DNA from: Promicromonospora thailandica
GTDB taxonomy: Bacteria > Actinomycetota > Actinomycetes > Actinomycetales > Cellulomonadaceae
Direction: 5' to 3'
NCBI RefSeq assembly: GCF_024171955.1
Contig: NZ_JAMTCS010000004.1
Location: 186,001-250,000, forward strand
DNA length: 64,000 bases
Shown here one piece after another: positions 1-64,000 of this stretch. Positions within the stretch are counted from its first letter, which is position 1, and every line of letters begins with the position of its first letter. Made by a program: the position numbers and the translations under genes. The notes under the pieces were generated by a model that saw only the letters and a list, made by a program, of their open reading frames with translations, had not been told where the DNA came from and searched no databases.

Positions 1-34
1 CGGTCCGCTTCTGGTGAGCAAGGGTGGGCCGGTG

Positions 35-460
35 TCAGGCCGCCATGCGGAGCGGGGGGTGGCCCGGCTCCTCGACGGGGTCAGGGGCGGGGGTGCTCCG
101 GCGGCGGCGCGTCGCCAGCACCCCGGCCGACGCCGCGGCGAACGAGACGACGCCGAACCCCGTGGACCAGGCGTCCAGCTCGGCCGTGACCGCGAAGGCG
201 ACGACGGCCGCGGCGGGCACGGCCAGACCGATCGGCAGCGAGAACCGGGCCAGCCGCAGGGCGCGGGCCATGCGGGCGACGCTCCAGCCGACCGCGGCCC
301 ACGTCATGAAGGTCAGGGCCGCGCCGCCGAACGACGCGAACAGCTCGCCGGCGTTCTGCGCGCCGGTCGGGGGCCCGAACCAGAAGAGCTCCGTGGTCGC
401 GACGAGCGCCAGGAACCCGACGACCGCGACCGCACCGGTCGCGAGAGAGCGTGTCAACAC
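35..460 (-). CDS. Small four-helix membrane protein, function unknown
   Basis: The 141-residue product has about four hydrophobic segments (roughly residues 5-22, 40-58, 72-92 and 95-115), then an arginine-rich and proline-rich tail that would sit in the cytoplasm. I recognise no family motif. The start is a GTG whose reading begins MLTRSLATG. Upstream on the same strand lies a TATAAA-like hexamer (508-513), which may be a promoter -10 element, but no good -35 is visible. It is followed by nothing on its strand within the window. The call as a real gene rests on codon pattern and on the clean alternation of membrane helices; overlapping frames are arginine-rich shadows. Confidence 0.65.
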   Translation of the reverse strand: MLTRSLATGAVAVVGFLALVATTELFWFGPPTGAQNAGELFASFGGAALTFMTWAAVGWSVARMARALRLARFSLPIGLAVPAAAVVAFAVTAELDAWSTGFGVVSFAAASAGVLATRRRRSTPAPDPVEEPGHPPLRMAA

Positions 461-627
461 TCGGCCTCCGCACTGAGGGACTGCGCCGGGCTTTCCTGGC
501 GCGCCCCTTTATACCAAGTCGTTACCCCGCGATCACAGCGCGGTACCTTCGTTTCACCCGCGCCTGACCACCTGTAGGCGCAGGCCGCCGCCCCCTGGCG
601 CCCTGTGCCGGACCACCGGCGCCCGTC

Positions 628-2049
628 TCAGAGCGCCTGCACGATCAGCTCCACCTGCTCCTTCGCGTCTCCGAACAGCATGGCTGTGTTCTCACGGAAG
701 AACAACGGGTTCTGCACGCCCGCGTAGCCCGTGGCCATGGACCGTTTGAAGACCACCACCTCCTGAGCCTGCCACACCTCGAGCACCGGCATGCCCGCGA
801 TGGGCGAGCCGGGGTCGTCCTGCGCGGCCGGGTTGACCGTGTCGTTGGCGCCGATCACGAGCACGACGTCGGTCGCGGGGAAGTCGCCGTTGATCTCGTC
901 CATGCCGAGCACCTGGTCGTACGGCACCTTGGCCTCGGCGAGCAGCACGTTCATGTGCCCGGGCAGGCGCCCCGCCACGGGGTGGATGCCGAACCGGACG
1001 GTGGTGCCACGCGCCGTGAGCCGGGCGACGAGGTCCGCGACCGGGTACTGGGCCTTCGCCACGGCCATGCCGTAGCCCGGCACCACGATCACCGAGCGCG
1101 CGGCGGTGAGCCGGTCGGCCACCTCGAGCGCCGTCGTCTCGCGGTAGGTGCCCGGCTCGACCGGGCCGCCCGGTGCGGCGGCGCCGGTCTCCGCGCCGAA
1201 CCCGCCCAGGATCACGCTCACGAAGGACCGGTTCATCGCCCGGCACATGAGATAGCTGAGGATGGCACCCGAGGAGCCGACCAGCGCCCCGGTGATGATC
1301 AGCAGGTCGTTGCCCAGCATGAAGCCCGCCGCGGCAGCCGCCCACCCGGAGTAGGAGTTCAGCATCGAGACGACGACGGGCATGTCGCCTCCGCCGATCG
1401 CCGCCACCAGGTGCCAGCCCAGGGCCAGCGCCACCAGCGTCATGAGCAGCAGCGGCACCAGGCCGACCGCGGGCGCCGTCAGGAACCACCAGAGCAGCCC
1501 GCCGCAGGCCACGACGGCGGCGAGGTTGAGCCAGTTGCGGCCGGGCAGGAGCAGCGGCGAGGAGCGCAGCCGCGCCGAGAGCTTGCCGAACGCCACCACC
1601 GAGCCCGTGAGGGTCACGGCGCCGATCAGCACACCCAGGAAGACCTCGACCAGGTGCACCGTGCCGCCGGCCCCCGGCGTCGCGGGCTCCGTGAGGTAGG
1701 ACCCGAAGCCCACCAGCACGGCCGCCGCGCCGACGAACGAGTGGAGCAGCGCGATGAGCTCCGGCATCTGGGTCATCTCGACCGTGCGGGCCCGCCAGGT
1801 GCCGACGGCGGCGCCGACCAGGAGCACCAGCAGGATCAGCCCCGCCGTCACCCCGACGGGCCGCTCGGACCGGACCAGCGCCAGGGCGACCGTCGCGGCG
1901 AGCGCGAGCACCATGCCGCACATGCCGAGCAGCACGCCGCGGCGCGCCGTCTCCTGCCGCGACAGGCCGGCGAGCGACAGCACGAACAGCACGCCCGCCA
2001 CGAGATACACGGCCTGCACCACCGACTCCACGCTCATCCCCGTGCTCAT
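628..2049 (-). CDS. pntB: NAD(P) transhydrogenase subunit beta
   Basis: PntB is the membrane and NADP(H)-binding subunit of the proton-translocating transhydrogenase, which transfers hydride between NADH and NADP+ using the proton gradient. The 473-residue product has about eight or nine hydrophobic helices in its first 270 residues and a soluble domain III after about residue 295. That domain carries the family signatures [10 protein letters not shown] and [14 protein letters not shown], which form the NADP site. I start it at the ATG at 2049 because this overlaps the pntA stop in an ATGA junction, implying translational coupling; the open frame runs further upstream only as antisense to pntA coding. 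Length matches the family. It probably balances NADPH for biosynthesis. Confidence 0.95.
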
Positions 2050-3626
2050 CGCCCGCTCCCCTCGCCGGCACCGCCGCGGTGGAACATGCCGAGCATGCGG
2101 TGCGTGACCAGGAAGCCACCGAAGATGTTGATGCTCGCCACCGCCGAGGCCAGCACGGCCAACGTCGTCACCACCGGGTCCGACGAGCCGATCTGGAGCA
2201 TGCCGCCGACGAGGATGATCCCCGAGATGGCGTTGGTCTGGGACATCAGCGGGGTGTGCAGTGCGTGGGTGACGTGCGAGATCACGTAGAACCCGACCAC
2301 GACGGCCAGCGCCAGCACCGTGAAGTGCGCGGCCTGGTCCGGCGGGGAGGCCGCCACCGCGAGCACCCCGAGCACGGCCGCGACCGCGAGCAGGACGACG
2401 CGGCCGGCCGGCCGCCGCGCCCGGGCCGGCGCCGGGGCGGCCGCCGCGGGGGCCGCCCCGGAGGCAGCGGCACCCGGCCCTTCGGCGACCGCCGCCCCCG
2501 CCGAGACCGCGACCGGCGGGGGCGGCCACAGCACCTCGCCGTCGCGGGCCACGGTCATGCCGCGCACCACGACGTCGTCCAGGTCGAGCACGAGCCGCCC
2601 GTCCTCGTCCGGCGTGCCGAGCTGGACCAGGTTGGCCACGGCGGTGCCGAGCAGCTCGGAGGTGTGCCGGGGCATGCGGTCAGGCAGGTCGGTGTACCCG
2701 AGCACCACCACGCCGTTGTCGCTCACGACGCGCTCGCCGGGCACCGTCAGCTCGCAGTTGCCGCCGCCGGGCGCGGCCAGGTCCACGACGACGCTGCCGG
2801 GGCGCATGCCCGCGACCATCTCGGCGGTGATCGTGGTGGGCGCGGTGCCGCGCACGAGCGCCGTCGTGACCACGACGTCGGCCCCTGCGGTCTCGGCCGC
2901 GTACGCGCGCAGGGCCGCGGCCTCCTGGTCGGCCGTGAGCGCCTGGGCGTAACCGTCGGCGCTGACCTGCTGGGCCGCGTCGTCGGCCCGGACCACCGTG
3001 GCCCCCATGGACTCGATCTGCTCGGCCGCCTCCGGTCGCACGTCGAAGGCGCGCACCTGCGCGCCGAGGCTGCCGGCCGCGCCGATGGCCGCGAGCCCGG
3101 CCACGCCCGCGCCGATGACGAAGACGGTGGCGGGGGGCGTGGTGCCCGCCGCGGTGACCTGGCCGGAGAACATCCCGCCGAACTCGGCCGCCGCCTCGAC
3201 CACGGCGCGGTACCCCGCGACGTTCGACAGCGCGCTCAGCACGTCCAGCGACTGCGCGCGGGAGATGCGCGGCACGGCGTCCAGCGCGAGGGCGGTCACG
3301 CCGCGGTCCGCGAGCTCGGCCAGCAGCTCGGGCCGCGCGGCCGGCGACATCTGGGCGATCAGCACCGCGCCGGGCCGCAGGGCCGCCGGACCGGGTGCCG
3401 CGAGCGACGCGGGGGCGCGGGTCACGGCCACCACGTCTGCGGCCCAGGCCTCGGCGTCCGGCACGACCGAGGCCCCCGCCGCCGCGTAGGCCGCGTCGGG
3501 GAAGCCTGCCCCCGCGCCGGCCCCCGCCGCGACCGCGACCTCGTAGCCCAGGCCGACCAGCCGGGCCGCGGTCGTCGGGGTGGCGGGCACGAGCGGTCCG
3601 CCGTCGTCCGGTATGCCGATGCGCAT
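2046..3626 (-). CDS. pntA: NAD(P) transhydrogenase subunit alpha (fused alpha1/alpha2)
   Basis: This 526-residue subunit carries the NAD(H)-binding domain I and a C-terminal membrane part. The Rossmann signature [20 protein letters not shown] lies near residue 170 and is followed by [11 protein letters not shown], as in other PntA proteins. [22 protein letters not shown] near residue 130 is also typical. After an Ala/Pro-rich linker (about residues 370-405) come about four helices, ending with [15 protein letters not shown]. It is therefore the fused form rather than split PntAA/PntAB. The very N-terminus ([10 protein letters not shown]) lacks the usual KE-x-x-x-x-E-x-RVA pattern. The start is set at the ATG at 3626 because GAGGAGG lies six bases upstream; an in-frame GTG at 3644 has no such site. 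Confidence 0.94.
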
Positions 3627-3711
3627 GTGACCCTCCTCGCTCACGTGCGCAACCTACCCTGTGCCTCCGACACGCCCCGGCCGCGGGGCGACACGCCCGG
3701 CGGGCCCCGCC

Positions 3712-4980
3712 TCAGGCCGAGACGACCGGCCGCGGGAACGTGACCGGCAGGCTCACCGGCTGCCGGATCCACAGGGCGCGCTCCCAGGTGACCTCCGCCG
3801 CCGGCACCCGGAGCGTGAGGTCCAGGCGGCGCAGCACCGTCTCGACGGCGATCCGCGCGATCACCCGGGCGGTCCGGGGCGCCGGGCAGGCGTGCGGCCC
3901 GGTGCCGAACGAGACGTGGGCACGACTGCCGACGTGGTCCCACGGGTCGCCCGTGTCCGTGCGCGGGTCGGTGTTGGCGGCGTGGATCGCGAGCACGAGC
4001 GGGTCCCCCGCCGCGACCACCTTGTCGCCCAGCACGATCTCCTGGCGCGCGAACCGCGGCAGCGTGTGGATCGTGGGTGTCGAGCGCGCCAGCACCTCGT
4101 CCATGGCGTGGTCCAGGTCCATCCGGCCGCCGTGCAGCCGGCCGGAGAAGCGCGCGTCGGTCAGGGCACGCAGCAGGGTCTGCCCCACCCAGGCGGTGAG
4201 CGTCAGGTTGCCGGAGTAGGCCACCACGAGCAGGGAGTGCGCCACCTCGACGTCGTCCCGCAGGTTCGGGTGCGCGACCAGCGCGCTGGCGAGGTCGCGC
4301 CGCGGGCGGGCGCGCCGCGCCGCCGCGAGCGCCACCAGCATGCGGTCCACCTCGGCCACGGCCTCGGCCGCACCGGGGCGGCCGCCCGCGACGAGGCGCG
4401 TGAGGTCGAAGAGGCGCTGCCCGTCCTCGGGGTCGAACCCGATCATGTCGGCGACGACGAGCAGCGGGATCATCGACGCGTACTCGAGCATGAGGTCGGC
4501 ACGCCCGCGGTCCTCGAACCGGTCGATGAGCAGGGTGCAGAAGGTACGGGTGCGGGCGGCGGTGATGCTCTCGGAGAGCTGCTCGAAGGCGTCGTCGAGC
4601 GGCACGCGCAGGCGTCGCCGCAGCGCCCCGTCGGTGTGGTTGGCGGCGAGGCGCTGGTGGGACGTGAGCACGGGGCGCAGGCCGGACCCCGGCGGCAGGC
4701 CACCGCGGGCGTGCCCGTTCCACGTGCGGGGGTCGGTGGCGAAGAGGTGCTCGCCCCGCATCACCTCGTAGACGAGCCGCTGGCCCAGGACGAGCCAGGC
4801 GGGGACGCCCGGTTCCAGCTCGACGGGGGCCACCTCGCCCCAGTCGCGCTCGAGCTCGTCGTAGAGCTCGCGGGGGTCGGGCAGCGCCGACGCCTCCACC
4901 AGGGATCTCAGGGGGACGACACCGGACAGACCGTCAAGCCGAAGCACTTGCCCGATATGCCCGGGTTCAGGTATTTTCAT
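3712..4980 (-). CDS. Cytochrome P450 with degenerate ExxR motif
   Basis: The 422-residue product ends with a recognisable haem loop, FGTGPHACPAPRTAR, with the haem-ligating cysteine at residue 365. The K-helix, where P450s have the nearly invariant ExxR, reads MDEVLARSTP, so the arginine position is Ala298 and an Arg sits one residue later. The I-helix reads AYSGNLTLTAW in place of the usual AGxET/DT, so the acid-alcohol pair is also missing. Similar loss of ExxR is known for Streptomyces CYP157 proteins, whose haem loop also contains GPHACPA, but the conservon partner genes (cvnA-D) are absent here. No ferredoxin or reductase gene is adjacent. It is divergent from the IclR gene at 5204. Substrate unknown. 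Confidence 0.88.
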   Translation of the reverse strand: MKIPEPGHIGQVLRLDGLSGVVPLRSLVEASALPDPRELYDELERDWGEVAPVELEPGVPAWLVLGQRLVYEVMRGEHLFATDPRTWNGHARGGLPPGSGLRPVLTSHQRLAANHTDGALRRRLRVPLDDAFEQLSESITAARTRTFCTLLIDRFEDRGRADLMLEYASMIPLLVVADMIGFDPEDGQRLFDLTRLVAGGRPGAAEAVAEVDRMLVALAAARRARPRRDLASALVAHPNLRDDVEVAHSLLVVAYSGNLTLTAWVGQTLLRALTDARFSGRLHGGRMDLDHAMDEVLARSTPTIHTLPRFARQEIVLGDKVVAAGDPLVLAIHAANTDPRTDTGDPWDHVGSRAHVSFGTGPHACPAPRTARVIARIAVETVLRRLDLTLRVPAAEVTWERALWIRQPVSLPVTFPRPVVSA

Positions 4981-5155
4981 GGATCCACCACTCTGTGCAG
5001 TCGTCCTCGATCGCCCAGGGTGAACCCACCCGTGTCGCTGTCGCAGTCGTGACCACGGCCCCCGCCGTGGCTACCATGTCTGCGAGGGCATACACTGTCG
5101 CACCCTCGAACCACCCTGTCGAGACCCATCCGGGTGGTGCCACAGCCACCCGGCG

Positions 5156-5195
5156 GGCACCACCGACGAGCAAGGCGGCACCACCGACGAGCAAG
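5156..5195. repeat. Two 19-bp direct repeats upstream of the IclR start
   Basis: The 19-base unit GGCACCACCGACGAGCAAG occurs at 5156-5174 and again at 5177-5195, a period of 21 bases or two helical turns. It ends just before the ribosome-binding run and the GTG start of the IclR gene. Two further inverted pairs lie upstream: CCACGG/CCGTGG near 5054-5071, and ACCACCC/GGGTGGT in 5111-5138. The repeat could be an autoregulatory site or the product of local slippage; the sequence alone does not decide. Confidence 0.6.
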
Positions 5196-5203
5196 GGGGG
5201 CAC

Positions 5204-5962
5204 GTGACTCTGTACTCCGAGCGGGAACGCCCGGACGACCTGGTGCAGAGCGTCGCGCGCGCCCTCCGGGTCCTCGAGGTGGTCACCCGGTCGCCAGGCC
5301 TGCCCGTCAAGGCCATCGCCCGGCGCAGCGGCCTCAACCTCTCCACCACGTACCACCTGGTGCGGACGCTCGCGTACGCGGGCTACGTCGCGCGGCTCAA
5401 GGACGGCACGTACGACGTCGGCGAGCAGGTGAGCAACCGCTTCTACGAGCAGCTCGGCTCGCTCGGCCGCGGTCCCGACACCCGCGAGGTGCTGCGCCAC
5501 CTCGCCCAGAGCACCGGGTACAGCGCCTACCTGGGCCGCATCAGCGCGGGGCGCGTCGTCGTCGTCGACTACGCGGAGGCACCGGGCTCGCCCTACCTCG
5601 AGGACCTGGAGCGCGGGCTGGACGTCTCCGCCCACGCCACCGCGCTCGGCAAGGCCCTGCTGCTCGGCATGTCCCGCCGCGAGCGCCACGAGCTCGTGGT
5701 CGAGGCCGGGCTGCGCAAGTTCACGCCGCGCACCGCCACGGACATCACGGCGCTCGACGGGCAGCTCGCCCGCATGCGGCCGGACGCGGTGGTCGAGGAG
5801 CACGGCGAGTTCCGCGACGGCATCACGTGCGCCGCGCACCTCGTGCCCCGCCGGCACGGCGAGGCGGCGTGGGCCGTGGGGCTCACTGTGCCCGACGAGA
5901 TGGTCCCCCAGCACGCCCGCCGCGAGCTCCGCCTGGTGGCGAGCGATCTGGCCGGCGCCTGA
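5204..5962 (+). CDS. IclR-family transcriptional regulator
   Basis: The 252-residue protein has an N-terminal winged helix-turn-helix (about residues 12-75, including KAIARRSGLNLSTTYHLVRTL) and a C-terminal effector-binding domain typical of IclR proteins (SAHATALGKALLLGM, then FRDGITCAAHLVP). The GTG start follows AAGGGGGG at a sensible spacing. It is transcribed away from the P450 gene, so it may control that gene as well as itself. The gene after it is convergent, with a gap of four bases, so it is monocistronic. The effector is unknown. Confidence 0.9.
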   Translation: MTLYSERERPDDLVQSVARALRVLEVVTRSPGLPVKAIARRSGLNLSTTYHLVRTLAYAGYVARLKDGTYDVGEQVSNRFYEQLGSLGRGPDTREVLRHLAQSTGYSAYLGRISAGRVVVVDYAEAPGSPYLEDLERGLDVSAHATALGKALLLGMSRRERHELVVEAGLRKFTPRTATDITALDGQLARMRPDAVVEEHGEFRDGITCAAHLVPRRHGEAAWAVGLTVPDEMVPQHARRELRLVASDLAGA

Positions 5963-5966
5963 GCGG

Positions 5967-6899
5967 TCAGACCGCACGAGCGCTGCCGGACCGCGGCACG
6001 CACAGCGTGAGCGCCTCGCGGTGCGCCTCGACCGTGAGCGGCACGGCGCCCACCGGCTCGCCGTCGGCGTAGGCCACCAGGCCCGCCGGCCCCTCGAGCC
6101 GGAGCGCGGACGTCCGCAGCGTCGTGACCCCGGGCCGCCCGACGTGGTCGCCCGCCTTGACGAGGGCGTCGAACGCGAGCACCCGGAACCGGCCCACGGC
6201 CTCGATCAGCGTGACGTCGAGCAGCCCGTCGGAGGGCTCGGCGTCCGGGCAGATCGGCACGCCGCCGCCGTAGTACCGGGTGAGGCCGACCGCGAGCATG
6301 TAGCCGTCGCGGTCCAGCCGCGGCGCGCCCGCGGGGTGCAGCCGGTAGCCGAACCGGCGCAGCCGCAGCCACTCCAGGTACACGGCCACCTTGTACCGGG
6401 CCGGCCCGGTGGGCCAGGTCATGCGGTTGGTGCGCTCGTTGGTCAGGGAGTCCAGGCCCGCGCACAGCACGGTGACGAAGTGCCGCACCGTGCCGTCGGC
6501 GGCCGTGACGGTCCCGGCGTCGACCCGCCGCCGGGCACCGTCGAGCGCGAGGTCGGCCGCGGCGGCGGCGTCGTGCAGGGGGATGCCGTGCTCGCGGGCC
6601 AGGTCGTTGCCCGTACCGCCCGGGATCACCGCGAGCGGTACGCCGGCGGCCAGCACCGGTCCGAGCACCGCCGAGACCGTGCCGTCGCCGCCGACCACCA
6701 CGAGCACGTCGGGCCGCTCCTCGACGGCGCGTCGCCCCAGCTCCACGGTCTCGCGCTCGCCGGCCCCCTCGTAGACCCGGACGACGGCGCCCCGCGCCCG
6801 CAGCCGCTCGACCGCGACCTGCCCGCTGTCCGCACCGGCCCCGCGCCCCGACACGGGGTTCACGAGCACGGCGACGTGCCCGCCTGACGGCTCTGTCAT
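5967..6899 (-). CDS. Diacylglycerol/lipid kinase family protein (DagK/YegS type)
   Basis: The 310-residue protein has the DAGK catalytic fold. The N-terminal VLVNPVSGRGAG and the nucleotide-binding GGDGT (about residues 87-91) are followed by IPGGTGNDLAREHGIP, the standard family pattern. A C-terminal beta domain contains PDAEPSDGLLDVTLIEA. Members phosphorylate diacylglycerol or related lipids with ATP at the membrane. It begins nine bases after the stop of the alkyl-DHAP-synthase-like gene on the same strand, so the two are very likely one transcript. The substrate could be an ordinary diacylglycerol, or an alkyl-acyl lipid if its neighbour makes ether bonds. Confidence 0.88.
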   Translation of the reverse strand: MTEPSGGHVAVLVNPVSGRGAGADSGQVAVERLRARGAVVRVYEGAGERETVELGRRAVEERPDVLVVVGGDGTVSAVLGPVLAAGVPLAVIPGGTGNDLAREHGIPLHDAAAAADLALDGARRRVDAGTVTAADGTVRHFVTVLCAGLDSLTNERTNRMTWPTGPARYKVAVYLEWLRLRRFGYRLHPAGAPRLDRDGYMLAVGLTRYYGGGVPICPDAEPSDGLLDVTLIEAVGRFRVLAFDALVKAGDHVGRPGVTTLRTSALRLEGPAGLVAYADGEPVGAVPLTVEAHREALTLCVPRSGSARAV

Positions 6900-6908
6900 G
6901 CGCGCAAC

Positions 6909-8531
6909 CTACCGGACCCGCGCGGGGGCGAGGAGCGCGCCCGGGTTCATGATCCCCGCGGGGTCGAGCTCGGCCCGCACGGCCCGGAGCATCCGCACGC
7001 CCGCCGGGCCGATCTCCTGCTCCAGCCACGGTGCGTGGTCCGTGCCCACGCCGTGGTGGTGGGTGATCATGCCGCCCGCCGCCATGATCGCGTCGTTGGT
7101 CCGGGCCTTGATCCGCAGCCAGGCGTCGAGCGGTTCGGGGCCCAGGCCCGCGATCACCGTGAAGTAGAGCGACGCGCCCGTCGGGTAGACGTGCGACACG
7201 TGGCACAGGATGCGGTGGCGCGCGTCGGCCCCGTCGAACCCCTGCGTCAGCGCGGAGGTGACGGAAGCCTTGAGTGCGCGCAGGTTCGACCAGGTCGTGG
7301 CCGTCTCCAGGGTCTCGCAGAACACGCCGTGCGCGAGCAGCGCGTCGCGCAGGTACGGCGCCTTGAAGCGGCCGTGGTCCCACGCGGCGGCGAGCCGGGG
7401 CGCGGCGGGCACGCCGCCCGCCTCCTGCAGCACGCGGCTCGTGGCCGCGCGACGCGCGGCCGCCAGGTCGGCGGGCCCCTCGTGCACGACGACGGCGGAG
7501 CACCCCTTCGTCAGCGCCCGGCCGATGCTGCCCACCTGCGCCAGCGACACCGCCGTCTCGGCCTCGTCGGACAGGCGGATCACGGTGGGCCCCGTGCCGA
7601 GCTGCGCGACCCGGCGCAGGCCGTCGGCGCCCGCCGCGAAGCCGCCGAACGTCCACGCGTCGAACAGGCGGGCTTCCGGCACGGGGTGCACCCGCACGCG
7701 GACCCGCGTGATCACGCCGAACGTGCCCTCCGAGCCGAGGAACCACCGCACCAGGTCGGGCCCCGCCGCCGAGCCGGGCGCACGGCCCAGGTCGAGCGTG
7801 CCCGTGGGGGTCACCACGCGCAGGCCCGTGACCATGGCGTCGAACCGCCCGTGGCCCGCCGAGCTCTGGCCCGAGGAGCGCAGCGCGGCGAACCCGCCGA
7901 GCGTCGCGAACTCGAAGCTCTGCGGGAAGTGCCCGAGCTCGAACCCTCGCTCCCCCAGCACCGCCTCGGCGGCGGGCGCCGTCGTGCCCGCGCCGAAGGT
8001 GGCCTCCTGGTCGACGTCGTCGAACGCGATCAGTCCGGACAGCCGGCGCAGGTCCAGGCTGACCACGCCGCGGTGCGGGCCCGCGTCGGGCTCCAGGCCG
8101 CCGGTGACCGCGGTGCCGCCGCCGAACGGCACCACCGCGAGGCCGCGCTCGCCCGCGACGGCCAGCACCGCCGCCACCTCGTCGTCCGTGCCCGGCAGCA
8201 CGACGGCGCCCGGCGCCGCCTGCTCGGTCTGCCGACGGCGCAGCAGGTCGGGCGTCGACTTGCCGCCCGCGTGCAGCAGCCGCACGTCGTGCCCCGTGCG
8301 CACGTGCTCCGCGCCGACCACGCCGGCCAGCGCCGCGAGGTCGGGGTCCGGCAGGGGCGGCGTGCTGATCCGGACGTCAGCGAGGTCGGGGCCGGGCGGC
8401 GCCTTGGGCACCCGGCCCAGCACCGCGCCGAGGAGCAGCTTCACGCCGCCCGGGAGGCCGTGGGCCCGGGCCGGGTCGCCCCAGCCGTCCCAGCGCATGT
8501 CGAGGCGCTCGTCCTGTGGCTGCGTGCTCAC
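6909..8531 (-). CDS. FAD-binding oxidase, alkyldihydroxyacetonephosphate-synthase-like
   Basis: This 540-residue flavoprotein is of the VAO/PCMH fold. The FAD-binding domain includes PFGGGTAVTGGLEP and FATLGGFAALRSSGQSSAGHG. Several features are specific to the alkyl-DHAP synthase (AGPS) branch: an N-terminal MRWDGWGD, HVSHVYPTGASLYF, and a triple-histidine MITHHHGVGTDHAPW near the C-terminus, which corresponds to the catalytic His tail of AGPS. AGPS exchanges the acyl chain of acyl-DHAP for a fatty alcohol to make ether lipids. Relatives of unknown substrate are common in actinobacteria, so the exact reaction is inferred. I start it at GTG 8531, which has GGAGG five bases upstream. It heads an operon with the lipid kinase and is divergent from the TetR gene. 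Confidence 0.85.
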   Translation of the reverse strand: MSTQPQDERLDMRWDGWGDPARAHGLPGGVKLLLGAVLGRVPKAPPGPDLADVRISTPPLPDPDLAALAGVVGAEHVRTGHDVRLLHAGGKSTPDLLRRRQTEQAAPGAVVLPGTDDEVAAVLAVAGERGLAVVPFGGGTAVTGGLEPDAGPHRGVVSLDLRRLSGLIAFDDVDQEATFGAGTTAPAAEAVLGERGFELGHFPQSFEFATLGGFAALRSSGQSSAGHGRFDAMVTGLRVVTPTGTLDLGRAPGSAAGPDLVRWFLGSEGTFGVITRVRVRVHPVPEARLFDAWTFGGFAAGADGLRRVAQLGTGPTVIRLSDEAETAVSLAQVGSIGRALTKGCSAVVVHEGPADLAAARRAATSRVLQEAGGVPAAPRLAAAWDHGRFKAPYLRDALLAHGVFCETLETATTWSNLRALKASVTSALTQGFDGADARHRILCHVSHVYPTGASLYFTVIAGLGPEPLDAWLRIKARTNDAIMAAGGMITHHHGVGTDHAPWLEQEIGPAGVRMLRAVRAELDPAGIMNPGALLAPARVR

Positions 8532-8561
8532 GGAGTCCTCCGGGTCGTCTCGGGTGAGGTG

Positions 8562-8596
8562 CGTTACAGTTTGACACAAGATGACAATTCGTAACG
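8562..8596. promoter_or_regulatory. Divergent operator/promoter of the TetR and flavoenzyme genes
   Basis: Arms CGTTACAGTTTG and CAATTCGTAACG form an imperfect palindrome (9 of 12 pairs) around an 11-base spacer. It lies between the flavoenzyme start at 8531 and overlaps the TetR start codon at 8581. A -10-like TACAGT sits at 8566-8571, ten bases before that ATG, and no ribosome-binding site precedes the ATG, which suggests a leaderless TetR mRNA. A TetR dimer bound here would block both directions. Confidence 0.5.
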
Positions 8597-9207
8597 ACCC
8601 CCCGGTGCGGCACGCCGACACCGCCACCACCGTCGCCCACCCTGCCGGCGCCGACCCGGTCGAGGCGCGCCTGCTGGAGGCCGCCTCCGAGCTGGTGGCC
8701 ACCCGCGGCACGCGCGGCCTGTCGATCGCGGAGCTCGCCCGCTCGGCCTCCGTCTCGCGCCCCACGGTCTACCGCCGCTGGGAGTCGGCCGACGACGTGC
8801 TGCGCGCCCTCGTCGCCCACCGCATGCAGCGGATCATCACGCAGGTCGGCCCGCAGGCCGCCGACCGCGCGACGCTCGTCGACAAGGTGGTCCGGTTCGG
8901 CGAAGCGTTCCACGCCGACCCCGTGCTCGCCCGCCTCCTGGAGGCCGAGCCCGAGGTCTTCACGCGCTACTCCTTCCAGCGGATCGGCCGGTCGCAGCGC
9001 GTGGTGCTCGAGTGGCTCGCCGCAGCGATCGCCGCGGGACAGGCCGGCGGAACGGTCCGCGCGGGCTCCGCCACCGACATGGCCGTCATGGTGCTGCTCG
9101 TCTCGCAGTCGGCGGTGCTCTCGCACAAGACGGTGACCACCGTCATCGACGCCGGGGCGCTGCGCACCGAGCTCGCCCGCACGCTCGACGGCTACCTCCG
9201 CCCCTGA
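8581..9207 (+). CDS. TetR-family transcriptional regulator
   Basis: The 208-residue protein has the TetR helix-turn-helix at about residues 38-68 (LSIAELARSASVSRPTVYRRW) and a helical ligand-binding domain ending VLSHKTVTTVIDAGALRTELARTLDGYLRP. It is followed after 30 bases by glpD on the same strand and is divergent from the AGPS-like gene, so it is the obvious local regulator of this lipid/glycerol-phosphate block. The start has no ribosome-binding site and could be leaderless; an in-frame GTG 21 bases downstream is an alternative. Confidence 0.9.
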   Translation: MTIRNDPPVRHADTATTVAHPAGADPVEARLLEAASELVATRGTRGLSIAELARSASVSRPTVYRRWESADDVLRALVAHRMQRIITQVGPQAADRATLVDKVVRFGEAFHADPVLARLLEAEPEVFTRYSFQRIGRSQRVVLEWLAAAIAAGQAGGTVRAGSATDMAVMVLLVSQSAVLSHKTVTTVIDAGALRTELARTLDGYLRP

Positions 9208-9237
9208 CCCCGTCGTCACCCACCGGAAGCAGGACCG

Positions 9238-10794
9238 ATGTCCACCGCCCTCACCGCCCGGCGCCGCGCGGACGAGCTCGACGCGCTGACCTCCCGCACG
9301 GTCGACGTGCTCGTGGTCGGCGGAGGCGTGACGGGCGCGGGCGCGGCGCTCGACGCGGCGGCCCGGGGCCTGTCCGTCGCCCTGGTCGAGGAGCGGGACC
9401 TGGCCTGGGGCACCTCCCGCTGGAGCTCCAAGCTGGCGCACGGCGGCCTGCGCTACCTGGCCACGGGCGACGTCGGCGTCGCGCGGGAGAGCGCCCGCGA
9501 GCGCCACGTACTGATGACGCGCACGGCGCCGCACCTGGTCCGGGCGCTGCCGCAGGTGCTGCCGCGCACGCCCGGGAGCGGCCCGGCCCAGCGGCTGACG
9601 GCGGGCGTCGGTCTCGGGCTGGGCGACCTGCTGCGCCGGGACGCGCGGACGTCGTCGCGGGTGCTGCCCGCTCCGCACCGGGCCCGCCCGGACGAGGTGG
9701 CGCGCCTGTTCCCCGCGGTCGCGCCCGCGCACCGGGCCGGGGCGTGGGTGGCGCACGACGGCCAGCTGGTGGACGATGCGCGCCTCGTCGTCGCGCTCGC
9801 CCGTACCGCGGCCGGTCTGGGCGCGGTCGTGCTCACGCGCACGCGGGCCGTGCGCCTGGCCGCCGACGGCGCGACGCTCCAGGACACGGGCACGGGCGCG
9901 TCCCTGACCGTGCGGGCCCGGGCGGTCGTGAACGCGACGGGCGTGTGGGCGGGCACGGTGGACCCGTCGGTGCGGCTGCGGCCCAGCCGCGGCACGCACG
10001 TCGTGGTGCCCGCGGCGCGCCTGGGCGGCCCGGCGGGCGCGCTCATGGTGCCGGTGCCGGGCTCCCGCGGCTCCCGCTACGTGTTCGCCCTGCCCGTGCA
10101 GCTCGGCCGGGTGATCGTGGGCCTCACCGACGAGGAGGCCCCGGGCCCCGTCCCGGACGTGCCGGAGCCGACGGGCCCGGAGATCGACTTCCTCCTGCGC
10201 ACGGTGTCGGTGGCCCTGGACCGGCCGCTGCTGCCCGACGAGGTCGTGGGCGCCTACGCGGGGCTGCGGCCGCTGGTCGACGTGGCGGGGTCGGGCGGCG
10301 CCGCGTCGCCGGACGTGTCCCGCAAGCACCTGGTGGCGGTGTCCCGCGCGACGGGGGCGGTGAACGTGCTGGGCGGCAAGCTGACCACGTACCGGGCCAT
10401 GGCGCGGGACGCCGTGGACCTCGCGGTGCGGCACGCGGGCCTACGGTCGGGGCCGTGCCGCACGGCGGACCTGCCGCTGGTCGGGGCGCCCGGCCCCGGC
10501 GACGCCCGGCACCTGCCGCCTGGGCTCGCCGCCCGGTACGGGGCGGAGGCCGCCACGGTGCTCGCGTCCGCCACGGTGGCGGGGGCCGCGGACCTCGTCG
10601 GCGGGGGCGCACCCGGTACGGAGCACCTGGACGTGACGCGCGCCGAGGTGGAGTGGGCGGTCACGCACGAGGGCGCGCTCGACGCCGACGACGTGCTGGA
10701 CCGGCGCACCCGCATCGGCCTGGTCCCGGCGGACCGGGAGGCGGTGGCCGACGCCGTGCGGGAGGTCGTGGATCAGGTGCTGGCGCGGCTCTGA
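9238..10794 (+). CDS. glpD: Glycerol-3-phosphate dehydrogenase (FAD, quinone-linked)
   Basis: GlpD oxidises sn-glycerol 3-phosphate to dihydroxyacetone phosphate and passes electrons to the quinone pool. The 518-residue product begins with an FAD-binding VVGGGVTGAGAALDAAARG (about residues 24-42), followed by the very characteristic GTSRWSSKLAHGGLRYL. YAGLRPLV and GGKLTTYRAMA occur near residues 340 and 380, and the C-terminal cap domain is present, so the protein is full length. It sits 30 bases behind the TetR gene and probably shares its transcript. In this context its DHAP product could feed the AGPS-like enzyme across the divergent promoter. The 3' end overlaps the convergent PAP2 gene by 22 bases. 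Confidence 0.93.
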   Translation: MSTALTARRRADELDALTSRTVDVLVVGGGVTGAGAALDAAARGLSVALVEERDLAWGTSRWSSKLAHGGLRYLATGDVGVARESARERHVLMTRTAPHLVRALPQVLPRTPGSGPAQRLTAGVGLGLGDLLRRDARTSSRVLPAPHRARPDEVARLFPAVAPAHRAGAWVAHDGQLVDDARLVVALARTAAGLGAVVLTRTRAVRLAADGATLQDTGTGASLTVRARAVVNATGVWAGTVDPSVRLRPSRGTHVVVPAARLGGPAGALMVPVPGSRGSRYVFALPVQLGRVIVGLTDEEAPGPVPDVPEPTGPEIDFLLRTVSVALDRPLLPDEVVGAYAGLRPLVDVAGSGGAASPDVSRKHLVAVSRATGAVNVLGGKLTTYRAMARDAVDLAVRHAGLRSGPCRTADLPLVGAPGPGDARHLPPGLAARYGAEAATVLASATVAGAADLVGGGAPGTEHLDVTRAEVEWAVTHEGALDADDVLDRRTRIGLVPADREAVADAVREVVDQVLARL

Positions 10795-11507
10795 GGCCGG
10801 CGCGGCCCGGCGCGCAGCACCGACAGCGCCACCATGCAGGCGATGAAGCCCAGCAGCCAGCCGCCGGGGATGTCGCTCAGCCAGTGGTAGTCGAGCCACG
10901 ACATGAGGGCGCCCGCGATCATCACGACGACCCCGACCACCGGGATCATCCGGCGCAGGCGGCTCCGGCTCGGGTACAGGCCGGCCTGCGAGAACAGCAG
11001 GCAGAGGATGAAGAAGCCGGTGAAGAACGTGTTGGCGGCGTGGCCCGAGGGGAAGGCCTGGCCGCCCGCGTGCAGCACGTCCATGTTGTGGTGCGGGCCG
11101 GTGCGCCCGAGGCCGAACTTGGTGCCGTAGCCGATGGACGCGATGGTGGCCAGGCCCGCGAGCACGGCCATCATCGGCCGGCGCGTGGCGATGTTCCAGA
11201 ACGAGCCGGGCCCGCCCTGCTTGCGCGCCACGTACCAGGCGGTGCCGCCCACCATGGGGATCGTGAACAGGCGCTCGCCCGTGACGCTGGCCATGACGTC
11301 GAGGAAGATCTTGGCCCAGCCCATGGGGTGGTGCGCGTCGACGTAGTAGTGGAATTGCCAGTCCCACGCGATGAACGGCCCGCGGACCACGACCTGCCAG
11401 ATGCAGACGGCGAACACGAGGGCGCCGACGACGGCGGCCACCACGGAGCTGCGCCACGTCGGACGGGTCGGCGGGTCGAGCAGAGTCCCCGCGGACTGTG
11501 ACTCCAC
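10773..11507 (-). CDS. PAP2-superfamily membrane protein with altered catalytic motifs
   Basis: The 244-residue protein has about six hydrophobic helices and the central PAP2 motif PSGH (in AFPSGHAANTFF). The C-terminal motif reads MSWLDYHWLSDIPGG, so the catalytic His and Asp are present, but the conserved Arg six residues before the His is Met. In the first motif, KFGLGRTGP, the usual second Arg before Pro is Gly. PAP2 enzymes dephosphorylate phosphatidic acid or undecaprenyl pyrophosphate at the membrane surface; with both phosphate-gripping arginines changed, activity is uncertain. Start is GTG 11507 after a GGGGTGG run. It converges with glpD. Confidence 0.85.
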   Translation of the reverse strand: MESQSAGTLLDPPTRPTWRSSVVAAVVGALVFAVCIWQVVVRGPFIAWDWQFHYYVDAHHPMGWAKIFLDVMASVTGERLFTIPMVGGTAWYVARKQGGPGSFWNIATRRPMMAVLAGLATIASIGYGTKFGLGRTGPHHNMDVLHAGGQAFPSGHAANTFFTGFFILCLLFSQAGLYPSRSRLRRMIPVVGVVVMIAGALMSWLDYHWLSDIPGGWLLGFIACMVALSVLRAGPRRPQSRAST

Positions 11508-11648
11508 TCGTGTACCACCCCTGCCCTCTGGTTGCGCCGTCGAGCCGATCCTACGGGCCCCGGGGTGAATGTTCGGTGCCGGACGCGTGTCGTCCGGACG
11601 TCGCCGGCATGAGATGTTTCACTCCCTCACCCGGACCGCCCACCCCGC

Positions 11649-12728
11649 CTACGGGACAGACCGTACCGGGGGTGGGGCGGTGCTCGCACGGACCCGCAGC
11701 TCGACCGGCACGACCTCGTGCAGGTCGGCGCCGTCCGGGGGCTCCGCCTCGGCCGCCGTCGTCTCGGCCAGGCGCACCTCGTCGGTGCCCGTGCGGCGAC
11801 CGTCCCGCACCTGGCGCAGCAGGCGGGCGACCAGGCGGCGGCCGATCTCGTCGAAGTCCTGCGCCACGGTGGTCAGCGGCGGCCAGAGGTGCTCGGCCAG
11901 CAGTATGTCGTCGAACCCGACCACGGAGACCTCGCCCGGCACGGAGCGGCCGGCCTCGTGCAGCGCGCGCAGCACCCCGGCGGCCATCTCGTCGTTGGCG
12001 CAGAACACCGCCGTCACCTCGGGGTCGGCGGCGAGACGCCGTCCGGCCGCGTAGCCCGAGCCGGCGGTCCAGTCCCCCACCTCGGCGGGCGGCACGACGG
12101 CGCCGGCCGCGTCGAGCGTGGCCCGCCACGCCTCGGCGCGCACCTGCGCGGGTGCCGAGCCCGCGGGCCCGGCGACGTGGTGCACGGTGCGGTGCCCGAG
12201 GTCCAGGAGGTGCCGGGTCGCTTGGCGGGCGCCGTCGGCCTGGTCGGCGCCGACGGCGGGGTGGTGGCCCACGAACCGCGAGTCGGACACCACGACCGGC
12301 ATGCGGGGCGGGAGCGCGAGCGTGTCCGGCGTGGCGGTCTCGGCGCGCACGATGACCAGCCCGTCGATGGCCTGGTGGGACAGCCGGGTCGCGGCGGCGG
12401 CCATGTCCTGCGACGACGGGCTCTCGACATCGACCAGCGTCACGGTGTACCCCTCGTGACGTGCCGCTTCGACCACCGCCTCGACCGTCCGGGACTCCCC
12501 CGTGCGGGCGAGCCGGTGGGCGATCATGCCGATCGTCCGGAAGCTCCCGTACCGCAGCGCGCGCGCCGCGGTGTTGGGGGCGTAGCCGAGCTGCGCCATC
12601 GCGGCCAGCACCCGGTCCCGGGTCGCCGGGCGCACGTTGTCCAGGCCCATCGACACGCGGGAGACGGTCTGGGTCGAGACCCCGGCGAGCTCCGCGACGT
12701 CGGCCAGGGACGGACCTCTGCCCTCCAC
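11649..12728 (-). CDS. LacI-family transcriptional repressor
   Basis: The 359-residue regulator has an N-terminal DNA-binding domain (LADVAELAGVSTQTVSRV, about residues 8-25, then a hinge helix ending NTAARALR) and a periplasmic-binding-protein-like sugar-sensing domain with VVGFDDILLAEHLWPPLTTV. The start is GTG 12728, eight bases after GAGGAGG; a longer reading from 12776 has no ribosome-binding site. It is divergent from the two permeases, binding protein and beta-galactosidase, and an exact palindrome lies in the shared gap. It most likely represses this operon until a galactoside-type sugar is present. Confidence 0.92.
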   Translation of the reverse strand: MEGRGPSLADVAELAGVSTQTVSRVSMGLDNVRPATRDRVLAAMAQLGYAPNTAARALRYGSFRTIGMIAHRLARTGESRTVEAVVEAARHEGYTVTLVDVESPSSQDMAAAATRLSHQAIDGLVIVRAETATPDTLALPPRMPVVVSDSRFVGHHPAVGADQADGARQATRHLLDLGHRTVHHVAGPAGSAPAQVRAEAWRATLDAAGAVVPPAEVGDWTAGSGYAAGRRLAADPEVTAVFCANDEMAAGVLRALHEAGRSVPGEVSVVGFDDILLAEHLWPPLTTVAQDFDEIGRRLVARLLRQVRDGRRTGTDEVRLAETTAAEAEPPDGADLHEVVPVELRVRASTAPPPVRSVP

Positions 12729-12812
12729 GGCACCCACCTCCTCGTGATGCGTCTCGTCCCGGCGCGCGCTTGACACCCGGGAGACTCACGAGCACCCTAG
12801 TCCGCGTCACCA

Positions 12813-12826
12813 TGTTGACGTCAACA
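12813..12826. promoter_or_regulatory. LacI-type operator palindrome
   Basis: TGTTGACGTCAACA is a perfect 14-base palindrome with the central CG step typical of LacI/GalR operators. It lies 84 bases before the lacI-type start and 40 bases before the first permease gene, where it could block both promoters. Confidence 0.75.
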
Positions 12827-12866
12827 CGACGACCTGGTGACCCCACTCGTGAAGGAGCGACTTCCT

Positions 12867-13784
12867 GTGACCACGCTCGCATCGCCACCGGCCGTGCCCA
12901 AGACCGCGAGACGGATGCGACGCCGCAGCCGCTGGACCGGATGGGGGTTCGTCGGGCCGTTCATGGCCGTCTTCGCCCTGGTCTTCCTGGCGCCGATCGC
13001 CTACTCGCTCTGGCTGAGCCTGTTCCAGACGCAGCTCGTGGGCGGCACGTCGTTCGTCGGGCTCGACAACTACGCCCGGGCGCTGAGCGACCCGCAGTTC
13101 TGGGCCGGCGTCGGCCGCGTGACGCTGTTCCTGCTGGTGCAGGTGCCGGTGATGCTCGGCATCTCCCTGCTGGTCGCGCTCGCGCTCGACAGCGGCCGGC
13201 TGTACGGGCGTGACTTCTTCCGCCTCACGATCTTCCTGCCCTACGCCGTGCCCGGCGTGGTCGCGGCGCTGATGTGGGGCTTCATGTACGGCGAGCGGTT
13301 CGGCCTGGTCGGCAACTTCAACGACCTGCTCGGCACGAACATCCCGGACCCGCTGGCCTCCACGCTGGTGCTCCCCGCGATCGGCAACATCGTGACCTGG
13401 GAGTTCGTGGGCTACAACATGCTGATCTTCTACTCGGCGCTGCGCGTGGTGCCCACGTCGCTCTACGAGGCGGCGGAGATCGACGGCGCGGGGCCGTGGC
13501 GGGTGATCTCGGCGATCAAGCTGCCCGCGATCCGCGGCGCGCTGGTGATCGCGACGATCTTCTCGATCATCGGCTCGTTCCAGCTCTTCAACGAGCCGAG
13601 CATCCTGCAGCCGCTGTCGCCCAACTACATCTCGACGCACTACACCCCGAACCTGTACGCCTACTCGCTGTCGTTCTCCGGCCAGCAGTACAACTACTCG
13701 GCCACGGTGGCGATCATCATGGGCGTGCTCACGATGCTCGTGGCCTACGTGGTCCAGCTGCGCGGCATGCGCAAGGAGGCCTGA
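12867..13784 (+). CDS. Carbohydrate ABC transporter permease (MalF type)
   Basis: The 305-residue inner-membrane subunit has six predicted helices and the cytoplasmic coupling motif EAAEIDGAGPWRVISAIKLP (about residues 202-221), which docks on the ATPase. The start is GTG 12867, nine bases after GAAGGAG; the frame is open ten codons further upstream without a better site. It is the first gene of a permease-permease-binding protein-GH35 operon, with 3 bases to the next gene. No ATP-binding subunit is encoded here, so a shared ATPase of the MsiK type is implied. Confidence 0.93.
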   Translation: MTTLASPPAVPKTARRMRRRSRWTGWGFVGPFMAVFALVFLAPIAYSLWLSLFQTQLVGGTSFVGLDNYARALSDPQFWAGVGRVTLFLLVQVPVMLGISLLVALALDSGRLYGRDFFRLTIFLPYAVPGVVAALMWGFMYGERFGLVGNFNDLLGTNIPDPLASTLVLPAIGNIVTWEFVGYNMLIFYSALRVVPTSLYEAAEIDGAGPWRVISAIKLPAIRGALVIATIFSIIGSFQLFNEPSILQPLSPNYISTHYTPNLYAYSLSFSGQQYNYSATVAIIMGVLTMLVAYVVQLRGMRKEA

Positions 13785-13787
13785 GCC

Positions 13788-14714
13788 ATGAGCAACGTCC
13801 TGATGACCGCGCCCACCGTCCGGGCGCGCAGCTCCCGGCCCCGCCTGCGGGTGCGCCGCACCTCGCACGCCCGCCCCACGCGCAGCGTGCTGCTCACGGT
13901 GCTCACCGCCCTGATCGGGGTCTACGCCCTGATCCCGCTGGTGTGGCTGCTGATCAACGCCACCAAGACGCAGCCCGACCTGTTCAGCTCCTTCGGGCTG
14001 TGGTTCAGCGGCGACTTCGCCCTGTGGGACAACATCGTCGGCGTCCTGACCTACGACGGCGGCGTGTTCGGCCGCTGGTTCCTCAACACCCTGCTGTACG
14101 TGGTGCTGGGCGCGGGCGGCGCCACCCTGCTCGCCCTGCTCGGCGGCTACGGCCTGGCGAAGTTCGACTTCCCCGGCAAGCGCGCCGTGTTCGCCGTCGT
14201 GATCGGCGCCGTGGCCGTGCCGGGCACGGCGCTGGCCGTGCCCACGTTCCTCATGTTCGCGAACATGGGCCTGACGAACACGCCCTGGTCGGTGATCATC
14301 CCGTCGCTCATCTCGCCGTTCGGGCTCTACCTGATGTGGACGTTCGCCACCGACGCCGTGCCGGACGAGATCATCGAGGCCGCGCGGATCGACGGCGCCG
14401 GCGAGGCCCGCACCTTCTTCCAGGTGTGCCTGCCGATGATGGCGCCCGGCATCGTCACGGTGCTGCTGTTCACCGTGGTGGCCACGTGGAACAACTACTT
14501 CCTGCCGCTGATCATGCTGCGCGACCCGGACTGGTACCCGCTGACGCTGGGCCTGAACGCCTGGAACGCGCAGGCGACCACGGCCGGCGGGGAGGCGATC
14601 TTCAACCTCGTGATCGCCGGCTCCCTCCTGACCATCCTGCCGCTCGTCGTGGCGTTCCTGCTGCTGCAGCGCTACTGGCAGTCGGGCCTGGCCGCGGGCA
14701 GCGTCAAGGAATGA
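13788..14714 (+). CDS. Carbohydrate ABC transporter permease (MalG type)
   Basis: The second permease (308 residues) has six helices and the coupling motif EAARIDGAGEARTFFQVCLP. An arginine-rich N-terminal tail of about 30 residues precedes the first helix. It follows the first permease after three bases and is followed 46 bases later by the lipoprotein binding protein, so the three form one transporter. Family membership is clear; the transported sugar is inferred from the linked GH35 gene to be a beta-galactoside or galactose-containing oligosaccharide. Confidence 0.93.
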   Translation: MSNVLMTAPTVRARSSRPRLRVRRTSHARPTRSVLLTVLTALIGVYALIPLVWLLINATKTQPDLFSSFGLWFSGDFALWDNIVGVLTYDGGVFGRWFLNTLLYVVLGAGGATLLALLGGYGLAKFDFPGKRAVFAVVIGAVAVPGTALAVPTFLMFANMGLTNTPWSVIIPSLISPFGLYLMWTFATDAVPDEIIEAARIDGAGEARTFFQVCLPMMAPGIVTVLLFTVVATWNNYFLPLIMLRDPDWYPLTLGLNAWNAQATTAGGEAIFNLVIAGSLLTILPLVVAFLLLQRYWQSGLAAGSVKE

Positions 14715-14760
14715 CCTTCACCCCTTCCCCAGATCTGACGATGAAGTGAGAGGAACCACC

Positions 14761-16101
14761 ATGACCATCCGCCACCACCGCGCCGTCGGCGCGGTCGCCG
14801 CGGCAGGCGCCCTGGCGCTCGCCCTGACCGCGTGCGGGTCCGGGTCCGACGGTCCCAGCGCCGCCGAGGACGTCACCCCCGAGGACGTCGCCGCGGCCCT
14901 CGAGGAGGGCGGCGACCTGCTCGTGTGGGCCTGGGAGCCCACGCTGGACAAGGTCGTCGAGGAGTTCGAGGCCGAGTACCCGAACGTGGACGTCGAGCTG
15001 GCGAACGTCGGCACCGGCAACGACCACTACGTGGCCCTCCAGAACGCGATCGGCGCCGGGTCGGGCGTGCCCGACGTGGCCCAGATGGAGTACTACGCCC
15101 TGCCGCAGTTCTCGATCGCCGGGTCGCTGGCCGACCTTGCGCCGTTCGGCGCGTCCGAGCTCGACGGCACCTACTCGCCCGGTACCTGGAACGCGGTGAC
15201 CGACGGCGACGCCGTCTACGGCCTGCCGATGGACTCCGGCCCCATGGCGCTGTTCTACAACGCGAAGACGTTCGAGGAGGCCGGCGTCGAGGTGCCCGCC
15301 ACCTGGGACGAGTTCGTCGAGGCCGCGCGCGCCATCCACGAGCACGACCCGAACACGTACATCACGGCCGACAACGGCGACGCGGGCTTCGCGACCTCGA
15401 TGATCTGGCAGGCCGGCGGTCACCCGTTCGAGGTGGACGGCACCGACGTGACCGTGAACCTGGCCGACGAGGGCTCCACGAAGTTCGCCGAGACCTGGCA
15501 GCAGCTCATCGACGAGGGCCTGCTCGCGGACGTCCCGGGCTGGTCGGACGAGTGGTTCCAGGGCCTCGGCAGCGGCGAGATCGCGGCGCTCGTGACGGGC
15601 GCGTGGATGCCGGCCAACCTCGAGTCGGGTGCGGCACCGGCCGCGGGCGACTGGCGCGTGGCCCCCATGCCGCAGTGGACCGCGGGCGCGAACGAGACGG
15701 CCGAGAACGGCGGCTCGTCGCTCGCGATCACGGAGGCGAGCGAGAAGAAGGCGCTGGCCTACGGCTTCCTCGAGTACGCGAACGCCGGCGACGGGGTCGC
15801 GACCCGCCTGGAGGGCGGCAACTTCCCCGCCACGCTGGCCGACCTGACCGACGAGGAGTTCCTCGCGGAGGAGCCCGAGTACTTCGGCGGGCAGAAGATC
15901 AACGAGGTGCTCTCGGCGTCGGCCACCGGCGTCGTCGAGGGCTGGCAGTACCTGCCCTACCAGGTCTACGCCAACAGCGTCTTCCCCGACACCGTGGGCC
16001 AGGCCTACACGGGCTCGACGCCGCTGACCGACGCCCTGGGCGCCTGGCAGGAGTCGATCGTCAGCTACGGCGACGAGCAGGGCTTCACCGTCAGCGAGTG
16101 A
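14761..16101 (+). CDS. Extracellular sugar-binding lipoprotein
   Basis: The 446-residue product is a solute-binding protein of the carbohydrate uptake family. It has a lipoprotein signal peptide with lipobox LTAC, so it is anchored outside the membrane after cleavage before Cys25. The mature part contains features of the sugar-binding fold (YGLPMDSGPMALFYNAKTFE, then VTGAWMPANL). The start is ATG 14761 with GAGG seven bases upstream; the reading from 14746 would lengthen the signal without a site. A strong hairpin after the gene may protect its mRNA so that it is made in excess over the rest of the operon. Confidence 0.93.
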   Translation: MTIRHHRAVGAVAAAGALALALTACGSGSDGPSAAEDVTPEDVAAALEEGGDLLVWAWEPTLDKVVEEFEAEYPNVDVELANVGTGNDHYVALQNAIGAGSGVPDVAQMEYYALPQFSIAGSLADLAPFGASELDGTYSPGTWNAVTDGDAVYGLPMDSGPMALFYNAKTFEEAGVEVPATWDEFVEAARAIHEHDPNTYITADNGDAGFATSMIWQAGGHPFEVDGTDVTVNLADEGSTKFAETWQQLIDEGLLADVPGWSDEWFQGLGSGEIAALVTGAWMPANLESGAAPAAGDWRVAPMPQWTAGANETAENGGSSLAITEASEKKALAYGFLEYANAGDGVATRLEGGNFPATLADLTDEEFLAEEPEYFGGQKINEVLSASATGVVEGWQYLPYQVYANSVFPDTVGQAYTGSTPLTDALGAWQESIVSYGDEQGFTVSE

Positions 16102-16119
16102 CCCCACCGCACCACCGGT

Positions 16120-16152
16120 GACGACGGCGGGGGCCGCACCCCCGCCGTCGTC
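16120..16152 (+). terminator. 14-bp stem hairpin between binding protein and beta-galactosidase
   Basis: GACGACGGCGGGGG (16120-16133) pairs perfectly with 16139-16152 around a five-base loop. No U-run follows, so it is more likely a partial terminator or an mRNA-stabilising hairpin that raises the binding protein over the downstream hydrolase than a full stop. Confidence 0.65.
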
Positions 16153-16195
16153 CGTGTCACCACTTCGTGCCGCACAGAACTTCGAGGAACCCCAC

Positions 16196-17995
16196 ATGGC
16201 CACGTTCGAGATCGGGCCCGAGCACTTCCTGCTCGACGGCGAGCCGACCCAGGTCGTCAGCGGTGCGCTGCACTACTTCCGCGTGCACCCCGACCAGTGG
16301 GCGGACCGCATCCGCAAGGCCCGGCTGATGGGCCTGAACACCATCGAGACGTACGTGCCGTGGAACTTCCACGCGCCCGAGCCCGGCGTCTTCCACCTCG
16401 ACGGACGGCGCGACCTGGCCCGGTTCCTCGACCTGGTGGCGGCCGAGGGCCTGCACGCGATCGTGCGTCCCGGCCCGTACATCTGCGCGGAGTGGGACGG
16501 CGGCGGCCTGCCGGCGTGGCTGCTCGCCGACCGGTCCGTGGGCGTGCGCCGCCACGAGCCGCGGTTCCTGGACGCGATCGGCACCTACTACGCGAACCTG
16601 CTGCCGCTCGTGGCCGAGCGCCAGGTGACCCGCGGAGGCCCGGTGCTCATGGTGCAGGTCGAGAACGAGTACGGCGCCTACGGGGACGACCCCCTGCCCG
16701 AGCGGCAGAAGTACCTGCGCGCGCTCGTGGACCTGGTGCGCGCCCAGGACATCGACGTGCCGCTGTTCACCTGCGACCAGGCGAACGACGAGATGCTGGC
16801 CCGCGGCGGCCTGCCGGAGCTGCACCGGACGGCGACGTTCGGCTCGCGCACCACCGAGCGGATCGAGGTGCTGCGCCGGCACCAGCCCACGGGCCCGCTC
16901 ATGTGCATGGAGTTCTGGGACGGCTGGTTCGACTCGTGGGGCCTGGAGCACCACCTGGCGCCCGCCGAGGCCAACGCCGCCGACCTGGACGACCTGCTCG
17001 CGGCGGGCGGCTCGGTCAACCTCTACATGTTCCACGGCGGCACCAACTTCGGCCTCACCAACGGCGCGAACGACAAGGGCATCTACCGGCCCATCGCGAC
17101 GTCGTACGACTACGACGCGCCCCTGGCCGAGGACGGGTCGGCCACCGAGAAGTTCTGGGCGCTGCGCGACGTGATCGCGCGGCACCTGCCCGTGCCGGAC
17201 GCCGGGGAGCTCGCCGGTGGTCCGGCCGCCGCCCCGAAGCTCGACGTCGACCTGACGGCCCGGGTGCCCCTGGCCGACGCGCTGCCGAGCCTGCTGCGGG
17301 AGGACCTGCGCACGTTCACCGCGACGCCGAGCACCGACGACCTGGCCCTGTGGTCGGGCTTCGCCGTCTACCGCACGCGGATCGAGGCCGACGACCTCGT
17401 GCTGTCGGTGGGCGAGGTGCGCGACCGCGCCGTCGTCCTGGTCGACGACGAGCAGGTGGGTGTGCTCGACCGCGGCTCGCACACGTTCGCCGTCGCGCTC
17501 CCGGCGCGGGCCGGCGACCTGACGCTGCTCGTGGAGGACCAGGGCCGCGTGAACTACGGTCCGCGGATCGGCGAGACCAAGGGCCTGATCGGTCCGGTGC
17601 GCACCGCGAGCCGCCGGCTGAACACCTGGGACGCCGGCGCGCTGCGCGTCGAGGAGGCGCCCGAGCTGCTGCGCGCCGCGCTGGACGCGCCCGGCCGGGC
17701 GCTGCCCGCGGGCGGCGCCGCGCCGGGCGGGGCGGGGCTGTACAGGGGCACGTTCGACACCGCGGGCGGCACCGACCACTTCCTGCGCCTCGACGGCTGG
17801 ACCAAGGGCCTGGCCTGGGTCAACGGCGAGCTGCTGGGCCGGTACTGGAGCCTCGGACCGACGCACACCCTGTACGTGCCGGGCCCGCTCCTGCGCGACG
17901 CGGGCAACGAGCTGGTGCTCCTGGAGCTGCACGGCACGGGGGCGACGCGCGCGTCGTTCGTCGCGGGACCGGACCTGGGCGTCACGGAGCAGTAG
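16196..17995 (+). CDS. Glycoside hydrolase family 35 beta-galactosidase
   Basis: This 599-residue enzyme should release terminal beta-galactose. Its TIM barrel starts with the GH35 signature SGALHYFRVHPDQWADRIRK. The acid/base is Glu158 in QVENEYG and the nucleophile is Glu239 in MCMEFWDGWFDSWG; FHGGTNFGLTNGA follows. Two beta-sandwich domains occupy about residues 380-590. There is no signal peptide, so it acts in the cytoplasm on imported sugar. The start ATG 16196 has GAGG eight bases upstream; the frame is open for 26 further codons but these overlap the hairpin. It is the last gene of the LacI-controlled operon and converges with hutI. Confidence 0.94.
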   Translation: MATFEIGPEHFLLDGEPTQVVSGALHYFRVHPDQWADRIRKARLMGLNTIETYVPWNFHAPEPGVFHLDGRRDLARFLDLVAAEGLHAIVRPGPYICAEWDGGGLPAWLLADRSVGVRRHEPRFLDAIGTYYANLLPLVAERQVTRGGPVLMVQVENEYGAYGDDPLPERQKYLRALVDLVRAQDIDVPLFTCDQANDEMLARGGLPELHRTATFGSRTTERIEVLRRHQPTGPLMCMEFWDGWFDSWGLEHHLAPAEANAADLDDLLAAGGSVNLYMFHGGTNFGLTNGANDKGIYRPIATSYDYDAPLAEDGSATEKFWALRDVIARHLPVPDAGELAGGPAAAPKLDVDLTARVPLADALPSLLREDLRTFTATPSTDDLALWSGFAVYRTRIEADDLVLSVGEVRDRAVVLVDDEQVGVLDRGSHTFAVALPARAGDLTLLVEDQGRVNYGPRIGETKGLIGPVRTASRRLNTWDAGALRVEEAPELLRAALDAPGRALPAGGAAPGGAGLYRGTFDTAGGTDHFLRLDGWTKGLAWVNGELLGRYWSLGPTHTLYVPGPLLRDAGNELVLLELHGTGATRASFVAGPDLGVTEQ

Positions 17996-18015
17996 CGGGC
18001 GGCCCGCACCAGACC

Positions 18016-19218
18016 TCAGCGGGGCACGCGGACGCCGTCCTGCCAGACCTCGTGGATCAGCGGGACCCCCGGACGGTAGGCCAGGTACAGATGTGTCGGC
18101 GCGTCCAGGACGGTCAGGTCGGCGCGCGCACCCACGCGCAGGTGCCCGACGTCGTCCCGCCGCAGCGCGAGCGCCCCGCCCGCCGTCGCCGACCAGAGGG
18201 CCTCGGTGGGGCTCATCCGCATCTCCCGGACCGCGAGCGCCACGACGAACGGCATCGACGAGCTGTAGCCCGAGCCCGGGTTGCAGTCGGTGGCGAGCGC
18301 GACCGGCACGCCGGCGCGCAGCAGGCGGCGGGCGTCGGGGTACGGCGAGCGGGTGGAGAACTCGACGGCGGGCAGGAGCGTCGCGACCGTCCCGCTGCCC
18401 GAGGGTCCGGTCCAGGAGCCGGCCAGCGCGTCGACGTCGGCGGCGGTCAGGTGCGTGCAGTGGTCCACGCTGGCCGCACCCACCTCGACCGCGAGCCGCA
18501 CGCCCGGGCCCGCCGCGAGCTGGTTGCCGTGCACGCGGGCGAGCAGCCCGGCCCGCTGTCCGGCGCGCAGCACGGTCCGGGCCTCGTCCTCGTCGAAGGC
18601 GGTGGGCGCCGCGGGCTCGCAGAACACGTCGACCCAGCGGGCGTGCGGGGCGCAGGCGGCGAGCATCGGCCCGGTCACGAGATCGACGTATCCGGCGCGG
18701 TCGTCGGCGTACTCGGCGGGGACGGTGTGCGCGCCGAGGAACGTCGTCTCGGGCGTCAGCTCCCGCGCGATGCGCAGGGTGCGAGCCTCGGTGTCGACGT
18801 CCTGCCCGTACCCGCTCTTGATCTCCACGGTGGTGGTGCCCTGCGCGAGCATCTCCCCCACCAGCGCGCGGCCCCGGGCGCGCAGGGTGTCGTCGCTCGC
18901 GCTGCGCGTCGCGGCGACGGTCGTCGCGATGCCGCCGCCTGTGTACGGCTCGCCGGTCATGCGGGCGGCGAACTCGGCGGCGCGGTCGCCCGCGAACACG
19001 GTGTGCGAGTGCGAGTCCACGAACCCGGGGACGACGGCGCGGCCCCCGGCGTCGACGACGGCGTCCGCGGCCGGCGCCCGTGAGGCCGGCCCGGTCCACG
19101 CGACGCGCCCCTGCTCGACGACGACGGCGGCGTCCCGGAGCAGGCCGGTGTCGCCCGATCCGCCGTGCGCCGGGTCGTTCGTGACCAGCTCTGCGATGTT
19201 CGTCAGCAGCACGCTCAT
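18016..19218 (-). CDS. hutI: Imidazolonepropionase
   Basis: HutI opens imidazolone propionate to N-formimidoyl-L-glutamate, the third step of histidine breakdown. The 400-residue amidohydrolase has the metal-binding HSH in [20 protein letters not shown], a further His in RVHGNQL and VDHCTHL, and the late Asp in ATDCNPGSG. It is the last gene of the hut operon; its ATG overlaps the hutF stop (ATGA, 19215-19218), so translation is coupled. Length and motifs are complete. Confidence 0.95.
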
Positions 19219-20609
19219 CGGTCGTTCCCCTTCGTGATCTCCCGCGCGGCGGCCCACAGCTCCTCGATCGCCTCGGCCAGCAGGCGCGCCACGTCCCCGA
19301 CCCGGTGCACACCGTCGCGCACGACGACGTCGCCGCCCGCCACGACGTCGGACACGTCCCCGGCCCCCGCCACCAGGACCGCCTGCGCGGGGTCGGCGCC
19401 CGCGGTGCGCACCGTGTCGAGGCGCACCGCCACCAGGTCGGCCGGGGCGCCGGCCACGATCCGGCCCGCGTCCGGCCGGCCGAGCGCGGCGTGCCCGGCC
19501 GCCGACGCCATGTCGACCAGGGCCGCCGGGTCGAACGTTCCCCGTCGGCCGGTCGCGAGCCGCTCGTGCTCCTCGACGCCGCGGGCCTCCGCGAGCACGT
19601 CGGCGCCCACGTGCTGGTCCGTGCCGACCGACAGCGGGCTCCCGGCGTCCGCCAGCCGACGCCCCGGTGCGATGCCGTCGGCCAGGTCGCGCTCCGTGAC
19701 CGGGCAGAGGCACACGCCCGTGCGGGTGCCGCCGAGCAGCGCGACGTCGTCGTCGGTCAGGTGCACCGCGTGCACCACGGTGGTGCCCGGCCCCAGCGCC
19801 CCGGCGTCGTGCAGCAGGCGCGTGGGCGTGCGGCCGAAGGCGGCGAGCGCCGCCTCGTTCTCGCCCGGCTGCTCGGACAGGTGCACGTGCAGCGGGGCGC
19901 CCGCCTCCCGGGCCCAGCGGGCGACCGCGGCGAGCTCGTCGGGCGCGACGGCGCGCACCGAGTGGGCGGCGGCGCCGACGCGCACGCGGTCGTCGTCGGC
20001 CCAGGCGGTGCGCAGGGCGTCGACGCGCGCGGCCCAGCGCTCGACGCTGCCGTCGCCGAACCGGGCCTGCTCGGGCGCGAGCGGCTCGTGCCCGCCGGGG
20101 CCGAGGCCGCCGTGCAGGTAGCAGGTGTCGAGCAGCGTGAGGTGCACCCCGGCGTCCCGGGCGGCGGCGCGCAGGGCCTCCGCCATCGCGTTCGGGTCCT
20201 GCGGGTGCGGGGTCCCGTCGGCGCGGTGGTGCACGTAGTGGAACTCGCCGACGGCCGTGGTGCCGCCCAGCGAGAGCTCCGCGAACACGGCGCGCGCGAG
20301 CCGCTCGTAGCGCTCCGGCGTCAGGGCCGTGGCCAGCGCGTACATGCCCTCGCGCCAGGTCCAGAACGACCCGCCGCCGGAGTGGGTGCGCCCGCGCAGC
20401 GCGCGGTGGAAGGCGTGGGAGTGGGCGTCGGCGAGCCCGGGCAGCACCAGACCGCGCAGGCGTACGTCCTGGTGAGAGGGCAGTTCCCCGGGCCGGACGG
20501 CGACGATCCGCCCGCCGGAGGTCTCGACCCGCACGGACGGGACGACGCGGGACGCCGGGCCGGGGCCTCCCTCGGGCAGCCAGGCCTGCTCGCACCAGTA
20601 GGCGGTCAT
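19215..20609 (-). CDS. hutF: Formimidoylglutamate deiminase
   Basis: HutF converts N-formimidoyl-L-glutamate to N-formyl-L-glutamate plus ammonia, the first half of the two-step end of histidine degradation. The 464-residue amidohydrolase shows [18 protein letters not shown] (metal-binding HSH), [16 protein letters not shown] and GTDQHVGAD. The start ATG 20609 follows AGGAGGAG directly at good spacing; an upstream reading to 20681 would run through the palindrome. The 135-base gap before it carries the 62-base palindrome, unusual inside an otherwise overlapping operon. Presence of hutF implies that an N-formylglutamate deformylase is also needed. Confidence 0.94.
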
Positions 20610-20633
20610 GCTCCTCCTGTCGGTCGGCATCCC

Positions 20634-20695
20634 CTTCGAGACCGAGGTTGCTTCGCTTTGACGGCCGTCAAAGCGAAGCAACCTCGGTGTCGAAG
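20634..20695. repeat. 62-bp near-perfect palindrome between M20 gene and hutF
   Basis: Bases 20641-20688 are a perfect 48-base palindrome with no loop (arms of 24). One mismatch (20640/20689) separates it from six more pairs, CTTCGA with TCGAAG, giving 30 of 31 pairs over 62 bases. It lies 24 bases before the hutF start on the transcribed strand. In RNA it would be an extreme hairpin, able to act as attenuator, processing site or stabiliser. Its unit (CCGAGGTTGCTTCGC) is not like the neighbouring G+C-rich spacer. See the findings for its possible relation to the repeats at 21161 and 46209. Confidence 0.95.
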
Positions 20696-20744
20696 CGGAG
20701 GACGGCGGGGTGGGCGGCGGCGGGGTGGGTCACGGTGGGGTGGG

Positions 20745-22364
20745 TCACCGTGCGCCGCCGACGCCGGGCGGTGCGGGGGCGGCCGAGGCGGCCGGGCCGG
20801 TCGGTGCCGTGAGCAGGTCGGCCAGGACTGCGGTCAGGGCCTGGACCCCGGCGGCGCAGTCGTCCGGGTCGGCGTGCTCGGCCGGCGAGTGGGAGACACC
20901 GGTCGGGTTGCGGACGAACAGCATCGCCGTCGGGACACCGGCCGCGGCGAGGATGCCGGCGTCGTGCCCGGCGCCCGTGCCGATCACGGGGGCGGGCAGG
21001 TCGGATCCGGGCCGCCCGACGAGGTCGGCCAGGCGCGCCGCGAGCACCGGGTCGAAGACGGTCGCGGGCGTCCACGACTCCTCGACGAGCTCCCACCGCC
21101 GGAGCCCGTCCGGCGCACCACCTCCCGCCAGGACGCTGTCACCCCCAGCGACCCCGCCACCGACTGCAGAGTTCGTCCCGCCATCGCCGACTGCAGACTT
21201 CGTCACGCCCAGGCCGCCCGACGCCGTCAGCAAGTCTGCAGTCGACGGCCGGTCCGAGAGAATGTCTGCAGTCGACGGCCGACGCGTCGAGAAGTCTGCA
21301 GTCGACGGGGCGCGACCGCCCGGCACCGAACGGAAGTCTGCAGTCGACGACGGCGCCGGCCCGCTCCCGCCCGTCAGGACCGCGCGGACCGCCGCCTCCG
21401 TCTCGCCGCGGGCGTCGATCCACGCCCGGACCCGGGACGGGATCGCGTTGACGCCGTTCGGCTCGACCTCGACCTTGGCCAGCGTCGCGAGCGCCCCGGC
21501 CTGCTCGGCGGCGGCGCGTACGTCGGTGATGAGCCGCGCCAGGTCGAGCATCGGGTCGTGGCGGTGGGCCAGCGGCGTGGTGCCGGCGTGGTTGGCCTCG
21601 CCCGCGAGGTCGACGCGCCAGCGTCCGTGCGGCCAGATCGCGGCGCCGACGGCGACCGGTGCCGCCTCGTCGGACACCAGGTCGGCGAGGTACCGGCCCT
21701 GCTCCACGTGCAGCTCGACGAAGACGCCGACCCGGGCCAGGGCCTCGGGGTCGTGCCCGTAACGATCGATCCGGACGCCCGCGTCCCGCCCCAGCACGTC
21801 CGCGAGCGTGTCCCCGGCCCCGTCGCGCAGCCCGAGCAGCCGTTCCGCGGGCACCGTCCCGGTCAGCGCCCGCGACCCGAGGCACGCCAGCCCGAACCGT
21901 GCGCCCTCCTCGTCGGAGAAGTTCACGATGCCCAGCGGACGCAGGGGCATGACGCCCGAAGCTCGCAGCGCGTCGAGCGCCGCGAAGGCGCCGGCCACGC
22001 CGAGCGGCCCGTCGAACGCGCCGCCGCCCGGCACCGAGTCGAGGTGGCTCCCGGTCACGACGCCGGGGCCGTCGGCGTCAGGGTCGCCCCACCAGGCCCA
22101 CTGGTTCCCGGCGCGGTCCACCGTGACCGCGAGCCCGCGCGCGGCCGCCTCCGCGGCGAACCACTCGCGCAGGGCCAGGTCGTGCCCCGTCCAGGCGAAC
22201 CGCTCGTAGCCGCCGGACGGCGCCCGCCCGACGTCGGCGATCGCCGCGAGCAGGCCGTCGACGCCGGTCAGGCCCGACGCCGCGCCCGGCTCCGCACGCC
22301 GACCGCCGCCGAACGTCCCGCCGCCGGACGCCCCGCCGAAGAGCGCCCCGCCGGAACCCGTCAC
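20745..22364 (-). CDS. M20-family amidohydrolase (allantoate-amidohydrolase-like), with repeat insertion
   Basis: The 539-residue metallohydrolase has M20/allantoate amidohydrolase signatures: [45 protein letters not shown] and a late GAGHDAG, so all metal ligands appear present. In this operon, between hutU and hutF, its likely role is hydrolysis of N-formylglutamate (or a related N-substituted amino acid), replacing HutG; that is inference. It starts at GTG 22364, overlapping the hutU stop (GTGA). Relatives are about 410-430 residues; this one is longer through a Gly-rich N-terminal part and an in-frame low-complexity stretch (about residues 330-418) with repeated PSTAD motifs encoded by a DNA repeat. 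Whether it still folds is unknown. Confidence 0.88.
21161..21350. repeat. Six-copy PstI/SalI-like repeat inside the M20 gene
   Basis: The core CTGCAG occurs at 21164, 21191, 21236, 21266, 21296 and 21338. The last four copies share AAGTCTGCAGTCGACGG (with small changes); the first two read CGACTGCAGA in the opposite orientation. Copies 2 and 3 form 13-base inverted arms (21188-21200 and 21232-21244). Spacing is irregular (27-45 bases). On the coding strand the units read as PSTADF/PSTADI/PSTADL or, inverted, KSAVGDG/NSAVGGG, and none interrupts the frame. Confidence 0.92.
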
Positions 22365-24037
22365 GCCCCCTCCCCCATCGGCACCCGCAGCCCGCCACGC
22401 CCGGCGGCGGCCACGGCGTCGTCGTACCCGGCATCGACGTGCCGCAGCACGCCTGTCGCGGGGTCGTTCGACAGGACGCGCGCGAGCTTCTCCGCCGCGA
22501 GCGACGTGCCGTCCGCCACGGACACCTGCCCGGCGTGGATCGACCGGCCCATGCCGACGCCCCCGCCGTGGTGCAGCGACACCCACGTGGCGCCCGACGC
22601 CGTGTTGACCAGGGCGTTCAGCAGCGGCCAGTCCGCGATGGCGTCCGAGCCGTCGGCCATGGCCTCGGTCTCCCGGTACGGCGAGGCCACCGAGCCGGAG
22701 TCGAGGTGGTCACGCCCGATCGCGACCGGCGCGGAGATCTCGCCCGATGCGACGAGCTCGTTGAACCGCAGCCCCGCGACGTCGCGCTCCCCGTGCCCGA
22801 GCCAGCAGATCCGGGCGGGCAGCCCCTGGAACGCGACCCGTTCCTGGGCGGCGCGGATCCAGCGGCCCAGGTGGTCGTCGTCGGGGAACAGGTCGAGCAC
22901 GGCCCGGTCGGTCACGGCGATGTCGCGCGGGTCGCCGGACAGCGCCGCCCACCGGAACGGCCCCTTGCCCTCGGCGAACAGCGGCCGGATGTACGCCGGC
23001 ACGAACCCCGGGACGTCGAACGCCCGCCCGTACCCGCCCTGCCGGGCCTCGTCGCGGATCGAGTTGCCGTAGTCGAACACCTCGGCCCCCGCGTCCTGGA
23101 ACCCCACCATGGCCTCGACGTGCCGCGCCATCGACTCCCGGGCGCGCTCGGTGAACCCCTCCGGATCCTTCTCCGCGAGCGAGGCCCAGTCCGCAAGCGC
23201 CACCCCCGACGGCAGGTACGACAACGGGTCGTGCGCCGAGGTCTGGTCCGTCACGACGTCCACCTCGACGCCGCGGCGCAGCAGCTCCGGCACGACGTCG
23301 GCCGAGTTGCCGACCACGCCCACCGACAGCGCGCGCCGTTCGCGCTTGGCGGCCAGCGCCAGCTCCAGCCCCTCGTCGAGAGACGACGCGACGACGTCGA
23401 GGTACCGCGTCTCGACGCGCCGCTCGAGGCGGGCCGGGTCGACGTCGACCACCAGGCACACGCCGCCGTTGAGCGTGACGGCGAGCGGCTGCGCCCCACC
23501 CATGCCACCGCAGCCGCCGGTCAGGGTGAGCGTGCCGGCGAGCGTGCCACCGAACCGTTTGGCGGCCACCGCGGCGAACGTCTCGTACGTGCCCTGGAGG
23601 ATGCCCTGCGTGCCGATGTAGATCCACGACCCCGCTGTCATCTGCCCGTACATGGTCAGGCCGAGCTGCTCCAGGCGGCGGTGCTCGGGCCACGTGGCCC
23701 AGTCGCCCACCAGGTTGGAGTTGGCGATGAGCACGCGTGGCGCCCACTCGTGGGTCCGCAGCACGCCCACGGGGCGGCCGGACTGCACCAGGAGCGTCTC
23801 GTCCTCGCGCAGGTCCGTCAGCGACCGGACGATCGCGTGGTAGCTCGGCCAGTCGCGCGCCGCACGGCCGGTGCCGCCGTAGACGACCAGGTCGTCGGGC
23901 CGCTCGGCCACCTCGGGGTCGAGGTTGTTCATGAGCATGCGCAGCGGCGCCTCGGTCTGCCAGCTCCGCGCGGTGAGGGTGGTGCCGCGCGGGGCGCGGA
24001 CGGCGACGGGGGTGCCCCGGTCGTACGGCTCGTTCAT
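22361..24037 (-). CDS. hutU: Urocanate hydratase
   Basis: HutU adds water to urocanate to give imidazolone propionate, the second step of histidine degradation, using tightly bound NAD+. The 558-residue product has the family hallmarks [14 protein letters not shown] near residue 50, [14 protein letters not shown] near residue 175, DQTSAHDP and [13 protein letters not shown]. Length fits the family. The start ATG 24037 has AAGGAG six bases upstream. It is 29 bases behind hutH and overlaps the M20 gene by four bases, so hutH-hutU-M20 are one transcript. Confidence 0.97.
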
Positions 24038-24066
24038 GTGGGTCTCCTTCGGCAGGGTTCGGGGGT

Positions 24067-25665
24067 TCAGTCGAGCGGTCCGACGGCGTCCGCGGCCGCC
24101 CCCGCGACCCGTCCGCTCGCGACGAGGCCGACCACGTGCTCGATCTCGGGGGCCAGGTAGCGGTCCGGTCCGGGCCCGGGCACGACGGCGCGGACGGCGT
24201 CGTGCACCGCAGCCGTACCCGTCGCGGGGGCCTGCTCGCGCAGGTCGAGGGCGCGCGTGGCCGTGAGCACCTCGATCGCGAGCACCCGGGTGAGCCCGTC
24301 GACGGACCGGCGCAGCTTGCGGGCGCCGGCCCAGCCCATGGACACGTGGTCCTCCTGCATGGCGGAGCTCGGGATGGAGTCCACGCTCGCGGGCGCGGCC
24401 AGACGCTTCATCTCGGAGACGATCCCGGCCGCCGTGTACTGGGCGATCATGTGCCCGGAGTCGACGCCGGGGTCGTGCGCCAGGAACGCGGGCAGCCCCT
24501 CGGACCGGGCCACGTCGAGGAACCGGTCGGTGCGCCGCTCGCTCATGCTGGCCAGGTCGGCGGCCGCGATGGCGAGGAAGTCGAGCACGTAGGCGACGGG
24601 CGCCCCGTGGAAGTTGCCGTTGGACTCCACGCGGCCGTCGGAGGTGACCACCGGGTTGTCGATCGCGGAGGCCAGCTCCCGGCCCGCCACCGTGGCGGCG
24701 TGCTCCAGCGTGTCGCGGGCGGCCCCGTGCACCTGCGGCGCGCAGCGCAGGGAGTAGGCGTCTTGGACGCGGGTGCAGGCGGGGTTGCCGTGCTCGTCCA
24801 GTTCGCGGTGGCTCGCCATGAGCGGCGAGCCCGCCAGGATCCTGCGCATGTTCGACGCCGACGCCGCCTGGCCGGGGTGCGGCCGCATCGCGATCAGGTC
24901 CTGCGCGAACGGGGCGTCCGAGCCGAGCAGGGCCTCCACCGAGAGGGACGCCGCGACGTCGGCCGTGGTGAGCAGGCGGCGCAGGTCGTGGAGGGCGAGG
25001 CACAGCATGCCGAGCATGCCGTCGGTGCCGTTGATGAGGGCGAGGCCCTCCTTCTCGCCGAGGACCAGGGGTTCGATGCCGGCGTCGGCGAGCGCGCGGG
25101 CGGCGTCGGCTTCCTGACCGTCGACGCGCACCCGGCCCTCCCCCATGGCGGCGAGCGCGACGTGCGCGAGCGGCGCGAGGTCGCCGGAGCAGCCGAGCGA
25201 GCCGTACTCGTGGACGACGGGCGTGATCCCGGCGTTCAGCATCGCCGCATAGGTCTGCGCGGTGACGGGCCGGGCGCCGGTGTGCCCCGTGACCAGGGTC
25301 GCGAGCCGCAGGAGCTGCAGCGCGCGCACCACCTCGGTCTCGACCTCGGGCCCGGACCCGGCGGCGTGCGAGCGCACGAGGCTGAGCTGGAGCTGGGCGC
25401 GCTGCTCGGCGGGGATGTGCCGCCGGGCCAGCGCCCCGAAGCCGGTGGAGACGCCGTAGTGGGGCACGGTGTCGTCGGCGAGCGCCTCGATGACGGCGCG
25501 ACTGCGGGCCATGCGGGCGAGGGCGTCGTCGTGGATCTCGACGGACGCGCCGTACCGGGCGACGGCGACCACCTGCTCGACGGTGAGCGGGGTGCCGTCC
25601 AGGACGACGTGCCCGGGGACTGCGGGTGCGGTCGGCGTCGGCGCCGCGTCGTGCAGGGTGCTCAT
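24067..25665 (-). CDS. hutH: Histidine ammonia-lyase
   Basis: HutH deaminates L-histidine to urocanate, the entry step. The 532-residue product contains [10 protein letters not shown], the MIO region [24 protein letters not shown] and [10 protein letters not shown]. The residues that cyclise to the MIO cofactor are Cys159-Ser160-Gly161 rather than the more common Ala-Ser-Gly; I recall Cys in Streptomyces histidases too, so this looks like a lineage variant. The first gene of the operon, divergent from the IclR regulator at 25755. N-terminal Pro/Ala-rich extension of about 18 residues. Confidence 0.96.
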
Positions 25666-25720
25666 GCGCCCATGGAACCCCGCCGCGACCCGCTCGGCGC
25701 GGGGGCGGACGCCGATAGAG

Positions 25721-25734
25721 TCTGGGATACGAGA
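25721..25734. promoter_or_regulatory. Candidate IclR operator in the hutH/IclR divergent gap
   Basis: TCTGGGATACGAGA is an imperfect palindrome (10 of 14 positions symmetrical, pattern TCT-n-G-n-AT-n-C-n-AGA) centred in the 89-base gap between hutH and the regulator. IclR proteins often bind such 14-15 base sites. The assignment is tentative. Confidence 0.4.
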
Positions 25735-25754
25735 CAGTTCACACGGAGGACACA

Positions 25755-26522
25755 GTGGTCGGCAGCAGCGCCGTACCGGCGGCCCGGAGCACGGCGCGGC
25801 TGCTCAGCTTCCTCGCGGCCCAGCCCGGCCCCGTGCCCGCCGGCGCCATCGCGCACGGCCTCGGGCTGCCGCGGTCCAGCGTCTACCACCTGCTGTCGGT
25901 GCTGCGCGACGAGGGTTTCGTGCGGCACTTCCCCGACGAGCGCCGCTACGGCCTCGGGGTCGCCGCGCTGGGTCTCGGCAGCGCGTACACCCGGCAGGCG
26001 CCGCTGACCCGCCTGGCGGCCCCCGTCGTCGCCCGGCTGGTCGAGACAGCGGGCGAGAACGGGCACCTCGCCGTGCTCAACGGCCGCGAGGTGCTGTACC
26101 TCGTGGAGCAGCGCGCGGCGGGCCGCCCGCCCCTGGTGACCGACGTCGACGTGCATCTCCCCAGTCATCTCACCGCCAGCGGCCGGGCCGTGCTCGCGCT
26201 GCTGCCCCCGGCGCAGGTGCGGGCGCTGTACCCGACGCCAGGGTCGTTCACGGACCTCACCGGCGCGGGGCCGCGCACCCTCCGGGAGCTGCGCGACGTG
26301 CTGCGACTCGCTCGGGCCCGCGGCTACGCGGAGGAGGACGGCGAGGTGACGGCGGGGTTCGCGTCGGTGGCCGCCGCCGTCGTCGACCACACGGGACGGC
26401 CGGTGGCCGGACTGGCGATCACGTTCCGCTCGGAGGCGTACGACGACGAGGCGCGGGCCAGTCTGGCGGAGCGGGCGGCGGTTGCCGCGCGCGAGGTGAG
26501 CAGGCGGCTCGGGGCGCGATAA
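25755..26522 (+). CDS. IclR-family regulator, probable hut regulator
   Basis: The 255-residue protein has an N-terminal winged helix (AIAHGLGLPRSSVYHLLSVLRDEGF, about residues 31-55) and a C-terminal ligand domain (LTASGRAVLALLPP, then AGFASVAAAVVDHTGRPVAGLAITF). The GTG start follows GGAGGA by four bases. It is divergent from hutH, which makes it the natural controller of the hut operon, presumably sensing urocanate or histidine. Downstream lies the unusual low-G+C gap, so it is monocistronic. Confidence 0.9.
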   Translation: MVGSSAVPAARSTARLLSFLAAQPGPVPAGAIAHGLGLPRSSVYHLLSVLRDEGFVRHFPDERRYGLGVAALGLGSAYTRQAPLTRLAAPVVARLVETAGENGHLAVLNGREVLYLVEQRAAGRPPLVTDVDVHLPSHLTASGRAVLALLPPAQVRALYPTPGSFTDLTGAGPRTLRELRDVLRLARARGYAEEDGEVTAGFASVAAAVVDHTGRPVAGLAITFRSEAYDDEARASLAERAAVAAREVSRRLGAR

Positions 26523-27055
26523 ATGCATTGCTGACCTGCAATGATGCATATGCCTGCAACAGCGTCAGAGCAGTAGTAAGAATGGCTTCTGGCGCAGTGC
26601 CGAAAACATTCGCAAAAAAGCGCTCCGGCGAAATTGCCCGACAGCTACGCCCGCGAGAGGTCTGCCACCGGAACGGTGAACTCGCGGGTGCGCAGCACGC
26701 CGACCGCCACGACGACAGCCTCCTTGCCGGCCCATCCCGGCCGGATCGCCTTGACCACGCCCACGGCGCCTCGCTCGGTGCTCGACACCCCGGTGACCTT
26801 TACGGCGACACCCGTTGCGATCCCATCACCCATTTCCTTCTTCTCTCCGTCACGCCGTGCAGGCCATATGCCCGCACGGATAGGTGGCGGAGATCCTGCC
26901 AGCGAGACAAGGAATGCGTCAAGGTCACTAAAGAATGAAGAAATGGAACATGCAAACACAATTCGTGTACGCACATTTCTTTTCACGAGTGGCCGGATCG
27001 CGTCGGTCAGCGACAACGTCGTGACCGTGGGTGCGCGAGCGTGCGGGCCGTCGCC
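26523..27055. other. 533-bp gap of lower G+C with one doubtful small ORF
   Basis: Between the IclR stop and the GNAT stop there is no clear gene. Parts at about 26521-26635 and 26825-26995 are visibly richer in A+T than the rest of the window, with runs such as GCAAAAAAGCG and AAAGAATGAAGAAATGG. A small hairpin, CATTGC (26526-26531) with GCAATG (26538-26543), follows the IclR stop directly and may end its transcript. A 62-codon minus-strand frame (26645-26833) is listed separately. The composition suggests a remnant of acquired DNA, without any recognisable mobile gene. Confidence 0.6.
26645..26833 (-). CDS. Possible small protein of 62 residues, unknown
   Basis: The frame from ATG 26833 reads MGDGIATGVAVKVTG and goes on through SSTERGAVGVVKAIRPGWAG to end PVADLSRA. 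It has a regular alternation of beta-type residues and could be a small barrel, but I recognise no family. GGAGA stands about ten bases upstream of the ATG. The upstream extension of the frame (to 27016) runs into A+T-rich sequence with poor coding character, so I keep the short form. It could equally be a chance ORF. Confidence 0.4.
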   Translation of the reverse strand: MGDGIATGVAVKVTGVSSTERGAVGVVKAIRPGWAGKEAVVVAVGVLRTREFTVPVADLSRA

Positions 27056-27667
27056 CTACCGAACGTGATCGCGCCGCATGTTCCACAGCGGCGGCGAGCC
27101 GATGTAGAGCTCGTGCCGCCCTACGACGACAAAGCCGGACCGCTCGTAGAACGCCACGTTGCGCGGGAGGCTCGTCTGCAGACGGACGGTCCGCTCTCGG
27201 GCATCGGCACGGGCGAGGCCGTCGTCCAGGAGCGCCTGGCCGATCCCCTCGCGCTGACGGTCCGGCCGCACGGCGAGCTGTGCGAGGAACACGTCGGGGT
27301 CCATGGGCATCGCCGCCCGGAGCGCCACAGCGAACCGCGCGTAGGGCTGCCGGTCGGCGCCGAGCTTCCGGAAGAACGTCCTCAGCAACTTCTCGGCACG
27401 ACGGTCCAGCTCACCGGGCACGCCACCGCCCGCACCGTCGGTCTTCCAGATGGCCACGCCGACCACCGCACCGCCGTCGATCGCGACCCGCACGACCCGC
27501 GCGGGGTCGTGCTGCCGGAGGGTGATCCCCTGCTCGGTCAGGTGGAAGGCGCGCCGACGCTTCGCGGTGCTGAAGACCGCCTGGAAGATCGGGTCCTCGG
27601 CATAGGCGGCCGCTGCGAGCTCCGCTGCCTCGTCGACCTGCGACGGCTCAAGGTCCGTGATGTGCAC
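27056..27667 (-). CDS. GNAT-family N-acetyltransferase
   Basis: The 203-residue product fits the acetyl-CoA-dependent GNAT fold: an N-terminal VHITDLEPSQVDEAAELAAAAY, the acetyl-CoA loop in LAVRPDRQREGIGQALLDDGLARAD (about residues 140-164, R/Q-x-x-G-I-G), and NVAFYERSGFVVVGRHEL near the end. I prefer GTG 27667, where the protein begins in register with other GNATs; a start at 27706 would add 13 residues. It is divergent from the MurG-like gene. Substrate unknown; such proteins modify antibiotics, amines or protein termini. Confidence 0.85.
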   Translation of the reverse strand: MHITDLEPSQVDEAAELAAAAYAEDPIFQAVFSTAKRRRAFHLTEQGITLRQHDPARVVRVAIDGGAVVGVAIWKTDGAGGGVPGELDRRAEKLLRTFFRKLGADRQPYARFAVALRAAMPMDPDVFLAQLAVRPDRQREGIGQALLDDGLARADARERTVRLQTSLPRNVAFYERSGFVVVGRHELYIGSPPLWNMRRDHVR

Positions 27668-27778
27668 GCCCCGAGTGTCCCAGCCCGGACCACGCCCGCG
27701 AAGCATCCGACCCGCACAAATCGCCTACAGTGAGCCTCGCGCCCCCACACCCCTGCCGCCCTCGGGAGAGATGTCTTC

Positions 27779-28948
27779 GTGAGTTCGAACCAGCGCGAGT
27801 TCCGACTGCTCGTCACCGGTGGAGGGACCGGCGGCCACACCTACCCGGCACTGACCACGCTCCGCGCGCTGCAGGCCCGGCTCGCCGCTGAGGGCACCCC
27901 GGTCGGCGTGCTGTGGGCGGGCACGGCGGACGGGCTGGAGGCCACGGTCACGGCGGCCGAGGGCATCCGGTTCCTGCCCGTCGCCACGGGCAAGCTGCGG
28001 CGGTCGAGCAACCCGCTGGGCATGCTCTCGACCGCCAACATGAAGGACATGGCGCGGGTCCCGGTCGGCGTCGCGCAGGCCCGGTCGATCGTGTCCGACT
28101 TCAAGCCGGACGTCGTCCTGTCGACGGGCGGCTACGTCGCCGTGCCGGTCGGGCTCGCGGCGAACATGCTGCGCCGTCCGCTCGTGGTGCACGAGCAGAC
28201 CGTGGGGCTGGGACTGGCCAACCGCCTCCTGGCGAAGCGGGCCACGCGGGTGGCGGTGTCGTCGCCGTCGACCCTGGAGCTGCTGCCCGAGCGCGTGCGC
28301 GAGCGGGCCGTGGTCACCGGCAACCCGGTGCGCGCGGAGATGATGACGGGCGAGCCGCTCAAGGCGGTGGACGCGCTCGGTCTCGACTCGTTCGACCCGG
28401 ACCTGCCCGTCCTGTACGTCACGGGCGGGGCGCAGGGTGCCGTCCAGATCAACACCCTGGTCACCGAGGCGCTGCCCTGGCTGCTGCAGCACACCAACGT
28501 GATCCACCAGTGCGGGCCGAACAACCTCCAGGACATGTTCGAGCGCACCGCGACCCTCCCGGCCGAGCTGGCTGCGCGGTACCGGGTCATGGGTTTCGTG
28601 GGAGCCGAGCTGCCCGACGTGCTCGCCCTGGCCGACGTCGTCGTCTCCCGCAGCGGGGCCGGCACCATCGCCGAGCTGACGGCGCTGGGCAAGCCCGCCG
28701 TGCTCGTCCCGCTGGCGTCGTCCGCCGGGAACGAGCAGTCCGAGAACGCCCGCCGGCTGCAGGCGCTGGGCGCGGCGATCACCCTGGAGGGCGACCTCCA
28801 CTTCTCCGACCTCCGCGGGGCCCTGGCCGGCCTCCTGGCCGACCCCGGACGCCGCGCCCGCATGGCCGACGCCGCCCGCAGCAACGGTCACCCCGACGCC
28901 GCCGAGCGCCTGGTGGACCTGCTGCTGGAGGCGGCGCGCAGCGTCTGA
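27779..28948 (+). CDS. MurG-like glycosyltransferase outside the cell-division cluster
   Basis: The 389-residue protein matches MurG-type UDP-GlcNAc transferases (GT28): N-terminal VTGGGTGGHTYPAL, STGGYVAVPVGLAA, VVHEQTVGLGLANRLLA, YVTGGAQGAVQINTL, and a nucleotide-sugar motif RSGAGTIAELTALGKPAVLVPL with a downstream NEQSENARRL. MurG adds GlcNAc to lipid I in peptidoglycan synthesis, but this gene has none of the usual neighbours (ftsW, murC, ftsQ). It is therefore a second copy, or a transferase for another lipid-linked or natural-product acceptor. GTG start after a GGGAGAG run. Monocistronic, divergent from the GNAT gene, with a MarR gene convergent 9 bases on. Confidence 0.87.
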   Translation: MSSNQREFRLLVTGGGTGGHTYPALTTLRALQARLAAEGTPVGVLWAGTADGLEATVTAAEGIRFLPVATGKLRRSSNPLGMLSTANMKDMARVPVGVAQARSIVSDFKPDVVLSTGGYVAVPVGLAANMLRRPLVVHEQTVGLGLANRLLAKRATRVAVSSPSTLELLPERVRERAVVTGNPVRAEMMTGEPLKAVDALGLDSFDPDLPVLYVTGGAQGAVQINTLVTEALPWLLQHTNVIHQCGPNNLQDMFERTATLPAELAARYRVMGFVGAELPDVLALADVVVSRSGAGTIAELTALGKPAVLVPLASSAGNEQSENARRLQALGAAITLEGDLHFSDLRGALAGLLADPGRRARMADAARSNGHPDAAERLVDLLLEAARSV

Positions 28949-28957
28949 CCCCGGCGG

Positions 28958-29389
28958 TCAGGCGCCGCCGCCGGCCGGGGCGAGCACCTTGGCCAGCAGC
29001 CTCGCCAGCTCCCGCAGCTCGGCCCCGTCGAGGGCGGCGAACGGCGTCCGCTCCAGCGTCTCGGCGATGATCTCGGCACGCACCCGCCGCCCTTCGTCCG
29101 TCAGCACCACGACGCGCGACCGGCGGTCGTGCGGGTCGGTGGCGCGCTCGACGAGGCCACGCTCGACGAGCTGCTTGGTGACGAAGCTGAGGTTCGGCGC
29201 GTTGCAGTGCAGCCGCTCGGTCATGACCGTCATCGACGGCGGCGCCTCCTCCGGGTCGATGGCCCACAGCGCCTGAGCCGTCGCGAGCGTGAGCCGGTGC
29301 CGGGCGACGACGTCCGCGGCGCGGTCCCCGGTGCGCATGAAGAGCTCGTGGTTCGCCCGGACGACGGCTTCGAGGTCGGTCTGGCCCAT
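28958..29389 (-). CDS. MarR-family transcriptional regulator
   Basis: The 143-residue protein has the winged-helix MarR fold, with recognition helix CNAPNLSFVTKQLVERGLVER and wing DPHDRRSRVVVLTDEGRRV. It is divergent from an SDR gene, and two matching palindromes lie in the gap, the standard layout of a MarR repressor acting on itself and a neighbouring enzyme gene. The ligand is unknown, probably the substrate of the oxidoreductase or a related toxic compound. Confidence 0.92.
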   Translation of the reverse strand: MGQTDLEAVVRANHELFMRTGDRAADVVARHRLTLATAQALWAIDPEEAPPSMTVMTERLHCNAPNLSFVTKQLVERGLVERATDPHDRRSRVVVLTDEGRRVRAEIIAETLERTPFAALDGAELRELARLLAKVLAPAGGGA

Positions 29390-29411
29390 GTGCCGATCCT
29401 AGCCGTGATTA

Positions 29412-29460
29412 CTTCGAGCCTCGAAGGGGTGCTAGGTCCGATTGCTTCGAGACTCGAAGC
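29412..29460. promoter_or_regulatory. Two MarR operator palindromes
   Basis: CTTCGAGCCTCGAAG (29412-29426) and GCTTCGAGACTCGAAGC (29444-29460) are two copies of the same palindrome CTTCGAG-n-CTCGAAG, 33 bases (about three turns) apart. They fill the 92-base gap between the MarR and SDR starts, so each promoter should carry one site. Confidence 0.85.
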
Positions 29461-29481
29461 ATTTCCGACGGAGGTCCACCC

Positions 29482-30282
29482 ATGTACACCTACCGAGGCA
29501 GCACCACGCTCGTGACCGGCGCGTCCCGCGGGCTCGGCACCGCCTACGCGACCGAGCTGGCCCGGCGCGGCTCGGACCTCGTGCTGGTCGCACGGTCTGC
29601 GGCCGCCCTCGACGAGCTGGCCGCCCGGCTCCGGACCGCTCACGGCGTCGCCGTCCGGACCCTCGCAGCCGACCTGACGGACCGCACCCAGGTGGCCGGG
29701 CTGCTGACCGACCTGGCCGACACCCCGGTCGACCTGCTCCTGAACAACGCCGGCATGGGCCCGGCCGGCCCGTTCCTGGAGCGGCCGCTGGAGCCGAACC
29801 AGGTGGCGGTCGACCTGAACATCACTGCCCTCATGACGCTGAGCCACGCGCTGGGCCGCACGATGGCCGCCCGCGGGCACGGCGGCATCGTCAACGTCGC
29901 CTCGACCGCCGCCTTCCAGCCCATGCCCTACCAGGCCGGCTACGGCGCGACCAAGGCGTTCGTGCTGTCGTTCACCGAGGCCCTCGCCGAGGAGCTGCGC
30001 GGCACCGGCGTCCACGTCATGGCCGCGCATCCCGGTGGCACGGACACGAGCTTCTTCGACGGCACCACGCACACGATGGACCCACGGCACGTCGACGCGC
30101 CCGCCGACGTCGTCCGCCGCACCCTCGACGACTTCGCCCGCGGCCGGAGCGCGTCCTACCCGGGCCGCCGCCTGAACCAGATCGGCTCCTGGGCCGCGCG
30201 CTTCCTCCCGCGCACCACGACCACGCGCCTCGCCGCCTGGGTCAACCGCTCCGTCGGCATGGACGCGGTCCGCGCGGAGTGA
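29482..30282 (+). CDS. Short-chain dehydrogenase/reductase
   Basis: The 266-residue SDR has the cofactor loop TGASRGLGTAYA (about residues 13-24), NNAGMGPAG, the catalytic Ser in VNVASTAAF and the YxxxK in YGATK. An arginine at the end of strand 2 (VLVARSAAAL) suggests NADP(H) preference. GGAGG precedes the ATG. It is controlled by the divergent MarR gene. Its C-terminal extension (RRLNQIGSWAARFLPRTT onward) is typical of the DltE/YqjQ-like SDR group, many of unknown substrate. Confidence 0.9.
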   Translation: MYTYRGSTTLVTGASRGLGTAYATELARRGSDLVLVARSAAALDELAARLRTAHGVAVRTLAADLTDRTQVAGLLTDLADTPVDLLLNNAGMGPAGPFLERPLEPNQVAVDLNITALMTLSHALGRTMAARGHGGIVNVASTAAFQPMPYQAGYGATKAFVLSFTEALAEELRGTGVHVMAAHPGGTDTSFFDGTTHTMDPRHVDAPADVVRRTLDDFARGRSASYPGRRLNQIGSWAARFLPRTTTTRLAAWVNRSVGMDAVRAE

Positions 30283-30289
30283 CCTGCGG

Positions 30290-30667
30290 TCAGTCGATCC
30301 AGCGGTCGTACTGCACGAAGAACCGGGCAGACTCCGCGTCGGCGTCGATCACTCCTGACGACACCCGCCGCAGGTCGACGATGCTCCGGAACGCGCTGGT
30401 CCGGCCCTCGGGCAGCACCTGCTCCGCGAGCTCGTCGCCCGACATCCCCTCCGGGGCAGCCACCGTCACCTCCTGCCAGCAGCCGCCGGAGCCGCAGCCG
30501 AGCTGCTGACCGAGCACGCGGGCGCCGTCCGGCAGGGCGGGCAGGGCCGACGCCGGCGGCACCGCGATCTCGTCGACCAGCAGGAACAGCGGCGGCAACG
30601 CCAGGCCGAGCATGGCGAGCGTCCCGACGACCACCACCAGCGGGACCAGCATCCGGGTACGCGGCAT
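30290..30667 (-). CDS. Secreted or membrane-anchored small protein, unknown
   Basis: The 125-residue product begins with one hydrophobic segment (about residues 7-31) that is either an anchor or an uncleaved signal. The rest is soluble and contains a CGSGGC pair of cysteines that could form a disulfide outside the cell. I recognise no family. It ends seven bases from the convergent SDR gene and sits downstream of the methyltransferase on the same strand, 38 bases away. Confidence 0.6.
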   Translation of the reverse strand: MPRTRMLVPLVVVVGTLAMLGLALPPLFLLVDEIAVPPASALPALPDGARVLGQQLGCGSGGCWQEVTVAAPEGMSGDELAEQVLPEGRTSAFRSIVDLRRVSSGVIDADAESARFFVQYDRWID

Positions 30668-30705
30668 CCGCCGACCCTACCGGCCGGGAGGTGCGGCACC
30701 CGCCG

Positions 30706-31407
30706 TCAGACCGCGAACAGCCCCGCGTTGAGGAACGCCGCCCCGAACGTCCCGGCGACGTCGTCCCGCACGGGCCGCACGTCGACCGGGCGCAGCGGCG
30801 CGAAGATCCGCTCCAGGTCCGCCAGCAGGAACGACGCGCCGCCGCCCAGGTCGCCGGTCGTCAGGACGGCGGCGTCGGGCGGGCTGGGCTGGCGCTCCTG
30901 CGCGAAGGCGACGATGCCGTACCGGCCGCCGGGCGCGAGCAGCGGCAGGATCCGCTCGCGGTAGGTGATGCGGCGGTGCGGGGCGAGGTGGTGGAAGCAG
31001 CCGGAGTCGTAGACGAGGTCGAACGGCCCGTCGGGCAGCGGGTCGCGCAGCACGTCGAGGGCCGTCACGGTCATCGCGGCGGGCAGGGCGGGCCGCACCT
31101 GGTCGAGCAGCGGGGCCGCCTGGTCCACGCCCGTCACGACGGCGCCCCGAGCGGCCAGCCACGCCCCGTTCCGCCCGTTGCCGCAGCCGACGTCGAGCAC
31201 CCGGGCCCCGTCCAGGTCGCCCAGCAGGCCGCGGGCGTGCCAGTCGGCGAGCGGCTCGTCGGGCAGGCGGGTGCCCAGCGGGTGCCCCTCGCGCGTGAGC
31301 ATGGCGGTCCAGTACTCCGCGGCGTCCCGCGTCACGTCCCCGCGCGCGCTGCCCGCGACCACCCGGTCGAGCTCGTCGAAGAGGTCGTCCAGGCTCCCGA
31401 TCCGCAT
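30706..31407 (-). CDS. Class I SAM-dependent methyltransferase
   Basis: The 233-residue enzyme shows the SAM-binding motif LDVGCGNGRNGAWLA (about residues 70-84), the acidic loop GVDQ, and FDLVYDSGCFHHLAP. The layout resembles thiopurine-methyltransferase-like and tellurite-resistance TehB-like methyltransferases, which act on small molecules, but the acceptor cannot be told. It is divergent from the YceI operon and followed by the small secreted protein. Confidence 0.87.
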   Translation of the reverse strand: MRIGSLDDLFDELDRVVAGSARGDVTRDAAEYWTAMLTREGHPLGTRLPDEPLADWHARGLLGDLDGARVLDVGCGNGRNGAWLAARGAVVTGVDQAAPLLDQVRPALPAAMTVTALDVLRDPLPDGPFDLVYDSGCFHHLAPHRRITYRERILPLLAPGGRYGIVAFAQERQPSPPDAAVLTTGDLGGGASFLLADLERIFAPLRPVDVRPVRDDVAGTFGAAFLNAGLFAV

Positions 31408-31445
31408 GCCCCGAGCCTAGTGGTCCGACGTGTCCGGGATCCGAT

Positions 31446-31473
31446 TGAACCGACCGGCCCTTTCACCCGTCGT
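31446..31473 (+). promoter_or_regulatory. Possible ECF sigma promoter of the YceI-sigma operon
   Basis: TGAACC (31446-31451) and CGTCGT (31468-31473) are separated by 16 bases and resemble the GGAAC / CGTC pattern read by ECF sigma factors. The site lies 50 bases before the YceI start. Autoregulation by the sigma factor two genes on is plausible but unproven. Confidence 0.35.
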
Positions 31474-31522
31474 GTGGGGCAGAGGCCGGCGCAGGGTCGG
31501 CCCGCGAACGAGAGGGGCGGAC

Positions 31523-32200
31523 GTGCGCACAGGAGCAAAGGTGGGCCTCGGCGTCGGGGCGGCCGTGGTCGTGGTGGGCGCGGCGGCGGCGATCTGGGGA
31601 CCGGGCCTGTACGCGGACCGGGCCAACGAGGCGGCGGCCGAGGCACCCGCGCTCGAGCAGTCGGTGGCCCCGCTGCCCGACGGCGACGCTGCGGCCGGCA
31701 CCTGGACCATCGGCGAGGGCTCCTTCGCCGGGTACCGGGTCGAGGAGGTGCTGCAGGGCAACGACGTGACGGTCACCGGGCGCACCGAGGACGTCACCGG
31801 CTCGGTCACCGTGGCGGACGGCGCGATCTCCGCGGCCACCGTCGAGGTCGACATCGCGAGCGTGGCGACCGACGAGGCCCCGCGCGACGCCTACTTCCGC
31901 GACCAGGCCATGGAGGCCGGCACGTTCCCGACGGCGACGTTCGAGCTCACCGAGCCCGCGCCGATCGAGGAGGGCGCCACCGCCGTCGAGCTGACCGGCG
32001 AGCTCACCATCCACGGCGAGACGCGGCCCGCCACGGTCGAGGCCGAGGTGGCGGGTGACGCGACCAGCGGCGAGCCCGTCCAGGTGGTCGGCAGCGTGCC
32101 GATCACGTTCGCCGACTTCGACGTCCAGGCCCCGGACCTGGGCTTCGTGACGGTGGAGGACGATGGCAGCATCGAGTTCTCGCTCCAGCTCGAGAAGTAG
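31523..32200 (+). CDS. Membrane-anchored YceI-like lipocalin-fold protein
   Basis: The 225-residue product has one N-terminal transmembrane helix (about residues 4-24) followed by a YceI domain: GTWTIGEGSFAGYRVEEVL, SVTVADGAISAATVEVDI, FRDQAMEAGTFPTATFEL and GELTIHGETRPATVEAEV. YceI proteins bind long-chain isoprenoid or amphiphilic molecules. GTG 31523 follows AGAGGGG by five bases and is preferred over a much longer reading. It is the first gene of an operon with an ECF-type sigma factor and its anti-sigma, so it may be an envelope-stress effector. Confidence 0.88.
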   Translation: MRTGAKVGLGVGAAVVVVGAAAAIWGPGLYADRANEAAAEAPALEQSVAPLPDGDAAAGTWTIGEGSFAGYRVEEVLQGNDVTVTGRTEDVTGSVTVADGAISAATVEVDIASVATDEAPRDAYFRDQAMEAGTFPTATFELTEPAPIEEGATAVELTGELTIHGETRPATVEAEVAGDATSGEPVQVVGSVPITFADFDVQAPDLGFVTVEDDGSIEFSLQLEK

Positions 32201-32225
32201 GCCGGCGGCAGGAGGTGACGGGACG

Positions 32226-32741
32226 GTGAACACGGGCGCGGGCGCCGAGGACGAGCTCCTCGCCGCCGTCCACGACGCGCACGCCGACGCGCTCTACCGC
32301 TACGTCGTGCGCCGCACGGGCGACGAGGAGGAGGCGCGCGACGTGGTGCAGGAGACGCTGCTGCGCGCCTGGCGGCACCCCGAGGTGCTCGAACGCTCCG
32401 AGGACTCGGTGCGCGCCTGGCTGTTCACCGTCGCGCGCAACCTCACCGTCGACCACCTGCGCAGCGCCCGCCGCACCCGCGAGCGCGCCACCGGCCACGT
32501 GCCGGACCGCGAGGTGCGGGACACGACGCAGGCCGTGCTCGACTCGTGGCTGGTGGCCGACGCCCTGGTGTCGCTCTCGCCCGCGCACCGGGCGGTCGTC
32601 GTGGGCGCCTACTACGGCGGCCGCTCGGTGGCCGAGCTCGCCACCGAGATGGGCATCGCCCCGGGCACGGTGAAGTCACGCCTGCACTACGGCCTGCGGG
32701 CGCTGCGCCTGGCCCTGCAGGAGAAAGGAGTCACGTCATGA
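32226..32741 (+). CDS. ECF RNA polymerase sigma factor
   Basis: The 171-residue sigma-70 family protein has region 2 (DALYRYVVRRTGDEEEARDVVQETLLRAW, about residues 19-47) and region 4 (VAELATEMGIAPGTVKSRLHYGLRALRLAL). The linker and pairing with a zinc-finger anti-sigma resemble the SigK/SigL group. GTG 32226 has GGAGG ten bases upstream; the frame is also open from 32163, within the YceI gene. Its stop overlaps the anti-sigma start (ATGA), so the two are made in balance. Confidence 0.92.
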   Translation: MNTGAGAEDELLAAVHDAHADALYRYVVRRTGDEEEARDVVQETLLRAWRHPEVLERSEDSVRAWLFTVARNLTVDHLRSARRTRERATGHVPDREVRDTTQAVLDSWLVADALVSLSPAHRAVVVGAYYGGRSVAELATEMGIAPGTVKSRLHYGLRALRLALQEKGVTS

Positions 32742-33526
32742 TCCCGGTGGCGGACGAGGGACACGGCGGCGACCGCTACGCCGAGTGGGACGCCGCGTAC
32801 GTGCTCGGTGCCCTGAGCCCGAGCGACCGCCGGGCCTACGAGCGGCACCTGGCCGAGTGCGACGCGTGCCGTTCCGCGGTCGCGGAGCTCGCCGGCATGC
32901 CGGGCCTGCTCAGCACGCTCACCGCGGCGCACGCGGAGGCGCTGGCCGCGGACCTGCCGGGCATCGACCCGGGGGACGGCGTCGGCCCGGCCGTCGTACA
33001 GGCCGACCACACGTCGGACGTGGTCCCCCTGGCGGGGCTCGCCGGAGCAGCCCGCCGGACACGTCGCCGGCGCCGCACCCTCGCGGCCGTGGCGGCCTCG
33101 GCGCTGCTCGCCGTGGGCGTCGCGGGCGGCACGCTGCTCGGCGGCCCGGAGGACGTCCCGCCGACGACGGCCGCCGTCGCCGAGGCCCGCACGGTGCAGC
33201 TGCGCCCGGTGGGCGACGTCGACATGCGCGCCGAGCTGGTGGTCACGCCCACCACCTGGGGCACGAGCCTGCGCTGGAGCTGCCACTACCCGCCGGCCCC
33301 CGGACAGGAGCCGCCGGACCGCGACTACACGCCGTCCGAGCCCATCACCTACGACCTCGTGCTGGTCGCGCGCGACGGCGCCCGCACGGTGGCGGGCACG
33401 TGGTCCTGGTCGGGCGGCGCGACGATCGGGCTCGACGCTTCGTCGGCCCTGCCGCTCACCGAGGTCGAGCGCGTCGAGATCACCCTCGACGGACAGGAGG
33501 AGGCGCTGGCCTCCGCGACGCTGTAG
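32738..33526 (+). CDS. Zinc-finger anti-sigma factor, membrane bound
   Basis: The 262-residue protein has an N-terminal anti-sigma domain with the HxxxCxxC zinc motif (RHLAECDACRS, about residues 34-44), a basic stretch RRTRRRRRT, one transmembrane helix (about residues 113-132) and an extracytoplasmic domain resembling RskA. It should hold the linked sigma factor inactive until a signal outside the membrane triggers its cleavage. AAAGGAG stands seven bases before the ATG. It ends two bases before the convergent oxidoreductase. Confidence 0.9.
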   Translation: MIPVADEGHGGDRYAEWDAAYVLGALSPSDRRAYERHLAECDACRSAVAELAGMPGLLSTLTAAHAEALAADLPGIDPGDGVGPAVVQADHTSDVVPLAGLAGAARRTRRRRRTLAAVAASALLAVGVAGGTLLGGPEDVPPTTAAVAEARTVQLRPVGDVDMRAELVVTPTTWGTSLRWSCHYPPAPGQEPPDRDYTPSEPITYDLVLVARDGARTVAGTWSWSGGATIGLDASSALPLTEVERVEITLDGQEEALASATL

Positions 33527-33527
33527 G

Positions 33528-34019
33528 TCACGCCGGCCGGTCGGGTTCGTACCGCGGCTCCAGCACCACCACCGGCGTCTCGGTGGACCGGAGTGCGGCG
33601 TGCGCGTCGACGTCGTGCTCCGTCTGCCGCCACGCCGCCCACAGGCGCTCCCGCTCGTGACCGTGGGCGGCGCGGGCGCGCACCAGGCGTTCGCCGTCCA
33701 CCAGGTTCACGGTCGCGTCGGGGTGCACCCGCAGGTTGCGCCACCACGACGGGTCGCCCTCGGCCCAGCCGTTCATGGCGAGCGTGACGAGGTTGGGGCC
33801 GTCCTCGATGTAGGCGACGATCACGCTGTGCTCGAGGCAGGTGCGGCGGCCCGACGTGGTCAGCCGCATCATGCCCCAGCGGTCGGACCGCGGGCGGCGC
33901 AGACCGAACCGGCCGCCGCTCAGGTCGTACAGCCGGCGGTGCACGGACCAGGCCGTGCGGACGAACCAGCGTGGCGGGACCCGTGGTGCCCGCACCTCGG
34001 ACGTGCTCTCGCCTGCCAT
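33528..34019 (-). CDS. Deazaflavin (F420)-type nitroreductase-family protein
   Basis: The 163-residue protein has the split-barrel fold of the Ddn/DUF385 group: GRRTCLEHSVIVAYIEDGPNLVTLAMNGW, then DPSWWRNLRVHPDATVNL. Members use deazaflavin F420 or flavin to reduce small molecules, or bind fatty acids. The start ATG 34019 has GGAGG five bases upstream. It converges with the anti-sigma gene. Which cofactor it uses cannot be told. Confidence 0.85.
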   Translation of the reverse strand: MAGESTSEVRAPRVPPRWFVRTAWSVHRRLYDLSGGRFGLRRPRSDRWGMMRLTTSGRRTCLEHSVIVAYIEDGPNLVTLAMNGWAEGDPSWWRNLRVHPDATVNLVDGERLVRARAAHGHERERLWAAWRQTEHDVDAHAALRSTETPVVVLEPRYEPDRPA

Positions 34020-34142
34020 GGCGACCTCCGGCGTGTCATCCGCCGGCCGGCCGTCGCGGCCGACCGTGCGGACCTGCACCTCCCAGGGTAGGGACGCGGC
34101 CCGGCGGCGGCCACGGTTCCGCGGGACAAATTCCGGCGTGCC

Positions 34143-34940
34143 TCAGCCCCAGATCGCGTCGGCCCACTCCGGGTGGTCGACGAACGGGTTGCGGTTGTGC
34201 TGGAACTGCTCGTAGACCACGTCGTTGCGGCGGGCCTCGAAGGCCGACACGGGGTCGGCGTCGTTCCAGGCCAGGAGCGTGGAGAGCTTGCCATGGTAGG
34301 GCGCGGAGCCGTTGCTCACGGAGTCGTTGGGCTCGAGGTCGGCGAAGCCGTCCTCCCCCTCCCAGCGCACCGCCATGTAGAGGATCATGCGGGCGACGTC
34401 GCCCTTGACCTCGTCGCGCGGCTCGAACGAGTCCGAGTCGGTGAAGTTGCCCGGCGCGCCGTTGACGGCGCTGCCGCCGGTGTCGAAGTCCTTGTTGCCG
34501 CGGATGCTGTTGACCTGCACGTCGGTGGGCCGCAGGTGGTGCAGGTCGGTGCCGGGGCCGGTCGACGTGCCGAAGTCGCCGTGCGACTTGGCCCAGACGT
34601 GCTCGCGGTTCCAGTCGCCCACGTCGCCGCCGTTCAGGCTCTTGGCCCGCGACTGCCCGCTGTACAGCAGGATCACGTTGTTCGAGTTGGCCGGGTCCTG
34701 GTCCGTGGCCTTCAGCCCGTCCCACACCTGGCTGTACGACAGGGCGTCGGCGTCGCTGATGATGTCGTTCAGCTCCGCCTTGAGCGCCTCGCCGGTGAGG
34801 CCCTCGGCGCTGTCGTAGTAGCCGGCGGGCACGTCGGCGGCCGGTGCCTGCGCCGCCGCACCCGGTGCCGCCAGCACCCCCGCCGCGACCACCAGCGCGG
34901 ACACCCCTCCGGCCCATACCCGTGCGAGACGTGTGCGCAT
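34143..34940 (-). CDS. Secreted endonuclease I family nuclease
   Basis: The 265-residue protein has a cleavable signal peptide (about residues 1-30, ending AAAQA) and an endonuclease I/NucM domain: DWNREHVWAKSHG (catalytic His and metal-binding site) and TDLHHLRPTDVQVNSIRGNKDF. These enzymes cut DNA and often RNA outside the cell, for nutrient recovery or biofilm turnover. It is isolated, with a 155-base upstream gap that contains TTTCACCC and an A+T-rich TTTACT, a possible promoter on this strand. Confidence 0.92.
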   Translation of the reverse strand: MRTRLARVWAGGVSALVVAAGVLAAPGAAAQAPAADVPAGYYDSAEGLTGEALKAELNDIISDADALSYSQVWDGLKATDQDPANSNNVILLYSGQSRAKSLNGGDVGDWNREHVWAKSHGDFGTSTGPGTDLHHLRPTDVQVNSIRGNKDFDTGGSAVNGAPGNFTDSDSFEPRDEVKGDVARMILYMAVRWEGEDGFADLEPNDSVSNGSAPYHGKLSTLLAWNDADPVSAFEARRNDVVYEQFQHNRNPFVDHPEWADAIWG

Positions 34941-35095
34941 CGTCGACCTCCGTGTCGTCAGGCCCGCGACCCCGTCCAGGCCGCGGTGCCCGACCACACT
35001 TCCACGGCGGACCCGCCGGACTGAAGGTCCCTCAGTAAATTCTGGGTGAAATCTCCCGACACATCGTGCTTTCACCTGGTCTGCCCGGGGCTCCG

Positions 35096-35866
35096 TCAGG
35101 CGGCCACCACGGCGACCCCGGTGCGACCGCCGTCGACGTCGAGCACGGTGCCGTGCACGAACCGGGCGTCGTCGGAGGCGAGATAGACCACCGCGGCCGC
35201 GATCGCGTCCGGGTGGCCGGGGGCGCCGGCCGGCGTACCCACGGTCATGTTCTCGGAGAAACCGATCGACGGGTCGAGGTCCGGCGGCCGGATGACGCCC
35301 GGCGAGACGGCGTTGACGCGCACACCCCGCGGGCCGAGCTCGGCCGCCCAGGACCGGGTCAGCGACTCCACCGCCGCCTTGGTCGCGGCGTAGGCGCCGC
35401 CCGTGGGCCCGGCGAGCCGGGCGACCCACGACCCGAGGTTGACGACGACACCCCCGCCGTCGGCCACCATGCGCGGCGCGACCGCCTGGGTCAGGAAGTA
35501 CGGCGCCTTGACGTTCACCGCGAACAGCCGGTCGAACGACGCCGAGTCGGTGTCCGCGAGCGTCGGTGCCGAGCGATAGATGCCGGCGTTGTTCACGAGC
35601 ACGTCGATCCGCCCGCCCAGCACGTCCGCGGCCGCGGCCGCGAGCGCGTGGCTGGCCTCGGGTGTGCCGTCCAGGTCGGCGCGGACGAGGTCGACGACGC
35701 CGCCCGCGGCGCGGATGTCGCGCACGACGGCGTCTCCCCGCCGCTGATCGCGTCCCGAGACGATGACGTGCGCGCCCTCGGCGGCGAGCGCCTGGGCGAT
35801 CGCTCTGCCGATGTTGCTGGTGGACCCGGTCACGAGGGCGGTCCGCCCCTGCAGTCTCTGCGTCAT
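35096..35866 (-). CDS. SDR-family oxidoreductase (FabG-like)
   Basis: The 256-residue classical SDR has TGSTSNIGRAIAQAL (about residues 12-26), NNAG in VLVNNAGIYRS, the catalytic Ser in NLGSWVARL and YAATK, and ends in the typical VHGTVLDVDGG. Arginine in SGRDQRRGD points to NADP(H). It is divergent from a TetR gene with an operator palindrome between them and is probably induced by the compound it reduces or oxidises. Substrate unknown. Confidence 0.92.
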   Translation of the reverse strand: MTQRLQGRTALVTGSTSNIGRAIAQALAAEGAHVIVSGRDQRRGDAVVRDIRAAGGVVDLVRADLDGTPEASHALAAAAADVLGGRIDVLVNNAGIYRSAPTLADTDSASFDRLFAVNVKAPYFLTQAVAPRMVADGGGVVVNLGSWVARLAGPTGGAYAATKAAVESLTRSWAAELGPRGVRVNAVSPGVIRPPDLDPSIGFSENMTVGTPAGAPGHPDAIAAAVVYLASDDARFVHGTVLDVDGGRTGVAVVAA

Positions 35867-35891
35867 GCCGTCGACGGTAGGAACCCATTTT

Positions 35892-35907
35892 TGGACTGGC
35901 AAGTCCA
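35892..35907. promoter_or_regulatory. TetR operator palindrome
   Basis: TGGACTGGCAAGTCCA has six-base arms, TGGACT and AGTCCA, around four bases. It lies between the SDR start (35866) and the TetR GTG (35932), 24 bases before the latter. Confidence 0.7.
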
Positions 35908-35931
35908 GAATTTCGACCGTACCGTCAGAAC

Positions 35932-52140: not shown

Positions 52141-53766
52141 CTACTGCGGCGAGGACCCCCTCCGGGCGCGCACCGCGAGCGCCGCCAGGGCCAGCAGCGT
52201 GCCCGCGGCGATCAGCACCTGGATCCACGGCCCGAGGAGCACGCCGGCGGTGACGCCGTCGCGCAGCTCGACGTCGGTGACGATCAGGCCGGGCGCGTCG
52301 GCGGGCAGGGCGGGGCCGGCGGCGCCGTCGGGCGCGAAGACCTGGCTGGTGCCGGTGGTGGAGAGGTTGACGACGGCGCGCCCGGTCTCGACGGCCCGCA
52401 TCCGCGCGAAGGCGGTCTGCTGCAGGTTCTCGTCGGTGCCGCGGAAGTCGGCGTTGTTGGTCTGGAAGACGAGCACCTGGGCGCCGTGGTCGACGCCCTC
52501 GCGGATCACGTCGTCGAACACGACGTCGAAGCAGATGGCGAGGCCGACGACGGCGTCCCCCGTGCTCACCACGGGCGCGTCGGTGCCGGGGCTGTACTCG
52601 CGGCCGAGCAGGTTGACGAGGCTGGGCACGATGGCGCCGTAGAGCCACCGGTCGGGCACGTACTCGCCGAACGGCACGGGGTGGCGCTTGGCGTGCGAGG
52701 CGACGGCGCCGTCGTCGGACCAGAGGAACGAGCGGTTGTGGATGAGGTCGCCGTCCTCGGACGCGGCGTTGAGGAGCAGCGGCGCGCGGTACCGGCCGAC
52801 GGCCGCGTCGAGGGCCCGCTCCGTGCCGGGGTCGGCCTGCGGATCGCTGTCCACGCCGCCCTCGGGCCAGACCACGAGGTCCACCTGCTCGCTCTCCAGG
52901 GGTACGGACGCCGCCCGCTGGGCGTCGAGGAGCGCGCCGGGCGCGCGGTCGTCGGAGTAGGCGGCGGGGCCGTCACCCTGCACGGCGCCGACGCGCAGCG
53001 TCCCGGCGTGCGCCGTCGGGAACTGCGGCGTGACGACGAGCAGCGCGGCGAGCGCCACGGCGGGCAGGGGCGCGGTCCACCGGTCGCGGCCGGGGGCCGC
53101 GGTGCGCAGGTGGCGGACGACCTCGATCGCGGCGGCGCACAGCACCACCATGCAGAAGCCCAGTCCGGTGATCCCGAGCCAGGACGCGACGGGCGCGACC
53201 GGCCCGGCGGACTGGCTCAGGCCGAGGCGGCCCCACGGGAAGCCGCCGTAGGGCCAGGAGCCCATCGCGAGCTCGCGGGTGAGCCACGCGCCCGCGACGA
53301 GCAGCGGCAGGCCGATCAGCCGGGCCGGCGGGCGGCGGCGGGGCACCCACCGGTAGGCGAGCGTGATCAGCGGGGACAGGGCCGCGGTGAACAGGGTCTG
53401 CACGGTCGCGAGCGCCACCCAGGGCACCCAGCCGAGGGGGTCGTCGCCGAGGAACCGGGACGACCAGGCGACGTGCGGGAACCAGAACGCCGCCCCGAAC
53501 GCCGCGCCCACGAGCACGGCACCCCAGGCCCGCCGTCCGACGAACGTGACCAGCGACAGGGTGACCGCGACGAACGCGAGCGGCCACCACCCGAGGGAGG
53601 GGAACGCCCCGTCGAGCGCCAGGCCCGCCGCCACGGCCACCAGGACGGCGGCCCACAGCGGCAGGAGGGGCGGGTCGGGCAGCCGCGTCCGGGCGGAGCC
53701 GGTCGGCTCGGTCCGGACGGCGGCCCGGGGGCCGGGGGGCGGCTGCGTGGTGGCTTCCTGCGTCAC
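52141..53766 (-). CDS. lnt: Apolipoprotein N-acyltransferase
   Basis: Lnt adds the third acyl chain to the N-terminal cysteine of lipoproteins at the membrane. The 541-residue protein has about seven helices in its first 270 residues and a nitrilase-fold domain with the catalytic triad: Glu in VVWPEGG, Lys in AKRHPVPFGEYVPD and Cys in GLAICFDVVFDDVIR. A last helix ends the protein. GTG 53766 reads VTQEATTQPPPGP. Several lipoproteins in this window (two sugar-binding proteins, AztD) would be substrates. Confidence 0.93.
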   Translation of the reverse strand: MTQEATTQPPPGPRAAVRTEPTGSARTRLPDPPLLPLWAAVLVAVAAGLALDGAFPSLGWWPLAFVAVTLSLVTFVGRRAWGAVLVGAAFGAAFWFPHVAWSSRFLGDDPLGWVPWVALATVQTLFTAALSPLITLAYRWVPRRRPPARLIGLPLLVAGAWLTRELAMGSWPYGGFPWGRLGLSQSAGPVAPVASWLGITGLGFCMVVLCAAAIEVVRHLRTAAPGRDRWTAPLPAVALAALLVVTPQFPTAHAGTLRVGAVQGDGPAAYSDDRAPGALLDAQRAASVPLESEQVDLVVWPEGGVDSDPQADPGTERALDAAVGRYRAPLLLNAASEDGDLIHNRSFLWSDDGAVASHAKRHPVPFGEYVPDRWLYGAIVPSLVNLLGREYSPGTDAPVVSTGDAVVGLAICFDVVFDDVIREGVDHGAQVLVFQTNNADFRGTDENLQQTAFARMRAVETGRAVVNLSTTGTSQVFAPDGAAGPALPADAPGLIVTDVELRDGVTAGVLLGPWIQVLIAAGTLLALAALAVRARRGSSPQ

Positions 53767-53812
53767 GCCCCGAAGTCTCCCACCCCCGCCTGGGAGCGGA
53801 CGACGACGGCCG

Positions 53813-55009
53813 TCACCCCGCGGGCGCGTCCCCGAGGTCGGGGATGTCCAGGCGGACGCCGCCCTTGAGCGCCGACTCGTGCGCCACGACGCCCGGCAGC
53901 GTGAACCGCGCGGCCACCCAGGCGTTGACCGGCGGCAGGCCCCCGGTCTCGACGGCCCGCACGAAGTCGTCGGCCAGGAAGTGGTGGCTGCCCTCGTGCC
54001 CGTTGGACACATGGGCGAACTCCGCCGGCAGCCGCGAGCGGTCGTGCACCGGCGCCGAGCCCGAGGTGAAGGCGTCGCGCAGCGCGGGCGAGACGTGCTC
54101 GAGCGAGGGGTCGTCCGGGGACAGCGTGGGCGCGGGCCGCAGGTGCTCGGTGAGGTCGGTGACCTCCTGCTTGTCCTGCCAGAGGCTCACGTTGACGAGC
54201 TGCTCCAGGCTGGCCTCGGTGCCGAAGAACCGGAACCGGGACTCGCGGACGTGCGACGGGAACCCGACCCGGCGGAACTCGTTGACCCGGAAGGCGCCGC
54301 CGCCCGCGGCCTCGAACAGCGCGGTCGCGTTGGAGAAGTCGTTGCCGAACTGGCTCACCTCGCGGTCGAAGACGCCGTCGTCCCGGTCGTCGAGCACGCC
54401 GATCGCCGACACGCTGGTCGCGTGCGTCTGCCACGCGCCGAGGATGCCGCCCAGGGAGTGCGTGGGGTACATCAGGGGCGGGTAGCTCGCCGTCGACCGC
54501 CAGCTCTCGCCGCCGCTGTAGCGGTAGGCGTCGTAGAAGCCGAGGTCCATGTCGTGCAGGTAGTCGCCCTCGGCGTAGAAGAGGCGCCCGAACGCACCCC
54601 GGGCGGCCTGCTCGCGCGCGTGCACGACCGCGGGGTTGTAGTAGCTGGTCTCGCCCATCATGTAGGTGAGCCCCGTCTCCCGGACCGCGTCGACGATCGC
54701 CGTGATCTCGCCCTCGGAGATCGCCATCGGCACCGCCGAGTAGACGTGCTTGCCGGCGCGCAGCGCCTCGACCACCAGCGGGCCGTGCGTCCACCGCTGG
54801 GTGAAGATCGCCACGGCGTCGACGTCGGACGCGAGCAGGTCCTCGAAGGACGGCACGGTCCCGGCGAGGTCGTACTCGTCGGTGAGCCGCTGCGCCCGCT
54901 CGGGCAGGAGGTCGGTGACGACGATGTCCCCCACCCCGGGGTGCAGCCGCCACAGCTTGGCGAACTGGCCGGCGAACTGGCCGGCTCCGACGATGCCGAG
55001 AGAGAACAC
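53813..55009 (-). CDS. Gfo/Idh/MocA-family oxidoreductase
   Basis: The 398-residue NAD(P)-dependent dehydrogenase has the Rossmann loop LGIVGAGQFAGQFAKL (about residues 4-19), VAIFTQRWTHGPLVVEALRAGKHVYSAVPMA where the usual EKP/EKPLA is replaced by SAVPMA, and a C-terminal alpha/beta domain. The catalytic lysine of the EKP motif is thus Ala or Val here, which is atypical. GTG 55009 has AAGGAG six bases upstream. It is divergent from the AraC gene and presumably acts on a sugar or inositol derivative. Confidence 0.88.
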   Translation of the reverse strand: MFSLGIVGAGQFAGQFAKLWRLHPGVGDIVVTDLLPERAQRLTDEYDLAGTVPSFEDLLASDVDAVAIFTQRWTHGPLVVEALRAGKHVYSAVPMAISEGEITAIVDAVRETGLTYMMGETSYYNPAVVHAREQAARGAFGRLFYAEGDYLHDMDLGFYDAYRYSGGESWRSTASYPPLMYPTHSLGGILGAWQTHATSVSAIGVLDDRDDGVFDREVSQFGNDFSNATALFEAAGGGAFRVNEFRRVGFPSHVRESRFRFFGTEASLEQLVNVSLWQDKQEVTDLTEHLRPAPTLSPDDPSLEHVSPALRDAFTSGSAPVHDRSRLPAEFAHVSNGHEGSHHFLADDFVRAVETGGLPPVNAWVAARFTLPGVVAHESALKGGVRLDIPDLGDAPAG

Positions 55010-55060
55010 GGGCGCTCCTTGTGTGCGGGGTGTCGTTGACGGCCCCGACCCTACGTACCT

Positions 55061-55086
55061 ACGATCGGCGAACTCTTCATCGATCG
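55061..55086. promoter_or_regulatory. Direct repeat in the dehydrogenase/AraC gap
   Basis: CGATCGG occurs at 55061-55067 and 55080-55086, in the same orientation, 19 bases apart. AraC proteins commonly bind direct repeats with spacing near two helical turns. It lies 50 bases before each gene start, so it may serve both. Confidence 0.35.
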
Positions 55087-55128
55087 GAGCGGGTTCTTCC
55101 CGGATACTCAGATGGCCCGGATGCGCAG

Positions 55129-55965
55129 ATGACCCCACGGATCGAGATCGAGCCCCCGGCCCTGCTGAGCTGGGAGGGGCGGCCCAGCCTCATGGGCACC
55201 GCGCACCAGCACGACGACCTGGAGATCAACCTCGTCGCCGAGGGCGGCACCATGCTCTACCTGTTCGGCGGCGTCCCGGTCGAGATCGGGCCCGGGTCCG
55301 TCGCCGCGTTCTGGGCGGCGGTGCCGCACCAGCTCATCGCCAGCACGGCGACCCGCGCGTTCTGGGTGCACGTACCGTTCGCGACCTTCCTCGGCTGGGG
55401 CCTGCCGAGCGCACTCGTGGGCCGCCTGCTGTCGGGCACGCCGCTGGTCGCCCCGCCGTCGGCCGCGCTGCCGACCGACCCCGGCAGCTTCGCGCAGTGG
55501 GCGACGGACCTGTCCGACGAACGGCCCGAGCCGCGCCGCATCGCGATGCTGGAGGTCGAGGCCCGGGTGCGGCGCCTCGGCCTGACGACCGCGGACCAGC
55601 CGGTGCGGCAGGTCACCAGCGGCGACCCGACCCTGCGGCAGGTGCTCACGATGGTGCGGTACGTCGCCGAGCACTTCCGGGAGCCGCTCACCGTCACCGA
55701 CGTCGCACGGACTGTGCGCCTGCACCCCGGCTACGCCATGGCGCAGTTCCGCCGGGTGGTCCGCACGACGATCGTCGACTACCTGACCCGGTGTCGTCTG
55801 GCCGAGGCGCGCCGGCTGCTGGTCACCACGGACCTGCCGGTGACCGACGTCGCCGCCGAGTCCGGCTTCAGCTCGGTGAGCCGGTTCTACAGCGCCTTCG
55901 GCGCGGCGTGCGGCATGCCGCCGGCCGCCTACCGGCGGGAGAACCAGCACGACCAGCCCCGCTGA
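55129..55965 (+). CDS. AraC-family transcriptional regulator
   Basis: The 278-residue protein has an N-terminal cupin sensor (TAHQHDDLEINLVAEGG, GSVAAFWAAVPHQLI) and a C-terminal double helix-turn-helix (LTVTDVARTVRLHPGYAMAQFRRV, VTDVAAESGFSSVSRFYSAFGAACGMPP). This layout is common to AraC regulators of sugar metabolism (the melibiose-operon regulator-like group). ATG 55129 is preferred; no strong ribosome-binding site is visible. It is divergent from the dehydrogenase and followed by the PhzF gene after 69 bases. Confidence 0.9.
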   Translation: MTPRIEIEPPALLSWEGRPSLMGTAHQHDDLEINLVAEGGTMLYLFGGVPVEIGPGSVAAFWAAVPHQLIASTATRAFWVHVPFATFLGWGLPSALVGRLLSGTPLVAPPSAALPTDPGSFAQWATDLSDERPEPRRIAMLEVEARVRRLGLTTADQPVRQVTSGDPTLRQVLTMVRYVAEHFREPLTVTDVARTVRLHPGYAMAQFRRVVRTTIVDYLTRCRLAEARRLLVTTDLPVTDVAAESGFSSVSRFYSAFGAACGMPPAAYRRENQHDQPR

Positions 55966-56034
55966 CCCCGGTACGCTTCCGCACCCGGGAGCAGGGCCCC
56001 CGCAGCGGGCCCGCCGGCCGACGAGGGAGTCATC

Positions 56035-56928
56035 GTGGACGTTCCGTTCTACTGGGTCGACGTGTTCGCGACCCGGCCCCTGGCGGGCAACCCCCTCGCC
56101 CTCGTGCCCGACGCCGACCTCCTGCCCGAGGAGACGATGCGCTCGATCGCGCGGGAGCTGAACCAGTCCGAGACGACGTTCCTGGTCCGCGCCGACGCCG
56201 GCCTCCCCGCCGACCACCGTCTGCGGTCCTTCACACCCGCGGGTGTCGAGGTCTTCGGCGCGGGGCACAACGCGATGGGCGCCTGGATCTGGCTCGCCGG
56301 GTCCGGTCGGCTCGACCCCGGACGCGACACCTTCGTGCAGCAGATCGGCGCCGACCTGCTGGAGGTTCGGGTGACCGGGCGGCTGGTCACCATGGAGCAG
56401 TCCGCGCCGCGGTTCCTGGGCCGCGTGGAGGACGGCGCGGCCCTGGCCGCCGCCCTGGGCCTCGGCGTCGCGGACCTCGCCGACGGGCGCGTCGCCGAGG
56501 TGGTCTCGACCGGCGCGGAACACCTGCTCGTGCCCCTGCGCGACGCCCCGGCGGTGGACCGCGCCGCGCCGGACACCGCCGTCCTGCGCCACCTGCTGGC
56601 CGATGCCGGGGCCGAGGGCTGCTACGTCTGGGCGCCCCACCCCGACGACCCCGGCGTGACGGCCTACACGCGGTTCTTCAACCCGACCGTCGGCATCGCG
56701 GAGGACCCGGCGACGGGGACCGCGGCGGGACCCCTGGCCGCCGTCCTGGTGCGGGACGGGCTCGCGACCGACCCCGCCCGCGTCGTGGTCGAGCAGGGCC
56801 GCGCGCTCGGCCGGCCGAGCCTGATCACGCTCGGCGCGGACGGCGCCGCCGTGACGATCACGGGCACGGGCGTGGTCGTCGGCCAGGGCGCGTTCCACCT
56901 CGGCGACCCGAAACCTACCGCCCTGTAA
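56035..56928 (+). CDS. PhzF-family isomerase/epimerase-like protein
   Basis: The 297-residue protein has PhzF features: VDVFATRPLAGNPLALV, the catalytic Glu in LNQSETTFLV, RSFTPAGVEVFGAGHNAMGA and EDPATGTAAGPLAAVL. PhzF itself isomerises a phenazine precursor, but most homologues in non-phenazine producers have unknown substrates. GAGGGAG precedes the GTG/ATG region at 56020-56034. No phenazine genes are nearby, so a housekeeping or catabolic role is likely. Confidence 0.9.
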   Translation: MDVPFYWVDVFATRPLAGNPLALVPDADLLPEETMRSIARELNQSETTFLVRADAGLPADHRLRSFTPAGVEVFGAGHNAMGAWIWLAGSGRLDPGRDTFVQQIGADLLEVRVTGRLVTMEQSAPRFLGRVEDGAALAAALGLGVADLADGRVAEVVSTGAEHLLVPLRDAPAVDRAAPDTAVLRHLLADAGAEGCYVWAPHPDDPGVTAYTRFFNPTVGIAEDPATGTAAGPLAAVLVRDGLATDPARVVVEQGRALGRPSLITLGADGAAVTITGTGVVVGQGAFHLGDPKPTAL

Positions 56929-56991
56929 GTTGTGCGTAGCATCGTGCGCCGGCGTGGCCCCGCGCATGCCCCCACCGACCCGAGGAGAGCT

Positions 56992-57030
56992 GTGGTAGAC
57001 GAGCGCGAGACGAACAGGACGGCTCGATGA
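56992..57030 (+). CDS. Possible 12-codon leader peptide coupled to the GH3 gene
   Basis: A GTG at 56992 stands five bases after GAGGAG and opens a 12-codon frame (VVDERETNRTAR) whose TGA (57028-57030) overlaps the GH3 start codon as ATGA. The GH3 ATG itself has only a weak AGGA site, so ribosomes may reach it through the leader. It could also be chance. Confidence 0.4.
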   Translation: MVDERETNRTAR

Positions 57031-59342
57031 GCGAGAGCACGGCGACGACCACTGCCGCCTACCTCGACCCGACCCTGCCGGTCCCCGAGCGCGTGGCCGA
57101 CCTGCTGTCCCGGATGACCGTCGCGGAGAAGGTGGGGCAGATGCTCCAGCTCGACGCCCGCGGCGACTACGAGGGCGACATCCTGCGCAAGCACGTCGGG
57201 TCGATCCTGCACACCTCGCCGCACCGGCTGGGCCACGCCCACGACCTGGTGCAGCAGACCCGGCTGCGCGTCCCGCTGCTGGTGGGCGAGGACTGCATCC
57301 ACGGGCACTCGTTCTTCGAGGGCGCCACGATCTTTCCCACCCAGCTCGGCATGGCCGCCACCTGGGACCCCGCGCTGACCGAGCAGGCGGCCCGGATCAC
57401 GGCCGTCGAGGCCGCGGCGACCGGCGTGCACTGGACCTTCAGCCCCGTGCTCTGCATCGCCCGCGACCTGCGCTGGGGCCGCGTGGACGAGACGTTCGGC
57501 GAGGACCCGTACCTGATCGGGGAGCTCGCCTCCGCGATGGTGCGCGGCTACCAGGGTTCCGGGTTCGGCGACCCGACGGCGATCCTGGCCACCGCCAAGC
57601 ACTTCGCCGGGTACTCGGAGACCCAGGGCGGGCGGGACGCCTCCGAGGCGGACATCTCGCGGCGCAAGCTGCGGTCCTGGTTCCTGCCGCCGTTCGAGCG
57701 CGTGGCCAAGGAGGGCTGCGCCACCTTCATGCTGGGCTACCAGACGATGGACGGCGTGCCGATCACCGTCAACGACTGGCTCCTCAACGACGTGCTGCGC
57801 GGCGAGTGGGGCTACACGGGCACCCTCATCACCGACTGGGACAACGTGGGACGTATGGTGTGGGAGCAGAAGGTCCAGCCCGACCACACCCACGCCGCGG
57901 CCGCCGCCGTCCGGGCCGGCAACGACATGGTGATGACCACCCCGCAGTTCTTCGAGGGCGCCCAGGAGGCCATCGAGCGCGGCCTGCTGGCCGAGTCGGA
58001 CCTCGACCGCGCCGTCGCCCGCATCCTCACCCTGAAGTTCGAGCTCGGCCTGTTCGAGAACCCGCGCCGGCCCACGCTGGAGCGCGACGCGGCCGTCGTC
58101 GGCTCGGACGCGCACGCGGCGGTGAACCTCGAGATCGCGCGCCGCTCCCTCGTCCTGCTCCGCAACACGGGCGGCACGCTCCCGTTCGCGGGCGGCTTCA
58201 CGTCCCTCGACGACGCCGGGCGCGCCACCGGGTCGGACGACGACCGGCCCCGGCGGGTCGCCGTCGTCGGACCGCTGGCCGACGCCGCGCAGGCGCAGCT
58301 CGGCGACTGGGCCGGGAGCTCGGGCCAGGCCGACTGGCTGCCCGACGGCCACCCCCGGCACATGATCACCACGGTGCTCGACGGCCTGACCGCCCTGGCC
58401 CCGGACGACTGGACGGTCTCGACGGCGCTCGGCGCCGAGATCGTCTCCCTGGTGACCCCGCCCGAGGGCGACACCCTGCCGGACGGGCAGCCTCGCCCCA
58501 AGATCGCCGTGCCCCGCGACCCGGACCCCGAGCTGATCGCCGAGGCCGTGGAGCGCGCGCAGGACGCCGACTACGTCGTGGCCGTGGTCGGCGACCAGGT
58601 GGAGCTGGTCGGCGAGTACAAGTCGACGGCGACCCTGGAGCTGGTCGGCGGGCAGGTCGCGCTGCTGGACGCGCTGGCCGCGACCGGCACGCCGCTGGTC
58701 GTCGTGGTCATGGCCTCCAAGCCGCTCGTGCTGCCGCGGTCCGCGCTGGACGCGGCGGCGGTGCTCTGGGTGGCCAACCCGGGCATGCGGGGTGGCCGGG
58801 CGATCGCGGAGCTGCTGCTCGGGCTGATCGAGCCGTCCGGGCGCCTGCCCATCTCCTTCGCGCGGCACGTGGGCCAGCAGCCCACCTACTACAACCAGGT
58901 GCGCGGCCAGCACGGCACCCGGTACGCGGACCTCACGCAGGAGCCGGCCTTCGTGTTCGGCGAGGGGCTGTCCTACAGCACGGTGGAGTACTCCGACCTG
59001 CGGGTGCTCGACACCGAGCTGACGGAGGCCGACGTCGTGCGCGCCCGCGTCACCGTGGCCAACACGGGCACCCGCCCGGTGCGCGAGACCGTCCAGGTGT
59101 ACGTGAGCGACAGCGTGACGTCGGCGAGCTGGGCCGACCAGGAGCTCAAGGCCTACCGGCAGGTGGACCTCGAGCCCGGCGCGCGGGCCACGGTGGAGCT
59201 CGACCTGCCGGTGGCGGACTGCACGATCGTGGACCGCGAGGGCCGCCGCGTGGTCGAGCCGGGCGCCTTCGAGCTCCGCGTGGGGCCGTCGTCGCGACGG
59301 ACCGACCTCCTGACCGCCGCCTTCACGGTGCTCCCCCGCTGA
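57027..59342 (+). CDS. Glycoside hydrolase family 3 beta-glucosidase
   Basis: The 771-residue GH3 enzyme releases glucose or related sugars from beta-glycosides. Its N-terminal barrel has VGEDCIHGHSFFEGATIFPTQLG, WGRVDETFGEDPYL, AKHFAGY and the nucleophile Asp270 in ITDWDNV. The C-terminal part has an alpha/beta sandwich with the acid/base region (GDQVELVGEYKSTATLEL, about residue 528) and a fibronectin type III-like domain from about residue 660. No signal peptide, so it is cytoplasmic and works on imported oligosaccharides. It converges with the phosphoesterase gene. Confidence 0.95.
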   Translation: MSESTATTTAAYLDPTLPVPERVADLLSRMTVAEKVGQMLQLDARGDYEGDILRKHVGSILHTSPHRLGHAHDLVQQTRLRVPLLVGEDCIHGHSFFEGATIFPTQLGMAATWDPALTEQAARITAVEAAATGVHWTFSPVLCIARDLRWGRVDETFGEDPYLIGELASAMVRGYQGSGFGDPTAILATAKHFAGYSETQGGRDASEADISRRKLRSWFLPPFERVAKEGCATFMLGYQTMDGVPITVNDWLLNDVLRGEWGYTGTLITDWDNVGRMVWEQKVQPDHTHAAAAAVRAGNDMVMTTPQFFEGAQEAIERGLLAESDLDRAVARILTLKFELGLFENPRRPTLERDAAVVGSDAHAAVNLEIARRSLVLLRNTGGTLPFAGGFTSLDDAGRATGSDDDRPRRVAVVGPLADAAQAQLGDWAGSSGQADWLPDGHPRHMITTVLDGLTALAPDDWTVSTALGAEIVSLVTPPEGDTLPDGQPRPKIAVPRDPDPELIAEAVERAQDADYVVAVVGDQVELVGEYKSTATLELVGGQVALLDALAATGTPLVVVVMASKPLVLPRSALDAAAVLWVANPGMRGGRAIAELLLGLIEPSGRLPISFARHVGQQPTYYNQVRGQHGTRYADLTQEPAFVFGEGLSYSTVEYSDLRVLDTELTEADVVRARVTVANTGTRPVRETVQVYVSDSVTSASWADQELKAYRQVDLEPGARATVELDLPVADCTIVDREGRRVVEPGAFELRVGPSSRRTDLLTAAFTVLPR

Positions 59343-59357
59343 GGCTCGTCGGAGGAG

Positions 59358-61187
59358 TCAGCGGAGCAGGAACTGGTCCGGGCGCAGAGCCCGGGCCACG
59401 ATCCTGGTGTCGCCGATCCAGCCGTAGAAGCCCTGGCCGTACCGCTCGGCCGACTGCGTGCCGCCGATGACGAACGGCTTGCCGAGGGTGGCGATCCCCC
59501 GCCCCTCCTCGGCGGCGTTGCGGACGATCCGCGAGCCGTCGACGTACATGACCGTGTGCCGCCCGTCGTTGACGACCGCGACGTGCGTCCACCGGCCCAC
59601 GGGCAGCGCGTGGCTCCACGACGTCGGGTCGGCGTCGACCGGCACGGGGTAGGCGATGAACTGCAGGAACCGCTCGCCCGATACGTTGAGGCTGCACGTC
59701 GGCTCGTCGTCCGACCAGCCGCTGTGCTTGCCGGCGTCGCCCGCCCTGCCCTCCCAGCTCAGGATGCCCATCCAGGCGTGGTCGCCTTCGAAGGGTTCCG
59801 GCAGCTTGAGGAACGTCTCGATCGTGTAGCCCCGCTCGAACGTCATGCTGTTGACCGGCGCGTGCGCTCCGGTGCGCAGCACGGCGCCCCGGTCGGGTCC
59901 CTTGCCGCCGTCGAACCGCAGGCTGGCATGGGCGGGCTGGCCGTCATGGTGCTCCGCGGACCAGGTGAGCGTGTCCGGGCCGCTGTCGTGCAGGAGCGCC
60001 GACGTGAGGTGGTTGCCGTTCCCGCTCAGGTCGCGGGCGACGGTCCCGGGCGGCACGGGCGCGCCGTCGGAGCCTGCCGCGGCCAGCCCGGCGGCGTCGA
60101 ACCGCCAGTAGGCCACGGTGTCGCGCGGCAGCACGGCCGACGGCGGCCGCGGCGCCGGCACGGGCGGCGGCGCGAACGCGGCGAACCGCTCGTCGAAGTC
60201 GATCTCGACCGTGAACCGGTCGACGTCGCCGCTCAGCTCGACGTGCTCCGTCTCCAGGGGTGTGGGGGCCTTCTTCTCCCGCAGCCAGGGGGAGAACGTC
60301 TCGACGTCGATCACGTGGCGCGCCAGGTCGAACCGGTAGTAGCGGAGCATGCCGGCGCCGCCGTAGTAGCGGTCCTGGTAGTTCGTGACGTGCAGGTGCA
60401 CGGGACGGCCCGCGTCGTTCGTCAGCGTGGTGCGACCCGACGGCCAGTAGTGTCCGCCGAGGGCGAGGAAGACCTGGTCGTTGCCGCGGATCAGGCGGTC
60501 CCAGAGGCGCTGCCCGTTGTCGGACAGGTGGGCGTTCCCGTCGTCCTCGGCCCAGACCAGGTCGTGGGTGGTGAGGATCGTGGGCAGGGGGTGCGTGTCG
60601 AGCACGCGCTGCGCCCAGGCGACCCCCGCGTCGGAGAGCCGCCAGTCCAGCGCGAGCACGAGCCACTCCCGCCCGCCTCCGCGCACCACGTGGTAGCTGT
60701 TGTAGCCGTCGGGTGAGGAGCCGCCGTAGGTCTCCATCCGGGCGAACCGTCGCGGGCCGAAGGTCCGCAGGTACGGGGTGTCGCCGCGCTGGTCGTCGCC
60801 GCTGACGTCGTGGTTGCCGGCCAGCACGCTGTAGGGCAGCCGCCCCGCGGACTCGAACGCGCGGCGCGCGGCGTCCATCTCGGCCTCGGTGCCGTGCTCG
60901 GTGACGTCGCCGAGCTGGGTCATGAAGACGATGTTGTCGCTCCCCCGCTCGCGCACCAGGTGGCGCAGCGTCGCGCGCACGGGCTCGGCGTCGGAGCCGC
61001 CCTCGTCCAGGAGGTACTGCGTGTCGGGCAGGACGGCGATCGTGAAGCGCGGGTCCCGCCCGTCCGGCAGCCCGCCGCTCGGGGTGGCGGACGGCGCGGC
61101 GGCCGCAGTCCCGGCGGAGGCTGCTGACAGGACCGGGACGGCCGCGGCGGCCCGGAGGAGAGATCGGCGCGAGAGCGAGGTGTCCAC
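59358..61187 (-). CDS. Tat-exported metallophosphoesterase with LamG-like domain
   Basis: The 609-residue protein has a twin-arginine signal (SRRSLLRAAAAVPVL at the start), a calcineurin-type metallophosphoesterase domain (LPDTQYL, QLGDVTEHG, LAGNHDVSG, TTHDLVWAE and GGHYWP, about residues 48-300), and a C-terminal concanavalin-like LamG domain (VAYWRFDAAG at about 365, then TIETFLKLP and THVAVVNDGRHTVMYVDG). LamG domains bind carbohydrate or protein. The Tat signal implies that the metal centre is loaded in the cytoplasm. Probably an extracellular phosphodiesterase; substrate unknown. GTG start at 61187. Confidence 0.92.
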   Translation of the reverse strand: MDTSLSRRSLLRAAAAVPVLSAASAGTAAAAPSATPSGGLPDGRDPRFTIAVLPDTQYLLDEGGSDAEPVRATLRHLVRERGSDNIVFMTQLGDVTEHGTEAEMDAARRAFESAGRLPYSVLAGNHDVSGDDQRGDTPYLRTFGPRRFARMETYGGSSPDGYNSYHVVRGGGREWLVLALDWRLSDAGVAWAQRVLDTHPLPTILTTHDLVWAEDDGNAHLSDNGQRLWDRLIRGNDQVFLALGGHYWPSGRTTLTNDAGRPVHLHVTNYQDRYYGGAGMLRYYRFDLARHVIDVETFSPWLREKKAPTPLETEHVELSGDVDRFTVEIDFDERFAAFAPPPVPAPRPPSAVLPRDTVAYWRFDAAGLAAAGSDGAPVPPGTVARDLSGNGNHLTSALLHDSGPDTLTWSAEHHDGQPAHASLRFDGGKGPDRGAVLRTGAHAPVNSMTFERGYTIETFLKLPEPFEGDHAWMGILSWEGRAGDAGKHSGWSDDEPTCSLNVSGERFLQFIAYPVPVDADPTSWSHALPVGRWTHVAVVNDGRHTVMYVDGSRIVRNAAEEGRGIATLGKPFVIGGTQSAERYGQGFYGWIGDTRIVARALRPDQFLLR

Positions 61188-61336
61188 GCCGCCAGCCTGG
61201 CGGCGCCGGTTGGCGCCGGGGTGACGCGGAGCGGAACGGACACCGACGGGACGGCGACGGGCGACTGCCGGCCTCGCTTTGGTCTCCCGGGGCCGATCGG
61301 TCTATGCTCAGGGGGCTCGCCCGTAGGGCGTACATC

Positions 61337-61409
61337 CGGGGCTGTGGCGCAGCTGGTAGCGCACCTGCATGGCATGCAGGGGGTCGGGGGTTCGAGTCCC
61401 CCCAGCTCC
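61337..61409 (+). tRNA. tRNA-Ala (GGC anticodon), copy 1
   Basis: The 73-base sequence folds as a cloverleaf: acceptor GGGGCTG/CAGCTCC (one G-U pair) with discriminator A, anticodon stem CCTGC/GCAGG with loop ATGGCAT and anticodon GGC, and T-arm GGGGGTTCGAGTCCCCC. It reads alanine codon GCC. No CCA is encoded. A hairpin follows. An identical copy in inverted orientation lies at 62579-62651. Confidence 0.97.
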
Positions 61410-61414
61410 ACCCG

Positions 61415-61449
61415 TGACGAAGGGCCTGGCCGTCGGCCGGGCCCTTCGT
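61415..61449. terminator. Hairpin between tRNA-Ala and sodA
   Basis: GACGAAGGGCC (61415-61425) pairs with GGCCCTTCGTC (61439-61449), with a second small GGCC/GGCC stem in the loop. It lies between the tRNA end and the convergent sodA stop and should terminate both. Confidence 0.75.
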
Positions 61450-61463
61450 CGTGCACGGACGGG

Positions 61464-62090
61464 TCAGACCGCCGTGAGCAGCCCGCCCGTCGCGGTGCGC
61501 GCCCGCTCGAGCCGCGCCGCGACGTCCTGCCAGTTCGCCAGGTTCCAGAACGCCTTCACGTAGTCCGCCTTGACGTTGAGGTAGTCCAGGTAGAACGCGT
61601 GCTCCCACATGTCCAGCATCAGCAGGGGCGTGATGCCGAGCGGCACGTTGGCCTGCTGGTCGAAGAGCTGGAAGATCGCCAGGCGCTGCCCGACGGCGTC
61701 CCAGCCGAGCACCGCCCAGCCCGAACCCTGGATCCCGGTCGCCACCGCCGCGAAGTGCGCCTGGAACGCGGCGAAGCCGCCGAACTGGTCGGTGATCGCG
61801 GCCGCGAGCTCACCGTCCGGCTCCCCGCCGCCCTCGGGCGAGAGGTTGTGCCAGAAGACGGTGTGGTTGGTGTGCCCGCCCAGGTTGAACGCGAGGTTCT
61901 TCTCGTGCAGGTTCACCGCGGCCAGGTCGCCGGTCTCCCGGGCCTGCGCCAGGGCGTCGAGGGCCGCGTTCGCGCCCGCGACGTACGCGGCATGGTGCTT
62001 GTCGTGGTGCAGCTCCATGATCCGCCCGCTGATGTGCGGTTCGAGCGCCGCGTAGTCGTAGGGCAGGTCGGGCAGGGTGTAGACGGCCAT
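61464..62090 (-). CDS. sodA: Superoxide dismutase (Fe/Mn)
   Basis: The 208-residue enzyme converts superoxide to oxygen and peroxide in the cytoplasm. The metal ligands are His28 (MELHHDKHH), His in [11 protein letters not shown], and Asp and His in [22 protein letters not shown] and the QQANVPLG region are more like Mn or cambialistic enzymes of actinobacteria, but the metal cannot be fixed by eye. GAGGAC precedes the ATG. A SoxR-like palindrome lies 42 bases upstream. The gene is enclosed by two inverted tRNA-Ala genes. Confidence 0.95.
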
Positions 62091-62131
62091 CGTCCTCAGT
62101 CCTCTCGGGTTGATGTCCTACGACGCTAAGA

Positions 62132-62149
62132 CCTCAACCTAGGTTGAGG
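62132..62149. promoter_or_regulatory. SoxR/MerR-type box upstream of sodA
   Basis: CCTCAACCTAGGTTGAGG is a perfect 18-base palindrome and matches the outer bases of the SoxR box (CCTCAA..TTGAGG). On the sodA strand it is preceded by TTGCCC, and a 19-base spacer leads to TAGCGT, the long spacer expected for MerR-type activation. It lies 42 bases before the start codon. Confidence 0.7.
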
Positions 62150-62205
62150 GCAATGCCTCCGTCGCGTGACGCCCGCCACACCCCGCCGCGCTCACCGGTC
62201 GGCCG

Positions 62206-62444
62206 TCACCAGGACGTCCGCACGTACACCAGGGTCTGCCCCACGTCGGCGAAGCTGTACGACTCCTGGCTCTGCAGGCGTTCCAGCTCGGCGCTGTCCT
62301 CCTCCGTCCAGACGACCCGGTCCGCGGAGGCCGCGGCGTCCACCCAGCGCGTCCCGCTGTCCGGGCCGGGCCCGAGGGTGGTCAGGACCGCCGCCTCGGG
62401 CCGCCCACCCGGACGTCGACCCGCTCCGTTGTCAGTGTCTCCAT
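62206..62444 (-). pseudogene. Small protein gene of about 79 codons broken by a one-base deletion
   Basis: From ATG 62444 the reading METLTTERVDVRVGGP runs into a stop (62382), but shifting by one base near 62397 continues as EAAVLTTLGPG, TRWVDAAASADRVVWTEED and ends SFADVGQTLVYVRTSW at TGA 62206. The joined product would be about 79 residues and compositionally protein-like. The length (239 bases) is one short of a multiple of three, as expected for a single-base loss in GGCGGCCCGAGG. I do not recognise the family. It may be a pseudogene, a sequencing error or chance. Confidence 0.4.
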
Positions 62445-62518
62445 GCTCCTACTCACGCGCCGGGACCCCCTCAGGTTGAGACGGCACCCGGACGAGATGT
62501 GGCAGCCGGGTACGACGA

Positions 62519-62561
62519 AGGCCGTCCCTTCCCCCGTGCGACACGGGGTCCGGAACGGCCT
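62519..62561 (-). terminator. Hairpin after tRNA-Ala copy 2
   Basis: AGGCCGT (62519-62525) pairs with ACGGCCT (62555-62561), and inside it CCCCGTG (62532-62538) pairs with CACGGGG (62542-62548) around CGA. It lies just 3' of the minus-strand tRNA and is its probable terminator. Confidence 0.7.
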
Positions 62562-62578
62562 CTGACCAGATGCTCTGG

Positions 62579-62651
62579 TGGAGCTGGGGGGACTCGAACC
62601 CCCGACCCCCTGCATGCCATGCAGGTGCGCTACCAGCTGCGCCACAGCCCC
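62579..62651 (-). tRNA. tRNA-Ala (GGC anticodon), copy 2
   Basis: The reverse complement is identical over all 73 bases to the tRNA-Ala at 61337-61409, including the GGC anticodon and discriminator A. Its own hairpin terminator follows on the minus strand. The two copies stand head-on around sodA, 1.2 kb apart. Confidence 0.97.
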
Positions 62652-62743
62652 AGAAATGGTCTCCCCCAGCCGTTCGGCCGGGCGAGCGTCGCTAGTCTAT
62701 GCAGACCGGCGCCGAGGACCAAATCCAATCCGGGTGCGCTCGG

Positions 62744-63409
62744 TCACTGCCGCGCCTCGGGCCCCGACTGCCACGTGTCCAACGGGTAGCCGGCACCCAC
62801 GTTGTGCGCGACGAGCCGCCAGGCCGGCGTGGCCCCCGGGCCGGACGCCCGCAGGTGCGACCAGTGCACGTTGTGCAGGCCGTGCAGCCCGCGCCACACC
62901 GCCGGGTCGAGGCCGAGCAACCGCGTGACCGCCTGCGTGATCGCCGAACCGTGCGACACGACCACGAGGGTCTCCCCCGCACCCAGCGCCTCGGCGTGCC
63001 GCAGCACGGCCTCCTCCATGCGCCGGGCGACCACGCTCTTGGACTCGACACCCTCGACCGGCGGCTCGCCGCCGCCGCGCCAGACCGCGTGCTCCTCGGG
63101 CCACCGCTCGGCGATCTCGGCGTCGGTCAGGCCCTCCCAGATGCCGAACGACCGCTCACGCAGGCCCGCGTCGGTCTCGACGTCCACCCCGATGTGCCGC
63201 GCGTACGCCTCGGCGGTGTGGCGGGCGCGCTCCAGGTCGCTGGACACCACCAGGGACGCCTTGTGCGACGCCGCCAGGGCCGTCGCGCCCTGCTCGGCCT
63301 GCCAGCGGCCCACCTCGTCGAGGGGGATGTCGATCTGTCCCTGCAGCCGCAGCCCCGCGTTGTACGCGGTGCGCGCGTGGCGCAGCAGCACGATGGTCCC
63401 TGCGGTCAC
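62744..63409 (-). CDS. Histidine phosphatase family protein (phosphoglycerate-mutase-like)
   Basis: The 221-residue enzyme has the branch-1 signature LLRHARTAYNAG (catalytic His near residue 10), DIPLDEVGRWQAEQ, SSDLERARHTAEAYA, FGIWEGLTDAEI and VVSHGSAITQAV with the second His. Members dephosphorylate sugar phosphates, phospholipid precursors or other small molecules. GTG 63409 overlaps the rsfS stop (GTGA), the standard rsfS-gpmB-like layout of actinobacteria, so it is co-translated with rsfS. Confidence 0.92.
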   Translation of the reverse strand: MTAGTIVLLRHARTAYNAGLRLQGQIDIPLDEVGRWQAEQGATALAASHKASLVVSSDLERARHTAEAYARHIGVDVETDAGLRERSFGIWEGLTDAEIAERWPEEHAVWRGGGEPPVEGVESKSVVARRMEEAVLRHAEALGAGETLVVVSHGSAITQAVTRLLGLDPAVWRGLHGLHNVHWSHLRASGPGATPAWRLVAHNVGAGYPLDTWQSGPEARQ

Positions 63410-63843
63410 CGCTGCGGGTCTCCCGCCAGGTGGATCGCGCCGTCGTCCGGCTCGCGGTACTCGGCCGGGTCGCCACCCCCGCGGGCGTCCTCCGGGAGGG
63501 GGATCGCCGGGCAGTCCTTCCACAGCCGCTCGAGCGCGTAGTAGGTGCGGTCCTCGGCGTGCTGCACGTGCACCACGACGTCGCCGAAGTCGAGCAGCAC
63601 CCAGCGCGCCTCCGACTTGCCCTCCTGCCGGATGGGCTTGACGCCCTCCTTGAACAGCGCCCGCTCGACGGCGTCGACGATCGCGGACACCTGCCGCTCG
63701 CTCGCGCCCGACGCGATGAGGAACACGTCGGTCAGCACGAGCTGCTCGCTCACGTCCAGCGCGATGATCTCCTGCGCCTTGACGTCGCTCGCGGCACGCG
63801 CGGCGATGACCGCGAGCTCGGTGGCGCGCTCGGTCGCCGTCAT
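63406..63843 (-). CDS. rsfS: Ribosomal silencing factor RsfS
   Basis: RsfS binds ribosomal protein L14 and blocks subunit joining when nutrients are short. The 145-residue product has the family core KAQEIIALDVSEQLVLTDVFLIASGASERQV, GVKPIRQEGKSEARWVLLDFGDVVVHV and YYALERLWKDCPAIPL. Its ATG overlaps the stop of the gene upstream, and its stop overlaps the phosphatase start. In many bacteria nadD lies a little further upstream; the window ends before that could be seen. Confidence 0.95.
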   Translation of the reverse strand: MTATERATELAVIAARAASDVKAQEIIALDVSEQLVLTDVFLIASGASERQVSAIVDAVERALFKEGVKPIRQEGKSEARWVLLDFGDVVVHVQHAEDRTYYALERLWKDCPAIPLPEDARGGGDPAEYREPDDGAIHLAGDPQR

Positions 63844-64000
63844 AGGTGTCCTCCTGGGGTGAAGCCGGGCAGCGAGCCCAGCAGCGCGGCGGCCTGCTCG
63901 TCGGTGATCGCACTGTCGCCCTCGAGCACGAGCTTCCAGATGAGGAGGCCCAGCACGAACGCGACGACGACCAGGATGATGTAGTGCAGCCAGGTGTACT
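63840..64000 (-). CDS. C-terminal end of a membrane protein gene, cut by the window
   Basis: The last 53 codons read from the edge: YTWLHYIILVVVAFVLGLLI is one transmembrane helix, followed by WKLVLEGDSAITDEQAAALL and an end GFTPGGHL. TGA 63840-63842 overlaps the rsfS ATG, so it is in the same operon. The N-terminal part is outside the window and the family cannot be told. AGGAGG within the last codons is the rsfS ribosome-binding site. Confidence 0.75.
   Translation of the reverse strand, partial: YTWLHYIILVVVAFVLGLLIWKLVLEGDSAITDEQAAALLGSLPGFTPGGHL

Follow-up and report, generated by a model that had tools for sequence, protein, structure and literature searches.

The window analysed here, a stretch of 64,000 nucleotides (64 kb) from Promicromonospora thailandica, contains a gene for an M20-family hydrolase of 539 amino acids on the minus strand (20745..22364; PF01546, E 1.4e-20). 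The urocanase gene lies 5' of it (22361-24037), and the two genes on its 3' side encode amidohydrolases (Amidohydro_1). These neighbours are in keeping with a hut operon. When the window was searched for the unit AAGTCTGCAGTCGACGG with up to three mismatches, six sites were found, compared with 0.20 expected, and six were reached in none of 100 shuffles. All of them are located within 21157-21350, two on the minus and four on the plus strand, and all six CTGCAG-cored units lie inside the minus-strand open reading frame ending at 20745. Thus, the arrangement given in a preliminary description of this DNA was recovered, as were its repeat peptides: PSTAD(F/I/L) is encoded four times and (K/N)SAVG(D/G)G twice.

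The two minus and four plus units make up the window copy of a module designated family A. An outer half-site (21157..21173) and an inner half-site (21184..21200) on the minus strand are followed on the plus strand by an inner half-site (21232..21248) and three outer half-sites, two of them after steps of 30 bp (21262..21278 and 21292..21308) and the last after a step of 42 bp (21334..21350). The inverted inner half-sites form the core palindrome (21186..21246), with core starts 46 bp apart. Steps between same-strand units in the window (27, 30, 30 and 42) are all multiples of 3, compared with 11 of 47 in intergenic A copies; therefore, some in-frame tandem duplication probably occurred. The orthologue alignment placed the units in a variable linker of the hydrolase (residues about 331-421; 21102..21374, minus strand). 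Linker lengths were measured between shared anchors in 86 of 86 loci. The window protein has 91 amino acids between these anchors, three Promicromonospora loci have 46-58, and 83 homologues of other genera have 3-25 (median 15). Thus, the segment at about residues 330-418, which had been proposed to be an insertion, is an in-frame insertion unseen in other genera, and none of the 83 other-genus homologues shared it as conserved protein.

The unit is dispersed in the window's own genome (G000, 5.38 Mb), where 58 sites were found with up to two mismatches, compared with 9 for the reversed control pattern. Family A modules follow a constant order: one or more minus cores about 30 bp apart, a fixed distance of 46 bp to the first plus core, and further plus cores about 30 bp apart; in one G000 module, the inner distance was 45 bp instead of 46. 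The ordered entity is the whole module and not the single unit. As the preliminary description had noted, the unit is coding in both orientations; this holds because the module is a palindrome, and not through separate insertions both ways. As a palindrome, the core module spans about 57-61 bp; in congeners it reads G-TCGA-CTGCAGAC-TTGGTTGCGG-loop and back, and the inner arm of G000 differs somewhat from theirs. A sister family, B, has the arm GTCGA-ACGTAGGG-TTGGTCGCTC and the same layout and spacing as A. In a partly redundant list, the inner 25-mers start 36 apart in 26 of 27 A pairs and 35 apart in 87 of 95 B pairs. The arms of B covary (0.199 vs 0.127; 0/500 shuffles), and no covariation was found when looked for in the arms of A. 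Therefore, the behaviour of A is that of a pair of inverted half-sites, and that of B is closer to a hairpin. An RNA-hairpin reading of family A was rejected for lack of covariation.

The B pattern matched in 12 of 13 genomes of the genus. Per genome, it had 1-108 matches in 11 genus genomes, compared with 0-3 in 110 other-genus genomes of the family, and the A pattern had 0-2 matches in each of 46 other-genus genomes. Thus, among the genomes searched, families A and B are restricted to Promicromonospora. Many palindrome families are present in this genus; a 10-mer-based clustering joined unrelated ones by chance, and its family sizes were not used. One further family, C', occurs in the window between the M20 stop codon and the next gene (20634..20695), with six copies in 303,880 bases of G000.

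In the fetched loci, 99 element clusters of at least two half-sites were counted (23 A and 76 B). A codon-based gene finder placed 15 in genes, 1 at the edge of a stretch and 83 between genes; two of the 84 placed outside genes, the M20 copy of G003 (the edge case) and the TilS copy of G012, are genic after all. In tandem gene gaps, 10 of 11 A and 32 of 38 B copies lie nearer to the upstream stop than to the downstream start, and 3 A and 9 B copies lie in divergent gaps. Since the loci were picked for holding A or B or for surrounding the M20 gene, these counts are not genome-wide rates. As most copies in the examined loci are intergenic and near 3' ends, this is mainly an extragenic palindrome family: A, B and further families were shown to be dispersed palindromes, mostly just past stop codons and in some cases in protein linkers. 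The element family postulated from the window alone does exist, but it is mostly intergenic, and the second family B and the flanked nuclease-like gene described below lay beyond the view of the preliminary description.

The linker of the M20 protein was read in the 12 genomes in which an orthologue was found. It contains A in G000, G008 and G002, A-like remnants in G001 and G009, B in G011, G003, G005, G007 and G012, a weak trace of B in G006, and no recognisable element in G004. On a six-protein tree (midpoint rooting; weak nodes of 35, 61 and 68), carriers of A and B interleave; therefore, the element type at this linker changed more than once. Two more genes were followed over 12 genomes, with G010, which was unreadable for both, left out. 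In TilS, family B is present in frame in three of the 12 readable genomes (G009, G012 and G000), decayed to a trace in G002 and absent from the other eight. In the linker of a fused ABC ATPase, it is present in nine of 12, decayed in G008 and absent from G012 and G001. The TilS and ABC linker lengths are all divisible by 3. Single cases were found at the C-terminus of a second ABC ATPase and in a heparinase-like gene, with orthologues outside the comparison. The copies outside M20 are read in one frame, mostly (V/A/G)ERR..PTF(D/G), those in M20 in another (SNVG..GLRS), and the third frame, as read from the arm sequence, contains a TAG stop. Thus, in-frame palindromic insertions missing from orthologues elsewhere occur in unrelated protein genes, i.e., those for the M20 hydrolase, the fused ABC ATPase and TilS.

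The codons of these insertions were compared with those of their surroundings. The ABC elements, of which nine of ten could be excised, including the decayed one of G008, contained 75 rare codons where 10.6 were expected, compared with 27 and 15.2 in the flanking linker. Without G008, both GAA (5% usage) and CGT (6%) were kept in 8 of 8 elements. The TilS elements contained 36 rare codons compared with 5.1 expected, and their flanks 9 compared with 3.5. Since rare codons were kept across species in both genes, the DNA itself is maintained; in-gene copies were shown to keep their DNA sequence beyond the needs of the protein. Copies also resemble each other more within than between genomes, for A (24 elements) and for B (80), with none of 2000 shuffles being as strong. 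The in-gene copies were closer to other copies of their own genome in 6 of 8 cases for ABC, 3 of 3 for TilS, 3 of 5 for M20 B and 2 of 2 for M20 A, some genomes offering only one own copy for comparison. This resemblance fits ongoing recognition or conversion; it would be accounted for in part if species-specific copies had spread recently.

Among the G000 loci, the largest A array brackets a gene encoding 333 amino acids, a homologue of which is bracketed by A in G003 and by B in G010. G000 has four paralogues of this nuclease-like gene and four palindrome families. The first has family A palindromes on both sides. The second has GAGAACGACCT palindromes, the 3' copy lying past the neighbouring gene, and the third is flanked on each side by a CCAACCCAGTCAT-type palindrome, of which the 3' one overlaps the end of the gene. 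Just 5' of the fourth (L388) lies a palindrome of family C'; no 3' copy was found in the flank of this gene. Thus, each paralogue was shown to be accompanied by a palindrome family of its own, which for three of the four is present at both flanks. The new finding is that A palindromes and B palindromes alike flank genes of one type, encoding AbiEi-like winged-helix, Vsr-type-nuclease-like proteins.

Genus-wide, 53 gene matches were found in 12 of 13 genomes; the only genome without one, G001, is also nearly devoid of A and B. Of the 53, two short fragments were not counted, and the 49 genes analysed include four whose matched stretch is interrupted by a stop or frame break (L427, L429, L430 and L433). 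A matched flank repeat, i.e., a 36-bp stretch agreeing between the 5' and the 3' flank at 28/36 or better, was found for 31 of 49 genes, with 18 missing the threshold, and for none of 194 similarly sized control genes, which were drawn from the A/B loci and the hut-region loci of this genus. At a looser 26/36, the numbers were 39 of 49 and 11 of 194. Across the order, homologues at E 1e-15 or better are present in 60 of 149 genomes, a count that includes the genome of the window. Among 29 loci outside the genus, the best-scoring with one per genome, 20 passed 28/36, compared with 1 of 294 control genes; the 20 loci span five families, including Promicromonospora's own. At 26/36, 23 of 29 passed, compared with 36 of 294. 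In G032, of which 300 kb were sampled, three of five flanking families had one dispersed relative each, as judged by shared 11-mers only. Since the gene was first noticed in loci picked for A or B, its association with palindromes rests on these later protein-based searches. A plasmid search gave no match, a PHROGs search gave none, and among the open-licence PMC papers listed by the literature searches, neither a title nor the opening of an abstract connected palindromic repeats with AbiEi- or Vsr-like genes.

Toward its N-terminus, the protein was matched by PADLOC AbiEi models (down to E 1.4e-13), and Pfam AbiEi_4 was above its cut-off in one of five proteins. The C-terminus gave sub-threshold matches to MTES_1575, with none of the five proteins over the Pfam cut-off (best 21.0 bits vs 38.2). 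The MTES_1575 family has a Vsr-type restriction-nuclease fold, as stated in PMC3710099. A loose R-x-D..E-x-D pattern, in any frame, was present in 49 of 49 genes, and D245, E259, D261 and H266 of the R-x-D..E-x-D..H motif were invariant in 16 of 16 aligned proteins. We take the R-x-D..E-x-D motif to resemble that of Vsr-like nucleases. The domain assignments are weak; the protein is described here as AbiEi-like winged-helix and Vsr-type-nuclease-like, and nuclease activity is predicted from its sequence. The PDB sequence search returned seven matches (E 0.36-0.74), the top two being abortive-infection proteins matched at the winged helix, and NCBIfam gave one match far under its cut-off. An AlphaFold2 model computed without alignment had a mean pLDDT of 37 and was not used. 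Two side observations concern the ends of these genes. The C-terminal end of the B-type gene of G004 (L397 1517-1605) continues into a B element (VERRGGRFMGAHEATTPTLGG), and family B therefore seems to have hit its own gene. In L393, L395 and L400, the last codons of the B nuclease genes (NVG..VAL, stop) appear to stem from the 3' B palindrome, one arm of which is read there in the M20 frame.

Nuclease type and palindrome type were found to be paired. For the 45 of 49 genes that have a palindrome (the four without were left out), 71 of 94 nuclease pairs with at least 65% identity had a palindrome in common, compared with 16 of 857 pairs below. Nuclease and palindrome similarity were correlated (Mantel r 0.63; 0/2000 shuffles), the correlation being confined to close pairs and vanishing below 60% identity (r 0.01). 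Thus, close nuclease relatives were shown to share a palindrome and distant ones not. Nuclease genes are mostly found at one locus per family; therefore, the gene does not look mobile within the genus, and since related genes mostly occupy the same locus, shared flanks are partly inherited. One locus holds a GAGAACGACCT gene with its palindromes in G000 and G008 and a B-type gene with B in six other species; hence, the palindromes changed along with the gene. In G002, the A locus has a single A module and lacks the gene. In a comparison that takes no account of species kinship, the eight genomes whose B locus holds a B-type gene all had 25-95 B matches, and all five without had 0-19. Two of the eight B-type genes (G006 and G012) have no B palindrome alongside, and G000 retains about 12 B loci without a B-type nuclease. 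A matches do not follow the A nuclease, with 8 in G002 without the gene and 2 in G008 with it.

That the window units belong to a dispersed element is very probable. Somewhat better than even confidence is placed in the overall explanation, according to which the six units are one in-frame copy of the palindromic element family A of Promicromonospora, and the chance that the nuclease drives the palindromes is judged to be about even. Other explanations bear on different parts of the evidence. The palindromes may be host regulatory or structural sites, i.e., operators, terminators or stabilisers of mRNA 3' ends, and the nuclease-like protein an autoregulated DNA-binding protein merely using two of them. 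AbiEi antitoxins bind inverted repeats in their own promoter, which suits this account, as do the closeness of elements to stop codons in tandem gaps, the covariation of B arms and the conservation at synonymous sites that a binding site would show. Copies inside the coding linkers of the M20, TilS and ABC genes speak against it, as do those in divergent gaps and the presence or absence of elements among congeners, not all cases of which are clean; moreover, A-for-B exchanges at the same site misfit fixed regulatory sites. On balance, host sites appear rather unlikely.

Alternatively, the palindromes could be inert selfish repeats, MITE- or REP-like, left by an extinct or unidentified transposase, with the nuclease link being secondary and the genes lying in permissive, palindrome-rich spots. 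Palindromic families without visible transposase are known, such as the CGTC REPs (PMC3733652), the genus holds many palindrome families, and G000 keeps B copies without the cognate nuclease. Inert repeats are expected to decay, yet in-gene copies common to many species keep their rare codons; none of the 194 controls from palindrome-rich loci of the genus had matched flank repeats at 28/36; and it is close nuclease relatives, not distant ones, that have a palindrome in common. This account is regarded as quite improbable. It is hardly credible that the M20 linker simply grew a short peptide repeat by replication slippage, as a coding minisatellite. The same-strand spacings in the window, all multiples of 3, suit slippage, but the window also has inverted units, whose fixed inner spacing recurs in intergenic copies at other places of this genome and in other species, and the dispersed genome-wide copies refute it as a full explanation.

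The favoured reading is that of family A as an element moved by a REPtron-like system in which the nuclease would replace the RAYT. The half-sites would be bound by the AbiEi-like winged-helix part, and the nuclease-like part would nick or cut at or near them. Repair may then copy the palindrome to new sites and re-copy it at occupied ones. In coding sequence, only insertions of a frame-preserving length in a surface linker would survive, as suggested for M20, TilS and the ABC fusion. A target-site duplication, which together with terminal inverted repeats would mark a MITE of a DDE transposon, was not visible in 43 net-empty comparisons of 368 inspected by eye, some of which were not clean and in which the junctions had diverged. 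Taken further, and with slightly less than even confidence, the data may point to an unrecognised class of self-spreading DNA in Actinomycetota. In it, a gene for a winged-helix/Vsr-type nuclease, enclosed by long palindromes of its own, would seed solo copies genome-wide, rewrite them in concert as specificity drifts, swap gene and palindromes jointly at one locus (B-type vs GAGAACGACC-type) and slip in frame into enzyme linkers. To our knowledge, the RAYT transposase is the one engine that is well supported for dispersed bacterial palindromes, and for many families no engine is known. Since a gene of another type is bracketed by matched palindromes, both in Promicromonospora and in four further families of the order, and since its close relatives share a palindrome, a second engine is directly testable. 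If true, this would explain how Rickettsia-like elements end up in frame in proteins and why the same linker is targeted repeatedly.

BOX elements of pneumococcus and ERIC are modular or long imperfect palindromes with variable numbers of inner units. Compared by description, the Promicromonospora layout differs from these by a central inverted pair with outer direct half-sites and by a candidate cognate gene. With the AbiE antitoxin AbiEi, the nuclease-like protein shares the N-terminal winged-helix region, and it differs in its C-terminal R-x-D..E-x-D motif and in the palindromes beside its gene. The closest parallel in proteins is given by the Rickettsia and Wolbachia palindromic elements (RPE/WPE), which, as described in PMC3767692 and PMC10969869, are found in frame in many unrelated genes, in exposed segments, at the same locus in orthologues and in several families per genus. 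The preliminary description had drawn the Rickettsia parallel, and it proved apt: the Promicromonospora palindromes are many-copy, in frame in linkers, at the same site in orthologues and in several genes, a likeness of description with no claim of sequence kinship. They differ in size, with a core module of about 57-61 bp plus half-site arrays instead of 100-150 bp, in being mostly intergenic in GC-rich actinobacteria, and in flanking a nuclease-like gene, which has no RPE/WPE counterpart in the available text of PMC3767692 and PMC10969869.

Palindromes inserted in frame are the subject of PMC3767692, PMC10969869 and PMC3733652, which describe them from Rickettsia, from Wolbachia and from other genera with REPs. 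The last of these portrays GTAG and CGTC REPs as dispersed palindromes near 3' ends that prefer convergent and tandem gaps and are in some cases intragenic; they are defined by an unpaired GTAG or CGTC tag and a stem of 5-13 bp (GTAG) or 8-9 bp (CGTC), and the cognate gene of GTAG REPs is flanked by its own repeats. It reports tagged REPs in eight phyla; the word Actinobacteria is absent from it, and untagged REP-like repeats of M. tuberculosis are mentioned. As in a REPtron, the Promicromonospora cognate gene is flanked by the same repeats as are dispersed, but the gene is of another type. Unlike GTAG and CGTC REPs, the palindromes are symmetric with arms of about 25 bp, and they lack the combination of tag and short stem. 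A search for RAYT (HUH Y1 transposase, PF01797) was negative in all 13 genus genomes and positive in 5 of 14 control genomes; RAYT was thus rejected as the driver.

Further palindromes were noted in passing. In 10 loci comprising 66,209 bases, no Rfam family scored above gathering. A near-perfect palindrome of 75 bp (AGATAGAACTCTGGCGAAGTAGAACTCTGGC..) at window positions 46245-46319 resembles one in L277 and probably represents yet another family. In the hut region, palindromes of 54-62 bp occur at about 102 per Mb in Promicromonospora (L219-L238 and the window), compared with 16.7 in 77 loci of other actinobacteria. Similar palindromes lie on both sides of the M20 homologue of Pseudactinotalea (L170 2877 and 4196), which was the sole control gene over 28/36 outside the genus. 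Palindromes of the form GGTCGAGC..GCTCGACC, which we presume to be common in Micrococcales, were seen at L302 7661 and at L236 about 880, and they may be the same kind of element.
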